A stretch of DNA of 64,000 bases from Bacteroidota bacterium. GTDB taxonomy: Bacteria > Bacteroidota > Bacteroidia > Bacteroidales > JAAYUG01. The notes beneath the pieces were generated by a model. The model was not told the origin of the DNA. It made no database searches and saw only the letters and a list, made by a program, of their open reading frames with translations. Location: contig JAKPTE010000039.1 in NCBI GenBank assembly GCA_029571215.1, positions 1 to 64,000 on the forward strand. The letters are read 5' to 3'. Each line of letters starts with the position of its first letter. Positions within the stretch are counted from its first letter, which is position 1. The translations under genes were made by a program, and so were the position numbers. Below, one piece after another: positions 1-64,000 of the stretch.

Positions 1-2999
1 AGCTGATGAAGTGTGAAATGTACGGGAGTAGGCAGGGATGTTATCGTTTGAGTTTCCGTTGCGGAGCATCCTGCGGCATCCATTATCTTCACCAGATAAC
101 TGCCGCTTTCAAGCAGGTCAAAGGTTACGCTTGTGTCAGACATCTCTTTCATTAGCCGTTGCTGCGGCAACGAAAAGAGGGCAAACCGGTAAAGTCCGTC
201 AGTTGACACTCCAAATCGGGCGGAAACAGTAATTTTCCCGGTGGCAGTTCCCGGACATAGAACCGGGGTCGTTTCCATCTGGCTGATCCTGAGACTGTCA
301 GGGCGAACGGGTACCGTGAAACTTTCCGAAACCATGCATCCGGCATCATCCGTGAGCGTCAATGCGTATGCGCCAGCCCGCAAACCGGTTACCATGCTTG
401 TATCAACGGTGGATAAAAGTTCTTCCTTATAGTCTGAAGAGTTTTCGGTACGCAACCGGTAAGGAGGAAAAGGCCTTTCTCCCGGATCGAAAACGACATT
501 TATCCTGCCGTCGGGAACAGCATAGCATGATGCTGGCCCGATGGTAACCACAGTCAATCTGAGGGGCTTGCCGGAGAGTTTCACTTCGGTGATTTTTTCT
601 GCCACGCAACCGTTGGAGTCGGTGACGGTCAGGTAATAGTTCCCGGGCGACAGCCCCGTGAAGATTTTCAAAGGCAACCGCTCCGTAATTCCCTTTACCG
701 GCATGCAGATGTCGTACTTTTGCCCGGCAAAAGGGGTTCCTCCTTGCGGAAAAAGAGTGATCATTCCATTTCCTGCTCCGGCACAGCTTACATTAATAAC
801 CGAATCGTACAGGACAAGGGCAGGAGGAGCCGGCGGGACGACAACGGAAATACTTTTCCGGCATCCATTTGCATCGGTGGCTTTTATCTGGCAGCTAATT
901 CCCGGTTCAACAGAACGCAAATTTCCGCTTACTGGAATGCTGTCGTTGAGGGTACAGGTCAGGTATCCTGTGCCTCCGGTTGCCTGAATATGAAGGATGG
1001 CCTGATCGTCATGGCACAGGGCAGGTTGCACGGCACAATCCAGCAGAATATCCGGCGGTTCCGTTATGGCAAAACTTCCCGAAACGGCCTGCCACGGATT
1101 AGCCGGATCTACCGTAGTATCCTGTACCGATACTTCATATCCATTGCCGGCAGTAAGGTTACCGGAGGTAATGGTGATTGTCCCCCTGGTGGTTATTTTT
1201 TGTGAAAAAACTGCGTTTCCATATTGTTTTACAGTGGCATGAAGCGGGAGAACTCCACCCGAAACATTTACGGTAACCGCTCCGTAGCCATGGTCTCCTT
1301 CGGTTGCCGAATGGCAGAGTACAGGATCCGTTTCTGCAATCGAAATGCTGATGTCCGGTGGTTTTTTCATGGTAATACGGCTCTGTACCGCGCAATTGTG
1401 TGCATCCCTGATGGTATACCTATGCTCACCCTCAGCAAGGCTCAGGGTGGCCTGGTGTCCGGTTACAGACAGGTAGCTGGTCGTTCCCGTTGGGCAAATG
1501 GTATAAGGTTCCGTACCTCCTGTCATTTGTAAAATGGCATTTCCTTTTTCAGCCCCGGTGCGTATCTGGTATGCAGTGTTGTTGTCGAACCATTGATTTT
1601 CAGGTGAAAAGGAAGCATTAAGTGGCTCTGGCTCCGGCATACTCACCAGGAGCAACTGATGGCAACTGGTGTCGTCCACAAAACGGGCATTGACAGAGTA
1701 TTTCCCGGCACCCAGGTTAAATCTCGGATCTTGTATAACCGTGCTGTCAATGACAAGCAAATTTCCCGGAACATTGGCCGCAAAGGTGATGGCATCGTAA
1801 AAATAGTATGTGGCCGTATCGCCGGGGAAGGTGACGGGCTGGTAAAATGTATTGATTTCGCTGATCGGGTGCAGATCATATTTGACAATCGTAACAAGGA
1901 TTTTTACCTCCTGGTTGTTGAATGGGGAGCGTTCAGGAAAAGAAAGGGTTATTTTCCCATTTTTCATCCCATAACAGGAGGGGGGAGTTACAGTTGCCTG
2001 AACGTTCATTGCCGGCAGAAACATGATTCGTTCTATGTTTCCGGCTATTTTGTTCCCGTTGAACAGTTTGAATGCCCTGATTTCTATTTCTTTTCCGAGC
2101 CAGGAGGGATTGTTCAGATCGCTGAAATAAAGTTCTGTTGATGCATTGAGGATTTTCGAAAGTTGGGTCCAACTGGTAGTACCCCTTTGCCTGGCTTCCA
2201 GAAATGCACTAACATCGGCTGTTCCGAAAAGTCTGTAACCACCACTGAGCCTGATGCTTTTGTTCTGGCATACCAACCTGATACCATCCGGGATCGAAAG
2301 GGTCACCGTATCGTAAAACTGAAAGGGGCCTGCAACATTTCCATAGGTTTCGCAGGTAACGTTATTTCCAACCGTTTTCAGAACACGAAAGGAAATGTTG
2401 TTGTAAAGATCGGCAGCCGTGAAAAGGTTTTTCGGTGAAAATACAATCTGACCCCCTGAACCAAAAAGGGTAAACGGTAAATCCTTCCACTCGCCATTGC
2501 CGCTCTGATACTGAAGGCGCGGCTGAAGGTAGCCATAGCTGCCTGGTGCCTTGTTGAAGGGGTTGTAACAATAGGCACTGTAAGTGATTGTATTATTCGC
2601 CCCTGCATAGGACGATATGTTAGTGTTTTCAATGTAAACCGGATTGTCAAGTACAATGTTGCTATGGATTGTAAAGGTTGTTCCGTTGCAACTGAGGTTG
2701 GTATAACCACCAAAGGAACAGGTGCCGCCGGAATAATTGGTTTCGGAGGAAGAAGCGCAGGTGGAAGCTCTGTAGGTAGTTCTGAATTTTTGGAGACGTC
2801 CGTTCAGGCTTTTCAGACCCAGCGTACTGCCGAGAAGGACTTCCGACGGGCTGCCATCGGTTACGGCAGTAAATATGGCCGTGCCGCCGGCAGGGCTGGA
2901 AGTGCAGGATGCTTCATAGTACCATGTATTGATCAGTTGCCCTTTTACCGGCCATACGGCGAAAAATCCCAAAACAAACAAAAGTCCGTTTCTTTTCAT
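1..2999 (-). CDS. SprB-like repeat surface protein (C-terminus beyond window)
   Basis: The frame stays open from an ATG at 2997-2999 to the window edge, giving about 999 residues with no stop, so the gene is truncated by the window and not broken. The first ~20 residues are a signal peptide (MKRNGLLFVLGFFAVWPVKG). Residues ~20-330 are a Cys-rich, Ser/Thr-rich region I do not recognise. From ~335 on there are recurring ~80-95 residue modules beginning with a Cys followed by GxxxGxI/V (CAGAGNGMI, CYAVPDGRI, CPGTATGKI) and ending in a 'GxYxLxVTDxxGC' strand. This is the pattern of SprB repeats in Bacteroidetes gliding adhesins and T9SS cargo. A T9SS sorting domain would be expected past the window edge. 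It is last in a same-strand run of four exported proteins (59 nt after the FN3 gene). Role inferred: large cell-surface or secreted adhesin. Confidence 0.85.
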   Translation of the reverse strand, partial: MKRNGLLFVLGFFAVWPVKGQLINTWYYEASCTSSPAGGTAIFTAVTDGSPSEVLLGSTLGLKSLNGRLQKFRTTYRASTCASSSETNYSGGTCSFGGYTNLSCNGTTFTIHSNIVLDNPVYIENTNISSYAGANNTITYSAYCYNPFNKAPGSYGYLQPRLQYQSGNGEWKDLPFTLFGSGGQIVFSPKNLFTAADLYNNISFRVLKTVGNNVTCETYGNVAGPFQFYDTVTLSIPDGIRLVCQNKSIRLSGGYRLFGTADVSAFLEARQRGTTSWTQLSKILNASTELYFSDLNNPSWLGKEIEIRAFKLFNGNKIAGNIERIMFLPAMNVQATVTPPSCYGMKNGKITLSFPERSPFNNQEVKILVTIVKYDLHPISEINTFYQPVTFPGDTATYYFYDAITFAANVPGNLLVIDSTVIQDPRFNLGAGKYSVNARFVDDTSCHQLLLVSMPEPEPLNASFSPENQWFDNNTAYQIRTGAEKGNAILQMTGGTEPYTICPTGTTSYLSVTGHQATLSLAEGEHRYTIRDAHNCAVQSRITMKKPPDISISIAETDPVLCHSATEGDHGYGAVTVNVSGGVLPLHATVKQYGNAVFSQKITTRGTITITSGNLTAGNGYEVSVQDTTVDPANPWQAVSGSFAITEPPDILLDCAVQPALCHDDQAILHIQATGGTGYLTCTLNDSIPVSGNLRSVEPGISCQIKATDANGCRKSISVVVPPAPPALVLYDSVINVSCAGAGNGMITLFPQGGTPFAGQKYDICMPVKGITERLPLKIFTGLSPGNYYLTVTDSNGCVAEKITEVKLSGKPLRLTVVTIGPASCYAVPDGRINVVFDPGERPFPPYRLRTENSSDYKEELLSTVDTSMVTGLRAGAYALTLTDDAGCMVSESFTVPVRPDSLRISQMETTPVLCPGTATGKITVSARFGVSTDGLYRFALFSLPQQRLMKEMSDTSVTFDLLESGSYLVKIMDAAGCSATETQTITSLPTPVHFTLHQ

Positions 3000-3058
3000 T
3001 TTCCAGGTTTTTATTCAATTGCAGATTGGCGGGATGTGAATACGGGCAATGCGGTATG

Positions 3059-5125
3059 CTAAAGGTTGATATCCAACGGGTCGCTGGGTGTAAGATGTTT
3101 TCCGTCCTTACTGACGGGTTGAATAACATACCGGTACTTTTTACCGGTTGAAACCTGGTTGTCGGTAAAACCTGATATATTCCCTGCTACGGAGGTATAT
3201 GTGCAGAGAGTGTCTTCCCCTTCGGCGCGGTATATAACCACTTTCTTTGCCTCAGAAGGAACATTGTTCCACCTGAGCTCCACAGAGCGCTTTCCGGTTC
3301 CCTTTTTCCCCTGGATGACAGGCTTTAGGGTGGGGGTTCTTCCGTGAGGCCTTACCATCGCTATTTGCTCTGATATGGTAGAAATGTTTCCCGCGCTGTC
3401 GGCTAGCTGTATGCAATATGTACAGTTCCTGCCTGGTATGGCTGCAGTATCAACCCATACCAATGTGTCTGCGAGTACTGGCAAAATGGTTATCAGGCGA
3501 AGACAGCTATCCTCATCACACGTCCGGTAAATTCGGGCCTCTTTGACATCATCTGTAGTTCGACAGGAGAATGACAGTACGATTCCTTTTTCTTCTCCTG
3601 ATGCAGCAAAAAGTATGGGCGGAGGAGGAGGTATTCTGTCGGGCTTTTCAACTTCAGCAATATCAGACAGTGCCGAATAGTTCTGCCTCTTATCAACGGC
3701 CACCAGCCGGTAGTAAACTTTTCTGGAAAGGTTGTTCAAACGGATGGAATCGTAAAAGACCGTATCGGCGATTGGAGCAATGGTAATCTGGGAAAATTCT
3801 TCTTTCCGGCTGTTCCCGCGATAAATCCTGTATCCGTAAATATCTGGTTCAGGATTTTTTTTCCATGTAAGGGTAACAATCCCGGAGGTATCAGCAATTC
3901 CATCGATGCCGCCGGGAGGGGAGGGAGGAACTGTATCGGTAAGTTGTACGAGAACCGGAAGGGAAAAGTGGGTTTCTCCGGTTGTGGTTCTGATCGAAAG
4001 TTTGTAGTAATTGGTTTCTGCAGGCTGATTATCGGTAAAACTGGTATCCGATGACGATATTTCACCGATGCAGGTGTAATTATTCCCTTCCAGAGCCGAT
4101 CGCCAGATTTTTATGCTTGTGAGACGGGGATGATTCCGGTCTTCCGGGTTCAGGTACATCCAGGACAGAACTACCCGTCCATCGTTTGTGGTGGCAGATG
4201 AGATAAACGGAATGGCAAAATCCCGTTCGCAGGGAACTGCCCTGGCAGGTTCTGACGGCGGACTGACTTCCCCGAAAGCATTGATTCCCCGAATGCGGTA
4301 GTATAGATAACCCGAGTCAAGTATCAGTGTATCAGGAAGAAGAATTGTTCCGGTTTCTCTGTCGGTTGCCGAAAAGGAAACAACGGGTTCTTCTGTCAGA
4401 CTGTGGTAGGGACCGGTGCTGTCGACCGACCGTTCTGCCAGCCAGGAAGTGAAGATATGCTGCAGAAGGTTGGTATTCCAGTGGAGCGTGATGCGCCCAC
4501 CCTCGCACAGAGTTTCGGGGGCAGGTGGTTTGGGTAGTGGAAATATTTCATCCGGTCCGATGAAAACAAACCCTGTATCAGATGACCTGTCTTCAGGGTC
4601 AGAAGCAAAGAATATCCGGTAGAGGTATTTCTCTCCTTTATTTACATTCCGGTCGGCAAAGTACAATGCGAGTGCCCTGGCTGCGGCCGGTGACATGTCG
4701 GCAGCCAACATGGCCAGGGAATAGCGTTGTTTCTGTTCTTCAGCTTTTTTACGGATATCCCTGATGGTAGCCGTCGGGGATATAATTGTTCCGTACAATG
4801 CCTGGGCTGCAATCGCCTCGTATTTTTCCTCTCCGGCTCTTTTTTCCCACTCAGAAAGAGGATAGGGCAGGATGGGTGCGGGAGTGAGCAGGGTGGTATC
4901 AGGCTCAGACAGAAGCCTGTCGTTGCGCATCAGTGTGTAGCGTACAATTTTGTAACCGTAACGGTTTCCTTCAATCCATCCTTCATAGGAACCGGGAGCC
5001 CAGCGAAGGCAAACCGAGTCACCATAGGCACGCGCCAGAACATGAATTTTTCTCTCAGGCGTTTGTGCCCAGAGCAGGTTAACCAACCCCGACAGGATAA
5101 TAAGCAGCATTCCTTTCATGAGCAT
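3059..5125 (-). CDS. Secreted multi-fibronectin type III protein
   Basis: 688 residues. A signal peptide ends near ...LLWAQ. About five FN3-like beta-sandwich modules follow after an N-terminal region: starts near residues 199 (PAPETLCEGGRITLHW), 310, 400 (PPSPPGGIDG ... VTLTWKKNPEPDIYGYRIYR), 500 and 600. Typical FN3 signatures are visible, such as 'D-x-x-x-Y-x-Y-R-I-Y-R' and 'G-x-x-Y-x-Y-x-I'. No enzymatic domain and no T9SS tail are seen. The start could be the ATG at 5125 or the in-frame one at 5119. The gene begins 14 nt after the stop of the 1476-aa gene and is followed by the SprB-like gene, so the run is probably co-transcribed. Inferred to be a structural or adhesive extracytoplasmic partner of its neighbours; substrate unknown. 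Confidence 0.85.
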   Translation of the reverse strand: MLMKGMLLIILSGLVNLLWAQTPERKIHVLARAYGDSVCLRWAPGSYEGWIEGNRYGYKIVRYTLMRNDRLLSEPDTTLLTPAPILPYPLSEWEKRAGEEKYEAIAAQALYGTIISPTATIRDIRKKAEEQKQRYSLAMLAADMSPAAARALALYFADRNVNKGEKYLYRIFFASDPEDRSSDTGFVFIGPDEIFPLPKPPAPETLCEGGRITLHWNTNLLQHIFTSWLAERSVDSTGPYHSLTEEPVVSFSATDRETGTILLPDTLILDSGYLYYRIRGINAFGEVSPPSEPARAVPCERDFAIPFISSATTNDGRVVLSWMYLNPEDRNHPRLTSIKIWRSALEGNNYTCIGEISSSDTSFTDNQPAETNYYKLSIRTTTGETHFSLPVLVQLTDTVPPSPPGGIDGIADTSGIVTLTWKKNPEPDIYGYRIYRGNSRKEEFSQITIAPIADTVFYDSIRLNNLSRKVYYRLVAVDKRQNYSALSDIAEVEKPDRIPPPPPILFAASGEEKGIVLSFSCRTTDDVKEARIYRTCDEDSCLRLITILPVLADTLVWVDTAAIPGRNCTYCIQLADSAGNISTISEQIAMVRPHGRTPTLKPVIQGKKGTGKRSVELRWNNVPSEAKKVVIYRAEGEDTLCTYTSVAGNISGFTDNQVSTGKKYRYVIQPVSKDGKHLTPSDPLDINL

Positions 5126-5139
5126 CGGTTAGTTTATCA

Positions 5140-8100
5140 TTAAGGTTGCGGCAGGTCAAACGGGTTATGCAGAACAAGAGTTGATGTAAGGGTGGGTTGG
5201 GTTTTGCCTGGCAGAAAATAACCAATACGAACCGGATAGTTGCCGGCACCAATAACCGGCCAGTAAAAGCGACTCAAGATTTTCTCCACTTTTTCGTCAT
5301 GCGGACAGCCTGACAGGCAGGCATTGGCCAGTTGGTTCCGTACATCCGAATAATCGCGGCTCCAATAATAGGGAAGCAGGTACATGATATGGGCAAACTG
5401 CGCCCATGGCTGAATCTGTCCCGAAAGTTCCTCCTCGTTGGTCAGTAAACGATTGTAGTTTTCCTGCCATACCTGAATTTCTCCGGTTGGAGGAATACCC
5501 AGTGGCTCTTTGCCCCGCCATCTGATACTACCAATACCTGCTACCGGATAATTTTCATAAATCGTTGGCTTCATGTTCTTCAGGAACCACGGGGTTTCTT
5601 CCGGAATAGCTCTTATGCGCAACAGAGGCCCGAACTGTTCTCCTCCGTATATCTCGAATCGGTCAAATGTTTCATCGCGGTAAAAGGTGGCCCCCGGAAA
5701 GAAAACATAGGGTGCAAATTCCTGGATAAACCGCACTTCAATGATGCTCTGGTTTATTTTTTCACTCAGGTTTTTGTATTTGCTGGTGCGGAATGGCATG
5801 CGCAGAAGGACGGTTTCTTCCTTCCGTGCAACGTTGCCAGAAGCTGTTCTGTTCCGCATTTCAATGGTTACCGAATCGCCATCGTAGCTTGTTTTTCTGG
5901 TTTCTTCGGTAATTCCGGCGTCGGGGGAAATGTTCAGGGGAATATTCACCAGTTCCAGATGGTACACTGTATTGCGCTGAAGATAATCTGGTATAGCAAA
6001 GAACAATGTATTTTGCGATGGTTGATAGAAGGGAGACACTTCAATGGCTTCAGCTCCCGAAACAGGAGTGAACCGCACTACCTGCTTCCATTCGTTTCCG
6101 GGTCTGAAGAAAGCACTGACTCCCTGACGAAAGGCGACATACCCTGTATCGGCTTCACCGGAATATAAATTCATCATGCGTGACACCGGGTAGCTGTAAC
6201 TGATCAATGAGGGAGGTATTTCTTTCGGCAGCGGGCCGGTGGTGAAGGTCTCCTGCCGGGTTTCGGTGATAACTTTCCCGTTTTCAGTAAACGGTTCCCA
6301 TTGTCCGTTCTTCCATTCCTCGAAACTGATCGACACTTCGAAGGTATAGGAAGAAGACGGAGTGAGAATTTCAGACGATTTGAACACCAGTATGTCCCTG
6401 GCCTGGTTCCATTCGATTTGTCCGTCAACTGGTTCCGTACCAAGCCGGAGCTCGCATTTTTCAAGTTTTATGCGGTATTTCTCATATATCCCTGGCTCAG
6501 TACTTAGTTTAATTTCGGTACCTACCGGAAGATTGAAGACAACCCGCGGTGTAATAGCTATGTCTGCATCTTTTGTTCCTGTTTCAGGGGTGATACTACC
6601 AATCAGTTCCATATTGGCAGGGCTATGTTCGGGTACAACTACCTCGCATTGTTCACCGGCGGTAATCTCAAACCGGCACTGACCCCGGACCATTCCTCCA
6701 AGGATGCTGTATTTTCCGCCAACAGTTCCGCTGAGGTACATAGGATTGGGGCCTCTGGCTTCCATGAGGGCGGCACCTGCCAGGTTGAGAATATCAAATT
6801 TTTTCGGCTTTTTCAGAACGGTAACCACTATACCCAGCCTTCCCAGCAGATAGGCGTATAGTTGCCCCTGTGCATACCAACCATTGATACCCGGAGGGCC
6901 TGTGTGGCCGGCACAATGGGCTTCCCTGCCAAAATTTGTCAGCATCAGGTCAAAACCTGCCCCTACGTCAAAATATCCGTAAACAACCCGGGTTTCTCCT
7001 CCGGCCCTGAAATCAAATCCTGAACCAAACATCACGCCTTTTGCATTGTCCAGCATAGCCTGATTCCGGTTTTTCTGAAATTCAATCACCGGCAGGTTCA
7101 GAATCCCGGCAACTCTTCTGTTCATGGGCAATGCATCAGGAAGATGCCTGCCAGCCATCAGATAGCCGTACGCTCGTCCGAAACCCGCGAAGTTCAGCCC
7201 CACGGGATTTTGAACAGTACCAATGTACACATACCAGTCATCCTCGGCCACATGCAGGGTTATCCTTCCGGCCAGATTCTCCGGTCCGTCGCCTCGAAGG
7301 GTTCCGGCAACGTTGATATAGATGCGTCCGTCGGCATGAAAGGCATGTTGGGTGAAATCCATTTCCATCGACAGGCTGCCGGATACCATAGAAGCTTTGT
7401 TGCGCCCGGGGATCCGGCCACTGGCAACTGCTTTGATTTTGTCCGTAAGCCCTGCCAATACAGTCTGTTCTGGAAGAGTAAGGCATTCCACCGCCCCGTC
7501 AAAGCCTATCCGGTTAATTCCTCCATGGGAATTAAAGGCAATTTCAAAGCGGGTATCGGCCGAGACAAGATTCTTACCGGCTACGGTAAACCCGGCCTGC
7601 ATGATCAAACCCAGACCTGTTTCTTTATCGGGAATATAGACCAGTTCTGAAGGAAGAGTAATTCCTGGCATCATCCCGGGCACGGACTCTTTTTGCTTCA
7701 TGCGGAAGTAAATTCCTCCGCCAAGCTGGTTGATGGTGATGGGACCGGCCGGAATTCCTACAGGGGAGGAAAAGAGAACATCCGCACAATAATACCTGAA
7801 TAAACCGTTGTTTCCGAAAACAGCCATTCCATCCACCAGAAATTTTTCGGCTATCCGAAGATGTACATTCCCGCTGAATCCATTGCCGTACAAAGGATCC
7901 TCATTGATGAGCCGTATGTTCCCCCGGAGTTCAAAGGCCGAGGGTTTTGATATGTTGACGGACAATTCACCTATATCTGCTCTTTCATAGAAAAAATGAT
8001 GGTTTTCCCAGCGGCTTACAAGCAGAATGTTTGTCTGCGCGGCAAATCCTTCTTTCTCCTGTTCCATCAGGTTCACAGCAGCATCGATTTCAAGGGCATA

Positions 8101-9570
8101 GGCGGGGCGCATTGCTTTGACCCCGATATGGCTGATGGTAATTGGAAAACTTGCCAGCATGCCTTGTCTGGAACCGTCAAGCGAAAGGTATTCGATGGAA
8201 AAAAACGGTTCCCTGGTTGTTATGCACATGTTCTGAAACCGGATGTCGGTTAACTGCATTTCCTGTTTTCCTTTCTCCCCCAAAGGAACCTGGAGTGACA
8301 TCCTTCCGTTCAATAATGCCGATGGCAAAAAGGTATTGTTGTTGTCTTCCACAGTGATTCGGGAGGCAGGATCAAGAACCAACCGGGTTTTTCCCCAGAG
8401 ATGAACAGGAATGCTGTCTTCGGTGCGAATAGAAAATGCATAGTGGCCATTGGCATCAATGATCGCCGAATAGGCAAATCCGTCCGGGACATCAAGGCAG
8501 GGGATACTGATACGCCCTTCCATTCGGCCTGCTGTTATATGGTTTTCAACAAAAGCCACGCTGAGTTTTTCCACGGAAAAATTCCATCCGTTCATGTTGC
8601 CTTCGCTAAAAGGCAGAAGATTGGACGCCTGTATGGCTCCGGTAAATCCGTGGTCGTCCAGTAAAAAACCCGAGATACCGAAGCTTACCGGTAAATCATC
8701 CGACCTGCGGCGGAATCTTTTGCCCAAGACCACCTCAGCGTCACTGATGTATATTCCCTGCCATAAACCGGTATTACCTTCCGGAAAATCCCCCTTTCGA
8801 TCCGGCGGAAGAAAGAGCCCGGAAGGATTGACCCGGTCGCTCATGTCGAATACGAGATGATGGCATATAAAGGTGAAGTCGGGCAGATTTCTGAGCTGAA
8901 ACGGGCTTAGGGAAATGTCAGCCAGCAGATCATTCAGGGAATAGGCCGTAATGCGAAAATCGGTCTCAACAGGACCTTCCCGTGCATTACCTTCTTCGTC
9001 GGCCGGGATGAACAAGCCGGATTGCAGCGAAAGCCGGCCCAGAACGGTTACCGATTCGAAACCGGAACAACCGGCTGAAACATAACTTCCTGCAAGGATT
9101 CTGATATCGGAAACCGGCAGAAAATCGAGGGAAACTTCTTCTACCAGCATCAGTTCAAAGGGGCCGGCAATGCCGTCATCCAGAGAGAAAGGTACCTGGT
9201 AGGCTGCAAAATATAACTGTTTTCCATCGGCCGGATTCCTGAGGCGAAGGCACGCATCAAACCTGGCCATCCCGGGTATAAAGGTAACTCCCGTAATGAG
9301 GAGTGCATAGTCAGGGTTATCCCCTGGACCTTTTATACCCGCCGGGAGATTAAAAAAAACCGTGGTGTCAATTTGTTCTGCATACCGGTTTTCCTGTTCT
9401 ACCAAGGCATAGATCGAATCGATTCTTCCGGGCGTGAGCAGAACAGAATCCTGGCTGGCCGTTAACGGGCAGGATAAAAGAAACAGGAATGCCATGAAGT
9501 GCGCCGGATAAAAGAATAACTTTTCAGCGCGGGGAGTTCGTATTTCAGTAAAGATCCTGGAGGATGGCAT
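5140..9570 (-). CDS. Giant exported protein of unknown function (1476 aa)
   Basis: I do not recognise the family. The N-terminus has a basic stretch (residues ~5-17) and then a hydrophobic stretch ending ...LSCPLTASQ, consistent with a long signal peptide. This start overlaps the upstream gene by 26 nt; the internal Met26 (9495) would avoid the overlap but leaves a weak n-region. The body is beta-rich, with many alternating hydrophobic strands and repeated 'I...G.I...L' segments. Residues ~840-900 contain Gly-rich strands (GVMFGSGFDFRAGGETRVVY). Residues ~1000-1095 resemble a bacterial Ig-like (Big_5) module: 'ITPRVVFNLPVGTEI ... LTPSSSYTFEVSISF'. No catalytic motif or sorting tail is visible. 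It sits between an alpha-helical-repeat protein and the FN3 protein. Inferred: large cell-envelope or surface structural protein working with its operon neighbours. Confidence 0.8.
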   Translation of the reverse strand: MPSSRIFTEIRTPRAEKLFFYPAHFMAFLFLLSCPLTASQDSVLLTPGRIDSIYALVEQENRYAEQIDTTVFFNLPAGIKGPGDNPDYALLITGVTFIPGMARFDACLRLRNPADGKQLYFAAYQVPFSLDDGIAGPFELMLVEEVSLDFLPVSDIRILAGSYVSAGCSGFESVTVLGRLSLQSGLFIPADEEGNAREGPVETDFRITAYSLNDLLADISLSPFQLRNLPDFTFICHHLVFDMSDRVNPSGLFLPPDRKGDFPEGNTGLWQGIYISDAEVVLGKRFRRRSDDLPVSFGISGFLLDDHGFTGAIQASNLLPFSEGNMNGWNFSVEKLSVAFVENHITAGRMEGRISIPCLDVPDGFAYSAIIDANGHYAFSIRTEDSIPVHLWGKTRLVLDPASRITVEDNNNTFLPSALLNGRMSLQVPLGEKGKQEMQLTDIRFQNMCITTREPFFSIEYLSLDGSRQGMLASFPITISHIGVKAMRPAYALEIDAAVNLMEQEKEGFAAQTNILLVSRWENHHFFYERADIGELSVNISKPSAFELRGNIRLINEDPLYGNGFSGNVHLRIAEKFLVDGMAVFGNNGLFRYYCADVLFSSPVGIPAGPITINQLGGGIYFRMKQKESVPGMMPGITLPSELVYIPDKETGLGLIMQAGFTVAGKNLVSADTRFEIAFNSHGGINRIGFDGAVECLTLPEQTVLAGLTDKIKAVASGRIPGRNKASMVSGSLSMEMDFTQHAFHADGRIYINVAGTLRGDGPENLAGRITLHVAEDDWYVYIGTVQNPVGLNFAGFGRAYGYLMAGRHLPDALPMNRRVAGILNLPVIEFQKNRNQAMLDNAKGVMFGSGFDFRAGGETRVVYGYFDVGAGFDLMLTNFGREAHCAGHTGPPGINGWYAQGQLYAYLLGRLGIVVTVLKKPKKFDILNLAGAALMEARGPNPMYLSGTVGGKYSILGGMVRGQCRFEITAGEQCEVVVPEHSPANMELIGSITPETGTKDADIAITPRVVFNLPVGTEIKLSTEPGIYEKYRIKLEKCELRLGTEPVDGQIEWNQARDILVFKSSEILTPSSSYTFEVSISFEEWKNGQWEPFTENGKVITETRQETFTTGPLPKEIPPSLISYSYPVSRMMNLYSGEADTGYVAFRQGVSAFFRPGNEWKQVVRFTPVSGAEAIEVSPFYQPSQNTLFFAIPDYLQRNTVYHLELVNIPLNISPDAGITEETRKTSYDGDSVTIEMRNRTASGNVARKEETVLLRMPFRTSKYKNLSEKINQSIIEVRFIQEFAPYVFFPGATFYRDETFDRFEIYGGEQFGPLLRIRAIPEETPWFLKNMKPTIYENYPVAGIGSIRWRGKEPLGIPPTGEIQVWQENYNRLLTNEEELSGQIQPWAQFAHIMYLLPYYWSRDYSDVRNQLANACLSGCPHDEKVEKILSRFYWPVIGAGNYPVRIGYFLPGKTQPTLTSTLVLHNPFDLPQP

Positions 9571-10477
9571 CGGCGTTGTATTTTTCTTTCAACCACTTCC
9601 TTACCAATGCAATAGTCTCTTCTGATGACAGAGAACTGAATGCGGCAGTATCCTGCACGGGAAAACCAGCAAGGTACGGAGCAATCATTTCAAGGATCTT
9701 GGCTGTACAGGACACTGCCTGTTCGTTGTCAGGATTGGAATAGGAACATCCTGACGGGCGGTCCAGGGCAACTTCCAACAGGTAATCAACTGCTTCCTTT
9801 CGGCGTATGTAAATCAGATCGGGAAAGACGTCCTCAATGGTTTCATCATTGACCGGAAGCTGTTGGATTCTTTTCATGCAGTACCGTATTGCTTCCCCGT
9901 CACCCATGCGGGCGAGGGCCAGATAATAAGCCCATTTTCTCTCTGCTTCCTTTTCCCTTATATCCCTGATTCTGCTTTTAAAATCAGGAATCAGGCCAAC
10001 ACAACCGGCAAAACCTGTAATTTTAATCAGCTCCTCCGACGGATTTGCGGTGGTTCTGAAAATATCTTCCAGCACTTTTTTTGCCTGAGCATCAAACAAT
10101 GAACGGTCGAAGTTCTTCAGTTGGGCCAGGTTTTTTCTGGCAACTATCGGATCGGAATTCCGGCTGCCCTGAAGGAGCAACATCAAAACCTGTTTTCTGA
10201 TGTCGGGTACAACGGTTCTTCTGCCTACGGCTGCTGTAAGGTACCATGCGGCTTCCCTTGCCCTGTCATTTTTGTCAGACTGGTACTTCTGAAGAAGTGA
10301 AAGCACCTCATTATCGTCTCCCTTAAGAATTTGCCCGGCCAGGCCTGACGAAACGGAACCTTGCAGCCAGGCAGTAATAAATTCCTGGATTAGAAAGTCC
10401 GTACTCTGTCCCCTGATTTGAAGGCAGAAGCTCAGACAGGCAAAAAGAATCAGGAAGATTCCCTTTTTCTGTTGCAT
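9545..10477 (-). CDS. Exported alpha-helical-repeat (HEAT-like) protein
   Basis: 310 residues. Residues 1-23 are a signal peptide (MQQKKGIFLILFACLSFCLQ). The rest is almost wholly helical, with repeated ~35-residue helix pairs bearing 'AREAAWYLTAAVG', 'EAIRYCMKRIQQL' and 'EAVDYLLEVALDR', which looks like HEAT/ARM solenoid repeats; the assignment is by pattern only. Such solenoids usually bind other proteins. It is first in the minus-strand run of four secreted proteins and overlaps the start of the 1476-aa gene by 26 nt, suggesting translational coupling. A candidate promoter lies 27 nt upstream. Confidence 0.8.
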   Translation of the reverse strand: MQQKKGIFLILFACLSFCLQIRGQSTDFLIQEFITAWLQGSVSSGLAGQILKGDDNEVLSLLQKYQSDKNDRAREAAWYLTAAVGRRTVVPDIRKQVLMLLLQGSRNSDPIVARKNLAQLKNFDRSLFDAQAKKVLEDIFRTTANPSEELIKITGFAGCVGLIPDFKSRIRDIREKEAERKWAYYLALARMGDGEAIRYCMKRIQQLPVNDETIEDVFPDLIYIRRKEAVDYLLEVALDRPSGCSYSNPDNEQAVSCTAKILEMIAPYLAGFPVQDTAAFSSLSSEETIALVRKWLKEKYNADAILQDLY

Positions 10478-10503
10478 TGTCTCTGAACAATTTTGGTTTA
10501 ATG

Positions 10504-10532
10504 CAAAAGTTTTAAATCCTGGCAGGTTTCAA
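10504..10532 (-). promoter_or_regulatory. Candidate promoter of the four-gene surface operon
   Basis: On the minus strand, AACTTTTG (complement of 10504-10511) matches the Bacteroidetes -7 box TAnnTTTG at 7 of 8 positions. A TTG (complement of 10530-10532) lies 18 nt upstream as the -33 element. It sits 27 nt before the ATG at 10477. Motif match only. Confidence 0.4.
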
Positions 10533-10550
10533 CAATCGGTTCAATCATCT

Positions 10551-10590
10551 GAAAAAAGGATCGCAGCTACCGGCGCTGCGATCCTGCCTT
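10551..10590 (-). terminator. Strong hairpin with T-tracts on both sides
   Basis: A perfect 11-bp stem (AGGATCGCAGC at 10557-10567 with GCTGCGATCCT at 10575-10585) has a 7-nt loop. On the minus strand it is followed by TTTTTT, a good intrinsic terminator. The plus side also has CTTTTTC. No gene in the 1.3 kb to the right points into it, so what it terminates is unclear. A second small stem (GCTTCG 10598-10603 / CGAAGC 10616-10621) follows. Confidence 0.6.
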
Positions 10591-10998
10591 TTTCAAGGCT
10601 TCGCTCCGTCAACTCCGAAGCGACCAACCAGGTTCATTTATTTATACCCAAAATGGAAAAATCTCGCAGGTTAACTGAAAAAATTTTATACGTATATTAT
10701 CCAATAAATTGAATATCAATACAATAATTTTTTTTGCGATTAAATTTTGCGCATAAGTATGTATGGAGAATAGGTTTATAGCACCCTGTTTTCTGAACAG
10801 TTTTATATAAATATTTTAGGATAAATCCCTTGTCATCCTGTAATGCCAAGATTGCCTACGTTTCGAATTTACTAAGAGGAAAACAGGAGATGATAGGTTG
10901 TTTGATTTTTCAAAGGTATCATCGCCGTTGACAAATTCACCCCTTAATGCTTTTGGTGGCTTAACTGATTGTTCCGGACAAATTGCGGCACGCTTTTT
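10586..10998. other. Non-coding stretch, no gene seen
   Basis: AT-rich spacer between the orphan hairpin and the repeat array. I see no credible open reading frame, tRNA or conserved RNA in it. Only a weak small hairpin (CTGTT...AACAG near 10788-10802) stands out. Confidence 0.5.
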
Positions 10999-11130
10999 AA
11001 CCCGGATTATTCATTAGGAGAGAAGCGAACTAATGCATAGAGCGAAAGCTATGCGCGGTGGCATCCGGGTTAACCCCGATGAATCGGCGATTCCAATGGC
11101 CCGGAGGGTGATGCATGTATTTTTAAAGAT
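10999..11130 (+). repeat. Dispersed palindromic element, copy A
   Basis: The outer arms AACCCGGAT (10999-11007) and ATCCGGGTT (11063-11071) are perfect inverted repeats enclosing inner stems CATTAG/CTAATG and CATAG/CTATG, so the RNA or single strand could fold as a three-way junction. A conserved ~55-nt tail follows (AACCCcGATGAATC... GGTgATGcATGTATTTT). The same design occurs at 59461, 63774 and, reversed, at 34503. Confidence 0.75.
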
Positions 11131-11760
11131 AGATTTTCTGGGCAAAGAGCTATGCGGGGTTTCACCCCGAACCCTGAGTTACTTTTTTGTCAGCCACACA
11201 AAAAAGTAACCAAAAAAAGTCACCACGATTGAAGGCTGAGGCCTCTCCGTCAGGTACTCACACAATCGTCCATAACCAACCCGGCCTCAGCCCACACCAA
11301 TCGTGGACATCCTCCCACAGGCTTGCAATGTGCAGGAGTATGAGCAAGAGCTTATTTCCGTTCTATAAGGAGCTGACCCGTTGAGCTTATACATCATGGT
11401 TAATTTAAATGAATCGGCGATTCCATCGGCCATGAGGGTGATGCATGTATTTTTAAAGATAGATTTTCCGGGCAGAGAGTTATGCGGGGTTTCACCCCGA
11501 ACCCTGAGTTACTTTTTTGTCAGCCACACAAAAAAGTAACCAAAAAAAGTCTCCACGATGGAAGGCTGAGGCCTCTCTGTCAAGTACCCAAACATCCGTC
11601 CATAACCAACCCGGCCTCAGCCCACACCAATCGTAGACATCCTCCCACAGGCTTGCAAAGTGCAGGAGTATGAGCAATAGCTTTTTTCCGTTTTATAAGG
11701 AGAGGAAACGTTTAGCGATTGCATCAGGGTTAACCCCTATGAATCGAAAATTTAATCGGA
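11061..11760 (+). repeat. 330-bp tandem repeat, about 2.1 copies
   Basis: Copy 1 (best-conserved part 11079-11372) and copy 2 (11409-11702) are nearly identical at an exact offset of 330 nt. A third partial unit starts at 11721 (GCATCAGGGTTAACCCC). Each unit starts with the tail of the palindromic element and then carries stacked hairpins: CGGGGT/ACCCCG (11155-11169), a perfect 13-bp GTTACTTTTTTGT/ACAAAAAAGTAAC stem (11178-11210; again 11508-11540), and a long arm pairing CCACGATTG..GGCTGAGGCC (11223-11243) with GGCCTCAGCC..CAATCGTGG (11283-11306). No reading frame is conserved between copies. Function unknown: structured RNA, MITE-like DNA or recombination relic. Confidence 0.85.
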
Positions 11761-11881
11761 GGTTATATTTTATCCAGTTAATTAGGGGGTTAAGACAATG
11801 TTTAGTCAATGGACAGTCGAATTTGGATTTGCTGTAGTCTTATTTGCGAAAAAAACTTCCACTTCAAAGGTTGGCAGCATA
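11761..11881. other. Non-coding spacer after the tandem array
   Basis: AT-rich, 120 nt between the last partial repeat and the terminator of the next gene. Nothing recognisable. Confidence 0.4.
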
Positions 11882-11911
11882 AAAAAGGCTGCCTTTTTAG
11901 ATAGCCTTTTT
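11882..11911 (-). terminator. Intrinsic terminator overlapping the end of the barrel gene
   Basis: Stem AAAAAGGCT (11882-11890) pairs with AGCCTTTTT (11903-11911). Read on the minus strand, the stem starts inside the last codons of the gene ending at 11897 and is followed by a run of T. Confidence 0.6.
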
Positions 11912-12589
11912 CATTAGATAAAAGAAGCTAATCGAAATTGTCGGAACCACCGGAAAATCAAAATCAAAGTTCCAGTTTGAAGGATTTTTTTCGATTTTCT
12001 TTTCCCAAAGTTCAAATGACAGCCCTATATCCAGATCCATGCCCAGCCTTTCAATAAAATAAAAATTGCGGCCAATGCGGGGAGACAGAAAAAACGAATG
12101 CCAGATCGCTTGTGTACTTTTTTCATAACCATAGCTTAGAATTGCTCTTGCATACCAGGGTGGAATCAGATTATGACGGGATTTTCCGCCGAAGTGGTAT
12201 CCTCCCTGCACAAAGACCGAAAAAACGGAATGATCGTATCCCGGCAATGTCCCTGCCCCGGCTCCTATCTGAAAGGTGTTCCGATATCCCTGCACTCCGG
12301 CATAAACAAGTTCAGGGAAACCAAAACCCAGTGAAAGTTTCAGAGCCGGGAAATTGGACATCCCATGGCCCGCAAGCAGGCAGGTTTTATTGTCCGACAA
12401 AGCAGGTAACAGTTTGGTTGCATCACTTCCCGGTAAGGATTGATAGCCGGAAAAAGCCAGCAATGAATCTGCAGGAGCCATCTCCTGAACAGAACCGAAA
12501 TTGTTCCTGGAATAGGTGCAAACCGGCATTATGATCATTAAAACCAGCAGGATAAACTTGAGTAACCGGCTGACAGGTTGTGTTTTCAT
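11897..12589 (-). CDS. Exported protein, probable small outer-membrane beta-barrel
   Basis: 230 residues with a signal peptide (MKTQPVSRLLKFILLVLMII... ending near ...CTYS). The second half alternates short amphipathic strands with Gly and aromatic residues (LKLSLGFGFPELVYAGVQGY, FSVFVQGGYHFGG, ARAILSYGYE, LGMDLDIGLSFELW, VPTISISFFYLM) and ends in an aromatic strand. That is the look of an 8-10 strand outer-membrane barrel. I cannot place the family. It stands alone: minus strand, divergent from the TonB receptor gene, with its own terminator. Confidence 0.75.
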   Translation of the reverse strand: MKTQPVSRLLKFILLVLMIIMPVCTYSRNNFGSVQEMAPADSLLAFSGYQSLPGSDATKLLPALSDNKTCLLAGHGMSNFPALKLSLGFGFPELVYAGVQGYRNTFQIGAGAGTLPGYDHSVFSVFVQGGYHFGGKSRHNLIPPWYARAILSYGYEKSTQAIWHSFFLSPRIGRNFYFIERLGMDLDIGLSFELWEKKIEKNPSNWNFDFDFPVVPTISISFFYLMKKAI

Positions 12590-12746
12590 TTTTTTTGTAA
12601 GAAATAGTAAAGGTACATCGTTTTTAGCCAGAATGTAGTTTTATTTATCCGGTATTATACAGGAAAAGTTGAAGACTCTAAACATGGGGGATCAGCATTA
12701 GTTGATGGAATTCGGGAAAAAATGCAGGATTCAGGTTAAAAGAGTA

Positions 12747-12777
12747 TTTGTGTTTATGGAATAATTTGATACTTTTA
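12747..12777 (+). promoter_or_regulatory. Candidate promoter of the TonB receptor operon
   Basis: TTTG (12747-12750) is separated by exactly 19 nt from TACTTTTA (12770-12777), matching the Bacteroidetes -33/-7 layout (TTTG-N19-TAnnTTTG) except for the last base. The ATG follows 28 nt downstream. Confidence 0.55.
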
Positions 12778-12805
12778 TAGTCTCCGGAAAGATATAAGGC
12801 AGATC

Positions 12806-15544
12806 ATGAATTACAGACGGGGATATATACATTCCCTTTTCGTTTTTTTTACGGTAACCGTTTTCAGCTTGCCACTCTGTGGTCAGAATCCGGACATGGT
12901 AAAAATATCCGCTGTTTACAGCCATACGGCAGTTTTGGATGCCTTTCGTGATCTTACCGCCCGGTATGGAGTGCAGTTTTTTTACCGCGACAGCATATTT
13001 GCCGGTGATACCATTTCGTATGCGGGTCAGGAGTCTGACCTGAGTGTATTTTTGCAGGAGGTTCTAAGGGGAAAACCCCTCGAATACCGGATAGTTGGTT
13101 CGAATAAAGTAGTGTTCCTTCCTTCGGAAAGAGTTGCTTTGCTTACCGGAGCCATGATCAACATGGCCGGAAACGACATGACAAAGGGAATGATAGAAGT
13201 AGGTAACCCTGCCGATGCCGGGAAGTACAGGAGGGCCGAAATCAGGGGAAGAATACTGAATGGGAAAAACGGAGAACCCCTTCCGGGGGCATCCCTGCAG
13301 GTGGAAAATCTTTCCGTTGGGACCACCAGTAATATGGATGGATCCTTTTCTCTGGTATTACAACCAGGAATCTATAACCTGCAGGTAGCCTGTCTGGGTT
13401 TTGAGCAGCAGAAGTTTTCGCTTAAGGTAATTGGACCGGGAGCGGTTGACCTTGAACTGTTCGAGGAATCTGTCAGGCTGGAAGAAGTGAAGGTTTTCGC
13501 CAAAATGGCCGACCGCAACGTCCGCAGCAATACCATGGGATTGATTGACATGGATATGCGCGACTTTAAATTACTACCTCCTGTGGGTGGGGATAAAGAT
13601 ATTATGAAAAGGCTTTCCATGATGCCGGGAATTTCTTCCGCCGGCGAATTTGGGTCAGGTATCAGCGTGAGGGGGGGAGGCGATGACCAGAATCTCTATC
13701 TTCTCGAAGGAGCTTCAGTGTACAATACTTCCCATGTCTTCGGGCTTATGTCGGTGATCAATCCGGATGCCGTTGCCGGCATGAAACTTTACAGGGGTTA
13801 CATTCCGGCGGAGTTTGGAGAACGGGTATCATCCGTCATCGATATCCGGGTGCGTGATAACGCCCGCAAGGGGTTTCACGGACAGGGAGGTATCGGACTG
13901 TTCAACAGCAGGGTAATGTTCAATGGTACACTTCCAGGAGATCATTTCTCCTGGATGCTGGGGGGAAGAAGCAGTTATTCCGACTGGATACTGGGCCGCC
14001 TGCCCGATTACAACCTCCGTAGCAGCCATGCTTTATTTCATGACCTGAACGGATTGTTTCAGTATAAAAACAGCAAAAATCATCTCACTTTCTTTGCCTA
14101 TACGGGTTTCGACAGGTTCCGTTATGCCGGAGAATTTACCTACCGCTACGGCAATAACCTGGCATCGGCCCGGTGGACGCGAATCTTTAATGCCAACTGG
14201 AATACGGAACTTACTGCTTCCGTTTCCGATTATTATGTTGCCAGGGATGATCTGGCAGAAGCCTCACTGGTAAAACAGGTTTCTTCCGGAATCCGTTCTC
14301 TTGATGCCAAACTGGTGCTTAACTGGAGTAAGTTTCACAATCACAGGCCACTAGCCGGTGTTCAGGCCATCCATTACACGGTTTATCCCGGATCACAGAA
14401 ACCATTGAATTCATTCTCCCTGATCAATCCTCTAGACCTTGAAAACAGCAAAGGATATGAAACTGCCTTCTTTGCCGGCGATGACTTCGACCTTTCCGAC
14501 TGGTTCGGAATCAGTGCGGGCCTGCGTTTTTCAGTGTACCAACTTACGGGTCCTTACCAGAAATTTCTGTACAGTGCAGAAGGTCCGTTGTCACCATCCC
14601 GTATCACTGACACCCTTATGTACACAGAAGGCCTTCATATCGTTACCTTTCACAGTTTTGAGCCTCGGCTGGCAGTGAAATTTATGCTGAACCAGAGAAG
14701 TTCCGTTAAGTTTTCCTTTAGCAAAAACACCCAGTACCTCATGCTTCTTTCCTATACATCCATTCCTACACCGAATGATGTCTGGAAACTTGCCGATCCC
14801 TATATTCGTCCGGTTAGTTCCCGGCAGCTGGCAATGGGATATTTCCGGAATTCGGCCGATAATTTTTTTGAGTTTTCGGCTGAAATATATTACAGATGGC
14901 TTGAAAATTTGCCGGAGTACAAAAATGATGCTTTGCTTGAAATGAATCCCCATCCTGAAACTGAGCTGATAAAAACCTCCGGCAGAAATTATGGTATTGA
15001 ATGTATGATCAGAAAAAACGGGGGAAGAATAGATGGCTGGATCAATTATACGTATTCCCGGGCATGGAGGAGAACAAACGGACGTTACTCTGAGGAAATC
15101 ATCAATAAAAACAAATGGTATCCGTCGATGTTTGACAGGCCCCATGACCTGAATGTGTCGGGAACCTATTACTATAACCGCCGGCTTCGGTTTACAGCCA
15201 ATTTTTATTTGTCCTCGGGTCGTCCAACAACCCTGCCGGAATACCAGTTTGATTTCGGAAATAATATGCTTGTATGGTATTCTGACAGAAATGCATACCG
15301 CTTACCGCCTTACCATCGTCTCGATCTTTCGGTCAGCCGGGATGAAAGCCTGCACCTGCGGAAAAAATGGAAAGGAAGCTGGACCTTTTCGGTTCTTAAT
15401 ATTTACGGAAGGAAAAATGCCTATTCGGTATTTTACAAGAAGGCTCCGGGTGGTTTGCAGGACAATTATGATGTTTCAGGACTTTATAAAATGTATCTTA
15501 TCGGCCGGCCTTTTCCTGTGGTAACATATAATTTTATCTTCTGA
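12806..15544 (+). CDS. TonB-dependent outer membrane receptor
   Basis: 912 residues. The signal peptide ends near ...LPLCGQ. Residues ~32-110 form an STN-like domain (AVYSHTAVLDAFRDLTARYG ... QEVLRGKPLEYRI). Residues ~145-220 are a carboxypeptidase-regulatory-like beta-sandwich (GRILNGKNGEPLPGASLQVE ... TTSNMDGSFSL). Next comes the TonB plug (LSMMPGISSAGEFGSGISVR, GGGDDQNLYLLEGASVYN, PAEFGERVSSVIDIRV), and then a ~550-residue beta-barrel. STN-bearing receptors in this phylum are often tied to FecR/anti-sigma control, but no sigma/anti-sigma pair lies next to it. It is followed 2 nt later by a DUF4249 lipoprotein, a known genomic partner of this receptor type. No SusD homologue is present, so it is not a classical SusCD pair. 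Substrate unknown. Confidence 0.95.
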   Translation: MNYRRGYIHSLFVFFTVTVFSLPLCGQNPDMVKISAVYSHTAVLDAFRDLTARYGVQFFYRDSIFAGDTISYAGQESDLSVFLQEVLRGKPLEYRIVGSNKVVFLPSERVALLTGAMINMAGNDMTKGMIEVGNPADAGKYRRAEIRGRILNGKNGEPLPGASLQVENLSVGTTSNMDGSFSLVLQPGIYNLQVACLGFEQQKFSLKVIGPGAVDLELFEESVRLEEVKVFAKMADRNVRSNTMGLIDMDMRDFKLLPPVGGDKDIMKRLSMMPGISSAGEFGSGISVRGGGDDQNLYLLEGASVYNTSHVFGLMSVINPDAVAGMKLYRGYIPAEFGERVSSVIDIRVRDNARKGFHGQGGIGLFNSRVMFNGTLPGDHFSWMLGGRSSYSDWILGRLPDYNLRSSHALFHDLNGLFQYKNSKNHLTFFAYTGFDRFRYAGEFTYRYGNNLASARWTRIFNANWNTELTASVSDYYVARDDLAEASLVKQVSSGIRSLDAKLVLNWSKFHNHRPLAGVQAIHYTVYPGSQKPLNSFSLINPLDLENSKGYETAFFAGDDFDLSDWFGISAGLRFSVYQLTGPYQKFLYSAEGPLSPSRITDTLMYTEGLHIVTFHSFEPRLAVKFMLNQRSSVKFSFSKNTQYLMLLSYTSIPTPNDVWKLADPYIRPVSSRQLAMGYFRNSADNFFEFSAEIYYRWLENLPEYKNDALLEMNPHPETELIKTSGRNYGIECMIRKNGGRIDGWINYTYSRAWRRTNGRYSEEIINKNKWYPSMFDRPHDLNVSGTYYYNRRLRFTANFYLSSGRPTTLPEYQFDFGNNMLVWYSDRNAYRLPPYHRLDLSVSRDESLHLRKKWKGSWTFSVLNIYGRKNAYSVFYKKAPGGLQDNYDVSGLYKMYLIGRPFPVVTYNFIF

Positions 15545-15546
15545 CC

Positions 15547-16632
15547 ATGCGTTGCAGAACTTCTCTCATACCATACATTCTTCTGCTGCTGGCTGGAACG
15601 GCCTGTCAGGAGCCTTATGATCCAGGGCCTCTCAATAGCAACGAAATGATTCCTGTAATTGAGGGTTCCGTTTCGAATGGCCCGGGACCCTTTCCAATTT
15701 ACCTTTCCTGGGCTTCTCCTTTTGGTAAAAGACTGAACAGACCAATCAGCGGTGCATGGATCATGCTTTCCGATAATTTCGGCCTCAGCGAAATTCTGGC
15801 CGAAAATGCCCCGGGCGTTTATGTAACTTCATCCAATGGAATTCCTATTATTGAGGGAAGAAGCTATCAACTGACAGTTAAATTGCCCAACGGAGATATC
15901 TTCGAATCAGAACCGCAGGAGCTTCAGTATCATCCTCAGGTAGATTCTGTTTATGCCGAAATAGGTACCTCTGTCACCGTTACAGAAAATCTGTATGGTG
16001 ACCTGATCGAGACCAAGAGCTCCGGTCTGCATGTTTTGGCCGATGTCACCGATCCTTCTGATAGCAAACGGTTTTACCGTTTTTCAACCCGTCTGCTGAT
16101 TGAAAAATACCACACTCTGAATCCTAATACACCGGATGCCATTACTGTTTTTTGCTACGATATTTATAACACCGATCAGATACCAGAGGTATTTGCCTCG
16201 GTCCCCAGAGAGGGAAACCAGTTGCTCAGAAGTACCCGGTATTCCTTCCTGCCATATATTATCTATCCTGAACCCGAAGATCCAATGGTCAGCAAAGATC
16301 TGATGACAGCCTGGATTTTGCAGACAAAGGTGTCTGTTTTTAACCAGAAAGTATATGATTTTTACCGTCTGGCTGCAAAACAACTGCATGCCGACCAGCA
16401 GATCTTCGATCCTATACCTTCTCAGATAAAGGGAAATATGATTTGCAGGAATAATCCGGATAAATTGATGATCGGGATGTTCGAGGTGGCTTCCGTAACC
16501 ACGCTGTACCATATTTTTACCTGGTTCCCCGGTTCACAGATTTATCACAAACGTGAACTGAACAATTACCAGTTTCCCGATGGACCTGACTGTAAAGAAG
16601 GTTTTCCTCCTCCGGGATGGATATATTTTTGA
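15547..16632 (+). CDS. DUF4249 family lipoprotein
   Basis: 361 residues. The lipobox LAGTAC (Cys20) predicts lipidation. The arrangement is typical of DUF4249: 'IPVIEGSVSNGPGPFPIYLS' near the start, 'ISGAWIMLSDNFG', 'EGRSYQLTVKLPNGDIFESE' and a long mixed C-terminal half, ending in a Gly/Pro-rich tail with Cys residues (NPDKLMIGMFEVAS ... PDGPDCKEGFPPPGW). DUF4249 proteins are generally encoded beside TonB receptors and are presumed to be surface or periplasmic accessories of that transporter. It starts 2 nt after the receptor stop and is almost certainly co-transcribed with it. Confidence 0.9.
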   Translation: MRCRTSLIPYILLLLAGTACQEPYDPGPLNSNEMIPVIEGSVSNGPGPFPIYLSWASPFGKRLNRPISGAWIMLSDNFGLSEILAENAPGVYVTSSNGIPIIEGRSYQLTVKLPNGDIFESEPQELQYHPQVDSVYAEIGTSVTVTENLYGDLIETKSSGLHVLADVTDPSDSKRFYRFSTRLLIEKYHTLNPNTPDAITVFCYDIYNTDQIPEVFASVPREGNQLLRSTRYSFLPYIIYPEPEDPMVSKDLMTAWILQTKVSVFNQKVYDFYRLAAKQLHADQQIFDPIPSQIKGNMICRNNPDKLMIGMFEVASVTTLYHIFTWFPGSQIYHKRELNNYQFPDGPDCKEGFPPPGWIYF

Positions 16633-16647
16633 AATTGCATACCAGAA

Positions 16648-18549
16648 ATGTTTCGGATGATGCATAGAACCTCGTTTTTACTTCGCCTGATGTTGCTTGC
16701 GGCATTATTGCCTTCGGCACTGAATCCTGGAATTGTTATGGCGCAGGGCGGGAGCAACAAGGGGGCTGGCATCTATCTGGAACAAACTATTGCACAGACT
16801 GAGAGGGATTATTATGTAACCGGTGAATGGATAAAATACAGTATTTTCATTTTTAATCCGGTAGCTCCCGGAGAGAATGTAAAAAGCAAAATACTGTATT
16901 TCAATCTTTTCAATCAATATCTGGCACCCGTTCTCACCTGGAGGACAAACTTTTCCGATAATGTATCTGCCGGTGAAATTAAGCTCCCTGACACCCTGTC
17001 TTCCGGAATCTATTATCTGGCTGCCTATACATCTTTTATGCGAAATCTTCCCCTTTCCTATATTGCCATCAAACCGCTCTATGTTTCCGGTCTGACGGAT
17101 GACAACTTTACTGAATTCCAGGTAAGGGAAATCATCGCTCCTGAAGAAGCGGCGGGGATGGCAGCGGAAAGCGGTTCTTTTACCACTTCTTCTGAAAAAA
17201 AATCCGTCCGGGGAGCAGTAGCAGCAAACAAAGAGGAATCTTCCATCGTCAGTCTCACTGCAAGCAAGGATACTATCTCTACCCGTGAGGTACTTCCGGT
17301 AATGATTCGTCCCGGAACTTTATTCCCCGGCGAAACCGTGCGGTTATCAATACGGATGGTACGGAAAATGCCTTTTTCGTTCAGTTTTTCCGAAAACGTG
17401 AAAATGGATATTGCTGATTCTTCCGCACAGGGAACTAATGAAATTAATGTTCCATGGTTAGGAGAACACGTTCCACCTGCCTATGCCCGACAGACTATGC
17501 CGTGCAGATACTTGCCGGAGGAAGCAGGATATTTGCTGAGCGGGACAGTCTCAAACCCGGTCACCGGCACCCCGCTCAGCAGCAAGTTGGTTACATTAAC
17601 AGTGCCTGACAGCATACCTTATCTGGATTACTCTTTTACCGATTCATCCGGAAGGTTCTGTTTTGTGCTTTCTCCTCTTCTTGATAACCGGTCCCTTTGT
17701 TTACAGGTGCTCGACGGTGATACCATACGGGAAAATGTACAATGGCAGACTGACAGCAAAGTTCTGCAAATGGCTTCGGGCAGAGCATTGACTTTTTTCT
17801 GGAACCAGGACCAGATGAAAGCCTGGGACGAAATACGTTCGGTTGGTCTCATCAACCTGGTTTATGGTCCGGATACTATGCCTGATCTTGAAAAAAGAAC
17901 ATCTTTTTTCAAAAAGCCATTTTATTTTACGGCCGACCGCAAGGTTGTTCCTGCCGATTATTCACCTCTGGAGAATTTCAGGGAGGTGGCTGATAATCTT
18001 CTTCTGTCGGTTCGTTATCGGAAAAAGGACGGCAGCTATTTCATCCGAATACTGGAACCTGGAAGACAATCGTTCTGGCCACCCGACCGCAGAATCCTTC
18101 TGAACGGGGTTTTTTACGATGACCTTGCTTCCATTGCAGGCAAGGGATCAAAGCAAATCCGCTATATTGAAATAATAAACCGCAGGCTGTTGTTTGGTGA
18201 CCTAACGTTTAACGGACTATTGAGCCTGGTCACGAACGATGGAGAAATTTCTCCGTCCTATCTGGCACGACATGCCTACAGAATGGAAAACAAAGTGTAT
18301 TTTTCTGAGAGTACAACAGGAGAGATGTATGTTCCTGATTACCCTCTTCCTGATTTCAGGCTGGGCCTGTACTGGAACCCTGACTTAAGGTTGCATTCCG
18401 GGGATTCTGTACAGTATGTAGTCCATGCATCGGATGTACCCGGTACGTATCGGCTGGAGATCTGCGGCTTTACCTCGTTGGGACGGAAAGTGGAGGAGTT
18501 CAGGGAAATTGTTGTTCTGGATAATGGGAGTCAGCATGCCAGGAAATAA
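16648..18549 (+). CDS. Exported MG2-like/carboxypeptidase-regulatory-like protein
   Basis: 633 residues with a signal peptide (ends ...GIVMAQ, ~33 residues). Residues ~45-150 look like an MG2-type macroglobulin strand region ('TERDYYVTGEWIKYSIFIFN', 'LPDTLSSGIYYLAAYTSFMR'). Residues ~290-370 look like a carboxypeptidase-regulatory module ('GYLLSGTVSNPVTGTPLSSK', 'DSSGRFCFVL'). The C-terminal half is unassigned. Proteins of this build are common beside TonB/DUF4249 genes in Bacteroidetes, but their function is undescribed as far as I know. Spacing is 15 nt from DUF4249, and it overlaps the next gene by 14 nt. Confidence 0.85.
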   Translation: MFRMMHRTSFLLRLMLLAALLPSALNPGIVMAQGGSNKGAGIYLEQTIAQTERDYYVTGEWIKYSIFIFNPVAPGENVKSKILYFNLFNQYLAPVLTWRTNFSDNVSAGEIKLPDTLSSGIYYLAAYTSFMRNLPLSYIAIKPLYVSGLTDDNFTEFQVREIIAPEEAAGMAAESGSFTTSSEKKSVRGAVAANKEESSIVSLTASKDTISTREVLPVMIRPGTLFPGETVRLSIRMVRKMPFSFSFSENVKMDIADSSAQGTNEINVPWLGEHVPPAYARQTMPCRYLPEEAGYLLSGTVSNPVTGTPLSSKLVTLTVPDSIPYLDYSFTDSSGRFCFVLSPLLDNRSLCLQVLDGDTIRENVQWQTDSKVLQMASGRALTFFWNQDQMKAWDEIRSVGLINLVYGPDTMPDLEKRTSFFKKPFYFTADRKVVPADYSPLENFREVADNLLLSVRYRKKDGSYFIRILEPGRQSFWPPDRRILLNGVFYDDLASIAGKGSKQIRYIEIINRRLLFGDLTFNGLLSLVTNDGEISPSYLARHAYRMENKVYFSESTTGEMYVPDYPLPDFRLGLYWNPDLRLHSGDSVQYVVHASDVPGTYRLEICGFTSLGRKVEEFREIVVLDNGSQHARK

Positions 18550-19261
18550 ACGACATACAGAAAAGAAGTGGTGCCTGATGGTGGCAACATGTTTTTTAAT
18601 GTACCACACTGATGCGTTTTACACTTCGGCTCAGGAAAGAACCTGTGCCTGCAACGACAGTGCCTCCCTGGCCGGTGCAGTGAAGGAGAAACTGGTTGCC
18701 CGAGCTTTCTGGTTTCCATACGGTATGGACACCATGCAGTATTTTTCCTATTGGATGCCGGGAGATATTTTCCTTTCGAGCGGAAAGGTACTCAGGAATG
18801 AAAGTATACGGTATCACGGGATAATGGATGCTCTTCTTTGGTTCCGTTCATCGGACCATCAGACTGCTGTTGTTGAGAAGGATCAGATTGCAGGATTCAA
18901 CCTGTACAAAAAGGATGGATCCCTGTTTGCATGTTTCAGGAAAGTTCGTATGCGCAGAGAATTATCCTCCGATTCGGCTGATTTTTTCCTTCAGGTGCTG
19001 GTTGAAGGGCCTGTGAGCCTTTATAAACTGAACAGGGTGGAACTTATCAGAAATACAGGACGCATGGAGAAAAGGCCGGTGTACTATTTGTCGTACAAAG
19101 GCGAAATGAAGCTTTTCAGGCCGGGCAGACGCAACCTTTTCACCCGAATGGGGGAGCAAAAAGAACAGATGCGCCTTATTATCCGCAGGAACCATCTTTG
19201 GGTTTCCCAGGAAGACAAGTTGATCAGGGCACTGAATCTTTTTAATTCTGAGGCACAATGA
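18536..19261 (+). CDS. Exported protein of unknown function
   Basis: 241 residues from the ATG at 18536. An earlier in-frame start (18425) would bury 110 nt in the previous gene and remove the signal peptide, so I reject it. The N-terminus is basic then hydrophobic (MPGNKRHTEKKWCLMVATCF...), ending near TSAQE. The body is beta-rich with 'DQIAGFNLYKKDGSLFACFR' and 'VLVEGPVSLYKLNRVELI', suggesting a small barrel or sandwich. I do not recognise a family. It overlaps both neighbours (14 nt and 4 nt), so it is translated as part of the TonB operon. Confidence 0.8.
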   Translation: MPGNKRHTEKKWCLMVATCFLMYHTDAFYTSAQERTCACNDSASLAGAVKEKLVARAFWFPYGMDTMQYFSYWMPGDIFLSSGKVLRNESIRYHGIMDALLWFRSSDHQTAVVEKDQIAGFNLYKKDGSLFACFRKVRMRRELSSDSADFFLQVLVEGPVSLYKLNRVELIRNTGRMEKRPVYYLSYKGEMKLFRPGRRNLFTRMGEQKEQMRLIIRRNHLWVSQEDKLIRALNLFNSEAQ

Positions 19262-20811
19262 AACAGATACTATTTTATCTTCTTCCAGCTCTCTTTAGCC
19301 TGTTTTCCTGCAGCAATGTCAACATACCGGAAGAACCAAAAGAAAAGTCTCCGGAGGTTATTTACTATATTTTTACCCGAAGTTTCTATGACTCTGATGG
19401 AGACAGGCAGGGAGATCTCAAAGGGATTCAGCAAAAACTTGATTATCTGCAGGACCTGGGAGTAACTTCCATTCTTACAACCCCTCTTTGTTTTTCGTCC
19501 TATTATCATAACTATTTTCCAGTCGATTTGCGAAAAATTGATCCGGAGTATGGAACAAAAGAAGATTTTGAAAACCTGATCAAAGAAATCCATAAACGGG
19601 GCATGAAGTTTTATCTTGATATGGAGCCTCAATACATAACCGATGAACATATCTGGTATAAACTGTCACGGAATGCAAAACCTACATGGTACGACAGTAG
19701 TTTTTTTTCGTCAACAGCCTTTCCGTTGTTATCATATGACGGGCAGCAGCATCGCATTTTTATGGTAAATCTTCATCATCCCAGGGTGAGGAGGTATATC
19801 TATGATGTGTTTCGTTCGCTGGTTGATCCAGACGGAGATGGGTTTTTCAATGACGGAGTGGATGGTTTCCGCATCGATCACATGATGGACAATCTCGATC
19901 ATCTTGGTCTGGACACCAATCTGTTTACCGGTTTCTGGAGACCACTCTTCCTTGAGCTCAGGAAGATGAATCCGGAACTTAAAATTATTGCTGAACAGGC
20001 AAACTGGCTGTCTTTAGGTAAGGAATATTTTGAGAATGCGGATGTTGATATGGTGTTCGCATTTCGTCTGCGGTTTGCCATTGTCTCTTTTGACAGGAAG
20101 CAGATTATGGTGAATGTAGATTCGGCATTGGCCAATACCCCTCAGGGGAAACAACAAATAGTTTTTCTTGAAAATCATGATCTCGACCGTATCCCAACAG
20201 TTGTGGGGTCGGAAACCGGAAAACTGAAGGTTGCTGCAACACTGAATATGTTTTTTCCCGGGACTCCCATGATTTATTATGGTCAGGAGTTAGGCATGAG
20301 AGGGAGAAAACTTCATGTTGCCAGCGATGGGGACATAATTCCATGCAGAGAAGCATTCGAGTGGTACAATGATTATGAGCACCCCGGAATGGCGATCTGG
20401 TACAAAAATACAGGTCCCTGGTGGGACAGTACCTTTCTGCGTAAGAATGACAAAATATCGCTGGAGGAGGAAAGAAATGATTCTTCTTCCCTCTGGAATT
20501 TTTACAGAACTTTGATTTCACTCAGGAAAAAATTTCCTGCCCTATCTTCAGGATCCTATAGTTCCTATCCCTGTGATCAAGATCAGGTATTTGTTTTTAA
20601 ACGCTGGAAGAATCAGGAAGAAGTACTTGTAGCTGTCAATCTTTCGGATTCTGTCCGTTGTCTGTACCTGAATGGTAAACTTAACAGGATGTTCCTGAAT
20701 AGGTCGCGTTATATTCTGGGATCTGACCAATGCACACTGGAAAGAATGAGGGGGGATACAATGAAGATTGTATTTCAGCCTTTTGCTACGGTTGCTATCA
20801 GCCAACCCTGA
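19258..20811 (+). CDS. GH13 alpha-amylase-family lipoprotein
   Basis: 517 residues. The lipobox LFSC (Cys18) predicts an outer-membrane lipoprotein. The GH13 (beta/alpha)8 fold is recognisable from IYYIFTRSFYDSDGD...GDLKGI at the start. Region II GFRID carries the nucleophile Asp207, region III IIAEQ the acid Glu246, and region IV ENHD the stabilising Asp308, so the catalytic triad is intact. Region I is odd: the usual DxVxNH reads DMEPQY, replacing the conserved Asn and His. A C-terminal beta domain follows (~430-517). It overlaps the previous gene by 4 nt (ATGA) and ends the five-gene TonB operon. Inferred role: surface or periplasmic alpha-glucan or related glycoside hydrolase; altered substrate preference is possible. 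Confidence 0.9.
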   Translation: MKQILFYLLPALFSLFSCSNVNIPEEPKEKSPEVIYYIFTRSFYDSDGDRQGDLKGIQQKLDYLQDLGVTSILTTPLCFSSYYHNYFPVDLRKIDPEYGTKEDFENLIKEIHKRGMKFYLDMEPQYITDEHIWYKLSRNAKPTWYDSSFFSSTAFPLLSYDGQQHRIFMVNLHHPRVRRYIYDVFRSLVDPDGDGFFNDGVDGFRIDHMMDNLDHLGLDTNLFTGFWRPLFLELRKMNPELKIIAEQANWLSLGKEYFENADVDMVFAFRLRFAIVSFDRKQIMVNVDSALANTPQGKQQIVFLENHDLDRIPTVVGSETGKLKVAATLNMFFPGTPMIYYGQELGMRGRKLHVASDGDIIPCREAFEWYNDYEHPGMAIWYKNTGPWWDSTFLRKNDKISLEEERNDSSSLWNFYRTLISLRKKFPALSSGSYSSYPCDQDQVFVFKRWKNQEEVLVAVNLSDSVRCLYLNGKLNRMFLNRSRYILGSDQCTLERMRGDTMKIVFQPFATVAISQP

Positions 20812-20814
20812 ATG

Positions 20815-21186
20815 TTATTTCTGATTTGTCGAGTCAGGGTTTGCATAATTTTTCCTCACACAGCATTTGCGGGTAATAGTAACTATGTAATTTTCCACGT
20901 ATTTGTTATACCAGAGATATCCGGCACACAGGTCACCCCGGATATCAATAACTTTTATATTGTATTTCAGTTTCCAGTCTTTGACCATATCGGCTGATGG
21001 GCCATATCCGATATAGAAATACTTTATGGTGCCTTTTTTAAGGTCGTCCGAGAATTTCGTGGACGCCTCCTTTTCGTTTTTCAGTTGGCAATATTCGCTA
21101 CGTATTTTATTATCTCTGTATCCTGCGCAGGATAATAAAACTAAAGCCATAATGGCAATGGCGGTGTGCCGGAGGTAAGGGTTCAT
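20815..21186 (-). CDS. Small lipoprotein, unknown function
   Basis: 123 residues from the ATG at 21186. A longer frame to 21333 runs into the ankyrin gene and lacks a signal, so the internal start with lipobox LVLLSC is preferred. The rest has several Cys and Tyr residues and a 'GTIKYFYIGYGPSADMVKDW' segment. No family recognised. It starts 22 nt after the ankyrin gene and is convergent with the GH13 gene, with only 3 nt between the stops. Confidence 0.75.
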   Translation of the reverse strand: MNPYLRHTAIAIMALVLLSCAGYRDNKIRSEYCQLKNEKEASTKFSDDLKKGTIKYFYIGYGPSADMVKDWKLKYNIKVIDIRGDLCAGYLWYNKYVENYIVTITRKCCVRKNYANPDSTNQK

Positions 21187-21208
21187 GAAATTCTGAAGCA
21201 GTTCTTTA

Positions 21209-21865
21209 TCAATTTTTTTCAAGTAGCTTGCTGACTTCTTCCATTTTCTTTTCGCGGGCAAGGTCGGCCGGAGTTTTGCCCAGGTTGTTTTTGACGGAAG
21301 GATCGGCTCCCTTTTCCAGCAGCATCTGAACAATGCGCGCGTGCCCGTTGGTTACAGCAATATGAAGAGGAGTGTTGCCATCCCCCTGTTTTGCATTCAC
21401 GTCGGCTCCCCTTTCAGCCAGAAGGGAGGCAATATCACCGTATCCGGCCGCAACAGCCGAATGCAGCGGGGTAACTTTGCTGTCGTTTTTCGATACGGCA
21501 TTTATATTTGATCCCTTCATAACAAGATATTTGGCCACTTCATAGTGCCCGAACCATGCGGCAAAATGCAAAGCCGTGTACCCATCAGGTGAATATTCAA
21601 TCAGGTTGATTTTGTTTTTGATGACATTCCGTTCGACTTCTCGCAAGACCCCTGTTGCAGCTGCTTCGAATATATCAAGATGTCGTTTCCTAACTACCAG
21701 CACTTCCAGGAGTTTGGAATAGCGGTGATAAGCAGCCAGCATCACCATGGAGATACCTTCCGGGGTTACGGAATGAATCAGGGTGGGGTTCTCATCCAGC
21801 ATTTCTTTTACGGCCAGCATGTTGTTGGCTTTAATAGCTTCGGCAAAGGAAGTGAACTTTTGCAT
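21209..21865 (-). CDS. Ankyrin repeat protein
   Basis: 218 residues, no signal peptide, so probably cytoplasmic. At least four to five ~33-residue ankyrin repeats are clear from residue ~90 on: 'DGYTALHFAAWFGHYEVAKY', 'KVTPLHSAVAAGYGDIASLL', 'DGNTPLHIAVTNGHARIVQM' and 'LGKTPADLAREKKMEEVSKL'. Degenerate repeats occupy the N-terminal 90 residues. Ankyrin arrays bind proteins; the partner is unknown. It follows the antiporter gene by 12 nt on the same strand, so the three minus-strand genes likely form one transcript. Confidence 0.9.
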   Translation of the reverse strand: MQKFTSFAEAIKANNMLAVKEMLDENPTLIHSVTPEGISMVMLAAYHRYSKLLEVLVVRKRHLDIFEAAATGVLREVERNVIKNKINLIEYSPDGYTALHFAAWFGHYEVAKYLVMKGSNINAVSKNDSKVTPLHSAVAAGYGDIASLLAERGADVNAKQGDGNTPLHIAVTNGHARIVQMLLEKGADPSVKNNLGKTPADLAREKKMEEVSKLLEKN

Positions 21866-21877
21866 GTTGGTAATGTT

Positions 21878-24016
21878 TTAAGTCCTTCTTCTTTTTTTTT
21901 CAGCGATAAAATTAATGATTTTCTTCAGGATTTTATTGACGCTGCGAATCGGGGGAACCATACTGCTTCCTATTCCAATAGTTTCGAGCTGACTGACCAG
22001 TACAAGAGGGTCAATCTCTTTCCGTGCCTGATATAAAAGAACAATGTCATTCGCTGGTAGTTCCCGAAAAAATTTCTTGTAGAGATTATCAATGACAGGA
22101 TGGGAGGAGATACACCCAGGGGAGGCAGTAAGCAGAATGAGCAAATCATTCGTTTCCAGCATGGGTATGATCTGTTCATACCCGGGATAACCCGGAAAAG
22201 AAACACTGCGATGCACCACGGAAGGATTGATTTCGCTGAGAAAACTTTCCGTTTTGTGAATTGCATTGGGAGCCCCTGCAAAAAGGACAGGGCGGTGAGT
22301 GTTCAGGGCCAGATGATAAACTGTGAGGAGCGAATCATCAAAACCACTCTCAAATTCAGCAAACGGTGGATAAAAAACAAAAATTTTCCCTTTCAGATGC
22401 AGGTATCTGATTTTACGGGTAATCAGGACCATCCGTTCCGTGGCTGAAACAATACTGTCTCGCAACTGACCGAACAGAAAGTCGGTGCCGGTGTTTTCAC
22501 TCCATCCCATGATAATTTTCGATGCCATCAGTTCATCTGCACTCCGCAGGATGGCCTGGGAAATATTGAGATCTACCCGTGAAACAGGGTGGACCATGTC
22601 ATGCTCAAACCCCAGTTTTTCCGCTGTATGAAATACCATCCTAAAATTCTTTTGTATCTGCTCAGAAAACATGCTTTCCTCTGTTCCGATGGCTAGAAAA
22701 TACACCGGATCAGTACTTCCGGGATCTTTTATTGAGAAAGCCAGGTTGGTCAAAGAAGAGATGGTTTCAGGATTGGCAACCGGCACCAGAATTCGTTCCG
22801 GTATCTTTCTGTATGGTTCTTTTTGAATTGGTTCGGTTATGGCAAGTTTTTTCCCGCTCAGCTCAGTAACATAGGAGCTTACCAGGCAACTACCGAGAAT
22901 AAAAATTAGGGTTCCGTTCAGTACTTCGTTGTTGATTAATTCAAGACGATATCCTACCAGAAGAACGGCAAGAATAGCAGCAGCGTGAGAAGAACTTAGT
23001 CCGAACATGACGTCTCGTTGAATTCGTGACATTTTGAAGACAATTTGGGTTGTCCATGCGGCAAGGAACTTTGAAAATAGGCCAATCGAGAGCAATATGA
23101 GTCCTATCTGCAGGGATGCTAATGAACCAAAGATAATAGAAGGATCAATAATCATACCTATGCTGATCAGGAAGAAAGGAATGAACAATGCATTTCCAAA
23201 AAATGCTAGCCGGTTCATCAATTGCGATGTTGCCGGTATAACCCTGTTTAAAGCTAACCCGCTCAGGAAGGCTCCTATGATAGGCTCAATGGCAAGAAGT
23301 TGGGATATAAAGGCAGACAAAAAAACGATTGTAAGCACATACAAAAATTGATTCTGGGCGTCACCTTTATTCGCCTTGAAAAACCACCGGCTAATCGCAG
23401 GAATTCCTATGAGACTAAAAAAAATCAGCAGAATTAAAGCAAGACTGATACCAATAACACCTGTGCTTTTCATCTTTCCTGCCAGATCAGTCAGGAAAGT
23501 TAGAACCATGAGTACAGCAGTATCAGTGATAATGGTTGCTCCAATCGTAATGGTTACCGCTACGTTTTTTTGTATTCGGAGACGTCGCACAATTGGATAA
23601 GAAATTAAGGTATGTGTAGAAAAACTGGAAGCTATAAGCACCGAACTTAGTATATTGTATGACAGAACGTAACGAAAAATAATGAAACCTAACGTAAAGG
23701 GGATGAGAAAGGTAAGAGCACCAAAAGTGGCGGTTTGAATGAGTTTTTCTTTGAATCCATTGAAATCCAACTCAAGTCCCATCAGGAACATCAGGTATAT
23801 TAAGCCAACTGATCCGAATACGCTGTAATTTACATCATTGGCTAATAAGTTCAGGCCATGCGGCCCGACAAGAATCCCGGCCAGAATCAATCCGATAATT
23901 CCCGGAATCTTTAGCTTTTTGAAAAAGAGGGGAGCAACCAAAACAATCAACAGGGTGAGCAGAAAAATTTGCACCGGGTCGGACAGTGGGAAAGTAATAT
24001 GAAACCACTCCTGCAT
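21878..24016 (-). CDS. CPA2-type cation/proton antiporter with USP-like tail
   Basis: 712 residues. Residues ~10-385 contain about 12 hydrophobic helices with the Na+/H+ exchanger pattern of the CPA2/Kef group: 'GIIGLILAGILVGPHGLNLL' in TM2-3, 'GLELDF', 'LLAIEPIIGAFLSGLALNRV' and 'FFLISIGMIIDP'. Residues ~400-700 are soluble and resemble two universal-stress-protein-like domains ('RILVPVANPETISSLTNLAF', 'GWSENTGTDFLFGQLRDSIV') instead of the TrkA-N domain of Kef channels. Inferred: inner-membrane Na+ or K+/H+ exchange for pH or ion homeostasis. It is divergent from the TerC-type gene across 102 nt. Confidence 0.92.
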   Translation of the reverse strand: MQEWFHITFPLSDPVQIFLLTLLIVLVAPLFFKKLKIPGIIGLILAGILVGPHGLNLLANDVNYSVFGSVGLIYLMFLMGLELDFNGFKEKLIQTATFGALTFLIPFTLGFIIFRYVLSYNILSSVLIASSFSTHTLISYPIVRRLRIQKNVAVTITIGATIITDTAVLMVLTFLTDLAGKMKSTGVIGISLALILLIFFSLIGIPAISRWFFKANKGDAQNQFLYVLTIVFLSAFISQLLAIEPIIGAFLSGLALNRVIPATSQLMNRLAFFGNALFIPFFLISIGMIIDPSIIFGSLASLQIGLILLSIGLFSKFLAAWTTQIVFKMSRIQRDVMFGLSSSHAAAILAVLLVGYRLELINNEVLNGTLIFILGSCLVSSYVTELSGKKLAITEPIQKEPYRKIPERILVPVANPETISSLTNLAFSIKDPGSTDPVYFLAIGTEESMFSEQIQKNFRMVFHTAEKLGFEHDMVHPVSRVDLNISQAILRSADELMASKIIMGWSENTGTDFLFGQLRDSIVSATERMVLITRKIRYLHLKGKIFVFYPPFAEFESGFDDSLLTVYHLALNTHRPVLFAGAPNAIHKTESFLSEINPSVVHRSVSFPGYPGYEQIIPMLETNDLLILLTASPGCISSHPVIDNLYKKFFRELPANDIVLLYQARKEIDPLVLVSQLETIGIGSSMVPPIRSVNKILKKIINFIAEKKRRRT

Positions 24017-24118
24017 GTAACGCGAAAGTATTTATCACTCAAATTTGTGAAAATATTGCATATCAATCACCATGAAACAGTAAAAAAAAAATCGCATATT
24101 TGCCCAACCTGTTGAATC

Positions 24119-25189
24119 ATGGAAAGTGACAGCGCAATCTGGTATTTTGTTCTATTCACACTAACTGTATTTGCACTGCTTATCCTGGACCTGACGGTGA
24201 TCGGACGAAAGAGCCATGTCATCTCTTTTAGGGAATCGTTGCTATGGACGGCAGTTTGGGTTTCATTTGCCCTGGCGTTTTATTTTTTTCTTTTGTTCCA
24301 TGCCGAAAAACTGCACGGGATACAGTCGATGGAGCATCTCCGGCAGGTAGTTCGTCAGTATGCTCCTTTTCTGAAATTGCCGGAAAATGACTTTTCGGCA
24401 GCACTTTCGATGTACAGAAAAAACCTGGCACTGGAATACATCACAGGGTATCTCATTGAATATTCCCTTTCGGTAGACAATATTTTCGTGATCCTGATGA
24501 TCTTAACCTCTTTTTCCGTAAAGGAGGAATACTATAAAAAGGTTCTTTTCTGGGGAATACTGGGTGCCATTGTGCTGCGTTCCATTTTTATTTTTGTTGG
24601 TTCTGCCCTGATCCAGCATTTTGAATGGATCCTCTATCTCTTCGGTGCATTCCTGGTTTATTCCGGTATAAAGGTGTTTCTTGAACGCAACAAGGAACAA
24701 AAGACGGAACCACAGAATCACTGGCTGGTACGTTGGTTCTCCAGTCATTTCAGAGTTATCAAGCGCTATGTTCAGGGGAACTTTTTTGTCCGTAAAGAAA
24801 ACAAATTGTTCATCACCCCATTATTTGTTGTTCTGATCCTGATCGAATTCACCGACCTGATCTTTGCCTTTGATTCTATTCCTGCTATTTTTGCCGTTAC
24901 CCGTGATCCGTTTATCGTCTTTTTCTCCAATATTTTTGCTATCATCGGACTTCGTTCCCTGTTCTTCCTCCTGTCCCGCATTGTCAGCATGTTTCATTAC
25001 CTGAAGGTCGGGATTGCAGTTCTTCTTTGTTTTGTGGGTGTTAAACTGCTATTTCACACCTGGCTTGAACATATCGGGTTCCGTACCGAGTATTCCCTCC
25101 TGTTTATTCTTTCTGTTCTCCTGCTCAGTATAATGCTTTCTGTTCTTTTCCCGGCGGGCAAAAAAACGGTACCAGATTCTCAAGAGTAA
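24119..25189 (+). CDS. TerC/Alx family integral membrane protein
   Basis: 356 residues with about nine hydrophobic helices. The TerC signatures are present: 'YLIEYSLSVDNIFVILMILT' and 'LILIEFTDLIFAFDSIPAIF', each with the conserved acidic residues in the membrane, followed by 'TRDPFIVFFSNIFAIIGLRS'. Length and layout match Alx-type proteins. Members act in manganese or other metal efflux and are linked to alkaline or tellurite response. I see no yybP-ykoY riboswitch in the short 5' leader. The neighbouring antiporter suggests an ion or pH theme, but that is inference. Confidence 0.92.
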   Translation: MESDSAIWYFVLFTLTVFALLILDLTVIGRKSHVISFRESLLWTAVWVSFALAFYFFLLFHAEKLHGIQSMEHLRQVVRQYAPFLKLPENDFSAALSMYRKNLALEYITGYLIEYSLSVDNIFVILMILTSFSVKEEYYKKVLFWGILGAIVLRSIFIFVGSALIQHFEWILYLFGAFLVYSGIKVFLERNKEQKTEPQNHWLVRWFSSHFRVIKRYVQGNFFVRKENKLFITPLFVVLILIEFTDLIFAFDSIPAIFAVTRDPFIVFFSNIFAIIGLRSLFFLLSRIVSMFHYLKVGIAVLLCFVGVKLLFHTWLEHIGFRTEYSLLFILSVLLLSIMLSVLFPAGKKTVPDSQE

Positions 25190-25344
25190 TGTTGGCGTGA
25201 TTGAACAAACATGAAATTTCAAGTACATGTATAACCGAATCCTCTGCCTGCATTCTGACTACCCAGACCCTATTCAGAGCAAGAAACACGGAACACTTTA
25301 AATTTTATATTTTGGGGCTAATAACCTTTAAATTATCTGAAGAA

Positions 25345-27249
25345 ATGAAAAAAATCCTGTTCATTTTCCTGGGTTTTGTCCTTGTTTCCTGCAATCAACA
25401 GAGCAATAACCTGCATCCGGATGTGCAGTACAGGGAACTTCAGGAAAAACTGGCTGCCGGCTGGAATACATGGGACACCTACAGTTGCCTGACGCATGTG
25501 TTGTTGCCGCAGGGATTCGGTATTAATTTGCAATTTGCTACTCCTAATGGTAAACATTATCTCCGCGAAGCATATATAAGCCGGAATTATGATGATGCCG
25601 GCATTGCAGGTATCATTCCCGGCCCCCATGCGTACGATGGATCTTATACGGATCTGAGTTTCCTCTGGAAAGGGATGCACATCAGGGTTCAAAGCGCCTG
25701 GTATCCGAAGGGTAATATCATATACGTAGAACCCCTTGAAACAAGTTCCGCAAATGTCATTATCAATGCAGGGATGTGGTGGAACCGGAAAGGGAAGGTA
25801 ACGTTTTCCCAGACCGGATTTACTGCTTGTCTGCCGGGTGATACTCTTCCGGTTTACCTCCATTCCTTTGATGGCAGGCTCGTGAAGAGTGAGTCAGACA
25901 GTATGTGCAGGAAGGAGTTCTCTCTGGGAAAAGGACTCCTGATCGTTGCCGGAGATTCCCTTCCTCCTGGTCTTGCCCTCCGGCTGGTGCAACAGAGGGC
26001 TGATTCTCTTGCGGATGCAAAAAACCGGTATGAGGATCACAAAGAAATATATGATGCTATGCAGACGGTGCTTGCCTGGAATGTCATTTATGAGCCAACC
26101 CATCAAAGGGTGGTTGCTCCTGTGAGCCGCATCTGGAACAAATGGTGGGGAGGGTATGTTCTCTTTTGCTGGGACAGCTATTTTGCATCCTATATGCTGG
26201 CAGCCGAGAACAAAGAGCTTGCCTATGCCATGGCAACTGAAATTACGGCAGAGATGACTCCGGAAGGATTTGTTCCCAATTTTGGCGCTGCCCGAAATTA
26301 CTCAAGCCGCGACCGTTCGCAACCACCCGTTGGCTCGATGATGGTAAGGGAAATCTACAGGAAGTACAGAGAAAAATGGTTTCCTGCCCTTTTGTATGAT
26401 AAATTGCTGAAGTGGAACCGCTGGTGGCCTGAAAACAGGCAGTATGACGGGCTCCTGTGCTGGGGATCCAATCCCTATGCACCCGGTCCTTCAGAGAAAC
26501 CGGTTGGAGTCAACAAATTGCTGGGAGCTGCTCTTGAATCCGGTCTTGATAATTCTCCCATGTACGATAACATGCCTTTCGATACCGTCCGGCATATCAT
26601 GCTGCTGGCTGATGCAGGCCTTACTTCATTGTACATTGCCGACTGTGAGGCACTGGCCGATCTTGCTCAGTTATTGGGTCGTAAAAAGGATGTGCAGGAA
26701 CTGAAGAAACGGGCCGCGTTATTCCGCCAGAATATGGAAAAACTATGGGATGAACAATCAGGCCTTTACCTGAACATGCGCCTTGACAGCGGGACATTTT
26801 CCCGCAGGCTTTCCCCTACCCATTTTTATCCCCTCATTGCGTATATCCCCGATCAGAAAAGGGCAGAAAGAATGATCAGTGAACATTTTTATAACAGCAA
26901 TGAATTCTGGGGAACCTGTGTTCTTCCTTCTATTTCAAGGAATGACCCTGCATTTCATGACAATAATTACTGGAGGGGCCGGATCTGGGCGCCTATGAAT
27001 TTTCTGGTGTACCTCGGTCTGAGAAACTATGATCTTTTGGCCGCACAGCACGATCTGAGTAAAAAATCGGCCGAACTTTTGCTAAAAGGGTGGAGGGAAA
27101 AACGACAGGTTTATGAAAACTATAATTCCGTAACCGGCGAAGGAGGAGATGTTTCAAGCAGCGACTGGTTCTACCATTGGGGTGGACTGCTCGGGGTAAT
27201 TTCACTCATTGACGACGGTTTTTTGCCCCCTCCGGAAAAACCATTGTAA
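25345..27249 (+). CDS. GH63/MGH1-like glycoside hydrolase lipoprotein
   Basis: 634 residues from the ATG at 25345. A TTG-initiated extension to 25201 adds no signal; starting here gives a clean lipoprotein signal (VLVSC, Cys17). Residues ~220-630 form an (alpha/alpha)6 barrel of the trehalase/GH63/MGH1 type: 'FCWDSYFASYMLA' (~275), 'MTPEGFVPNFGAARNYSSRD', 'ESGLDNSPMYDN' (~398-409), 'YWRGRIWAPMNFLVYLGL' (~542) and 'HWGG' (~611). The acid Asp in SGLDNSP and a late Glu (EGGDV) are the likely catalytic pair by family analogy. Residues ~30-200 form an N-terminal beta domain. Inferred: periplasm-facing exo-glycosidase; the sugar is uncertain (alpha-glucoside or mannoside). Confidence 0.9.
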   Translation: MKKILFIFLGFVLVSCNQQSNNLHPDVQYRELQEKLAAGWNTWDTYSCLTHVLLPQGFGINLQFATPNGKHYLREAYISRNYDDAGIAGIIPGPHAYDGSYTDLSFLWKGMHIRVQSAWYPKGNIIYVEPLETSSANVIINAGMWWNRKGKVTFSQTGFTACLPGDTLPVYLHSFDGRLVKSESDSMCRKEFSLGKGLLIVAGDSLPPGLALRLVQQRADSLADAKNRYEDHKEIYDAMQTVLAWNVIYEPTHQRVVAPVSRIWNKWWGGYVLFCWDSYFASYMLAAENKELAYAMATEITAEMTPEGFVPNFGAARNYSSRDRSQPPVGSMMVREIYRKYREKWFPALLYDKLLKWNRWWPENRQYDGLLCWGSNPYAPGPSEKPVGVNKLLGAALESGLDNSPMYDNMPFDTVRHIMLLADAGLTSLYIADCEALADLAQLLGRKKDVQELKKRAALFRQNMEKLWDEQSGLYLNMRLDSGTFSRRLSPTHFYPLIAYIPDQKRAERMISEHFYNSNEFWGTCVLPSISRNDPAFHDNNYWRGRIWAPMNFLVYLGLRNYDLLAAQHDLSKKSAELLLKGWREKRQVYENYNSVTGEGGDVSSSDWFYHWGGLLGVISLIDDGFLPPPEKPL

Positions 27250-27259
27250 AGCATTTTCT

Positions 27260-28261
27260 ATGTTGTTGTACTTCAGGTATTCATTAAAGGCATTGTCCAC
27301 TGTTCTCCAAAGCAGGAAATACCTGTCGTTCCGAAATTCTATTCCTGCAGGTGCATGTGAAAATGATACATGCAACTACCTGAAGGGCAACCGCAGAAAG
27401 CAATATCTGTATGCTCTGTTTCTTTATGGAAGTGCCTGGGCTGTTCTCCGGAAAAAAAAACTTACCGGGACCGAAAAGAAACGGCTGGCTCTGCTAAGCA
27501 TCGCAGCTCCACTTTTTGACGACCTGTACGATGCCCGTCATCTGTATCCTGATTTGATCGAGTCATTGGTAATGGACCCGGACGGAACCGAAACAGACCC
27601 TGACGACTCCCTGCTTTGGTGCTTCAGAAATGTTCTGATCTGTTTGTACAAAACCCTGAATCCCCCGCAGGAAACCTTCCGGCAACTTATTATGCAGTTG
27701 ATGAGGGCACAGGAGAAAAGCAGGAATCTTCTCTGGCCTGCATCAGATGCTGACATTATATCCGTTACAGAAGAAAAAGGCGGATTGGCTGCAGTTCTCA
27801 TTCGCAGCATACTCGACGACCCTCTAACCCTGGAGGAGCAACGCGTTGCTTTTTCACTGGGATTTCTGGCCCAGCTGATGGACGATTTGTTTGATCTTAC
27901 TTCCGACCAGGTGGACGGAAGGGCAACCAGTGCCTGTTTGTTTCGGAATGCTGATGAAGCCCGAAGGTTTTTTCTTGAAAAGGAAAAAGAGTGGCATGCG
28001 CTGTGTCAGGAGCTGCCCTTTGCCGCCGAAAGAAAACAACACTTTGTACAATACATACATTTGCTGCTGTCACCTGTCTTTGTTTGCCTTGATCGGTATG
28101 AAAACTTCACCAACAAAACAGGTATCAATCTTTTCGACAGAACCTTTCAAAATCCTGTCCTGATATGTGATATGGAAAAATGGTCCAGCCGTTTTCGCCT
28201 TTTGGTTCTTGCATCCCGGAACAGCAGGTTTATCCGCGATCATGCATCGGAAGTGGAATGA
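27260..28261 (+). CDS. Class I isoprenoid-synthase-like enzyme
   Basis: 333 residues from the ATG 11 nt after the previous stop; an earlier in-frame ATG (27209) overlaps that gene and is less likely. All-helical. It has two Asp-rich motifs: DDLYD at 87-91 and DDLFDLTSD at 208-216, about 120 residues apart. That is the layout of class I prenyl/terpenoid synthases, in which the motifs bind Mg2+-diphosphate. 'EEKGGLAAVLIRSIL' lies in the expected intervening helix. Overall similarity to known GGPP, squalene or terpene synthases is low, so the product is unknown. It follows a sugar hydrolase gene and is 12 kb from the mevalonate operon, which would supply substrate. Confidence 0.75.
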   Translation: MLLYFRYSLKALSTVLQSRKYLSFRNSIPAGACENDTCNYLKGNRRKQYLYALFLYGSAWAVLRKKKLTGTEKKRLALLSIAAPLFDDLYDARHLYPDLIESLVMDPDGTETDPDDSLLWCFRNVLICLYKTLNPPQETFRQLIMQLMRAQEKSRNLLWPASDADIISVTEEKGGLAAVLIRSILDDPLTLEEQRVAFSLGFLAQLMDDLFDLTSDQVDGRATSACLFRNADEARRFFLEKEKEWHALCQELPFAAERKQHFVQYIHLLLSPVFVCLDRYENFTNKTGINLFDRTFQNPVLICDMEKWSSRFRLLVLASRNSRFIRDHASEVE

Positions 28262-28435
28262 ACACATGCACATAGATAAGCAATATCCAGGTCAGAAACG
28301 TACTTCAGGTTAATCGTTCCCTTATTTTATAACAGCGTTTTTTATTCCTTCTTTTTTGTTTTATTTGTAACAGGATTTGTATAGGTAAGCATGTTAAAAA
28401 AATGGAAAGAGTATTTTCTGAGCCTTTGCTGCTGA

Positions 28436-30646
28436 ATGATAAGAGAGATGATCGGTAAACCAAATCTGTTATTTTTTTCCCTCCTTTTTCTGGCTGGGAA
28501 CATGGCAGGCCAGACAGTTGATCATTGGGAAACAGCAGTGTTTTCAGACGATACGTTTGCCTACAGGGTGAATACTTCCATGCCGCCTGCCGGATGGTTT
28601 CAGCCCGGATTTGATGATTCTGGCTGGGCAAAGGGCAGGGGAGGATTTGGATACGGAGACGCAGATGATAGTACTCTGGTGGATACCAGTATTTCAGTGT
28701 CGGTACGGAAAACCTTTCAGGTTCCCGACAAGAACGCAATTCTCGGAGCCATACTTCACGTCGATTATGACGATGGTTTTGTTGCCTGGCTGAACGGAGT
28801 TGAAATAGCCCGCTCTTCAAATCTGCAGGGAAGCATCCAATGGGATACTCCGGCTTCCCCTGATCATGAAGCCCGAATGTATCAGGGCGGTACCCCGGAA
28901 CCTTTTACTATTTCGGCTGACAGGCTAACCAGTATCCTGGTTCAGGGAGAAAATACTCTTGCCATTGAGGTGCACAATTCGGGCCTATTATCATCCGATC
29001 TAAGCCTCATCCCGTTTCTTTCTTTCGGAATAACTACCGGAGGAACGTTTTTCCGTTCAACTCCCGCATGGTTTACCCCTCCTCCTGACAACAATTTTTC
29101 GAGCAATTTGCCCATCGTCATTATCAATACAAACGGTCAAAGCATTTACAAGGATCAGGATATCATTGCTTCCATGCGGATCGTCGACAATGTTTCAGGG
29201 AGAAATTCCCTTTCTGATGCGCAATTTACCTACGATGGACTGATTCACATCGAATACCACGGGCAATCGTCTTATTATTTCAACTGGCCAAAGAAGAATT
29301 TCAACATTGAATTAATTGATGCATCGGAAAATAATATTGATGCACCCTTGCTGGGTATGCCTCCGGGAAACGACTGGGTCCTGTACGGTCCTTACAACGA
29401 CAGAACCCTGATGCGCAATGCTTTGTGTTATGATCTGGCCCGGCAGTTCGGGCGGTACGCTCCTCGTACTGCTTTCTGCGAGGTGATTCTGAACAACGAA
29501 TACATTGGCCTGTATGTGCTGATTGAAAAAATTCGCCGTGATAAGAACCGTGTCAATATCGCCAAACTTGATTCTGCTGATATTCAGGGCGATGACCTTA
29601 CCGGAGGGTATATTGTGAAAATTGACAAGGGGGAAGCCTATGAATATGCATGGACTTCTCCCTATCTTGCTCCGACCGGCAAATCGGTGAACTTTCTGTG
29701 GCATTACCCGAAATATTATAAAATCAGACAGGTACAGAAAGATTACATCCGAAACTATGTGACTTCATTTGAAAATGCTCTTAAATCGCCCGATTGGAAT
29801 AATGCCGTTTCTGGTTATTACCGGTTTATTGACTTGAGTTCCTTTGTCGACTATTTTTTGTTCAGTGAGCTGACCAAGAATGTGGATGCCTACCGCATCA
29901 GTGCCTATATGTATAAAGAAAAGGACAGCAAGGGAGGGAAACTGGTAATGGGGCCTACATGGGACAATGATCTTACGCTTGGAAACGCGAATTACTATCA
30001 TGGATGGGAAACATTTGGCTGGGTCATTCATTCGATTGACCCAGGGGATTATTTTCCGGTTCCCTTCTGGTGGTCGCAGTTTCTGCTCGATGCCAGATTT
30101 ACTTCCGCTGCGAAATGCCGCTGGGAATACTTGCGCCGGCATTTTCTGCACACCGACAGTATATTTGCGGTAATTGACCATTTCAGCGAACTGACTTCGG
30201 AAGCCCGGCTGAGAAATTTTGAGAAATATCCGGTTTTTGGTCAATGGATTTGGCCCAATTATTATGTTGGAAATACCTATTCGGGCGAAATAGTCTATAT
30301 GAAAGAATTTATAGCCGACAGGGTAAGATGGATGGATAACAATCTCCCCGGTACATGCAGTACTTCTTCTGATGATACTTCTGAAGTCACCATTCCTGAA
30401 ATAGACGTCTATCCGAATCCGTTTACTGATAAGTTCAGTGTCGTTCTCCGGCCCGAAAAACGTGCGTTCGCTACCATTCAGGTGGTTGATGTGACCGGAC
30501 GCCAGATGGTTTCTCTGGGCAATGCCACAGCTGATGAGGGAATGGCTGTGTTCCATTTCAACGGGGCTGCCCTGCCTCCGGGTATATATTTTATCCGGAT
30601 ATATCTCGATAACAGGTTTTATAAAGTAATTAAAGTAATAAAATAG
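28436..30646 (+). CDS. CotH-kinase-family protein with T9SS sorting domain
   Basis: 736 residues with a signal peptide ending near ...NMAGQ. Residues ~25-190 are a jelly-roll-like domain common in secreted proteins ('WFQPGFDDSGWAKGRGGFGY', 'DYDDGFVAWLNGVEIARS'). Residues ~220-600 are the CotH kinase domain: 'YHGQSSYYFNWPKKNFNIEL', 'DWVLYGPYNDRTLMRN', 'YIGLYVLIEKIRRDKNRVNI' and the metal-binding 'GPTWDNDLTLGNANY'. Residues ~660-736 are a type A T9SS C-terminal domain ('VYPNPFTDKFSV', 'LPPGIYFIRIYLDNRFYKVI'). CotH kinases phosphorylate proteins in spore coats and elsewhere; here the target would be extracellular. The start could also be the ATG 12 nt later. Confidence 0.93.
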   Translation: MIREMIGKPNLLFFSLLFLAGNMAGQTVDHWETAVFSDDTFAYRVNTSMPPAGWFQPGFDDSGWAKGRGGFGYGDADDSTLVDTSISVSVRKTFQVPDKNAILGAILHVDYDDGFVAWLNGVEIARSSNLQGSIQWDTPASPDHEARMYQGGTPEPFTISADRLTSILVQGENTLAIEVHNSGLLSSDLSLIPFLSFGITTGGTFFRSTPAWFTPPPDNNFSSNLPIVIINTNGQSIYKDQDIIASMRIVDNVSGRNSLSDAQFTYDGLIHIEYHGQSSYYFNWPKKNFNIELIDASENNIDAPLLGMPPGNDWVLYGPYNDRTLMRNALCYDLARQFGRYAPRTAFCEVILNNEYIGLYVLIEKIRRDKNRVNIAKLDSADIQGDDLTGGYIVKIDKGEAYEYAWTSPYLAPTGKSVNFLWHYPKYYKIRQVQKDYIRNYVTSFENALKSPDWNNAVSGYYRFIDLSSFVDYFLFSELTKNVDAYRISAYMYKEKDSKGGKLVMGPTWDNDLTLGNANYYHGWETFGWVIHSIDPGDYFPVPFWWSQFLLDARFTSAAKCRWEYLRRHFLHTDSIFAVIDHFSELTSEARLRNFEKYPVFGQWIWPNYYVGNTYSGEIVYMKEFIADRVRWMDNNLPGTCSTSSDDTSEVTIPEIDVYPNPFTDKFSVVLRPEKRAFATIQVVDVTGRQMVSLGNATADEGMAVFHFNGAALPPGIYFIRIYLDNRFYKVIKVIK

Positions 30647-30666
30647 AAATAGTCCGATAATTTTTG

Positions 30667-32520
30667 ATGATTACCATGGAGAAACACGTACAGCATGATT
30701 TTTTACCGAAGAAAGTAGAATCATGGGGTTCCCGTGTTGGTCTGGTGCTGGCCATGGCAGGCAATGCCGTTGGTTTCGGAAATTTCCTTCGGTTTCCTGT
30801 TCAGGCGGTCCAGAACGGAGGAGGAGCCTTCATTATTCCGTATCTGGTATGCCTGGTGATTCTGGGTTTTCCCCTTTTACTGATTGAATGGTCAGCAGGC
30901 CGGTACGGAGGTCAATTTGGTCATCATTCAACACCTTTCATATTACGCAGAATGGACAACCGTGCCATCTGGATGTATATCGGGGTTTTCGGAATATTCA
31001 GCAATGTGGCTATTGCTTCCTATTACTGTTATATGGAAAGCTGGACAATGTCATATGTTTACCATTCTCTTGCCGGCACCTTTCATGGAATGACACAAAA
31101 CAGGGTAGCCGAATTTTTCAACGATTACCTCGACCTGAATATTTCAACCACCGGAATACCTTTTGAAGCATTGCTCTTCTTCATTCTTTGTCTTGCCCTG
31201 AATACATGGATCCTCAGCAGAGGGCTGAGTGGTGGCGTTGAAAAGGCCTCAAAAATTGGTGTACCCTTGTTGATTGTTTTCGGAATCTTCCTTGCTGTGA
31301 AAGGAATTTCCATGAAGGCCGGCCAGCAGGGTGCTGTTAACGACGGAATAACCGGACTGAACTTCCTATGGACACCCCATTTTGATTCGCTTACCAACCC
31401 GAAGGTATGGCTGGCGGCAGCAGGTCAGATCTTTTTTACTCTCTCCGTGGGGATGGGTTCCATCCAGTGCTATGCCTCCTACCTTAAAAAGAACGAAGAT
31501 ATCGCTACCAATGCCTTTTCGGCTGGTTTTATGAATGAATTTGTGGAAGTCATCCTGGGCGGATCCATCATTATCCCTATCGCTATCGGATATTTTGGGG
31601 TTGACAAAGTCGTGGAGCTTACCGGTCTGGGTGGATTGGGTCTGGGTTTCCGAACCATGCCCTTCCTTTTCGAAAACTGGGGTCCTGTAATGGCTGCCCT
31701 TGCAGGTGTCGCCTTTTTCGGACTGCTTTTTTTCGCAGGCATTACCTCTTCCCTTGCCATGGGAACGCCCGTAGTAAGCTTCCTGCGCGATGAGTTCGGA
31801 TGGAAACGCAAATCTGCTGCCCTGGGATTCGGCATTTTGATTTTCATCCTTGGAATGCCAACTGTTCTATTTTTTAAACAGGGTGTCTTCGATGAGTATG
31901 ATTACTGGTCAGGTACTGTCTCCCTTTTTGTATTCGCTATGTTCGAGTCCATCCTCTTTGCCTGGTTTTTCGGCCTTGATAAGGGATGGGAAGAAATTAC
32001 CCGTGGATCCGATATCCGGGTTCCCGTTTTCTTTAAGTACGTCCTGAAATATGTTACCCCGGTTCTTCTGATTGTTGTTTTTGTTGCGTCCCTCATCCGG
32101 CCCGCTAATGACAACTGGTCGTTGCTGAGCCTGAAAGGATGGCCATTGCACAACGAAAGTATTATTGCACAGCTTCGCCATCAGGGCATCGGGCCTAACA
32201 AGGACTATTTCAGCAAATACTACTATGCCGAATTTGACGGAACCATCACCGATATTCTGAAAAAAGACGGAGGTACGTATCTTCGCCTCGAATCGGGAGT
32301 AAAATCGCTGGATTACCGGGTTGGAGGAAAACAGCACCTGCTGGTAAAAAAAGGTGACCAGGTTACTGCCGGTACTCCTTTGGTTGAAGGCAGAATCATC
32401 AACCGGGTGTTCTTTATTGATATGGCAAGAATTCTGTTGTTGTCAGTCTTTATCGGAATTGCCGTTCTCGTGTTCTTTGCCTGGAGAAGAAACAAAGTGA
32501 AATACAATCAAAGTATATGA
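30667..32520 (+). CDS. Sodium-dependent transporter, NSS/SNF family
   Basis: 617 residues from the ATG at 30667; a TTG just before it is an unlikely start. The first helices carry the NSS signature 'GLVLAMAGNAVGFGNFLRFP' that forms the Na+ and substrate sites, then 'FIIPYLVCLVILGFPLLLIE' and 'FFTLSVGMGSIQCYASYLKK'. About 11-12 membrane helices are followed by a ~110-residue soluble loop ('LKKDGGTYLRLESG', 'LVKKGDQVTAGTPLVEGRII') and a last helix. That insert is longer than in LeuT-like members. NSS proteins import amino acids with Na+. It overlaps the MetS-like small gene by 4 nt, which points to methionine or small neutral amino acids. Confidence 0.93.
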   Translation: MITMEKHVQHDFLPKKVESWGSRVGLVLAMAGNAVGFGNFLRFPVQAVQNGGGAFIIPYLVCLVILGFPLLLIEWSAGRYGGQFGHHSTPFILRRMDNRAIWMYIGVFGIFSNVAIASYYCYMESWTMSYVYHSLAGTFHGMTQNRVAEFFNDYLDLNISTTGIPFEALLFFILCLALNTWILSRGLSGGVEKASKIGVPLLIVFGIFLAVKGISMKAGQQGAVNDGITGLNFLWTPHFDSLTNPKVWLAAAGQIFFTLSVGMGSIQCYASYLKKNEDIATNAFSAGFMNEFVEVILGGSIIIPIAIGYFGVDKVVELTGLGGLGLGFRTMPFLFENWGPVMAALAGVAFFGLLFFAGITSSLAMGTPVVSFLRDEFGWKRKSAALGFGILIFILGMPTVLFFKQGVFDEYDYWSGTVSLFVFAMFESILFAWFFGLDKGWEEITRGSDIRVPVFFKYVLKYVTPVLLIVVFVASLIRPANDNWSLLSLKGWPLHNESIIAQLRHQGIGPNKDYFSKYYYAEFDGTITDILKKDGGTYLRLESGVKSLDYRVGGKQHLLVKKGDQVTAGTPLVEGRIINRVFFIDMARILLLSVFIGIAVLVFFAWRRNKVKYNQSI

Positions 32521-32657
32521 ATACCTCTGCATTGATAATGATGCTCACCGTGTGGCTGTTAGTATTTGGTTTTACTGCCTATTTTTTTATCCGTGTTCTG
32601 GTGGGGGACCACAGGGAGAAAAAAAACGGATTGAAAGAAAACACGAATAATTACTAA
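32517..32657 (+). CDS. metS: MetS-like small subunit of the NSS transporter
   Basis: 46 residues. It starts at the ATGA overlapping the transporter stop, so translation is coupled. A single hydrophobic helix (ALIMMLTVWLLVFGFTAYFF) is followed by a basic/polar tail (IRVLVGDHREKKNGLKE). Size, topology and position match the MetS family, the small subunit of NSS transporters first known from the MetPS methionine system. A strong terminator lies 18 nt downstream. Assigned by context and topology, not by a catalytic motif. Confidence 0.85.
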   Translation: MNTSALIMMLTVWLLVFGFTAYFFIRVLVGDHREKKNGLKENTNNY

Positions 32658-32674
32658 ACCAAGAGATTAGTAAT

Positions 32675-32705
32675 AAAAAATCCGGTGGGTTGCACCGGAT
32701 TTTTT
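32675..32705. terminator. Bidirectional intrinsic terminator
   Basis: A perfect 13-bp stem AAAAAATCCGGTG (32675-32687) / CACCGGATTTTTT (32693-32705) with a 5-nt loop. It sits between the convergent metS-like and fba genes and has T-tracts for both strands. Confidence 0.9.
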
Positions 32706-32721
32706 GTCGCCTATGGAAAAA

Positions 32722-33693
32722 TTATGCCTTGTTGGCACTTCCAAGAACATGCACAATTTTATGCTTGTAAAGCTCTTTCAGTGCTTCACGTGCCGGGCCC
32801 AGGTACTTGCGCGGGTCAAATTCATCCGGTTTTTCGGCAAATACCTTGCGGATGGCTGCTGTCATAGCAAGCCGGCCATCGGAATCAATGTTGATCTTGC
32901 AAACTGCTGATGCTGCAGCCCTGCGAAGCTGATCTTCAGGAACTCCTGCGGTATTTTCGAGTTTTCCCCCGTACTTATTGATCATGTCAACAATATCCTG
33001 TGGAACAGAAGATGCTCCGTGCAAAACAATCGGGAAGCCTGGGATTCTCTTTTCAACTTCTTCCAGGATGTCGAACCTGAGCGGTGGTACCGATTCACCG
33101 GGCTTTAGCTTGAATTTGTAAGCACCATGGGAGGTGCCGATGGAAATGGCAAGCGAATCTACTCCGGTCTTGCTCACAAAATCTTCCACTTCCTCAGGCT
33201 TGGTGTAATGAGTATGCTCGGACGAGACTTCGTCTTCGATACCGGCCAGTACACCTAATTCTCCTTCAACAGTAACATCATGCTGGTGTGCAAATTCAAC
33301 AACCTGACGGGTAAGTTTAACGTTTTCATCGTAGGGAAGATGACTTCCGTCAATCATTACTGACGAAAAACCGGTTTCAATGCACGATTTGCACAATTCA
33401 AACGAATCTCCATGATCGAGGTGCAGTACAATCGGAACAGCAAATCCAAGTTCTTTGGCAAATTCAACAGCCCCCTGGGCCATATACCGCAGCAGGGTCT
33501 GGTTGGCATACTGCCGCGCTCCCTTTGAAACCTGAAGAATAACAGGTGATTTGGTTTCAACGCAGGCAGTTATAATGGCCTGAAGCTGTTCCATGTTGTT
33601 GAAATTAAAAGCCGGAATGGCATATCCGCTGGCCATGGCTTTCCTGAACAATTCACGTGAATTGACTAATCCAAGTTCTTTGTAATGTATCAT
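32722..33693 (-). CDS. fba: Class II fructose-bisphosphate aldolase
   Basis: 323 residues from the ATG at 33693; the frame extends to 33732, but those residues lie over the promoter box. It cleaves fructose 1,6-bisphosphate to DHAP and glyceraldehyde 3-phosphate (and the reverse), with zinc. Zinc and active-site motifs are visible: 'VLHLDHGDSFELCKSCIETG' (His-Asp-His), 'SSVMIDGSHLPYDENV', 'VEGELGVLAGIEDEV', 'LAISIGTSHGAYKF' and 'PIVLHGASSVP' (zinc His), then the phosphate loop 'KINIDSDGRLAMTAAIR'. Cytoplasmic. It stands alone, ending at a shared terminator. Confidence 0.96.
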   Translation of the reverse strand: MIHYKELGLVNSRELFRKAMASGYAIPAFNFNNMEQLQAIITACVETKSPVILQVSKGARQYANQTLLRYMAQGAVEFAKELGFAVPIVLHLDHGDSFELCKSCIETGFSSVMIDGSHLPYDENVKLTRQVVEFAHQHDVTVEGELGVLAGIEDEVSSEHTHYTKPEEVEDFVSKTGVDSLAISIGTSHGAYKFKLKPGESVPPLRFDILEEVEKRIPGFPIVLHGASSVPQDIVDMINKYGGKLENTAGVPEDQLRRAAASAVCKINIDSDGRLAMTAAIRKVFAEKPDEFDPRKYLGPAREALKELYKHKIVHVLGSANKA

Positions 33694-33729
33694 AATAATG
33701 ACTATTAAATGGTTAACTGACGAGAGTTG

Positions 33730-33737
33730 CAAATGTA
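33730..33737 (-). promoter_or_regulatory. Candidate -7 box of fba
   Basis: TACATTTG on the minus strand matches TAnnTTTG exactly, 36 nt before the fba ATG. No good -33 TTTG lies at 19 nt, so only the -7 box is claimed. Confidence 0.45.
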
Positions 33738-33913
33738 ATCATAAAATCAATTACCTGTTGTTCATATCTTTTTTCTTCTGTTGGATTAATTTGTTTATTA
33801 ATCTGTTTGTCAATACAAAAGCTTTGTACATTTGAATAAAATTTATAAACCGTGCCCGAACAATCCATATATCTTTCTATTGAAACAGAACCGGGATTTG
33901 ATTTGTTCAGGTC

Positions 33914-34405
33914 ATGGCGGAAAATTTCTGGAATGGAAATTTTAAACCCCACATGGTAAAATTGCCTGAAAACCGCCACACATTTCTTTCCTGTGAGGGA
34001 ATCTGGAAGTCTCTCGGGTACTACACAGGAGCTGACGGGGAAATTTTTACCGTTGAAGGTGAATCCTGGATCCGGAAGGAAAGCAGTGAACTGGTTGCTG
34101 AAATAAAATTTTCAGTGATTTCGGGCAGTGCAATGATGATCAGTCATAAATTCAAAATTGTTCCCGAAGCAGGTAAGGACGATACCCGATGGCAGACCGC
34201 ACTGATCTGCGGAATAAGGTTGGATGGCAGAATCATGTATATGAATGAGTTTATCTTTTTACTTTACCAGGCTTTGGATTCAGGTTTTTCAGGGGTTGAA
34301 AACCTGGAAATGGTCAGTGAAACGCATTACAAAAATCATGGTTATGTGTTCCATCATGAGAAGAAAATTGCTGCCTGGGTTCTTGACTGGCACCGGGTGG
34401 AATAA
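33914..34405 (+). CDS. Uncharacterised soluble protein
   Basis: 163 residues, no signal peptide or membrane segment. I do not recognise a family. It looks like a mostly beta domain with a lipocalin-like rhythm ('WKSLGYYTGADGEIFTVEGE', 'ELVAEIKFSVISGSAMMISH', 'TALICGIRLDGRIMYMNEFI') and a C-terminal 'HHEKKIAAWVLDWHRVE'. The ATG is the first possible start after an in-frame stop at 33899. A GTG-initiated 35-codon frame (33852-33959) overlaps its start in another frame and may be nothing. It is divergent from fba and stands alone. Confidence 0.65.
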   Translation: MAENFWNGNFKPHMVKLPENRHTFLSCEGIWKSLGYYTGADGEIFTVEGESWIRKESSELVAEIKFSVISGSAMMISHKFKIVPEAGKDDTRWQTALICGIRLDGRIMYMNEFIFLLYQALDSGFSGVENLEMVSETHYKNHGYVFHHEKKIAAWVLDWHRVE

Positions 34406-34933
34406 ATCGTGATGAAACGTTTGTTCTGGAACAGGGAGCCTTAATTTGGTTTTGTTTTGTTCATCACTCGCACGGCAGAAGGTGTTGGTTTAGGGTATGT
34501 TTAACCCGGATGTCGCCGCTCAACGCTATCGCTCTGTTTATTAATTCGCTTCACTTCTGATGCATAATCGTTTTTATTTCGTTGGTTATCTGTTTAATCC
34601 ATGGATTTTTATAATTTTCTAATCCCTCTGATGATAACAGGTAGACAAAGATTGGCCGCAAAGGATTTTAAATTATGAGGTTAACCAAATGAAACCTTAA
34701 ACCCATTTCCCACACCCAAAGCTAAACCCGGGACGCGGAACGCGAACTAATCAGTTGAAATATCGAACCTCGAACTAAATTCTTATCCTGGTTTAGGGTT
34801 AAACGCCCCCTGTTTGTATTTATAATATCCAGGCATTAGCCAACAGCTAAGCCAACCTAATTATTAATGATGTGAACAGGGGGGCAGTGATGTCCTCCTG
34901 TTTTTTAGTTGGTTTATAATTGTCAGATGCTGG
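34406..34933. other. Intergenic region with repeat and inverted repeat
   Basis: 528 nt without a credible gene. It holds the reversed copy of the palindromic element (34503-34573) and a spaced inverted repeat CCCCCTGTT (34806-34814) / AACAGGGGG (34876-34884) 3' of mnmA. The rest is AT-rich with no recognisable signal. Confidence 0.5.
34503..34573 (-). repeat. Dispersed palindromic element, copy D (reverse)
   Basis: Read on the minus strand, the segment aligns along its length with copy A: GATTATGCATCAG, GAAGCGAATTAAT, AGAGCGATAGC, then CATCCGGGTT. The right arm is intact; the left arm has lost the CCG of AACCCGG, so the outer stem is damaged. The conserved tail is absent. Confidence 0.6.
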
Positions 34934-36109
34934 TCATTCAAAGATTGCTCCTGATCCGATGACTTCCTCTCCGTCGTACCAGGCAGCAAACTGACCGGGT
35001 GTTATACCCCGTTGCTTTTCCTTGAAAAGGATATACGCACCTGATGGTTTGAAGATCAGGTCAGCTTCCTGCAATGGCTGACGATAGCGGATGCGCACCA
35101 GATAAGTGCGGGTAGAGTTTTGTTCAGGCATAAGGTCAGGTCGTACCCAGTGAATATCACGGGGTGCGATCCGGAGACCTTTCCGGTACAATCCGGGATG
35201 ATCGTCTCCGACTCCCGTGTAAATTATGTTGTTCACAGGATCTGTGGCAATGACAAAGGACGGTTTGGGACGGCCACCGATATTTAGACCTTTGTTTTGC
35301 CCTATGGTGTAAAACCATGCTCCTCTGTGCTTTCCGGCAATTCTACCCATATCGGGAGTATAACGCCAGGGAGTAGCCAGAAGTTCGGGGTCATCCTGAT
35401 TTTCTTTGGAATCATATATAGGGGCATCGGCTGGGATTTCGATAATGTTGCCTTCCCTGGGAGCAAGCTTTTGTTGCAGAAATGCAGGCAGATCAACTTT
35501 ACCGATAAAACAAATGCCCTGGGAATCTTTTCGTTCAGATGTCGGTAACCCATGTTTCCGCGCAATTTCCCTGACCATTGGCTTGGTGATGTTTCCCAGA
35601 GGAAATAACGACCGCGCAAGTTGCTCCTGATGAAGCTGGCATAAAAAATAACTCTGATCCTTGTTCCTGTCAATGCCTGCAAGCAGTCTCACTATTGCCG
35701 GATTTTCAGGCAGGTTTTCCCTCCGACAATAATGACCGGTGGCAATAAAGTCAGCTCCTTCCTCAAGGGCTTTTTGAAGAAACAGGTCAAACTTGATTTC
35801 CCGGTTGCACAATACATCCGGATTAGGAGTGCGGCCGGCGGAATATTCGGAAAACATATAATCCACAACCCGTTTCCTGTATTTTTCACTGAAATCAACC
35901 GTCAGAAAAGGAATTTCCAGCCTGCGGGCTACCATTTCGGCAAATAAAAGATCATCTTTCCATGGACAATCGCCTGCCAGAGTACCGGTTGTATCTTTCC
36001 AGTTGATCATGAACAGTCCGGTCACATCGTACCCTTCCTGTTTCAGAAGCAGTGCCGCAACACTTGAATCAACCCCGCCTGAAAGCCCGACTACGACTTT
36101 TTTCTTCAT
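34934..36109 (-). CDS. mnmA: tRNA-specific 2-thiouridylase MnmA
   Basis: 391 residues, cytoplasmic. It makes the 2-thio group of U34 in Lys, Glu and Gln tRNAs, using ATP and sulfur relayed from a cysteine desulfurase. The PP-loop VVVGLSGGVDSSVAALLL is at 5-22. The catalytic Cys pair is Cys101 (DVLCNREIKF) and Cys200 (SQGICFIG). 'ATGHYCRR' and 'KDQSYFLCQL' are conserved tRNA/ATP motifs. The length is slightly above the usual ~360-370, with the extra residues around 'GDCPWKDD' and the central domain. It is 60 nt from the downstream end of pgl on the same strand; co-transcription is possible. Confidence 0.97.
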   Translation of the reverse strand: MKKKVVVGLSGGVDSSVAALLLKQEGYDVTGLFMINWKDTTGTLAGDCPWKDDLLFAEMVARRLEIPFLTVDFSEKYRKRVVDYMFSEYSAGRTPNPDVLCNREIKFDLFLQKALEEGADFIATGHYCRRENLPENPAIVRLLAGIDRNKDQSYFLCQLHQEQLARSLFPLGNITKPMVREIARKHGLPTSERKDSQGICFIGKVDLPAFLQQKLAPREGNIIEIPADAPIYDSKENQDDPELLATPWRYTPDMGRIAGKHRGAWFYTIGQNKGLNIGGRPKPSFVIATDPVNNIIYTGVGDDHPGLYRKGLRIAPRDIHWVRPDLMPEQNSTRTYLVRIRYRQPLQEADLIFKPSGAYILFKEKQRGITPGQFAAWYDGEEVIGSGAIFE

Positions 36110-36169
36110 GATGTCCTACAAAAAAACCGGCACAAAGATACGAAATATCAAAGCTTTCCGTTTACGGAA

Positions 36170-36937
36170 TTAGGTGCCAGTGTTTAAAAGAGAAGGCGGG
36201 CAAATCTCCTGATCAACAAACCACGTGACTTTTCCTTTTCCTCCGGCGAGCCGCGACACGGGATAAAGGGCTGCCCTGTCAGGAGTATTGAACAGATCGT
36301 TAAGAACTGCTTCTTTCGCTTTTCCTGTTGCCATGATGGTTACATTGCGTGCATTGTGCAACAACCTTCCTGTCATGGTAATTCTCTTCTGACCCGTAAG
36401 CGGGTGCGTGGCTACGGCACACAGAGAAGCATCTTCAAACAATGCCATCTGATCAGGAAAAATAGATGCCACATGCCCATCTTCGCCCATTCCCAGCATG
36501 ATAAGATCAAAAACGGGAACTCCGGAAACCTGCGGTACAAGGCGTTGAATCAGGTTCCCGTACCGGATGGCTTCTGCCTCCGGATCCTGCTCTCCGAAAA
36601 CCCGGTGTATATTTCCTTCAGGAATAGGCAGCCGGTCGAGAAGATAAACTTTTGCCATGAGATAATTCGATTCCGGATGATCGGGCGTTACGCACCGTTC
36701 ATCGCTCCAGTAAAACTGAATTTTATTCCACTCAATTTTATTCCGGTAAAAATCACTCAGCACACCATACGTTGTTTTCGGGGTATTTCCTCCTGCCAGA
36801 GCAATATTCATTACGTTTTTTCTGGCAATAACGGAGGCGCTCAACTCCTGAAAAAAACGGGCATATTCAAATGCCAGTTCATTTTGATTTTTACAGATTC
36901 TGAATTCACCTAAGGGGGTTGAAATTTTCATCATCAT
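36170..36937 (-). CDS. pgl: 6-phosphogluconolactonase
   Basis: 255 residues; second step of the oxidative pentose phosphate pathway, hydrolysing 6-phosphogluconolactone. Motifs of the DevB/SOL family: 'MNIALAGGNTPKTTYGVLSD', 'FYWSDERCVTPDHPESNY', 'FDLIMLGMGEDGHVASIFPD' and a late 'VTIMATGKAKEAVL'. Three consecutive ATG codons make the exact start uncertain by two residues. It begins 6 nt after the zwf stop, so the two form an operon for NADPH production. No gnd gene is in the window. Confidence 0.95.
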   Translation of the reverse strand: MMMKISTPLGEFRICKNQNELAFEYARFFQELSASVIARKNVMNIALAGGNTPKTTYGVLSDFYRNKIEWNKIQFYWSDERCVTPDHPESNYLMAKVYLLDRLPIPEGNIHRVFGEQDPEAEAIRYGNLIQRLVPQVSGVPVFDLIMLGMGEDGHVASIFPDQMALFEDASLCAVATHPLTGQKRITMTGRLLHNARNVTIMATGKAKEAVLNDLFNTPDRAALYPVSRLAGGKGKVTWFVDQEICPPSLLNTGT

Positions 36938-36943
36938 TCCGGA

Positions 36944-38512
36944 TTATAATTCACAGAAATTATCGCTGTCAGAAAGATTCCTGCATGGGTACCTCCAGGA
37001 TTCATCGGGGGAATCAAAAAGGCTGTTGACTTCCTCGGGACCCCATGTCCCTGCCGGATAACCATACAGCTTTGCATCTGGATTATTCTTCCAGTATGCA
37101 AGAACGGGGTCAATAAATTTCCATGCAGCTTCCAGGGTATCTCCGCGGGTGTAAAGTGTGGCATCGCCCATCATACAATCATACAGAAGGCGCTCATATG
37201 CATCGGGGAGGCGTATATCGGACAGGTCTTTATAATGAAAATCCATATTGACTTCCTTTACCCTGAATCCAGCTCCGGGTACTTTCATTCCGAACTTTAC
37301 CAATATCCCTTCGTCAGGCTGAATCCGGAGTATCAGCTGATTATGCCGCATGATAAGATTTTGCTCTTCGCCGGTAAACAGAGCCATGGGGGCTGCCCGG
37401 AAATATATTACTGCCTCGGTAACCCGCGTGGGCATTCTCTTTCCCGTTCGTATGTAAAAGGGAACCCCTGCCCACCGCCAGTTGTCGATGTACATTTTAA
37501 GAGCAACGAAAGTCTCGGTTCGGGAGTCAGGGTCTACAAGTGGCTCTTCCCTGTAACCTTTGACAGGATTCCCACGGATAAAAGAACTGACGTACTGTCC
37601 GCGAATGACATTCTTTTCAATTTCTTCTTCCCTGTAACGCTTTATGGAACCAAAAACTTTGGCTATTTCAGACCGGATTGCTTCTGCATCCATCGATGAA
37701 GGGGGTTCCATGGCAATAATTCCGGTAAGTTGCAGAAGGTGATTCTGCACCATATCACGCAAAGCTCCGGCCTTGTCATAGTAACTGCCCCGATTCTCCA
37801 CACCGAGATTTTCCGCGGCTGTAATTTCAACTTTATCGATATAATTGCGGTTCCAGAGCGGTTCAAAGATTCCATTGGAAAACCTTGTGACAAGAAGATT
37901 TTGAACGGTCTCTTTTCCGAGGTAGTGATCAATCCGGTAAATCTGTTTTTCGTCGAAAAATTGCCTGATGTACCTGTTCAATTCTCTGGCCGAGTCCAGG
38001 TCCATGCCAAAAGGTTTCTCGATAACAATCTTTCGTTCAGCCGGATTTCCTGGTGCCTGGTTAAGTCTCTGGGAAGCCAGATTTTCCGGAATGACATGAT
38101 ATAGCTCAGGAGGAGTGGCAAGATAAAAAATGTAGTTCCCGGAAACATTATATCGAAAATCAAGGTCCAGCAAACGTTCCCTGAGCAATACATATTCCGT
38201 CTCATTGAACGGATCCAGAGACAGATAATGGAGATGCTGAAGAAATGATTCCAGCTTTCCTTTGCATTCCGGAACATTGTTTCTTTCGAGCAACGGACCT
38301 TCCATGGCTTTTTTCCTGAAGCTGGCATCATCAAGCGGGGTACGGCCTGTCCCAAGTATACCGAATCCTTCCGGCACCATATCCCTGCAGTACAGCTCAA
38401 ACAAGGCTGGTAGCAGTTTGCGGATGGTAAGATCACCCGATGCTCCAAAGATCACCATGATCAGATTTTCGGGAATACCCATAAGAATGTTATTTCCGTT
38501 CTCTAACTGCAT
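36944..38512 (-). CDS. zwf: Glucose-6-phosphate 1-dehydrogenase
   Basis: 522 residues, cytoplasmic; oxidises glucose 6-phosphate to 6-phosphogluconolactone, making NADPH. NADP-binding 'VIFGASGDLTIRKLLPALFE' is near the N-terminus and the catalytic motif is 'RIDHYLGKETVQNLLVTRFS'. Also 'IEKPFGMDLDSARELN' and 'VPFYIRTGKRMPTRVTE'. An in-frame ATG ten codons later (38482) would give the usual short lead before the nucleotide-binding loop and a more normal 5' leader from the candidate promoter. It is followed 6 nt later by pgl. Confidence 0.97.
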   Translation of the reverse strand: MQLENGNNILMGIPENLIMVIFGASGDLTIRKLLPALFELYCRDMVPEGFGILGTGRTPLDDASFRKKAMEGPLLERNNVPECKGKLESFLQHLHYLSLDPFNETEYVLLRERLLDLDFRYNVSGNYIFYLATPPELYHVIPENLASQRLNQAPGNPAERKIVIEKPFGMDLDSARELNRYIRQFFDEKQIYRIDHYLGKETVQNLLVTRFSNGIFEPLWNRNYIDKVEITAAENLGVENRGSYYDKAGALRDMVQNHLLQLTGIIAMEPPSSMDAEAIRSEIAKVFGSIKRYREEEIEKNVIRGQYVSSFIRGNPVKGYREEPLVDPDSRTETFVALKMYIDNWRWAGVPFYIRTGKRMPTRVTEAVIYFRAAPMALFTGEEQNLIMRHNQLILRIQPDEGILVKFGMKVPGAGFRVKEVNMDFHYKDLSDIRLPDAYERLLYDCMMGDATLYTRGDTLEAAWKFIDPVLAYWKNNPDAKLYGYPAGTWGPEEVNSLFDSPDESWRYPCRNLSDSDNFCEL

Positions 38513-38523
38513 TTGAAAGATGA

Positions 38524-38531
38524 CAAAGGTA
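38524..38531 (-). promoter_or_regulatory. Candidate -7 box of zwf-pgl
   Basis: TACCTTTG on the minus strand matches TAnnTTTG exactly, only 11 nt before the annotated zwf ATG. If real, the internal ATG at 38482 is the more likely start, or the mRNA is nearly leaderless. The -33 element is not convincing. Confidence 0.35.
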
Positions 38532-38642
38532 ATTCATTGCCTGCAAATTAAGGAAAAATCTTTAAGCACGTTTTTTGCAGGTTCGCTTTTGTCATTTCTT
38601 ATGGTAATTCCGAGGTACATGATCTATTTTTTGATAAAATGT

Positions 38643-39758
38643 TCAGTTTCTGTGAGATTTTGTGAGGAAATAACCAATCCTGACATCCAGAAAATCAGCA
38701 ACATGTCGGTGTGCTTTCAGATCTATGCCGCCGAGCCAGTGATCCGTCATTCGAAAAACAAGGCCATAACGTTGATAAACAGGATCTTTGGGTCTGGTTG
38801 GACTGTAAATATAAACACCAAGCTTCTGATAAAAGGTAAAGCGACCTATCAGCAGGTGATGACCTGCAAGTATTCCGGCACGGCGGAAATCCTGCTGTAC
38901 CCCATTTCTCCGGTTTGCCTCCCTGATTGAATAATCAGAAACCCATTCTGCTCCTGCACTCCAGGAATTGATGCGTACAAATCTTTTTCGCATTTCCACC
39001 ATTGCAGCAGCAACCGGGTAACGTTGTTTCTCGTTATGTGTTAAGGTCTTACCCGTTGCAGCAACCATACAATATAATTCCAGGTAGGATGGGTAAAGAT
39101 CTTTTCTTGTCTTTTCTCTTTCCGGAAGTGTGCGATATCTGACGGTATATTCGGCTCCCAAACTAACGGTGGGATAATTTATCCCTTTATTGGGTTCTTT
39201 AATGCCTCCGTTTGATATGTGGTTATATTGACCGGAAGCTCTTAGTGACATTTTGCTACTCATCTTCCAAAGGGCAGAAAAACTTATCTGAAGAGGAAAG
39301 CTAATCCTTGAACTGTAGAAAAGATTCGACGGATTGGTCAGCGGGTTATAGGGTGTATCAAGATAGGTTATACCCAGAGCTGCTCTGAAATTAAAATATA
39401 TTTTTCGCTGAAGACCGAATCCGGGTTCAATAAAGTACATCAGTGAGTAGGCCCGCCCCAGGATTTCAGGATTGTCAAAATCAGTGAGCGAAATACTGAT
39501 TCCGCTTAAGGGATAACAATAACAGTAATCCCATGCTTTCTGTCCCAGAAGAAGCCAGCCTGCATAGACTGTAATGCCTCTGGGCCTGGAATAGGATATG
39601 CTCCTGATGGATTCTGAATGGGGAATAATGAAACCGTAGTATACCTGTGCACCTATCTGAAATGGATTGGGCGTAGTATCTGTCTGCGCAGATCCGCTAT
39701 GGCATGAGAAATAGATCAGAGCCGCAACAAAATATGCCGAATATCTAATTCGATGCAT
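38643..39758 (-). CDS. PagL-like lipid A deacylase / acyloxyacyl hydrolase
   Basis: 371 residues from the ATG at 39758, which starts a good signal peptide (MHRIRYSAYFVAALIYFSC... ending GSAQ); the frame runs to 39806 but adds no signal. The body is an outer-membrane beta-barrel. 'SGQYNHISNGGIKEPNKGIN' carries the PagL catalytic signature HxSN (His180, Ser182) with the following Gly/Asn residues. PagL removes the 3-O-acyl chain of lipid A in the outer membrane. At 371 residues it is about twice PagL; the extra length is further barrel-like sequence after ~230, possibly a second barrel half. Monocistronic in appearance. Confidence 0.82.
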   Translation of the reverse strand: MHRIRYSAYFVAALIYFSCHSGSAQTDTTPNPFQIGAQVYYGFIIPHSESIRSISYSRPRGITVYAGWLLLGQKAWDYCYCYPLSGISISLTDFDNPEILGRAYSLMYFIEPGFGLQRKIYFNFRAALGITYLDTPYNPLTNPSNLFYSSRISFPLQISFSALWKMSSKMSLRASGQYNHISNGGIKEPNKGINYPTVSLGAEYTVRYRTLPEREKTRKDLYPSYLELYCMVAATGKTLTHNEKQRYPVAAAMVEMRKRFVRINSWSAGAEWVSDYSIREANRRNGVQQDFRRAGILAGHHLLIGRFTFYQKLGVYIYSPTRPKDPVYQRYGLVFRMTDHWLGGIDLKAHRHVADFLDVRIGYFLTKSHRN

Positions 39759-39951
39759 CACGTTAAGGCCAATTAACAGGGAATTTCCCCCATAGTTCAA
39801 CCGCAAAAGTTAGGGCAATTAATTGACAGGTCGATTTTTTTTTCTATATTTCAATAGGAAATCCCAGTAGCATTTGTTTATTTTTTTCATTTAAAAGATA
39901 AACAAATTTAAATTCTTATTGTTATAAGCACGTAACTAACCTTTATACCGT

Positions 39952-41559
39952 GTGGAAAAAATTCAATCAAAGCTGGATACCGGTTCAGAAGATTTCTTGA
40001 AAAATAAGCAGGCCTTTCTGCAGCATCTGAATCAATTCAAGCAAAGGCTGATGAAGGTGACAGACAGAACCGGCGAGGAAGCTGTTCAGCGCCACATCAA
40101 GAGAGGAAAACTTCTGGCAAGGGAACGCATACAATTGTTGACCGATAGGGGAAGTTTTTTTATGGAATTGTCTCCCTTTGCCTCATGGGATCAATACAAC
40201 AACGATTTTCCCTCAGCGGGAATCATTACGGGGATTGGTATAGTGCATGGCAGAGAGACGGTTATTGTAGCCAACGATGCTACCGTAAAAGGTGGTACTT
40301 ATATTCCGGAAACTATACGGAAGCATTTGCGGGCCCAGGAAATTGCCATGAAAAACCATCTGCCATGTGTTTATCTGGTAGACTCAGGCGGTGTATTTCT
40401 TCCCGAGCAGGCCAGGGTTTTTCCTGACAGGGATCATTTTGGCAGGATTTTTTATAACCAGGCACGTATGTCGGCCATGGGAATACCGCAGATAGCAGTA
40501 GTGATGGGATCGAGTACTGCCGGAGGCGCTTATGTGCCGGCTATGTGTGATGAGACAATTATGGTGCGTCATCAGGCCACGGTTTTTCTGGGTGGCCCGC
40601 CACTTGTAAAGGCAGCCACAGGAGAAGTGGTCACAGCCGAAGAACTGGGAGGGGCTGATGTACATACTTCGCTTTCTGGTGTTGCAGATTACCTTGCTGA
40701 AAACGACCGGCAGGCACTGGAATTATGCAGGGACATTCTTGCCAGACGGAACAAAACGTTGCACCGTTTTGCTGATCGTCAAACCCCGGAAGATCCTGCC
40801 TACGATCCGGCAGAACTTTACGGTGTGATCCCATCCGATTTGCGAAAAGGACTGGATCCGTACGAGGTGATAGCCCGGATTACCGACGGGAGCCGTTTCC
40901 ACGAATTCAAAGCCAGGTATGGAACCAGCCTGGTGACAGGTTTTGCACATATAATGGGATATCCAGTCGGGATTATTGCCAACAACGGAATTCTTTTTTC
41001 CGACTCGGCCCTGAAAGCTACCCATTTTATTGAACTCTGCAAGAAACGTTTTATTCCTCTTGTATTTCTTCAGAATATTGCCGGTTTTATTGTGGGAAAA
41101 GAATACGAGCAGGCTGGTATAGCAAAGGACGGGGCAAAAATGGTGCACGCGGTGGCCACAGCCAATGTTCCTAAATTTACAGTAATAACTGGTCGATCTT
41201 ATGGCGCCGGAAACTATGCTATGGCGGGAAGAGCGTACGACCCCGAACTGCTCTTTATGTGGCCCAATGCTGAAATTGGTGTGATGGGAGGAGAACAGGC
41301 CGCTATGGTTCTTACCATGGTTAAGGAAGATCAGATGCGTTCCAAAGGCCTGACCTTCTCTAATGAAGAAAAAGAAAAAATGGAGCAGGAAATCCTCCTC
41401 CGTTACAAAATGGAAAATTCAGCCTGGTTTTCCACATCAAGGGTATGGGATGACGGAATTATTGACCCTGCAATGACAAGGCAATATATAGCCTCTGGCA
41501 TAAGTATGACCTTGTATCATGAGTGGGATCAACCTTCACAGGGTATTTACCGGATGTAA
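39952..41559 (+). CDS. liuB: 3-methylcrotonyl-CoA carboxylase beta (carboxyltransferase) subunit
   Basis: 535 residues from a GTG. The two carboxyltransferase halves are clear: '[20 protein letters not shown]' and '[17 protein letters not shown]' then '[20 protein letters not shown]', and the C-terminal half '[20 protein letters not shown]' with 'FVQN'-type core '[20 protein letters not shown]'. The '[20 protein letters not shown]' block and length favour MCC-beta over propionyl-CoA carboxylase. It transfers CO2 from biotin to 3-methylcrotonyl-CoA, giving 3-methylglutaconyl-CoA. First gene of a nine-gene run; partner alpha subunit at 42376. Substrate assignment rests on family resemblance and context. 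Confidence 0.92.
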
Positions 41560-41569
41560 AAAAAATGCT

Positions 41570-42379
41570 ATGATATTTCCTTTTAAAACTATCCGTTTAA
41601 CCAGCGAAAAGGGTGTGTACACCCTTACCCTCAACCGGCCCGAAGCCAAAAATGCCCTGAACCGACTGATGATCTCCGAAATGACAGAAGCAGTAATGGA
41701 AGCAGCAGATAACAGTACTGCGCGTTTGCTGGTAATTGATCATGAAGGAGATGTGTTTTGTGCCGGTGCAGACCTTACCGACCTATCCGAGTCAACAAGC
41801 CGCGAAGAGGGCCTGCAGTATGCCCGTTTGTTGTTTGATCTTCTGGAATCAATTGAAAAATGCCCTTTCCCGGTTATTGTATCTGCTCATGGCAATGTGT
41901 ATGGAGGAGGTATTGGAATCCTGGCTGCCGCTGACATTTCTTTTCTTACCGAAAATTGCCGGCTTTGTTTTAGTGAAGTGAAAATCGGCATGGTCCCCGC
42001 TGTAATTTCAGCATTTGTGCTAAGAAAAGTCTCTTCAGGAAGAGCCCGTGAACTCATGCTGACAGCCCGTGAATTTGATGCCCGGGAAGCATTGGAATAC
42101 GGAATTGTATCCTTTGTTATAAGCCCCGAAAATGAAAAAAAACATCTGGATTCTATCCTTCAGTCCCTTCTTTCCAATAAGCAGAAAGCCATGGCTGCCT
42201 GCAAGAATATGATTTTTACCACATCCCGTATTTCATGGCTTGGCGCTGTAAAAGAATACTCAACCAGCCTTTTTGCTGATCTGTTGCTCGCTCAGGAAGC
42301 GCGTGAAGCAATTGCCTCTTTTGTTGAACGAAAAAAACAGAGAGGCGGGAAGCAGAATGTAAAAAAACGGAAAAAATGA
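41570..42379 (+). CDS. liuC: Enoyl-CoA hydratase family, probable methylglutaconyl-CoA hydratase
   Basis: 269 residues from the ATG 10 nt after the MCC-beta stop; the frame extends back into that gene but the extension is not needed. Crotonase-fold motifs: 'YTLTLNRPEAKNALNRLMIS', 'CAGADLTDLSE' (oxyanion-hole Ala-Gly-Ala-Asp), 'VSAHGNVYGGGIGILAAADI' and 'FSEVKIGMVPAVISAFVLRK'. The position with Val-Pro-Ala fits LiuC-type hydratases between the two MCC genes. It would hydrate 3-methylglutaconyl-CoA to HMG-CoA. It overlaps the MCC-alpha gene by 4 nt. Confidence 0.88.
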   Translation: MIFPFKTIRLTSEKGVYTLTLNRPEAKNALNRLMISEMTEAVMEAADNSTARLLVIDHEGDVFCAGADLTDLSESTSREEGLQYARLLFDLLESIEKCPFPVIVSAHGNVYGGGIGILAAADISFLTENCRLCFSEVKIGMVPAVISAFVLRKVSSGRARELMLTAREFDAREALEYGIVSFVISPENEKKHLDSILQSLLSNKQKAMAACKNMIFTTSRISWLGAVKEYSTSLFADLLLAQEAREAIASFVERKKQRGGKQNVKKRKK

Positions 42380-44358
42380 ATGCTACGCGAATACTGAGAA
42401 GAGTGCTGATAGCAAACAGGGGTGAAATTGCAGTTCGTATTTCCCGCACATTGCGAAAAAGAGGAATTATTTCTGTTGCTATAGCTGCAGAAGAAGAACG
42501 CAATGCGTTTCACCTGCGCTCAGCTGATGAAAAGGTCATCCTGAAAGGGAACCACCTGTTCGAAACCTATCTCAATGCTGATGAGATGGTGCGGATCGCG
42601 CGGGAACTCCGCTGTGATGCCATCCACCCTGGTTACGGATTTCTGTCTGAAAATGCCGCTTTTGCTGAATTATGTGAACAGAATAACATCCTCTTTATAG
42701 GACCTTCTTCGGAAACAATCCGGTCGATGGGAAATAAACTGACGGCCAGGGAAATGGCTGAAAAACTTGGAATACCTGTGCTGCAGTCAGTTAAGGGTAC
42801 ACCTGATCAGTTGCTTTTACGCGCCGGTCATCTGTCGTTTCCTCTGATGATAAAGGCTGCGGCCGGCGGCGGAGGAAAAGGCATGCGGATTGTTGCTGAT
42901 CCTTCGGCATTGAAAGATGCCCTTGAAGCATCCTCCCGTGAAGCACTGGCATATTTCAGAGAACCTACTGTGTACCTCGAACAGTACCTTCCGGCCCCGA
43001 AACACATCGAAGTGCAGATTCTGGGTGATGGTAATGGAAATGTTGTTCACCTTTGGGAACGCGAATGCAGCATGCAAAGACGGCACCAGAAGCTGGTGGA
43101 AGAATCTCCTTCGCCTTCGCTTGATCCGGAATCCAGAAAAAAAATATGCGATGCAGCTGTCAGGTTGGCTGCCGCTGCCAGGTACCGCAGTGCCGGAACT
43201 ATTGAATTTCTTTATTCCGGAGATGGTCAGTTTTTCTTTCTGGAAATGAACACGCGTATTCAGGTGGAACATCCGGTTACTGAGGCCATCACGGGAATTG
43301 ACCTGGTTGACGCGCAGCTTTTTATTGCAGAAAACGGCCGTCTGCCTTTTGTTCAGGAAGAGATTCCCTGCAGGGGCCATGCCATTGAAGCACGCATCTA
43401 TGCAGAAGACCCCTCCGAAGGATTCATCCCATCACCCGGATTGATTACCTTGTACAAAGAACCATCCCTTCATGGAGTAAGAATTGATTCTGCTACCGAT
43501 GGCCCCGTTGAACTTTCACCTTCATACGATGCCATGATCGCCAAGGTGATTGTGCATGAATCTTCCCGCCCGGCAGCCATTAACAGGCTGAAGGCCAGCC
43601 TTGATGATTATGCTATTCTTGGTATCAAACACAATATACGGTATTTGTCCGGTTTAATCGGTCATCCTGCATTTATTGACGGATCCTATCATACCGGTTT
43701 TTGTGACATCCATACACCGGAAATACTTTCATCTCTTCCGGAACTCCCTCAGCCTCCGCTTAAGGTCGCAGCGGCCGGTATGATCCTCGGTTGGTTTTTT
43801 CTTTCTGCCGATAAACCTGAAATGACGACAGCCGGTAATATGCTGCCAGCAGTGTTCTCCGTGTTTCGGTTACGGATTAATGGCAGGGATGTTACAGCAA
43901 CTGTTTTTTTTGGAACGGAAGGTGCGGAATTCGGTTTAGATGGAGAATCATTTGTGGCTGCATGGAGCATTAACGGGCAGATCATACATGTGATAATTGA
44001 CGGATCTCATTACTCCATCCTGATGAGCAACCCTGCTAACCGGGATATCTGGCTTCAGATAAATGGTACGCCTTTGCGTGCTGTTTATCTGTCATTTAAC
44101 GTTCTTGAAAAAGAGGGAGGGGAGAATGAGGAAGGTTTGAATGGTAGCGAGCTGATTACTGCTCCACTTCATGGGAAGATTGTTCGCATCAATGCAATAG
44201 AAAATCAGGAAGTTACGCGTGGAGAACTTTTGATGGTGCTGGAAGCTATGAAAATGGAAAACCAGATTCATGCCTCTTTGCCAGGAAAGATCAAGAAAAT
44301 ATTTGTGCGGGAAGGCATGCAGGTAAAGAAAAATGATCCACTGATTCAATTAGGATGA
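42376..44358 (+). CDS. liuD: 3-methylcrotonyl-CoA carboxylase alpha (biotin carboxylase/BCCP)
   Basis: 660 residues. Residues 1-~450 are biotin carboxylase: 'RVLIANRGEIAVRISRTLRK', ATP-grasp glycine loop 'KAAAGGGGKGMRIV', 'VQILGDGNGNVVHLWERECS', 'MNTRIQVEHPVTEAITGIDL' and 'SYDAMIAKVIVH'. The middle (~450-580) is the variable BT-type linker. The C-terminus is a biotinyl domain with 'VLEAMKMENQIHA'; Lys626 is the biotin site, 34 residues from the end as is usual. It carboxylates its own biotin with ATP and bicarbonate for the beta subunit. It overlaps the hydratase gene by 4 nt. Confidence 0.95.
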   Translation: MNATRILRRVLIANRGEIAVRISRTLRKRGIISVAIAAEEERNAFHLRSADEKVILKGNHLFETYLNADEMVRIARELRCDAIHPGYGFLSENAAFAELCEQNNILFIGPSSETIRSMGNKLTAREMAEKLGIPVLQSVKGTPDQLLLRAGHLSFPLMIKAAAGGGGKGMRIVADPSALKDALEASSREALAYFREPTVYLEQYLPAPKHIEVQILGDGNGNVVHLWERECSMQRRHQKLVEESPSPSLDPESRKKICDAAVRLAAAARYRSAGTIEFLYSGDGQFFFLEMNTRIQVEHPVTEAITGIDLVDAQLFIAENGRLPFVQEEIPCRGHAIEARIYAEDPSEGFIPSPGLITLYKEPSLHGVRIDSATDGPVELSPSYDAMIAKVIVHESSRPAAINRLKASLDDYAILGIKHNIRYLSGLIGHPAFIDGSYHTGFCDIHTPEILSSLPELPQPPLKVAAAGMILGWFFLSADKPEMTTAGNMLPAVFSVFRLRINGRDVTATVFFGTEGAEFGLDGESFVAAWSINGQIIHVIIDGSHYSILMSNPANRDIWLQINGTPLRAVYLSFNVLEKEGGENEEGLNGSELITAPLHGKIVRINAIENQEVTRGELLMVLEAMKMENQIHASLPGKIKKIFVREGMQVKKNDPLIQLG

Positions 44359-44383
44359 AATAAATCTTAAATTTAAATAGCCT

Positions 44384-45535
44384 ATGTATTATCCTTATTT
44401 TAATGAAATGCACGAGCAATTGCGTGCTGAGGTAAGGGAGTTTGCAGAAAAGGAAATTCGGCCACAAGCAGCAATGCTCGATGAGAAAGGAGAATTTTCG
44501 GAGGAACTGACCAAAGAAATGGGTAAGCGGGGTTGGTTTGGAATCTTTTTACCCCGCGAATACGGAGGTCGTGGAATGGATTATCGCTCCCTGGTCCTTG
44601 TTGTCGAAGAGCTGGCAAGGGTTGATTCGTCGCAGGCAGCTACCATTGCTGCACATAACTCCCTTGGTATTGGCCCCATTTATCAGTTCGGAACTCCCGA
44701 ACAGAAAAAGAAATACCTTCCCATGTTGTGTTCGGGGGAACATTTGTGGGCTTTCGGTTTAACCGAAGAAAATGCGGGTTCCGATTCAAGGGGAACAGAA
44801 ACTACTGCTGTCCTGAAAGATGGCTCCTGGGTACTCAACGGATCGAAAATCTTTATTTCCAATGCTTCTTCCCCAATGTCAGCAGGAGCTTCTCTTCAGG
44901 TAGTTACAGGTATTAGCGGAGAGGGAGAGAAAGAGCTTTCGGTGATTCTGGTTGACAAGAATACTCCCGGGTATAAGACCGAGAAAATAAACAATAAAAT
45001 GATGTGGCGCGCTGCCGATACTTCCCGCATTTCCATATCTGATTGTCGTGTCCCCTTTGAAAATCTGCTTGGTGAGCGGGGAAAAGGTTCGCATGTTATG
45101 TTGCAAACACTCGATTCCGGCCGGCTGACGATAGGGGCTCTGGCACTCGGGTTGGCCCGCGGAGCTTATGAAATGGCGCTTGAATATGCCCGAAAAAGGG
45201 TACAATTTGGTAAACCCATTTCCCGCTTTCAGGCAGTTGCCTTCAAATTGGCTGATATGGCTACTCAGATAGAAGCTGCTGCAAACCTTCTGTATCACGC
45301 TGTCTGGCTTAAGGATAATGGCCAGCCTTTCGCAAAAAACTCCGCCATGGCTAAACTTTATTGTTCCGAAGTTGCCCGGTATGTGGTAAACGAATCCGTC
45401 CAGATTCACGGAGCTTATGGCCTGGTTAAATCTAGTCCGGTTGAAAGGTTTTATCGTGATCAGCGCATTCTTGAAATCGGTGAAGGTACCTCCGAAATCC
45501 TCCGACTCGTAATTTCACGGCATATAGGAACCTGA
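44384..45535 (+). CDS. Acyl-CoA dehydrogenase (short/branched-chain type)
   Basis: 383 residues, a FAD enzyme passing electrons to ETF. Motifs: 'WAFGLTEENAGSDSRGTETT' (FAD/substrate), 'YARKRVQFGKPISRFQAVAF' and 'QIHGAYGLVKSSPVERFYRD'. The catalytic Glu is in GEGTSEI (Glu367), the SCAD/MCAD position. Isovaleryl-CoA dehydrogenases instead keep a Gly/Ala there and use a Glu in an LDLERL motif; here that segment reads LDSGRL with Gly246. So it is not a textbook isovaleryl-CoA dehydrogenase, though the operon makes a branched-chain acyl-CoA the likely substrate. It starts 25 nt after MCC-alpha and is 14 nt before fni. Confidence 0.93.
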   Translation: MYYPYFNEMHEQLRAEVREFAEKEIRPQAAMLDEKGEFSEELTKEMGKRGWFGIFLPREYGGRGMDYRSLVLVVEELARVDSSQAATIAAHNSLGIGPIYQFGTPEQKKKYLPMLCSGEHLWAFGLTEENAGSDSRGTETTAVLKDGSWVLNGSKIFISNASSPMSAGASLQVVTGISGEGEKELSVILVDKNTPGYKTEKINNKMMWRAADTSRISISDCRVPFENLLGERGKGSHVMLQTLDSGRLTIGALALGLARGAYEMALEYARKRVQFGKPISRFQAVAFKLADMATQIEAAANLLYHAVWLKDNGQPFAKNSAMAKLYCSEVARYVVNESVQIHGAYGLVKSSPVERFYRDQRILEIGEGTSEILRLVISRHIGT

Positions 45536-45549
45536 TCAAGAAACAATCT

Positions 45550-46548
45550 ATGGAAGACAGAAAAAAAGACCATATTGAACTGGCTTTCAGTTCCCGCACA
45601 GAACCGGCTTCCATTGATGCCAGGTTTTATTATGAACCTTTGCTCGCCGCTCATCCGTCAGGAGGTCTGAAACCTTTTGAATTTCTTGGAAGGAATCTTC
45701 GGGTGCCAATATGGGTTTCCAGTATGACAGGAGGTACTCAGCTGGCGCGCGGAATCAATACCAACCTGGCCAGGGTATGCCGCGAATTTGGCATGGGGAT
45801 GGGGCTTGGTTCCTGCCGCATCATTCTGAAAGACGATCGGTATTTCGACGATTTTAACATGCGTCCTGTCATTGGTCCTGATCTCCCCTTATGGGCAAAT
45901 CTGGGAATAGCCCAGGTTGAGCAACTCATTGCCGACCAGCAGGTCACTCTTATCACGGAACTGGTGAAGCGCCTGCAAGCAGACGGAATCATAGTGCATG
46001 TGAACCCAATGCAGGAATGGCTTCAACCGGAAGGCGACCGGCTCACAGTTCCCCCGGTTGAAACAATCAAACGCCTTATTGATAAAACGAACCTCCCGAT
46101 CATTGTGAAGGAAGTAGGGCAGGGGATGGGACCTGAAAGCCTCAGGGAACTCCTTTGCCTGCCACTTGCCGGAATAGAATTTGCTGCTTTTGGCGGTACC
46201 AATTTCGCCTCCCTCGAATTGCAGCGGGCAGCCGAATCGGAAAGAGACCTTTTTGCACCTCTTGCCTTTGTTGGTCATACGGCGGAGGAAATGCTCAGTT
46301 GGATCAACCAGGAAGCGGAATCCGGTTCCGGGATACAAGTCAAAAATATCATTATTTCGGGAGGGATTAGAAATTTTCTGGATGGTTACTATTTGTTGAA
46401 AAAATCACGTTTACCTGCTGTCTATGGACAGGCTTCAGCATTGCTGAAATATGCCAGGGGAAATTATGATGACTTACAGAAATTTGTCGAAGGACAGGTA
46501 AAGGGACTAGCCCTTGCCTATGCTTACCTCCGGATTCGTACCCGGTAA
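45550..46548 (+). CDS. fni: Type 2 isopentenyl-diphosphate isomerase
   Basis: 332 residues, FMN-dependent; interconverts IPP and DMAPP. Motifs: 'MEDRKKDHIELA' (RKxxHI), 'PIWVSSMTGGTQLARGIN' (FMN), 'GMGLGSCRIIL', 'VHVNPMQEWLQPEGD' (NPxQE with the catalytic Gln and Mg-binding Glu), 'IIVKEVGQGMGPESL' and 'AAFGGTNFASLE'. The Gly-rich phosphate site is 'NIIISGGIRNFLDG'. Full length. It lies between the acyl-CoA dehydrogenase and HMG-CoA reductase, marking the switch from acyl-CoA chemistry to isoprenoid synthesis in one gene run. Confidence 0.96.
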   Translation: MEDRKKDHIELAFSSRTEPASIDARFYYEPLLAAHPSGGLKPFEFLGRNLRVPIWVSSMTGGTQLARGINTNLARVCREFGMGMGLGSCRIILKDDRYFDDFNMRPVIGPDLPLWANLGIAQVEQLIADQQVTLITELVKRLQADGIIVHVNPMQEWLQPEGDRLTVPPVETIKRLIDKTNLPIIVKEVGQGMGPESLRELLCLPLAGIEFAAFGGTNFASLELQRAAESERDLFAPLAFVGHTAEEMLSWINQEAESGSGIQVKNIIISGGIRNFLDGYYLLKKSRLPAVYGQASALLKYARGNYDDLQKFVEGQVKGLALAYAYLRIRTR

Positions 46549-46566
46549 TTTAATCGAAATGTATTC

Positions 46567-47871
46567 ATGATACAAGGTTTTTCAAAATTGACGCGTGATG
46601 AGAAGGTTCACTATATAGCTTCCCTCATGCAAGATTTTCCAGGCACCGAAAGCTTTTTGCAAAGTTTCAGGCACCCACATCCTGCTTTCCAGAAGATTTT
46701 TGACGAGACCGTTGAAAATGCCATCAGTAATTTTCACATACCATTTGCCGTAGCACCAAACTTTCTCATTAACGGAAAGGAGTATGTTGTTCCCATGGTT
46801 ACAGAAGAAAGTTCTGTGGTTGCAGCAGCAGCTTCGGCTGCCGCCTTCTGGTCCCGAAACGGAGGCTTTCTTACCCGGGTTGTATCGGAAACAAAGACCG
46901 GGCAAATTCATTTTCTGTGGAGAGGGAATACCGGAAACCTTCTCAGGGAGAGTCAGTCGCTAGAGGTGTTCCTGAAACAACAAACTGCTGATTTAACAGA
47001 GAAAATGGAAAAAAGAGGCGGGGGAATCCGGCAGATCCAGATTCGTTCGATGCCTGAAATACAGCAGGATTACCATCAACTGTTGGTCAGGTTTGGTACT
47101 GCAGATGCTATGGGAGCCAATTTCATCAATTCGGTCCTTGAACGTATGGCAGAACGGTTGAATGACTTTTTCAGACATAAGTTTCCTCAATCGCCAGAGG
47201 CTGAAATAATTATGGCAATTCTGTCCAACTATACCCCTGAATGTCTTGTTGAGGCTGAGATTTCAGCTCCTGTATCTCAACTAATTCCCGTAGCATCAGG
47301 GTTTTCACCGGAAAAGTTTGCCAGTCGTTTTGTTCTTGCTGTGGATATCGCCAGAAAGGACATTTACAGGGCAGTGACGCACAATAAAGGGATCATGAAC
47401 GGTATTGATGCGGTTGTACTGGCTACAGGAAATGATTTCAGGGCAGTTGAGGCAGGTGTACATGCCTGGGCTTCGAGAAACGGGCGATATGAAAGTCTTT
47501 CCGAGGCGTTCATAGACAAAGGTTCTATCTTTGTGAAACTGCGTCTTCCTCTTTCTCTGGGAACCACCGGCGGTCTGACCTCACTCCATCCTTTGGCTGC
47601 ATTTGCTGTCAGACTTCTTGGAAATCCCTCCGCTGTAGAACTTATGCAGATAGCAGCTGCCACCGGCCTGGCCAGTCATTTTTCTGCCATTCGGGCTCTT
47701 GTTACCACCGGCATTCAAAAGGGACACATGCAGATGCACCTGAGCAATATTTTGCTTAAACTGAACGCTACTCCGGAAGAAAGGAAAAGAGCCGAAATTC
47801 ATTTTCAGAAACACACCATTTCGTTTGCTGCTGTTCGGGATTTTATTGAAACAATTCGTAATTCACACTGA
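46567..47871 (+). CDS. mvaA: HMG-CoA reductase, class II
   Basis: 434 residues; reduces HMG-CoA to mevalonate with NAD(P)H. Class II features: 'ENAISNFHIPFAVAPNFLIN', then 'VPMVTEESSVVAAAASAA' with Glu80 matching the catalytic Glu83 of the Pseudomonas mevalonii enzyme, 'DAMGANFINSVLERM' (180-194), 'NGIDAVVLATGNDFRAVEA' with Asp281 (Asp283), and 'KGHMQMHL' with His387 (His381). No membrane domain. Although class II is often called degradative, in a mevalonate-kinase operon it is expected to run in the biosynthetic direction. It ends 2 nt before the next kinase gene. Confidence 0.96.
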   Translation: MIQGFSKLTRDEKVHYIASLMQDFPGTESFLQSFRHPHPAFQKIFDETVENAISNFHIPFAVAPNFLINGKEYVVPMVTEESSVVAAAASAAAFWSRNGGFLTRVVSETKTGQIHFLWRGNTGNLLRESQSLEVFLKQQTADLTEKMEKRGGGIRQIQIRSMPEIQQDYHQLLVRFGTADAMGANFINSVLERMAERLNDFFRHKFPQSPEAEIIMAILSNYTPECLVEAEISAPVSQLIPVASGFSPEKFASRFVLAVDIARKDIYRAVTHNKGIMNGIDAVVLATGNDFRAVEAGVHAWASRNGRYESLSEAFIDKGSIFVKLRLPLSLGTTGGLTSLHPLAAFAVRLLGNPSAVELMQIAAATGLASHFSAIRALVTTGIQKGHMQMHLSNILLKLNATPEERKRAEIHFQKHTISFAAVRDFIETIRNSH

Positions 47872-47873
47872 AA

Positions 47874-48800
47874 ATGCCAGAATTTCGTTCCCACGGAAAA
47901 TTTCTTATTACCGGTGAATATTTTGTTATGAAAGGAGTCCCGGCACTGGCTGTTCCGCTGAAAAAGGGACAAAAACTTACAGTTGTTCCGGCTGATGATA
48001 AAAATATCCTCCGTTGGGATTCTTTTTTTAATGGAAAACTTCAGTTCACCAGCATCCTAAAAATCAATCCGTTGCGTATTGTTGAAGCATCCGACTGGGA
48101 AGTGGCAGAAAGACTTCTGAAGTTATTGGCTCTGGCTCGTCAGATGAATCCTGATTTTCTTGCTGAAGATACATCATTGCATGTTGTTTCTGAAGCCGAT
48201 TTTGAATCTGATTGGGGGATGGGAAGCAGTTCAACCCTTGTCTCCAATATAGCATACTGGGCAGGGGTAGATCCTGTTCGGCTGAATGCCCCTGTTTTCA
48301 ATGGATCAGGCTATGATATCCTTTGTGCCAGAGCATCAGGACCGCTGATTTACAGGCTCAGTGGTAATAAACCTCTTGCACGGTTGGTTTCGTTCAAGCC
48401 ATCCTTTGCTGAACAGATTTATTTTGTTTACACAGGTTCCAAGACCAATACACGAAGCAGCCTGCAAATACACCTCGAAGCGGTTTTGTCTGCTCCGCAA
48501 CCTTTGCTGGATCAGATTGCCGGCCTAGCAGACCGGTTTGTGACAGTCACGCATATTGAAGAATTTGAAGAGTGTATGCACCTTCATGAGAGAATTGTTG
48601 GTAAAGTACTCGGGAAAACTCCGGTAAAAGAGGAACGTTTTCCTGATTTTAACGGGCAGATAAAATCCCTGGGAGCATGGGACGGTGATTTTATCATGGT
48701 GACCTGGAAGGAAGATTTTTTCTCGCTCCATTCCTATATGCGAAAGAAAAACGCAGGTCCTGTATTTTCATTTGATGAACTTATCTTACATGACGAATAA
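47874..48800 (+). CDS. GYDIA-family GHMP kinase, probable phosphomevalonate kinase
   Basis: 308 residues. GHMP-kinase features: N-terminal 'HGKFLITGEYFVMKGVPALA', the ATP loop 'SDWGMGSSSTLVSNIAYWAG' and a GYDIL segment ('FNGSGYDILCARASGPLIYR') corresponding to the GYDIA signature. This family recurs in Bacteroidetes mevalonate clusters lacking a classical phosphomevalonate kinase. As the cluster has a mevalonate kinase and a diphosphomevalonate decarboxylase, this protein is the best candidate for the missing second phosphorylation. The activity is inferred from context; the motif ends in Leu, not Ala. Confidence 0.82.
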   Translation: MPEFRSHGKFLITGEYFVMKGVPALAVPLKKGQKLTVVPADDKNILRWDSFFNGKLQFTSILKINPLRIVEASDWEVAERLLKLLALARQMNPDFLAEDTSLHVVSEADFESDWGMGSSSTLVSNIAYWAGVDPVRLNAPVFNGSGYDILCARASGPLIYRLSGNKPLARLVSFKPSFAEQIYFVYTGSKTNTRSSLQIHLEAVLSAPQPLLDQIAGLADRFVTVTHIEEFEECMHLHERIVGKVLGKTPVKEERFPDFNGQIKSLGAWDGDFIMVTWKEDFFSLHSYMRKKNAGPVFSFDELILHDE

Positions 48801-49872
48801 AGGAATGAACCAACAACAGGCTTTTTTGGGCAAGATTTCCTGGCGCAGCCCTTCCAACATTGCATTGATAAAGTACTGGGGAAAGAAGGCAGGTCAGATT
48901 CCGGCATCGCCTTCGATCAGTATGACACTCAGCAAGTCATTTACACAATGTACCGTTTCGTATGATTTTCATTCCGCCCGCCTCCGGTCTGAGGTCAATC
49001 TGTTTTTTAATCATCAGCCGGCTCCGGAGAATTTTGCAATCAAAACAACTGATTTTATTCGTACACTGGAAACAGTCTTCCCTTTCCTCTGCCACTTTCG
49101 TTTGACCGTACACACTTTCAATTCCTTTCCGCATTCAGCTGGCATTGCTTCATCAGCATCCTCAATGAGTGCTCTGGCACTTTGTATTGCCACCATCCTT
49201 TCCCGCTCAGGACAACTGCCAGCTGACAGTGATTTCTTCCGGACCGCTTCTTTTATGGCCAGGCTGGGTTCAGGAAGCGCCGCCCGCTCAGTGTACGGGG
49301 GATATAGTTTGTGGGGTAAAACTCCCCTGGTGGAAAACAGCTCCGACAAATATGCTGTTCCGTTAAACGATTTCATCCATCCGGTTTTCCGTGAATATGG
49401 CGATGCTATTCTGGTTGTCAGTTCAGGTACAAAAGAAATTTCCAGTTCAGCAGGGCATGCAATGATGCAAAATCATTCCTACAGTGAGGGTAGAATCAGG
49501 CAGGCAGGCGAACGTTTAGAAAGACTTCTGCAGGTTCTCAAGGAAGGTAAAGAACAGAAATTTACTGATATTGTTGAAAATGAGGCTCTTACTTTGCATG
49601 CGCTGATGATGAGTTCTGAGCCGGCTTTTTTTCTCCTTCAGCCTGAAACCATTGCTATTTTGAAAAAGATCAAAAGCTTCAGAGCGCATACTAACCTGCC
49701 AGTAACATTTACCATTGATGCCGGCCCCAATGTCCATTTGCTGTATCCTCTCAGATACCGGAAGGAAATAACAGGGTTCATTGCTTCAGAACTTGAACCC
49801 CATTGTGAAAACAGGCAGTGGATTGATGACGGCATCGGTTCAGGCCCCGAACAACTAATCGACGAAGTATGA
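48790..49872 (+). CDS. mvaD: Diphosphomevalonate decarboxylase
   Basis: 360 residues from the ATG at 48790 (overlaps the previous stop by 11 nt); the ATG at 48805, 4 nt after that stop, is equally possible, and an upstream frame to 48772 is less so. It converts mevalonate diphosphate to IPP with ATP. Motifs: 'SPSNIALIKYWGKK', the GHMP loop 'HSAGIASSASSMSALAL', 'LGSGSAARSVYGGYSLWG' and the catalytic Asp in 'FTIDAGPNVHLLYP'. The residues expected for a true decarboxylase (SAARS Arg and DAGPN Asp) are both present. It overlaps the mevalonate kinase gene by 4 nt. Confidence 0.95.
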   Translation: MTNKGMNQQQAFLGKISWRSPSNIALIKYWGKKAGQIPASPSISMTLSKSFTQCTVSYDFHSARLRSEVNLFFNHQPAPENFAIKTTDFIRTLETVFPFLCHFRLTVHTFNSFPHSAGIASSASSMSALALCIATILSRSGQLPADSDFFRTASFMARLGSGSAARSVYGGYSLWGKTPLVENSSDKYAVPLNDFIHPVFREYGDAILVVSSGTKEISSSAGHAMMQNHSYSEGRIRQAGERLERLLQVLKEGKEQKFTDIVENEALTLHALMMSSEPAFFLLQPETIAILKKIKSFRAHTNLPVTFTIDAGPNVHLLYPLRYRKEITGFIASELEPHCENRQWIDDGIGSGPEQLIDEV

Positions 49873-50828
49873 AACTTCAACAGGAAATATTTTATGCAAA
49901 GTTGTTGCTATTTGGTGAATACAGTGTTATCTGCGGATCAATGGCTCTCTCAGTACCTTTTGGTCATTTTAAAGGCGAACTGAGCTTTCTGGGCCAGGAA
50001 AAATATACTGATTATGATTTTGCTGTCGGTTCTAACAAGCAGTTGAAGGAATATTTCAATAACCTGAAAATCAATGATACCATCAGCTCGGTTCTTGATT
50101 TAAAAGCGTTTGAACAAGATCTTGCCAACGGATTATTTTTTGAGTCTACGATTCCCCAGGGTTACGGACTTGGAAGTTCGGGAGCCCTTACTGCCGCTAT
50201 TTATGCCCGATATGCAACCCAACGAATGCTGGTTTCCCGAAACCTTTCAGATGATGCAGTGCAAAACCTGCGGCAAATTTTTTCTGTGCTGGAGAGCTTT
50301 TTTCACGGAACAAGCTCCGGTTTTGATCCGCTGAGTTCCTACCTGAAACTTCCCTTGCTTCTCTTTCCAGGAAACCAGATCCGCATTACGTCGGTTCCAC
50401 GGAACCGGGATTATGGTAAAGCCGGTATTTTTCTGCTCGATACCGGACAGGCAAGGAAGACGCAAAACCTGGTGGAGGAATTTCTGAAGCAATGCAAGCA
50501 GGACGATGCGTTCGGCAAAATGGTTGCCAGAGAGTATATTCCACTGAATAATCTCTGCATACAATCCATCATTGACGGAAACGTTACAAATTTTATCCGG
50601 CATTTAAAAATCCTGTCTTCCTGGCAGCTTCTTCATTTCCGGCCCATGATACCCCAAGGTTTCGGAGAGGTTTGGGAATCAGGTTTCAACCGTAAATTAT
50701 TCTACCTTAAGCTTTGCGGAGCCGGTGGAGGTGGCTTTCTTCTGGGTTTTGCCAGGAATCTTGATGCAGCCCTGCAATGGCTTTCGGAAAGAAATTTCAG
50801 CACCATTACGGTATATCGAAGTCAATAG
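49869..50828 (+). CDS. mvk: Mevalonate kinase
   Basis: 319 residues of the GHMP superfamily; phosphorylates mevalonate with ATP. 'FYAKLLLFGEYSVICGSMAL' is the N-terminal substrate-proximal motif, 'PQGYGLGSSGALTAAIYARY' the ATP loop, 'FFHGTSSGFDPLSSYLKLPL' the conserved catalytic Asp region (GxDP), and 'LKLCGAGGGGFLLGFAR' the C-terminal Gly-rich motif. That combination and its position after mvaD fit mevalonate kinase and not another sugar kinase. It ends the nine-gene run, with a strong terminator 20 nt downstream. Confidence 0.92.
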   Translation: MKLQQEIFYAKLLLFGEYSVICGSMALSVPFGHFKGELSFLGQEKYTDYDFAVGSNKQLKEYFNNLKINDTISSVLDLKAFEQDLANGLFFESTIPQGYGLGSSGALTAAIYARYATQRMLVSRNLSDDAVQNLRQIFSVLESFFHGTSSGFDPLSSYLKLPLLLFPGNQIRITSVPRNRDYGKAGIFLLDTGQARKTQNLVEEFLKQCKQDDAFGKMVAREYIPLNNLCIQSIIDGNVTNFIRHLKILSSWQLLHFRPMIPQGFGEVWESGFNRKLFYLKLCGAGGGGFLLGFARNLDAALQWLSERNFSTITVYRSQ

Positions 50829-50847
50829 TTTGCGTTATGTTCGCAAT

Positions 50848-50887
50848 AAAAAAACAGCAACCGGAAAAAGTCCTGTTGCTGTTTTTT
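50848..50887 (+). terminator. Intrinsic terminator of the nine-gene run
   Basis: AAAAAACAGCAAC pairs with GTTGCTGTTTTTT (50875-50887) around a 13-nt loop. It lies 20 nt after the mevalonate kinase stop and also faces the 3' end of the tRNA on the other strand. Confidence 0.88.
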
Positions 50888-50888
50888 G

Positions 50889-50962
50889 TGAACCCGGAGG
50901 GACTCGAACCCCCAACCTTCTGATCCGTAGTCAGATGCTCTATCCAATTAAGCTACGCGTCC
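50889..50962 (-). tRNA. tRNA-Arg (anticodon ACG)
   Basis: The cloverleaf reads on the minus strand: D-arm GCTT/GAGC, anticodon stem TCTGA/TCAGA with loop CTACGGA (anticodon ACG), T-arm GGGGG/CCCTC with loop TTCGAGT, discriminator A, no encoded CCA. The acceptor arms GGACGCG and CGGGTTC pair except for G:G at 5:68. Tandem to no other tRNA. Anticodon A34 would need TadA editing to inosine. Confidence 0.93.
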
Positions 50963-51006
50963 CCCTTAATAATTTATTTCTGTATCCCTAATCCCTAATC
51001 GGATTG

Positions 51007-51037
51007 CAAAAATAAAAAAATAAAACGAGTTGACAAT
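51007..51037 (-). promoter_or_regulatory. Candidate promoter of tRNA-Arg
   Basis: TATTTTTG (complement of 51007-51014) matches TAnnTTTG, and ATTG (complement of 51034-51037) lies exactly 19 nt upstream as -33 box. It is 44 nt before the tRNA 5' end. Confidence 0.5.
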
Positions 51038-51470
51038 CTTCACTTCATATTTTATCGTATCAGATTGTTGATCAGTAAAATTGTCCTTTCGCTATTTCTT
51101 CTTATTAATAGTTTATCGTTTTTACCGTCAAGGGTGAATGCGATGGATTTACGGATTTCGGTGTAGTTCTTGAACCTGCTTATTTACTTAAAGACAGATA
51201 AGTTAATCTGCTTTCAACCGCAAGTAATAGCTCTGGAAAAAAGTATTGAAATACTTTTCAAATTTCTTTCTGCTGTCGTAAAATATAGCGGTTAACCAGG
51301 ATTCATTCGGGTCAAACCCGGGTATTGGCCTTCGATAAGCTTGTGCTTTCTCCACTTTCTTTTGCTTCAAATTCAGCACTGTATATTTGAATTTCTTCCA
51401 TCATTCTTTAACTTTGACCTACTTCATGCTAAACTTAACAATAAATTAACGTTAATCTAAAATGAGTGTG
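51038..51470. other. Non-coding spacer upstream of the phosphate genes
   Basis: About 430 AT-rich nt between the tRNA promoter and the DUF47 gene. No credible gene is visible. A small palindrome CGGGT-CAA-ACCCG occurs near 51308-51320 and is not clearly functional. Confidence 0.45.
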
Positions 51471-51478
51471 TACTTTTG
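51471..51478 (+). promoter_or_regulatory. Candidate -7 box of the phosphate transport genes
   Basis: TACTTTTG matches TAnnTTTG exactly, 18 nt before the ATG at 51497. No clear -33 box at the usual distance. Confidence 0.45.
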
Positions 51479-51496
51479 CCAACAATTTCAATTTGT

Positions 51497-52141
51497 ATGA
51501 AAGTATCTGATTTTTTTGCCCTTTTTGTTCCGAAAGACAGGAAGTTTTTTCCGTTTTTTGTCAGTGCTGCCGATAATCTGGTTGAAACGGCCCAATGGTT
51601 CAGAAAACTGGTAACGGCTGGTGAAGATGGCCGCGAGGAGTTTGTCAACCAAATCCGCGCTTGCGAAAAGAAAGGAGATCAGATTACGCATCAGATTTAT
51701 GAAGAACTAAACAAAACCTTTATTACTCCTTTCGACAGGGATGATATTCATAAACTGGCCAACAGCATTGATAATGTATTGGATCAAATACATTCAGCTT
51801 CCCAGAAAATCCAGCGATACCAGCCCAGGCTGCCAGTGGATTCCTTTATCGCTTTTGCTGATTTGATTTTGCAAGGTGCCTTTGAGATTCAGAACGCTAT
51901 GAAGGAGCTGAACAACCTTCGTGATCAGAAAGAAATTATGCAGGCCTGCGTAAAAATCAACGAGATGGAAAATATGGCCGATGAAGTGTTCGATGCCTTT
52001 ATTTCCCGGCTTTTCCGCGAAGAAAAAGATGCGGTGGAACTGATCAAACAGAAGGAAATCATTTCCGCCCTCGAAAAAGCTACTGATGCAGCTGAAGATG
52101 TATCAGACCTGCTGAAATCCATTCTCGTTAAAACTCTTTAG
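51497..52141 (+). CDS. DUF47/PhoU-like phosphate transport regulator
   Basis: 214 residues, all helical, cytoplasmic. The ATG at 51497 is used; a TTG at 51476 lies inside the promoter box. DUF47 pattern: 'FFPFFVSAADNLVETAQWFR', 'RACEKKGDQITHQIYEELNK', 'TFITPFDRDDIHKLANSIDN' and the C-terminal 'ISALEKATDAAEDVSDLLKS'. Members are encoded with Pit-type phosphate carriers and are thought to modulate them, with metal-binding (E/D)xxxD motifs as in PhoU. It starts 10 nt before the Pit gene. Confidence 0.94.
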   Translation: MKVSDFFALFVPKDRKFFPFFVSAADNLVETAQWFRKLVTAGEDGREEFVNQIRACEKKGDQITHQIYEELNKTFITPFDRDDIHKLANSIDNVLDQIHSASQKIQRYQPRLPVDSFIAFADLILQGAFEIQNAMKELNNLRDQKEIMQACVKINEMENMADEVFDAFISRLFREEKDAVELIKQKEIISALEKATDAAEDVSDLLKSILVKTL

Positions 52142-52151
52142 ATCAATATCC

Positions 52152-53150
52152 ATGATGACGATTGTTGTAATTGCCGTAGCCCTGGCATTGCTTTTTGATT
52201 TTTTCAACGGAATGAATGATGCTGCCAATTCTATTGCAACGGTCGTCTCTACCAAAGTTCTCAGCCCGCTGACGGCTGTTCTGTGGGCCGCCATGTGGAA
52301 TTTTGCTGCTGCTTTTTTCTTTGGGGTACATGTGGCCACTACTGTCGGAAAAGGCATTGTTGAACCGCATGCTGTCAATGAATACCTTATTCTCGCTTCT
52401 CTGATCGGTTCCATTGTCTGGGTTTACGCCTGTACCCACCTCGGTCTTCCGATCAGTGTCTCTCATGCACTCATTGGAGGACTCATCGGTCCGGCTCTGG
52501 TTAAAAATGGATCTTCGGTACTGATTATGTCGGGAATTATCAAAGTTTCCATTTTTATCGTTCTTTCACCCCTGCTGGGTTTTGTTATTGCCTATTTCAT
52601 TATGATCCTTACGTTGCTGATTGTGAGGAAAACAGCTCCGCTGAGAGTCGAAAACACCTTCCGTGTATTGCAGTTGTTTTCATCGGCTGTCTTCAGTCTT
52701 GGCCATGGCAGCAACGATGCTCAAAAAACCATGGGGATTATTTCCGTTCTGCTATTCAGTACCGGTATGATTGGTCCCCAGTTCTATGTTCCTTCCTGGG
52801 TGATCTTTGCTGCCTACAGTGCAATTGCGCTGGGTACATTAACCGGCGGGTGGAAAGTAATCCGTACTATCGGTGTGGGTCTAACCGATTTGAAACCTGT
52901 GCATGGCTTTGTGGCTGAAACAGCAGGTGCCAGTACCCTTATCTTTACTGCCCTTTTAGGGATTCCTGTGAGCACAACCCATACAATTACCGGAGCTATT
53001 GTTGGAGTGGGTATCACCCGCAGCTTCGGCTCTGTGCGGTGGAAATTGGCCAAAAAGATTGTTTGGGCCTGGGTGCTGACAATTCCTTCTACCCTCGTAA
53101 TTTCTGCTCTGGTGTATTTGCTTCTTCGCCTGTTTATTCCTGGAATTTAA
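52152..53150 (+). CDS. pit: Inorganic phosphate transporter, Pit family
   Basis: 332 residues, about 10-11 helices in the inner membrane; imports phosphate as a metal-phosphate complex with H+ (or Na+). Both PiT signature copies are visible: 'FDFFNGMNDAANSIATVVST' and 'LGHGSNDAQKTMGIISVLLF', plus 'PISVSHALIGGLIGPALV' and 'GIPVSTTHTITGAIVGVG'. The usual large cytosolic loop is short. Start at 52152 or the next ATG. Operon with the DUF47 gene. Confidence 0.96.
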   Translation: MMTIVVIAVALALLFDFFNGMNDAANSIATVVSTKVLSPLTAVLWAAMWNFAAAFFFGVHVATTVGKGIVEPHAVNEYLILASLIGSIVWVYACTHLGLPISVSHALIGGLIGPALVKNGSSVLIMSGIIKVSIFIVLSPLLGFVIAYFIMILTLLIVRKTAPLRVENTFRVLQLFSSAVFSLGHGSNDAQKTMGIISVLLFSTGMIGPQFYVPSWVIFAAYSAIALGTLTGGWKVIRTIGVGLTDLKPVHGFVAETAGASTLIFTALLGIPVSTTHTITGAIVGVGITRSFGSVRWKLAKKIVWAWVLTIPSTLVISALVYLLLRLFIPGI

Positions 53151-53264
53151 GATTCTGTTTTTAGGTTGTGCCCGCTAAAGGTTTATACTTTCAGGTGAAT
53201 GTTTACTTATCGTTGCCTGACTGGAAAATCTGAACGAGCTTAATGGAGAGCTACCTTCCCAGAA

Positions 53265-54065
53265 TCAGTTTGAGTAAACATGCACGCTGGTGGCTGCTGA
53301 GGGCAGATACTTCAACCCCATGTAGCAGATCAACAGAATGACATAGGAAAATGCAAGAATTCGGAGAGATATTCCGTTTTTTTCGGGCTGATGATATCGG
53401 AAGTGAATATAGATCAGGTAAATAAGCCATGTGAGCAAAGCCCATGTTTCTTTCGGATCCCATGTCCAGTAATGCCCCCAAGCCTCCTTGGCCCAGAGAG
53501 CACCGAAAAGAAGTCCCAGGGTCAGCAGGGAAAATCCAAGATATACGAGGTTGTCGGCATAGTAAAGGGTTTGTCTGTCAAAGCGGGACTGATAATATCG
53601 GTACAAACCAATCCAGGCCGTCACGGAAGAAACTCCCAGCAGGGCATATGACAACATGTAGACGATAACATGCGGTGCAAACCATATACTCTGCAGGGCA
53701 GGCATCAGGGTTTTTTCGTAATTTTCCGGATGTGCATAATTGATTAGCAGGAACAATAATGCCATGGGAATGCCTGTTGCCGGAAGTACCATGTAGTTCC
53801 AACGCAAAAATCCGGCCAGCGCAACAAATGCCAGAAAAAAAGAGTACCAGAGCCTTGTTTCACCCATGGTTTTCAGGGGAGGTCGTCCCAGATGAATCCA
53901 TAATGCAGCAATGAAACCTCCCAAAACAAGTGTTCCTGCAATAAGCAGCAAAATTCCTGACCTTCTGAAAAGGGTTTTCCTGCTGAAAGCCAGAACTATG
54001 ATAAGGCCTGAAATCCAGGTCAGGGCAGTTATCAGAACAATAACGGGAAAATCTATCCAATTCAT
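53265..54065 (-). CDS. ccsA: Cytochrome c biogenesis protein CcsA (ResC type)
   Basis: 266 residues, about eight helices. It carries the haem-handling WWD motif 'WGHYWTWDPKETWALLTWLI', preceded by 'GALWAKEA', and paired His residues nearby. With ResB it forms system II for attaching haem to CxxCH apocytochromes outside the membrane. The usual CcsA is a little longer; the compact form is common in Bacteroidetes. It is 6 nt after the ResB-like gene and ends a three-gene run started by a multihaem cytochrome. Confidence 0.94.
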   Translation of the reverse strand: MNWIDFPVIVLITALTWISGLIIVLAFSRKTLFRRSGILLLIAGTLVLGGFIAALWIHLGRPPLKTMGETRLWYSFFLAFVALAGFLRWNYMVLPATGIPMALLFLLINYAHPENYEKTLMPALQSIWFAPHVIVYMLSYALLGVSSVTAWIGLYRYYQSRFDRQTLYYADNLVYLGFSLLTLGLLFGALWAKEAWGHYWTWDPKETWALLTWLIYLIYIHFRYHQPEKNGISLRILAFSYVILLICYMGLKYLPSAATSVHVYSN

Positions 54066-54071
54066 AACCGG

Positions 54072-55322
54072 TTATTGTTTTTGTTTGTTTTTATTTCCTT
54101 GACCCAGCCAGAAAAGATAAACGGCTCCGGCCAGCAACATGAAAATTCCAGTATAGACCACAGGTAACCACGGATCGTTTACTGCTTCGATAATGGATAA
54201 TTGTGAATTCCGTCCTTCCATCTGGTCATAGCCCATCTGATATAACTGCCATCCCCTGATTTTTATAGGTTTATTCACTTCCAGGACAGCCGGTATGGTA
54301 TCGTTTCTATTAATAATCTCAAGCAGTGACTGGTATTTTCGTGGCTCAGGGTCTAGCAGTGCTATCATTATTGTATCATTCAGGGGCAATATTACAGGAT
54401 GCATTGACCTGTTTCCGCAGGCAATCCATCCTGTTGCTGCAACAGAAGAAGCGCGAAAAACCGTGATATGGCAGGCAGGAACCCCGTCCTTCGCTGGAAC
54501 TGCTTTCATTCCAATACTTTCAGAAAGAGCGTGCATAAGAACTGTATCCACCTGTATAACAAATTCTTTGAACGGAAATCGCTTTCCTGGTTCGGCTGGA
54601 ATGAAGGATATATTTTTTTCAGGAATAATCTGAAATGTTCTGGCATCGGCAAAGGCAATTCGGGGAGGATATTCTTCCAGAATAAAATCGTTCAGCTTCA
54701 GGGAAAAAGGAAGCCGGTAACGGTTTACCTGGTCATGGGCAAGATTGGTAAAGGGTTTCCCTTCATAGAGCTCGATCTGCAGTCGCATCAGATCAGAGGA
54801 ACCCAATCCTCCGGATGCTATGACCAGCCATAATCCTGCATGGTTGAGAAAAAAACCTACATTCCGCAATGTCAAATGGTTCAGCCTTCTCAAAATGACT
54901 AGCCCCAGCGAGGAGAGAATATATACCTGAGAAAAGAAAAACGGCCAACTGGTTTTAAGATGATCCAGACCGGTGGTGGAAAGAATCCCGCCATGAGTTT
55001 CTTTCTGGGGAATAAAACCAAGCAACAGCAAAAGCAGGGCAAACAGACTAATGGAACTTACGGCTGCCGGTACGCCCGATAGCCATCTGACAAAAGCGTG
55101 CCGATGATAAAACAAATGCAGGAATACGAGGAGAACAACAAATGAAAAACCGGCATATATATTCAAAGGCATTTTAGGTAAACTGATACCCTTACCACCT
55201 GAAATGATTTCAAAAAGTAAACCCAGAATAAGGACTGATGCAGCAAAAAGAAAACTTTTCGTGTACCCTCGCAAATTTTTTGTTTCTATACAAGGCTCTG
55301 GTGAGAAAACAGAATCTGTCAC
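54072..55322 (-). CDS. resB: ResB-like cytochrome c biogenesis protein
   Basis: 416 residues. Four N-terminal helices (~20-180), a large extracytoplasmic beta domain (~190-380; 'PFSLKLNDFILEEYPPRIAF', 'KIRGWQLYQMGYD') and one C-terminal helix (PVVYTGIFMLLAGAVYLFWL) give the ResB/Ccs1 topology. The sequence is diverged and shorter than Gram-positive ResB. It acts with CcsA to deliver haem to apocytochrome c. 110 nt separate it from the cytochrome gene upstream, room for a processing or secondary promoter site. Confidence 0.88.
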   Translation of the reverse strand: MTDSVFSPEPCIETKNLRGYTKSFLFAASVLILGLLFEIISGGKGISLPKMPLNIYAGFSFVVLLVFLHLFYHRHAFVRWLSGVPAAVSSISLFALLLLLLGFIPQKETHGGILSTTGLDHLKTSWPFFFSQVYILSSLGLVILRRLNHLTLRNVGFFLNHAGLWLVIASGGLGSSDLMRLQIELYEGKPFTNLAHDQVNRYRLPFSLKLNDFILEEYPPRIAFADARTFQIIPEKNISFIPAEPGKRFPFKEFVIQVDTVLMHALSESIGMKAVPAKDGVPACHITVFRASSVAATGWIACGNRSMHPVILPLNDTIMIALLDPEPRKYQSLLEIINRNDTIPAVLEVNKPIKIRGWQLYQMGYDQMEGRNSQLSIIEAVNDPWLPVVYTGIFMLLAGAVYLFWLGQGNKNKQKQ

Positions 55323-55432
55323 TCTGAATTAATTAATTTTAATTATGGTGTCAAAAATAAACAAGAATTAGTTCCATACATGGTTTTTTTATCAGTTTGA
55401 AAGGATAAACCAGCTTCAACGGAATTTCCGGT

Positions 55433-56443
55433 TCACAAATTCTCGATACTGTTTTTAAGAAGAGCTTTGATGTACCTGTAATTATGAACGCCACCGCTGC
55501 GGTCTTCCTTAACAAGCAGGTAATTGAGCAAAGCCCCTGCCTGATTGGATGAAAGTTCCAGCGGAGCATTGGATGTGGCATTAATCTGGTTATTTGATGT
55601 AAGGATATTTTGCTCCCTCAGCTTTCCGGCAAGCTGCGTCAGGAGTGAATCTGTTTCGCTTCTCACGGCGTCTAACAGGTTGGTCAGCTCTGTTGTATTG
55701 TTGTGACACTCCTTACAACCTGCAAAGTTATACGCAGTGGTACCATAAGATTCGTAAGCTATTTTCATGGTGTGACCGCCGGATTTGTTCCCTATGGCAG
55801 CCGCCATATGGCAGGTAATGCATCCGTTGGTGAGATCGGTATGGGAAGAATTGCCATAAGCCTCGCTACCGCTCAGTTCCATTCCTCCTGAACCCCTGAT
55901 GATGGAAGCCTGAGTACTGTGATGCGGACCCCAGTATCCCGATCGGATTGTTACTGAACTGCCATTCAGAATAGGTAACGGGTCCGGAATCCGTGGCTGG
56001 TGGCAATTAATACAAAGATTCCCCTTTCCCTGATTTAGCGTTTCTCCGGTTATCATCAGCTGAACGGGAGACTTTGTCCGGAGTTCCCAATCGGATGTAT
56101 CGTATGACTCATGAATTTTGTGGCAGGTACGACAACCAATGGAAGAAGGATTCGATATGGACGCGCTGGTTACGGTCTTACCGCTTGTTATACATTCCCG
56201 GAAACCTTCGCTGGTATGACACATGGCACATGTTGTCGCATTGCGATCTGTGTTTTCACCGCTGGCATGAATAGATGTTCTCCATTGTTCGGTTGCCGAG
56301 ACAATAAGAGAACCGCTATTGTGGCACTGAGTGCAGGTTGCATTGGCATCTGCTCCGGGAGGACCTTCGCAGGCTATTAGTAAGGGAACCGTAATAGCGG
56401 GCAGAAAAAAACGAATTCCCAAAGAGTATTGTTTTATTTTCAT
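55433..56443 (-). CDS. Six-haem c-type cytochrome lipoprotein
   Basis: 336 residues from the ATG at 56443 (the longer frame to 56482 lacks a signal start). Lipobox LLIAC predicts a lipid anchor. Six CxxCH haem motifs are present: CTQCH, CAMCH, CRTCH, CINCH, CITCH and CKECH. The last ~90 residues are haem-free and helical. The layout resembles cytochrome c3/c-552-type multihaem electron carriers; donor and acceptor are unknown. It heads the run with ResB and CcsA, the machinery that would mature it. Confidence 0.93.
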   Translation of the reverse strand: MKIKQYSLGIRFFLPAITVPLLIACEGPPGADANATCTQCHNSGSLIVSATEQWRTSIHASGENTDRNATTCAMCHTSEGFRECITSGKTVTSASISNPSSIGCRTCHKIHESYDTSDWELRTKSPVQLMITGETLNQGKGNLCINCHQPRIPDPLPILNGSSVTIRSGYWGPHHSTQASIIRGSGGMELSGSEAYGNSSHTDLTNGCITCHMAAAIGNKSGGHTMKIAYESYGTTAYNFAGCKECHNNTTELTNLLDAVRSETDSLLTQLAGKLREQNILTSNNQINATSNAPLELSSNQAGALLNYLLVKEDRSGGVHNYRYIKALLKNSIENL

Positions 56444-56644
56444 TTTTTCCGGAAAAATATTTTTTGTACTTATTAGATACATTTCACGGACAAATTGCCC
56501 TTAGTGACGCATAATTGTCTTTTCATCGGACTTATTTTCTGTTTTTTCCGAATAAAAGTATTTTGTAAATTGAGGGGGTGAGGAACAAATGCAGAAAATG
56601 TTCCTTCAAATTGTCTAAATTTGTGCTGATTCAAAAAACAAGCC
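56444..56644. promoter_or_regulatory. Divergent intergenic region, with -7 box for the AsmA-like gene
   Basis: 200 nt between the cytochrome and AsmA-like genes. TAAATTTG at 56616-56623 matches TAnnTTTG exactly, 21 nt before the plus-strand ATG. The minus-strand promoter is not clear. Confidence 0.45.
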
Positions 56645-59419
56645 ATGAAAAAGATTCTTAAGATCATTTCGATTTTTGTTCTTGCATTACTCGTTCTCAT
56701 GATTATTATTCCCCTGGCATTCCACAAGCCGATAATGAATAAAGCCAGGGAGGAAATTAATAAATCGGTAAATGCGCGGGTGGATTTTGATCTTCATCTG
56801 TCGCTGATAAAAGGCTTTCCGGATCTTTTTGTGGAATTGAGAAATCTCACCGTAACAGGTATCGATCAGTTTGAGGGGGATACACTGATTGCTTTCCGTT
56901 CGTTTGGGCTTAAGGTTAATCTGATCAGTGCAATCCGTATGAAAAATATTGATATTAAATCCGTTATTCTGGATAAACCCCGTATTCATGCTGTTGTTCT
57001 GGAAAACGGAAAGGCAAACTGGGATATTATGAAGGATACAAGCACGGCGGTGACTGTGGATACAACACCTTCAGAACCTGTTCATTTTTCAGCCAGGCTG
57101 CGAAAACTTTTGATAAAGGATGGTCTTATGAGGTATGATGACCGGCAGGCCGGCATGCAGGCTGTTATAAACGGTTTTAATTTTCTTATGAAAGGAAATC
57201 TCGCTAATGATTTTACTTCCATCGCTATTAAGACATCAGCAGATGCCATCACTTTCATTATGGATAAAATTCCTTACCTCAACAGGGTAAAAATGGCGGC
57301 ACATTTTGATGTTGATGCCGACATGGCAAAATCAGTATTTACACTCAGGGACAATGCTTTTTCATTAAACGAGCTTACACTAGGCTGGGACGGAACTGTT
57401 GGCCTTACCGGAGATTCTATCCTCACTGATGTAAAATTCGCAACAAAAAAGACCGATTTCAGATCCATTCTTTCTCTGGTGCCTGCCGTATACTCCCATG
57501 ATTTTGCTTCCGTGCAGACTTCCGGCCAGTTTCAGCTCGATGGTCAAGTGAAAGGGGTCTATTATGATACCATTCTCCCCTCTGCCATGCTGAACCTTCA
57601 GGTAACCGACGGAAGATTCCGTTACCCCGATCTTCCGGCATCGGTTGATAATATCCAGGTCAATACTCTCGTTGATTTTCACGGCGAAGATATGGACCTG
57701 ACAACAGTGGATGTCAAAAAATTTCATCTTGAACTTGCCGGCAATCCGCTGGATGTCAGTCTGCATATTGCCCATCCTGTATCTGACCCGCAGGTGGACG
57801 GTCTCTTTAAAGGAATAATTGATCTTGGCAAGGTTCAGTCTGTTCTTCCGCTTGATTCAACAACCCTTGCCGGCATTGTCACTTCAGATGTATCCTTTGC
57901 AGGAACGATGTCCATGCTCGAAAGGGACCAGTATGAGCAATTTAAAGCCGACGGAAACCTAATAGTGAACGGACTGAATTATAAAAGTTCTGATTTGCCA
58001 CAGGGACTTTCCATTAAAAATGCAGAACTTCTTTTTTCGCCCCGTTACCTTGACCTGAGATCGTTTAACATGCTGGTCGGAAGAAGCGATATCCAGCTTT
58101 CGGGTAAAATAACCGATTTTCTGCCTTATGTTTTCAGCAATAAAACCATCAGGGGCAATTTCGTACTTACCTCAGGTCTACTGGATGCCAATGAGTTTAT
58201 GAGTGGATCAGCCACTGCTGATACTGTAACCGATACCACACAAATGACCTTGTTTGAAGTTCCCAAAAACATTGATTTTACCCTTAATTCAGGACTCAAA
58301 AAAGTGTTATATGATAAGTTGGAAATTTCGGATTTGAAAGGATTGATAGAACTGAAAAACGGCGTGGCAAAGCTTACCAACCTGTCGATGAACCTTCTGC
58401 AGGGGAGCATGCAGATGAATGGTGAATATAATACAAGCGACCTTACAAAGCCCTCAATTGATTTTAATCTAAAAATCAATGAAATAGATATTCCGTCTTC
58501 CTTTGATGCTTTCACGATGGTTGCACGCTTTGCGCCTATTGCAAAAAGTGCAAAAGGGAAGGTTTCTGCCGGCATCTCTCTGCAGAGTCTGCTCGACCAG
58601 CATATGAATCCTGTTTTGCCCTCTGTCTCAGGTTCAGGAACACTGAGTTCCCGATCGGTTGAGATTGGCAATTCAAAGATATTTGAAAAACTTGCTGATG
58701 CATTGAAAAACGAAAAACTCCGGCAGATTGCTGTTAAGGATCTGAACATAAGTTTCGAAATAAAAGACGGACGTGTTTACGTAAAGCCATTTACCACCAA
58801 GCTGGGAAGTACCTCGCTGACTGTTGCTGGAGATCAGGGACTTGACCAGACACTGAATTATGCTATGGCGTTAACCCTGCCTCGAACCGAAATAGGATCT
58901 TCGGTTATGAATTCACTTGCATCAGCTGCTGCTGCCAGGGGAATTACAGTGAATCCGTCCGAAACAGTTAATGTTAAAGTAAAGGTTGGTGGTACATTTT
59001 CTGATCCCAAAGTGCAGCCCGATCTGGCCGGCAGCGGAGAAGATGTCGTTTCATCCGTAAAAGAACAGGTGAAGGACAAAGTTAACCAGGTAGTGGAAGA
59101 GAGAAAAGAAGCTGTAAAAGCTGAAGTCAGCAAAAAGGCAGAAGAAATGGTTGCCAAAGCGGAGGCAGAAGCACAGCAGATACGTGATGCAGCGCGCAAG
59201 GCAGCTGAACTGGAGCGGCAGAAAGCCAATGAACTGGCTGAAAAAACATTAAAGGAGGCCGAAGGGAAACCTCTTGCTATGCCGCTGGCAAAGAAAACTG
59301 CTGATAAAATACGTAAGGAAGGGGAAGAAAAGGCGCAGAAAATTATTAAAGAGGCTGATCAGAAAGCCGATGCCATTGTGGAAAAAGCCCGCAGCGAAGC
59401 CGATAAGTTAAAACAATGA
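56645..59419 (+). CDS. AsmA-like envelope protein with C-terminal coiled coil
   Basis: 924 residues. One N-terminal transmembrane helix (ILKIISIFVLALLVLMIIIP) is followed by a long periplasmic beta-rich region of AsmA type: 'KAREEINKSVNARVDFDLHL' at the N-terminus and 'GKVSAGISLQSLLDQHMNPV', 'ALTLPRTEIGSSVMNSL' near ~640-760. AsmA-like (TamB/YhdP-related) proteins bridge inner and outer membrane and carry lipids. Residues ~805-924 are a highly charged Ala/Glu/Lys coiled coil (EAEAQQIRDAARKAAELERQ, EKAQKIIKEADQKADAIVEK), resembling ATP-synthase b-type stalks. Monocistronic; repeat copy B lies downstream. Confidence 0.88.
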   Translation: MKKILKIISIFVLALLVLMIIIPLAFHKPIMNKAREEINKSVNARVDFDLHLSLIKGFPDLFVELRNLTVTGIDQFEGDTLIAFRSFGLKVNLISAIRMKNIDIKSVILDKPRIHAVVLENGKANWDIMKDTSTAVTVDTTPSEPVHFSARLRKLLIKDGLMRYDDRQAGMQAVINGFNFLMKGNLANDFTSIAIKTSADAITFIMDKIPYLNRVKMAAHFDVDADMAKSVFTLRDNAFSLNELTLGWDGTVGLTGDSILTDVKFATKKTDFRSILSLVPAVYSHDFASVQTSGQFQLDGQVKGVYYDTILPSAMLNLQVTDGRFRYPDLPASVDNIQVNTLVDFHGEDMDLTTVDVKKFHLELAGNPLDVSLHIAHPVSDPQVDGLFKGIIDLGKVQSVLPLDSTTLAGIVTSDVSFAGTMSMLERDQYEQFKADGNLIVNGLNYKSSDLPQGLSIKNAELLFSPRYLDLRSFNMLVGRSDIQLSGKITDFLPYVFSNKTIRGNFVLTSGLLDANEFMSGSATADTVTDTTQMTLFEVPKNIDFTLNSGLKKVLYDKLEISDLKGLIELKNGVAKLTNLSMNLLQGSMQMNGEYNTSDLTKPSIDFNLKINEIDIPSSFDAFTMVARFAPIAKSAKGKVSAGISLQSLLDQHMNPVLPSVSGSGTLSSRSVEIGNSKIFEKLADALKNEKLRQIAVKDLNISFEIKDGRVYVKPFTTKLGSTSLTVAGDQGLDQTLNYAMALTLPRTEIGSSVMNSLASAAAARGITVNPSETVNVKVKVGGTFSDPKVQPDLAGSGEDVVSSVKEQVKDKVNQVVEERKEAVKAEVSKKAEEMVAKAEAEAQQIRDAARKAAELERQKANELAEKTLKEAEGKPLAMPLAKKTADKIRKEGEEKAQKIIKEADQKADAIVEKARSEADKLKQ

Positions 59420-59460
59420 TTATTAATTAATTATGACACGTATTCGTACTTTGAAATGAT

Positions 59461-59600
59461 AACCCGGAATAATGCATAAGAAATCTTTGGCACTAATGCA
59501 TTGTGAGTAAATTTGCAGGGGCGTATTCCGGGTTAACCCTGATGAATCAAAGACTCAATCGACCAGAAAGGTAATGAATACATTTTCAATGCATGAATAA
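59461..59600 (+). repeat. Dispersed palindromic element, copy B
   Basis: Outer arms AACCCGGAAT (59461-59470) and ATTCCGGGTT (59525-59534) are perfect 10-bp inverted repeats; AATGCAT/ATGCATT pair inside. The conserved tail (AACCCTGATGAATC ... GGTAATGAATACATTTT) follows. The extra A:T pair relative to copies A and C occurs in both arms, as expected if the stem is maintained. Confidence 0.75.
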
Positions 59601-59685
59601 GGACAAGTTATTTTGTTTGGAACAAAATTTGATAAAATTTCGTATATTTATTATGGCAAAATAAAACCTTAATTCATTCTATCAA

Positions 59686-60186
59686 ATGAAAAAGTGCAAT
59701 GTCATCTCTGTTCTTTTGTTGTTTCTTGCAGGTAGTTTATCTGCACAGCAAATAACACCGTTTGTCATTGCTTCTGCCGGTGATTTTTACAGCTCCCAGA
59801 ATTTTTCTGTGAGCTGGACACTGGGTGAATTAGCCACAGAAACCATAGGTACGGAGGTTATCCTTACCCAGGGTTTTCAGCAACCTTCCTATAGCACGGG
59901 AACTTATGTTCCTCCTGTATCTTCAGACCAGTTCCGTCTCAGGGTTTATCCCGTACCTGCCTACAATTCACTCACTGTTCAGGTGAAAGGAAATGAAACG
60001 ACCGATCTGTATCTGGATATGTATGATGCTCTTGGCCGGAAGTTGATTTCAGCAAAAATAGAAGCCGGAACACCCGAATATGAGATGGATCTGTCGGGAA
60101 TTCATCCGGGAATGTATTTTCTGAAGGTTACAACGGCTGCCGGCGAAAGTATCAAAACCTACCAGATACCGAAAGCGCTGAAATAA
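59686..60186 (+). CDS. Small secreted protein with T9SS type A sorting domain
   Basis: 166 residues. Signal peptide (ends ...GSLSAQ). Residues ~20-85 are a short beta domain ('FSVSWTLGELATETIGTEVI', 'LTQGFQQP') seen in many small T9SS cargoes. Residues ~90-166 are the type A C-terminal sorting domain: 'LRVYPVPAYNSLTVQV', 'LDMYDALGRKLISAKI', 'SGIHPGMYFLKVTTAAGESI'. The protein is expected to pass the outer membrane by T9SS and be anchored or released. Function of the passenger unknown. TTTG (59616-59619) and TATATTTA (59643-59650) could be its promoter. A terminator follows at 60228. Confidence 0.9.
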   Translation: MKKCNVISVLLLFLAGSLSAQQITPFVIASAGDFYSSQNFSVSWTLGELATETIGTEVILTQGFQQPSYSTGTYVPPVSSDQFRLRVYPVPAYNSLTVQVKGNETTDLYLDMYDALGRKLISAKIEAGTPEYEMDLSGIHPGMYFLKVTTAAGESIKTYQIPKALK

Positions 60187-60227
60187 TCAACTATTGGTTA
60201 TTCATACCAACATATTCTCTTTTCCGT

Positions 60228-60262
60228 AAATCCGGCTTGCAACGTTCTTGCATGCCGGATTT
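60228..60262 (+). terminator. Intrinsic terminator after the T9SS cargo gene
   Basis: AAATCCGGCTTGCAA (60228-60242) pairs with TTGCATGCCGGATTT (60248-60262), with a single T:T mismatch and a 5-nt loop, then GTTGTTTT. Confidence 0.8.
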
Positions 60263-60343
60263 GTTGTTTTCGTAGCCTGAAGCAAATACAATCTCAATAA
60301 ACTTTAATATATTCGTTACTAAGCTAATCAAACTACCGGTTCT

Positions 60344-63142
60344 ATGAAAACACCCGTCAACCAGCTTTCGAGACAGACTCTTCTGTTTTTAATGCTATTT
60401 CTTCCATACTTTCTGTTCATTGATAAACCTGCTAAGGCTCAGGATTTTCCGGGTTTTAGGTACCAAGCTATAGCAAGGGATGCAGATGGTTTGCCATTGA
60501 AAAATACTGTGATCAAGGTACGATTCAAAATTCTTGCAGGTGATCCGGTAAATGGGACAGTGGTATATACCGAAACCCACGAAACAACTACAAATGCGTT
60601 TGGGTTGTTTGTTCTTGAGGTCGGGAAAGGCACGAGTTCCGATCAATTTGATGTCATTGACTGGGGAAATAGCGAAATGCATCTCTCTATTGAAGTCGAT
60701 GCTAATAACAGCGGGTATCAATTGGCAGGTACCACCAGGCTTCTCGCTGTGCCATATGCACTTTATGCTTTTCATGGAACGGAAGGACCACAAGGTCCTC
60801 AGGGGCCTGAGGGTCCACAGGGGCCAAAGGGTGACAAGGGTGATACAGGCCCGCAGGGTCCACAAGGGAATCCAGGTCCTCAGGGGCCTGCCGGACCGCA
60901 AGGTCCTCAGGGGATTCAGGGACCAGTTGGTCCGAAGGGGGATAAGGGAGATCCCGGCCCTCCGGGACCGGCAGGAACCAGTCTCTGGGATTCAGCAGTT
61001 AATGTTATCTGGACAGGAAAAAAGGTTGGGGTTGGTACCAGTGACCCCAACGGAAAGTTGGTGGTCATGGGCGAACCAACAACCAACATTGATACAGCAC
61101 TTTTCGAAGTGAAGGACAAATCAGGAAGGCCAGTTTTTTCCGTTTATGAGGAAGGTGTCAAATTTCTTCTTAAAGATGATAACCTCACCGGAAAAAGGGG
61201 GGGATTTGTTGTACGGGGTTATCATTCCTCGGCAGGTATCCATGATATACTGAAGGTTACTAACGATAGTATCCGTATTTATTTTTCCGATCCGCCATCA
61301 ACCGGTACCGGAGGTTTTTCCCTCATCAGCCGAAAATCGGGAGTGGAAGTTTCACAAATGCTAATAACGCCTGCCAATCAGTTTATTGGTGTGCGCAGCG
61401 GTAACCGTTCTGCTACCGGTGTGAGCAATGCATTTTTCGGGTTTGAATCCGGAAACGGACTATCAGCAGGAAGCTACAATACCCTGCTTGGCTATCAGGC
61501 AGGAAGCAAACTAAAAAATGGAAACAACAATATTCTTGTTGGATATCAGTCGGGATACGAAAATACCGATGGAAATTACAATATTTTCATAGGAAATGAA
61601 GCAGGAAGATATAATACCTCTCAGGTTCATAACCTGTTTGCCGGATATAGGGCAGGATATAATAACGGTTTGGGAGGTACCACCGGAGAAGAGGGATCGT
61701 ACAATATGTTTCTTGGGTATGAAGCAGGATATGCTAACACGAAAGGAAAATACAATCTGTTTATTGGCCATCAGTCAGGCCGTTCAAATACTACAGGTAC
61801 AACCAATATTTTTGTGGGGTCAAAAAGCGGATTTTTTAATCAGACCGGTAGTCGCAACCTTTACATGGGTGAGACGGCAGGATATTCCAATACCAGCGGA
61901 AGCAATAATGTTTTTCTGGGTGCCGGAAGCGGAAACCTTAACACCGGTTCTGAAAATGTTGTGATTGGAAGCGACGCAGGTTATAATTCCGGAGCCAGTA
62001 GCCGGAATGCTGTAATGGGGTATCAGGCTGCCCGCAATATGACTGCCGGTACCGGAAATATTATGCTGGGAAATCAAGCCGGATATTCAATGGCAAATGC
62101 ATCATCCAACGTTGTCATCGGAGACCAGGCAGGTTACAACAGTCTTCGGGGTACCAGAAATGTGTTCCTTGGATACCAGAGCGCTTTTTCCTGGAGCCGG
62201 GGCTCCGAAAATATTGTGATCGGTTCCTCTGCCGGTTATGCTGCTGATTCAGGAATGTACAATATCTTTCTTGGAGCTTCCTCCGGATTGATTAACCAGG
62301 GAAACCGGAACGTTTTTATAGGCGCAGAAACCGGATTTAATAATACTTTGGGTGAAGACAACCTCTTTATTGGCTATCAGGCAGGCTATAATAACAGCGG
62401 AACCACCGGAGGCAGTAATAATATATTTCTGGGAAATCAGGCAGGCTTTTCCAATACCAACGGGGCCGACAATCTGTTCATCGGTAATCTGGCAGGATAT
62501 TTTAATACCACCGGGAAGGAAAATATTGTCCTCGGAAGGGAGGCCGGATATAACCTCTCTGCGGGTGGCAGAAATGTTATTCTGGGAGATAAAGCCGGTT
62601 ATAGTGTTCAGGATGGTAACGGGAATGTTTTTATAGGATATGAAGCCGGTATGAATGAAACAGCCTCCGGCAAATTGTATATTGCCAACAATGCATCCCG
62701 GCCATTGATATATGGTCAGTTCAGCTCCGATACCATGGTGGTGATCAATGGAACTGATGCACAGAATACATCGAAATATACCTTTTACGTCAATGGAACC
62801 GCAGGTGGAAAAGACAGCTGGAATTCACTTAGCGATTACCGTCTTAAAAAAGACATCCGGACTATTACCGGGGCACTCAATAAGGTGAAGAGGCTTCGTG
62901 GAGTAACGTTCCAATGGAAAGATGAAGCTCCTGATGTGCAACCGCACATAGGATTTATTGCCCAGGAAATGGCGGAAGTTGTTCCGGAAGTTGTTCATAC
63001 AGAAGGCGGAATCTATTCTGTTCAGTACGCCCCAGTTACAGCTGTTCTGGTGGAAGCAATCAAAGAACAACAACATATGATTGAACAGCTGCAGGAAGAA
63101 ATTCGCCTGTTAAAGGAAGAAGTTACCAACCTGAAACATTAG
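60344..63142 (+). CDS. Collagen-like, repeat-head fibre protein with S74 chaperone
   Basis: 932 residues with a signal peptide (ends ...PAKAQ, ~33). Residues ~35-145 are a beta domain ('[20 protein letters not shown]'). Residues 148-212 are 21 uninterrupted Gly-X-Y triplets rich in Pro, Lys and Asp, a collagen-like stalk. Residues ~350-770 hold 24 copies of a ~20-residue unit of form N-x-[FLIV]-x-G-x-x-[AS]-G, resembling trimeric beta-helical heads. Residues ~825-932 are a peptidase S74 intramolecular chaperone (SDYRLKKDI at 830, '[18 protein letters not shown]') ending in a coiled coil. In phage fibres S74 trimerises the stalk and self-cleaves before the Ser. Here the protein is exported and has no phage neighbours. 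No T9SS tail is seen. Confidence 0.9.
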
Positions 63143-63594
63143 TATCCAATTACCCAGAGAATTTTTGAATTATCCATACAGTCGGTAACAATATCAATCA
63201 ATTCCTGATTGATACGCAAAAGCTTTGTTAGGTATGTTTCCCAGTTCAAATCCCATGTGGGATCTATTTTTCTTATTTCCATGGCAAAATCTTTTCCGAG
63301 AAAAATGCCGGAAATGAGTTCAATAAAATCTTCACGGCTGGAACATTTTTTCCATTGCTCCAGGTTCGAAAGCAGTGCGTTCCTTAATACGACAATCTGC
63401 CTTGCGTTATATCGTGTGGCTCCGAAATATTCGTACAGATTGTTGCTCTTTTCAAAGCAGGAAGAGAACAAATTGAAAACATTGGTGTGCAGGTAACGGG
63501 AGGTGGGATGACATTTCTCATACGTATCATTGGTTCCGCTGGTGTTCAGTTCTACAAAATTCAGCTGGTTGTGTCCGAAGATTTCGAGCTTCAT
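63139..63594 (-). CDS. Uncharacterised protein
   Basis: 151 residues, no signal or membrane helix. It is mainly helical after residue 40, with four Cys residues and '[20 protein letters not shown]'. I do not recognise a family. It overlaps the fibre gene by 4 nt tail to tail, so it is not co-transcribed with it. Coding look: acidic/aromatic balance and length are plausible, and no better frame exists. Repeat copy C lies upstream. Confidence 0.6.
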
Positions 63595-64000
63595 AGTTCC
63601 AGAAATTTGAAAACGAAATATAATGAATTCTTCAGCTTTAGCAAAAAACCTTTAATTCTTCAGGAGGAGATATTTTCCGGTGAGGTCAGGTACATCCGTC
63701 CCCAAAGATTTTCTGTTTGTTTACCAATGTCTTCCCCCTGGCATTTTTTTTATGTTTAAACCGAAACACATTGAACCCGGATAATGCATTAGAAGTGTAA
63801 CGCACTATTTCATTGTGAGTTGCCTCGTAGGGGAGTATCCGGGTTAACCCCGAGGAATCAAAATTCAATCGGGCTGCTAGGTGATACATGTATTTTAAAT
63901 GCTTTTATCAGGTTGAAAATTAAAAACAAAAGGATCTGGGCGATAAAGGATAAAACTGGTATTTTTGTCACCGTTTGCTGTGTGAAAATATTGACGAACA
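63595..64000. other. Intergenic region to window end
   Basis: About 400 nt without a credible gene. It contains palindromic repeat copy C (63774-63900). The last ~100 nt are AT-rich and may include the start of a neighbour outside the window. Confidence 0.45.
63774..63900 (+). repeat. Dispersed palindromic element, copy C
   Basis: Outer arms AACCCGGAT (63774-63782) and ATCCGGGTT (63837-63845); between them ATGCATTAG and AGTG/CACT short stems. The conserved tail (AACCCCGAGGAATC ... GGTGATACATGTATTTT) follows to about 63900. Same orientation as copies A and B. Confidence 0.75.

What the first reader, a model, noticed from the sequence alone, without database searches (positions are those of the whole stretch)
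1..10477. Four-gene set of large exported proteins that may form one surface structure
A helical-solenoid protein, a 1476-aa protein of no recognised family, a multi-FN3 protein and an SprB-like repeat protein lie in line with gaps of 14-59 nt or a 26-nt overlap, under one candidate promoter. Each is exported, and none shows an enzymatic motif. This looks like a complex or filament system and not a random collection.
Basis: inference. Interest (0 to 1): 0.6.

Follow-up and report, generated by a model that had tools for sequence, protein, structure and literature searches.

The report
Conserved partners of TANFOR bacterial toxins
Four neighbouring genes for exported proteins belong to a gene set that recurs across the phylum Bacteroidota next to, and sometimes fused with, a known but poorly understood class of bacterial toxins, so they probably form surface machinery that handles those toxins.

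Summary
The four genes exist as described (A 310 aa, B 1476, C 688, D >=999 and cut by the contig end). They are a real, conserved unit. B, which has no Pfam, NCBIfam or PDB relative, was followed directly by C in 62 of 75 observable named loci and 22 of 31 loci of a phylum sample; D usually follows. A precedes B only in some lineages. The key link is outside the window: B is fused to an N-terminal TANFOR module in 18 of 32 phylum-sample loci, and a separate TANFOR gene lies in 36 of 80 named loci. TANFOR proteins are polymorphic toxins (Jana et al. 2020). Some TANFOR genes beside B carry nuclease domains and likely immunity genes, and one relative has an orphan toxin cassette downstream of B. 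The window's genome has the T9SS marker SprA and a truncated TANFOR gene at the end of another contig. Complete D relatives end in a type A T9SS tail (26 of 28), not type B. Best reading: a T9SS-linked surface apparatus that carries or presents TANFOR toxins. The association is well supported; delivery, and B's role as scaffold or barrel, are inferred. The promoter claim is not above chance.

The parts
9545..10477 (-). A: 310-aa exported protein, helical by inference; relatives in the loci examined lie mostly just before B, U or a TANFOR gene
5140..9570 (-). B: 1476-aa core protein; residues ~45-1467 colinear with ~1500-aa relatives across Bacteroidota; residues 25-985 predicted nearly all beta, then Ig-like domains and a C-terminal alpha/beta domain
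3059..5125 (-). C: 688-aa FN3-type protein, usually the next gene after B
3..2999 (-). D: SprB-repeat protein, first 999 aa only, cut by the contig end; complete relatives carry a T9SS type A tail
10557..10585 (-). terminator-like hairpin (11-bp stem, T run) about 80 nt upstream of A; may end the upstream transcript or act as a leader

Best explanation
The four genes are the structural part of a T9SS-linked cell-surface apparatus that works with TANFOR-domain polymorphic toxins. Likely working: all four proteins cross the inner membrane by Sec (inferred from N-termini). D is exported by T9SS through its type A tail and forms a long surface-attached repeat protein (tail shown in relatives; display inferred). 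B is the core subunit: it holds the TANFOR module either fused to its own N-terminus or as a separate chain from a neighbouring gene (fusion shown; binding inferred). C, an FN3 protein, bridges B and D (inferred from gene order). A is an accessory factor encoded just before B or before a TANFOR gene (order shown; role inferred). In other genomes the locus also has U, a ~580-aa protein that looks like an outer-membrane beta-barrel (by eye), and one or more TANFOR genes with variable C-terminal toxins and small downstream genes that look like immunity genes. In the window's genome the only TANFOR gene found is on another contig and cut short, so the window holds the apparatus and not the warhead.
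For: B found in 44 of 392 phylum genomes (own included) and in 508 confirmed stretches of genome contigs (80 kept). B->C next gene, same strand: 62 of 75, 22 of 31 and 3 of 6 observable loci in three samples. T-B fusions: 18 of 32 phylum-sample loci plus L044; separate TANFOR genes in 36 of 80 named loci. The module is TANFOR: TIGR02542 hits 2 of 20 B relatives and, below cut-off, 2 of 4 separate T proteins scanned. Of 16 phylum-sample genomes with a TANFOR match >=200 bits, 14 also have B, p 6e-13; in the 12 unfused ones T lies on B's contig, 5.6-17.5 kb away (coordinates). T genes beside B carry toxin-type domains: Endonuclea_NS_2 in L106, AHH in L111. G021 has B, then a TANFOR gene, then an orphan TANFOR fragment (91% identical over 100 aa) with a new tail and five paralogous small genes. 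A lies directly before a TANFOR gene in G044 and G020. D relatives have T9SS type A tails, 26 of 28. Own genome: SprA 2775 bits and a TANFOR N-terminus at the end of contig C1, E 5e-18. SprA in 44 of 44 B genomes (lists compared by eye) against 320 of 392 overall (p 7e-5).
Against: No TANFOR gene lies within the window's operon, and the one in the genome is a 107-aa fragment on another contig next to unrelated genes. U was not found in the own genome (76% complete, weak query). 24 of 80 named loci show none of T, U or A in the stretch held. B's own C-terminus is conserved and not variable, so B is not itself a toxin carrier. TANFOR profile hits are partly FN3 cross-matches: 234 of 392 genomes match at E<=0.001, so only strong hits were counted. 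Two of 16 strong-TANFOR genomes (G217, G348) lack a detected B. Five more TANFOR proteins scanned (one an orphan fragment) gave no clear toxin family. SprA co-occurrence is confounded by phylogeny. Delivery, complex formation and surface location were not tested.
Confidence: 0.66

Rival explanations
1. An adhesin or surface-filament system with no toxin role; TANFOR is only a general export or assembly module that toxins borrow.
For: SprB and FN3 repeats are typical of adhesins; T-B fusion proteins end in or near B's conserved C-terminus with no toxin found; T alone, without toxin, occurs in L105 (475 aa) and L145 (477 aa); in G020 the slot between B and D holds a variable lipoprotein and not a toxin.
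Against: Repeated co-location with TANFOR proteins, some of which carry nuclease domains, strong genome-level co-occurrence, and an orphan toxin-type cassette with small paralogues next to B in G021.
Confidence: 0.22
2. B is an outer-membrane beta-barrel (LptD- or usher-like) that exports the toxin or the surface proteins.
For: Residues 25-985 are predicted as a long antiparallel beta meander, about 26 long strands in the second part by my count; Foldseek's best PDB match is LptD, E 3e-7; VIA-align gives porins and ushers, Z up to 13.5; many strands are amphipathic.
Against: TM-scores under 0.2 for the best rows, rmsd 14 A at Z 13.5, pTM 0.55; amphipathic strands also fit soluble beta sheets; apolipoprotein B appears in the same list; U looks like the more usual barrel.
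Confidence: 0.1
3. Chance neighbours or a lineage-specific cluster of unrelated surface genes.
For: A and D vary between lineages; A absent from the 32 phylum-sample loci.
Against: B-C adjacency in most loci over many families; purifying selection on all four.
Confidence: 0.02

Closest known systems
TANFOR-domain polymorphic toxins of Bacteroidetes (Jana, Salomon & Bosis 2020, PMC7073777; read: first two of six parts of the text, section 9, and found passages)
   Same: Their neighbourhoods are enriched in SprB, FN3 and T9SS tail domains, which match C and D here; T9SS in >95% of their TANFOR genomes; variable C-terminal toxins with immunity genes.
   Different: The window's A, B, C and D carry no TANFOR domain and no toxin. 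In the parts read, the paper's domain-based survey does not describe B, A or U, T-B and T-U fusions, or a fixed operon.
SprB and other T9SS-exported repeat adhesins of gliding Bacteroidota (recalled, except for the PF13573, TIGR04183 and TIGR04131 tests)
   Same: D has SprB repeats and, in relatives, a T9SS tail.
   Different: Tail is type A in 26 of 28; D belongs to a recurrent set with B and C.
Rhs and CDI polymorphic toxin loci with displaced cassettes (recalled)
   Same: Orphan cassettes with conserved flanks: toxin-type fragment in G021, variable slot between B and D in G020.
   Different: No Rhs, YD-repeat or two-partner secretion family came up in the family scans made here; sequence families differ.

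Membership tests
TANFOR polymorphic toxin (TIGR02542 + variable toxin + immunity) | TANFOR domain in one of the window's four proteins | tested here: not met
   NCBIfam scan of all four: no TIGR02542; B starts after the TANFOR module of fused relatives
TANFOR polymorphic toxin (TIGR02542 + variable toxin + immunity) | variable C-terminal toxin domain | tested here: not met
   B's C-terminus conserved to ~residue 1467 in relatives; no toxin family
TANFOR polymorphic toxin (TIGR02542 + variable toxin + immunity) | TANFOR gene in the same genome | tested here: met
   N-terminal 107 aa at end of contig C1, profile E 5e-18; rest missing
TANFOR gene neighbourhood (SprB, FN3, T9SS-tail genes beside TANFOR) | SprB and FN3 genes in line with the set | tested here: met
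   D: PF13573 E 5e-13; C: 18 of 28 members of its alignment match fn3
TANFOR gene neighbourhood (SprB, FN3, T9SS-tail genes beside TANFOR) | TANFOR gene adjacent in the window | tested here: inconclusive
   None in the window part examined (ORFs 1-26000 and family scans); contig ends inside D, and in relative G044 the TANFOR gene follows D-U-A
T9SS substrate (protein D) | C-terminal T9SS sorting domain | tested here: inconclusive
   Window D is cut; 26 of 28 complete relatives have TIGR04183
T9SS substrate (protein D) | T9SS in the genome | tested here: met
   SprA TIGR04189, 2775 bits, contig C29
LptD/usher-type outer-membrane barrel (protein B) | barrel fold | tested here: inconclusive

The most novel reading that the evidence does not exclude
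B, with A, C, D and (elsewhere) U, is an undescribed toxin-export or presentation machine of Bacteroidota: B is a giant barrel-like core to which the TANFOR module docks or is fused, D is a T9SS-delivered stalk, and swappable TANFOR cassettes provide the warhead, making T9SS one half of a two-part contact weapon.
Probability: 0.2. Interest if true: 0.85.

Novelty: new variant of a known kind. Interest (0 to 1): 0.58.

Why it matters
How TANFOR toxins leave the cell is an open question; Jana et al. only hypothesised T9SS. The fusion of B to the TANFOR module and the recurrent gene order name a testable set of partner proteins (A, B, C, D, U) in named genera such as Flavobacterium, Tenacibaculum, Chitinophaga and Ohtaekwangia. 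B itself is a widespread large family with no domain model found here, so domain-based surveys would pass over it.

Tried and rejected
Single promoter for the set: not above chance. T9SS type B tail on D: relatives have type A. B as the TANFOR toxin itself: no variable C-terminus. Phage-tail reading of C (PHROG tail fiber J, E 6e-11): explained by FN3 cross-matching, as C sits next to B in most loci. RNA leader upstream of A: no Rfam family there, only a tRNA at 50889-50962. PDB sequence relatives: none for B (only chance-level rows; none) or U; the TANFOR profile matches FN3 and Ig-type proteins. Fold search of B's C-terminal part: Ig/CopC-like first domain, Z 12.0, rmsd 2.3, 94 aligned; the last ~200 residues are barely tested. 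First HMM labelling mixed T and B; separated.

Novelty searches in the held library (PMC open licences, no bioRxiv collection): 'TANFOR domain', T9SS + polymorphic toxin terms, 'TANFOR', T9SS + antibacterial toxin terms, T9SS + interbacterial competition + Flavobacterium, SprB repeat + polymorphic toxin, SprB + FN3 + T9SS. Of the papers listed, only PMC7073777 was opened; of the others I saw listings only (one other biology paper, PMC11796102, holds the word TANFOR once). The supplementary files of PMC7073777 were not readable here and may list B-type neighbours by accession.

Full report
What is in the window. The window starts at base 1 of contig C27 of a 2.13-Mb, 76%-complete assembly, so D is cut. 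Pfam gives SprB for D and nothing above cut-off for A, B or C; NCBIfam and PHROGs add only FN3-type cross-matches for C and weak rows for the others. C is an FN3 protein by its family: 18 of 28 members of its alignment match fn3. In a same-genus genome the four genes are in the same order, with amino-acid identity 0.76, 0.80, 0.74, 0.75 and dN/dS 0.13-0.23.

Is the set conserved? B was found in 8 of 60 genomes of the relatives search (own included), in 44 of 392 genomes of a phylum sample (own included) and in 508 stretches of named genome contigs, of which the 80 closest were kept. I called ORFs in these 80 loci, in 32 phylum-sample loci (not all sample matches were fetched) and in 7 relatives' loci. 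The next same-strand gene after B is C in 62 of 75 observable cases (4 of 79 B ORFs had no room), in 22 of 31 and in 3 of 6; in three more loci C is within three genes. In several exceptions B is followed at once by a D-like protein. Proteins of 827 aa or more follow C in 53 loci, window included; most complete ones end alike, but L057, L073 and L112 do not. Of 28 complete D proteins scanned, 26 end in the T9SS type A tail TIGR04183 (L057, L073 and L112 were not among the 28). A is rarer: 24 members in all loci, window included; next gene B in 16, U in 3, TANFOR in 1, other or none in 4.

The missing partner. The long members of B's family (about 1490-2660 aa) have an extra N-terminal module. 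It matches TIGR02542, the TANFOR domain, in 2 of 20 members scanned, and it is the same module found as separate genes near ~1500-aa B proteins. With a profile of that module and a length condition on its non-FN3 part, 19 B proteins are fusions (18 of 32 phylum-sample loci plus L044), while separate TANFOR genes occur in 36 of 80 named, 4 of 32 sample and 2 of 7 relatives' loci. A further recurrent gene, U (~580 aa, barrel-like by eye, no Pfam or PDB match), has 64 members and is fused to TANFOR in L069 and L070 by the first labelling (the stricter keeps L070). A typical complete operon is L106 (Ohtaekwangia koreensis): U-TANFOR(2089 aa)-230 aa-A-B-C-D.

TANFOR proteins are polymorphic toxins (Jana et al. 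2020, PMC7073777). In the loci here, TANFOR proteins end in a DNA/RNA non-specific endonuclease domain (L106) or an AHH nuclease domain (L111); L143 has a reprolysin-like domain and L104 a sub-threshold M78 peptidase match. Five more TANFOR proteins, one of them an orphan fragment, gave no clear toxin family. In relative G021, B is followed by a TANFOR gene, a later ORF that begins with a 91%-identical 100-aa piece of it and then differs, and five paralogous small genes. This is the usual look of an orphan cassette with immunity genes (recalled from Rhs/CDI loci).

Genome-level test. In the 392-genome sample, 16 genomes have a TANFOR match of 200 bits or more; 14 of them also have B (Fisher p 6e-13). 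In 12 of the 14 the two are separate genes and always on one contig, 5.6-17.5 kb apart; in the other two, G308 and G436, they lie in one open frame (coordinates). Weak TANFOR hits were not used because FN3 cross-matches inflate them to 234 of 392. The window's own genome has one TANFOR match: the N-terminal 107 aa at the last bases of contig C1. The same-genus genome gave only a 37-aa weak match at a contig end, with no TANFOR ORF there. The own genome has SprA; SprA is present in all 44 B genomes (lists compared by eye) and in 320 of 392 overall, which phylogeny may explain.

Structure. AlphaFold2 models: B residues 25-985, pLDDT 84, pTM 0.55, nearly all beta; B residues 980-1476, pLDDT 91, pTM 0.85, Ig-like domains followed by an alpha/beta domain. 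The large part resembles outer-membrane barrels in strand order (LptD first in Foldseek, OprD porins and FimD in VIA-align), but the best rows have TM-scores under 0.2 and the top VIA rows have rmsd of 12-21 A. I take this as a lead only.

A variable slot. In relative G020 the place of C is held by a lipoprotein-like gene (L043). Another contig carries displaced copies: the 3' end of B (97% and 94% DNA identity), each with a divergent variant of that gene, and in one case the 5' start of D (86%). One variant matches the FISUMP family weakly. So in some lineages the gene between B and D may be exchanged by cassette recombination.

Verdict. The unit is real; its tie to TANFOR toxins rests on fusion, order and co-occurrence. 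What it does with them is inferred. The mechanism I think most likely is a surface apparatus, part exported by T9SS, that holds TANFOR proteins through B.

Noticed in passing
L043 12011-14351 and L078 8837-13278 (relative genome G020): Displaced cassettes: copies of B's 3' end (97% and 94% DNA identity), each with a divergent lipoprotein-like variant and, in one case, D's 5' start (86%), on a contig away from the main B-lipoprotein-D locus. This suggests cassette exchange in the slot between B and D.
   Followed up: partly
L188 6085-15951 (relative genome G021): TANFOR gene right after B, then an orphan TANFOR fragment with a new tail and an array of five small paralogous genes, as in polymorphic toxin loci.
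   Followed up: partly
L060 601-4913 and 12737-17049: Two D-type genes on either side of B and C share 4,313 bp at 99.9% identity but differ in length.
   Followed up: no
window 11062-11361 and 11392-11691: A 300-nt direct repeat, 91% identical, in the 1.4-kb gap upstream of A, each copy with a hairpin.
   Followed up: no
window 12806-16632: TonB-dependent receptor-type protein (CarbopepD_reg_2, Plug) followed by a DUF4249 protein.
   Followed up: no
G000 contig C1 126057-126368 (L164 9049-9369): TANFOR N-terminus cut by the contig end in the window's own genome.
   Followed up: partly
L069 1509-4352 and L070 3010-5721: Single ORFs that match both the TANFOR module and the U family (only L070 under the stricter).
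   Followed up: partly

Follow-up and report, generated by a model that had tools for sequence, protein, structure and literature searches.

A MAT-like S74 fibre gene and its linked T9SS-tagged partner gene in a Bacteroidota genome

The DNA analysed here (the window) comprises the first 64,000 nucleotides of contig JAKPTE010000039.1 of a Bacteroidota bacterium (assembly GCA_029571215.1), a genome that is 76% complete. Towards its end, the window carries a gene for a cysteine-free fibre protein and, directly upstream, a smaller gene for a protein with a T9SS sorting domain (Table 1).

Table 1. Features of the partner and fibre genes (window coordinates).
Feature	Coordinates	Strand	Basis
Partner gene (166 aa), with signal peptide, core of ~47 aa and type A T9SS sorting domain	59686..60186	+	Pfam, NCBIfam, conserved neighbour
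Partner core VIASAG...SWTLGE...LTQGFQQP	59752..59892	+	No Pfam/NCBIfam model found
Partner type A T9SS C-terminal sorting domain, aa 87-158	59944..60159	+	PF18962; confidently modelled beta domain
Terminator-like hairpin in the spacer that separates partner and fibre genes	60228..60262	+	Folding vs shuffles
Fibre gene, 932 aa	60344..63142	+	ORF, Pfam, sequence
Signal peptide, aa 1-33	60344..60442	+	By eye, sequence features only
N-terminal MAT-N-like domain, aa 34-144, predicted beta-sandwich	60443..60775	+	NF053851, AlphaFold, no phage match
Collagen-like Gly-X-Y stretch, aa 145-213, 23 triplets	60776..60982	+	Pfam Collagen
25 head-type repeats, aa 345-769, ~17 aa each	61376..62650	+	Pattern; phage structural protein matches
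S74 chaperone/protease domain, aa 830-932, helix-forming C-terminus	62831..63139	+	PF13884, 67.4 bits

The fibre gene is flanked on one side by genes for cytochrome c assembly, ResB, a multihaem cytochrome and AsmA. The genes on the other side, which lie beyond the window on the same 131.6-kb contig, encode a RapZ-like protein, a nucleotidyl transferase, ribosomal protein L19, peptidase C69, AnmK and RNase Y. No phage genes were seen near the fibre gene, within the window or beyond it on this contig. This agrees with the preliminary description, which had noted the lack of phage genes nearby and had named prophage genes just outside the window as a finding that would refute it. A multihaem cytochrome gene at 55433-56482 has an N-terminus that reads CEGPPGADANATCTQCHN; in its likely counterpart from a genome of the same family (L201) the collagen-like stretch is longer (CEGPAGPAGIAGVNGKDGVNGKDANATCTQCHN). 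The partner-fibre block is flanked, at 59464-59592 and 63776-63902, by direct copies of a dispersed intergenic repeat (core TATCCGGGTTAACCCNGANGAATCAAA); the repeat was rejected as a module boundary, as about 20 copies occur genome-wide.

The collagen-like stretch of the fibre protein scored 31.4 bits against Pfam Collagen (cut-off 27.2), and 21 of its triplets form a strict core. The head-type repeats were matched by phage structural families of the PHROGs collection, and Pfam YadA_head gave no match in the 932-aa protein. Peptidase_S74 (PF13884; Pfam cut-off 22 bits) was matched over residues 830-885, a region that includes the motif SDYRLK. The elements listed in the preliminary description were thus recovered, with one correction: the N-terminus is signal-peptide-like by eye, the "21 perfect" triplets are the core of a run of 23, the S74 domain lies well above its cut-off, and the head repeats, given as 24, number 25 by pattern. 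An outer-membrane anchor, a lipobox and a T9SS tag were looked for in the fibre protein with Pfam, NCBIfam and inspection of the sequence, and none was found.

Ser830 and Lys835 of SDYRLK, the serine and the partner catalytic residue that had been proposed for inspection, are both in place and were invariant in all 45 aligned Bacteroidota S74 domains. Their spacing is that of the Ser-Lys dyads of endoNF (S911/K916) and MYRF (S587/K592), which are five residues apart (PMC8326128). Cleavage is predicted just before Ser830, with Ser830/Lys835 as the dyad. Genes encoding S74 domains were present in 71 of 149 genomes of the same order. The same genome has, on contig C4 (L005:968-4833), a further gene for an S74 fibre, of 884 aa and with a different N-terminus; the gene directly after it has a weak match to a T9SS sorting domain, below the Pfam cut-off.

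Comparison of the N-terminal domain with the NCBIfam model Bdello_MAT_N (NF053851) gave 27.2-34.6 bits, with a best E-value of 1.6e-8. As these scores fall below the curated cut-off of 60, the family is termed MAT-like here and is not assigned to MAT. The homology, at 34.6 bits, is to the conserved beta-rich domain of about 130 residues that follows the signal peptide in MAT proteins, and AlphaFold modelled the domain confidently as a beta-sandwich (pLDDT 93). All 49 aligned relatives of the domain matched the MAT-N model, as did 59 of 60 full-length fibres. The best E-value among these 60 was 1.2e-16, with a score that may be near or just over the cut-off; none of the 149 genomes of the order and none of the 198 in a phylum-wide sample exceeded it. 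By profile comparison, the domain is a distant homologue of MAT-N. The preliminary description had missed that this domain is bacterial, with no match in the phage collection. Sequence and fold searches of the PDB returned no convincing match for it (best E-value 1.1e-3, TM about 0.4).

MAT-N-like domains were found in 97 of the 149 order genomes and in 55 of the 198 phylum-sample genomes. The tips borne by the 60 full-length relatives were diverse (17 S74, 12 collagen, 5 Lcl_C, 4 Fib_succ_major, 3 YadA head, and others). A conserved N-terminal end joined to diversified tips is thus found across Bacteroidota. The MAT fibres of Bdellovibrio have a conserved beta-rich domain after the signal peptide, and then a fibre, with an S74 tip in 13 of 21; they are displayed on the surface, and self-cleavage was tested and shown for one S74 member (PMC10769870). 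The view of the gene as encoding an exported, chromosomal, phage-fibre-like protein was borne out. The novelty attached to it was not, as an exported bacterial S74 fibre is an already known arrangement that follows the same plan as these Bdellovibrio fibres (PMC10769870), and S74 genes are common in the order.

The upstream gene, which the preliminary description had missed, is a conserved T9SS-tagged partner. Its sorting domain scored 45.4 bits against Por_Secre_tail (Pfam cut-off 27) and 40.5 bits against TIGR04183 (cut-off 23), as in type A T9SS cargo, and the TIGR04183 tag was present in all 20 aligned partners. No T9SS sorting domain was detected in any of the 60 fibre relatives (NCBIfam), in any of 84 full-length fibres, or in the 932-aa fibre itself (Pfam, NCBIfam). 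The partner core matched no Pfam or NCBIfam model and was modelled by AlphaFold at low confidence when taken alone. Profile comparison showed no relation between the partner and the fibre N-domain. The 157-nt spacer between the two genes folds better than all of 200 shuffles (z = -3.0). The hairpin within it is absent from the list of a consensus scan; as it separates the two genes, they may not be co-transcribed.

Partner and fibre genes were closely linked in three samples. Among 41 relatives, 51 partner cores were found. For 36 of them an N-domain gene was no more than 2.5 kb away, without exception on the same strand, compared with about 0.4 expected, and the fibre was downstream in 34 of the 36. 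These 41 genomes had supplied the partner training sequences, and the linkage test was therefore repeated on the phylum-wide sample, with the present genome left out of the partner count. In this independent sample 33 of 34 partners had a MAT-N-like gene no more than 2.7 kb away, again always on the same strand (0.09 expected), with the fibre downstream in 29 of the 33. The N-domain was present in all 25 partner genomes (Fisher p about 6e-17). The figure of 33 of 34 may be inflated, since the partner model was built from fibre-adjacent copies and subfamilies elsewhere may be missed; such ascertainment cannot by itself create adjacency. In the third sample, taken from the fibre side, 49 of 98 N-domain genes had a partner no more than 700 nt away; its strand was always that of the fibre gene, and it lay upstream in 38 cases. 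About half of the N-domain genes with enough upstream sequence thus had no adjacent partner, and 29 of the 54 N-domain genomes of the phylum sample had no detected partner. As the partner core is short, some partners may be missed; alternatively, the partner may not be required.

Partners without a paired fibre gene were also inspected in the relatives. Two adjoin a divergent N-domain gene and one adjoins an S74 fibre whose N-terminus is of a different kind. Two are at contig ends, one of them preserving the window's order of AsmA followed by the partner; two lie beside PorP/SprF-like genes, and several have no fibre. Partner-type genes were observed directly beside PorP/SprF-OmpA genes, not fibre genes, in L196 and L197. 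At another locus (L203:1467-5511), a T9SS-type protein of 748 aa begins with the partner core, and its gene adjoins a fibre-like ORF with head repeats.

The best explanation of these data, and one that we moderately favour, is a MAT-like surface fibre for which the T9SS-tagged partner serves as carrier or anchor. It builds on the domain architecture, the catalytic residues, the homology of the N-domain to MAT-N, the linkage of the two genes and the way in which the signals are divided between their products, all of which are read from the sequences. The identity of the protein as a fibre is well supported on these grounds; trimerisation and cleavage are predicted. The fibre would cross the inner membrane by its signal peptide, presumably through Sec. 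Three chains would associate via the S74 domain, the repeat shaft and the collagen-like stretch, and the S74 domain would cut itself off at Ser830 to leave a trimeric rod. The N-terminal bacterial domain would stay at the cell, with the far end probably acting as a variable adhesive tip at the surface. The role proposed for the partner is to bind this N-terminal domain and to carry the fibre, hold it at the surface, or both, through the type IX system. This role is hypothesised from the linkage, and a surface protein that merely functions alongside the fibre would also be compatible with these data. Folded proteins are moved by the T9SS (PMC9251779), and type A cargo is anchored to A-LPS (PMC12618676; PMC9143113). 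A more specific version, which we put forward tentatively, is that the tagged adapter binds the N-domain of the untagged fibre and, acting in trans, exports or anchors a fibre that has already trimerised, as a piggyback route used across Bacteroidota. In such a route the fibre would lack a T9SS tag for the reason that the tip occupies its C-terminus. Should the linkage prove to be functional, the pair offers a testable candidate for the surface route of fibres with a blocked C-terminus in Bacteroidota. It would also offer a candidate for the binding target of the MAT-type N-terminal domain, a question left open by the MAT paper (PMC10769870). No description of the pairing was found in the open-access literature searched on T9SS co-secretion and on Bacteroidota S74 fibres.

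The main alternative is that the fibre does not depend on the T9SS for its way to the surface, as in Bdellovibrio, and that its neighbour is a co-functioning surface protein and neither carrier nor anchor. The N-domain genes that have no adjacent partner are consistent with this, as is the surface display of Bdellovibrio MAT fibres, for which no T9SS partner is described (PMC10769870). However, the linkage is very tight, has a fixed orientation and recurs in the independent sample. The distribution of SprA also argues against this alternative: SprA was detected in 140 of the 149 order genomes, including the present one, and MAT-N-like domains occurred in 96 of these 140 and in one of the nine genomes lacking it (p = 0.001), although genome size is a confounder. 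The single SprA-less genome with such a domain is 82% complete. On balance, a T9SS-independent route appears rather unlikely.

A still less probable reading is that the protein, once folded, remains in the periplasm or is shed, and forms no surface fibre. The failure to find an outer-membrane anchor, lipobox or T9SS tag in the fibre would fit this, whereas the surface display of the homologous MAT fibres (PMC10769870) and the linkage to an exported T9SS protein speak against it. An origin as a relic of a prophage, a phage-tail-like particle or an injection-system fibre is suggested by the shaft and S74 domain, which match phage tail fibres (1112 phage records), but it is strongly disfavoured, and was rejected, in view of the signal peptide, an N-domain with no match in the phage collection, the housekeeping genes on both sides and the wide spread in the order. 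In sequence, the protein combines an anchor of bacterial type with a shaft and tip that are phage-like.

Several known systems share parts of this arrangement. YadA-type trimeric autotransporters have a similar repetitive trimeric surface-fibre plan, and a few N-domain relatives carry YadA_head repeats, but an identity as such an autotransporter was rejected, as the present protein has no match to the YadA membrane anchor (Pfam) and ends in an S74 domain. The partner shares with type A T9SS cargo a signal peptide and a TIGR04183/PF18962 domain above cut-off, whereas the fibre has no such domain and the mature part of the partner is very small. Phage tail fibres and endosialidases with an S74 chaperone (endoNF, the T5 L-shaped fibre) share the Ser-Lys dyad, and the repeat shaft resembles phage structural proteins; in contrast, the present fibre is an exported bacterial protein with a bacterial N-domain and no virion genes nearby. 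A further such system is the S74 group of the MAT superfamily, such as Bd3182 of Bdellovibrio bacteriovorus. Common to both are the signal peptide, an N-terminal beta-rich domain homologous by profile, a repetitive fibre, an S74 tip with SDxxxK, and a conserved N-terminal end combined with diversified tips. The present fibre differs in an N-domain below the NCBI curated cut-off, in its collagen-like stretch and its own repeat shaft, in its linked T9SS-tagged partner, and in belonging to another phylum. MAT-like fibres are thereby extended to a large phylum, the Bacteroidota.
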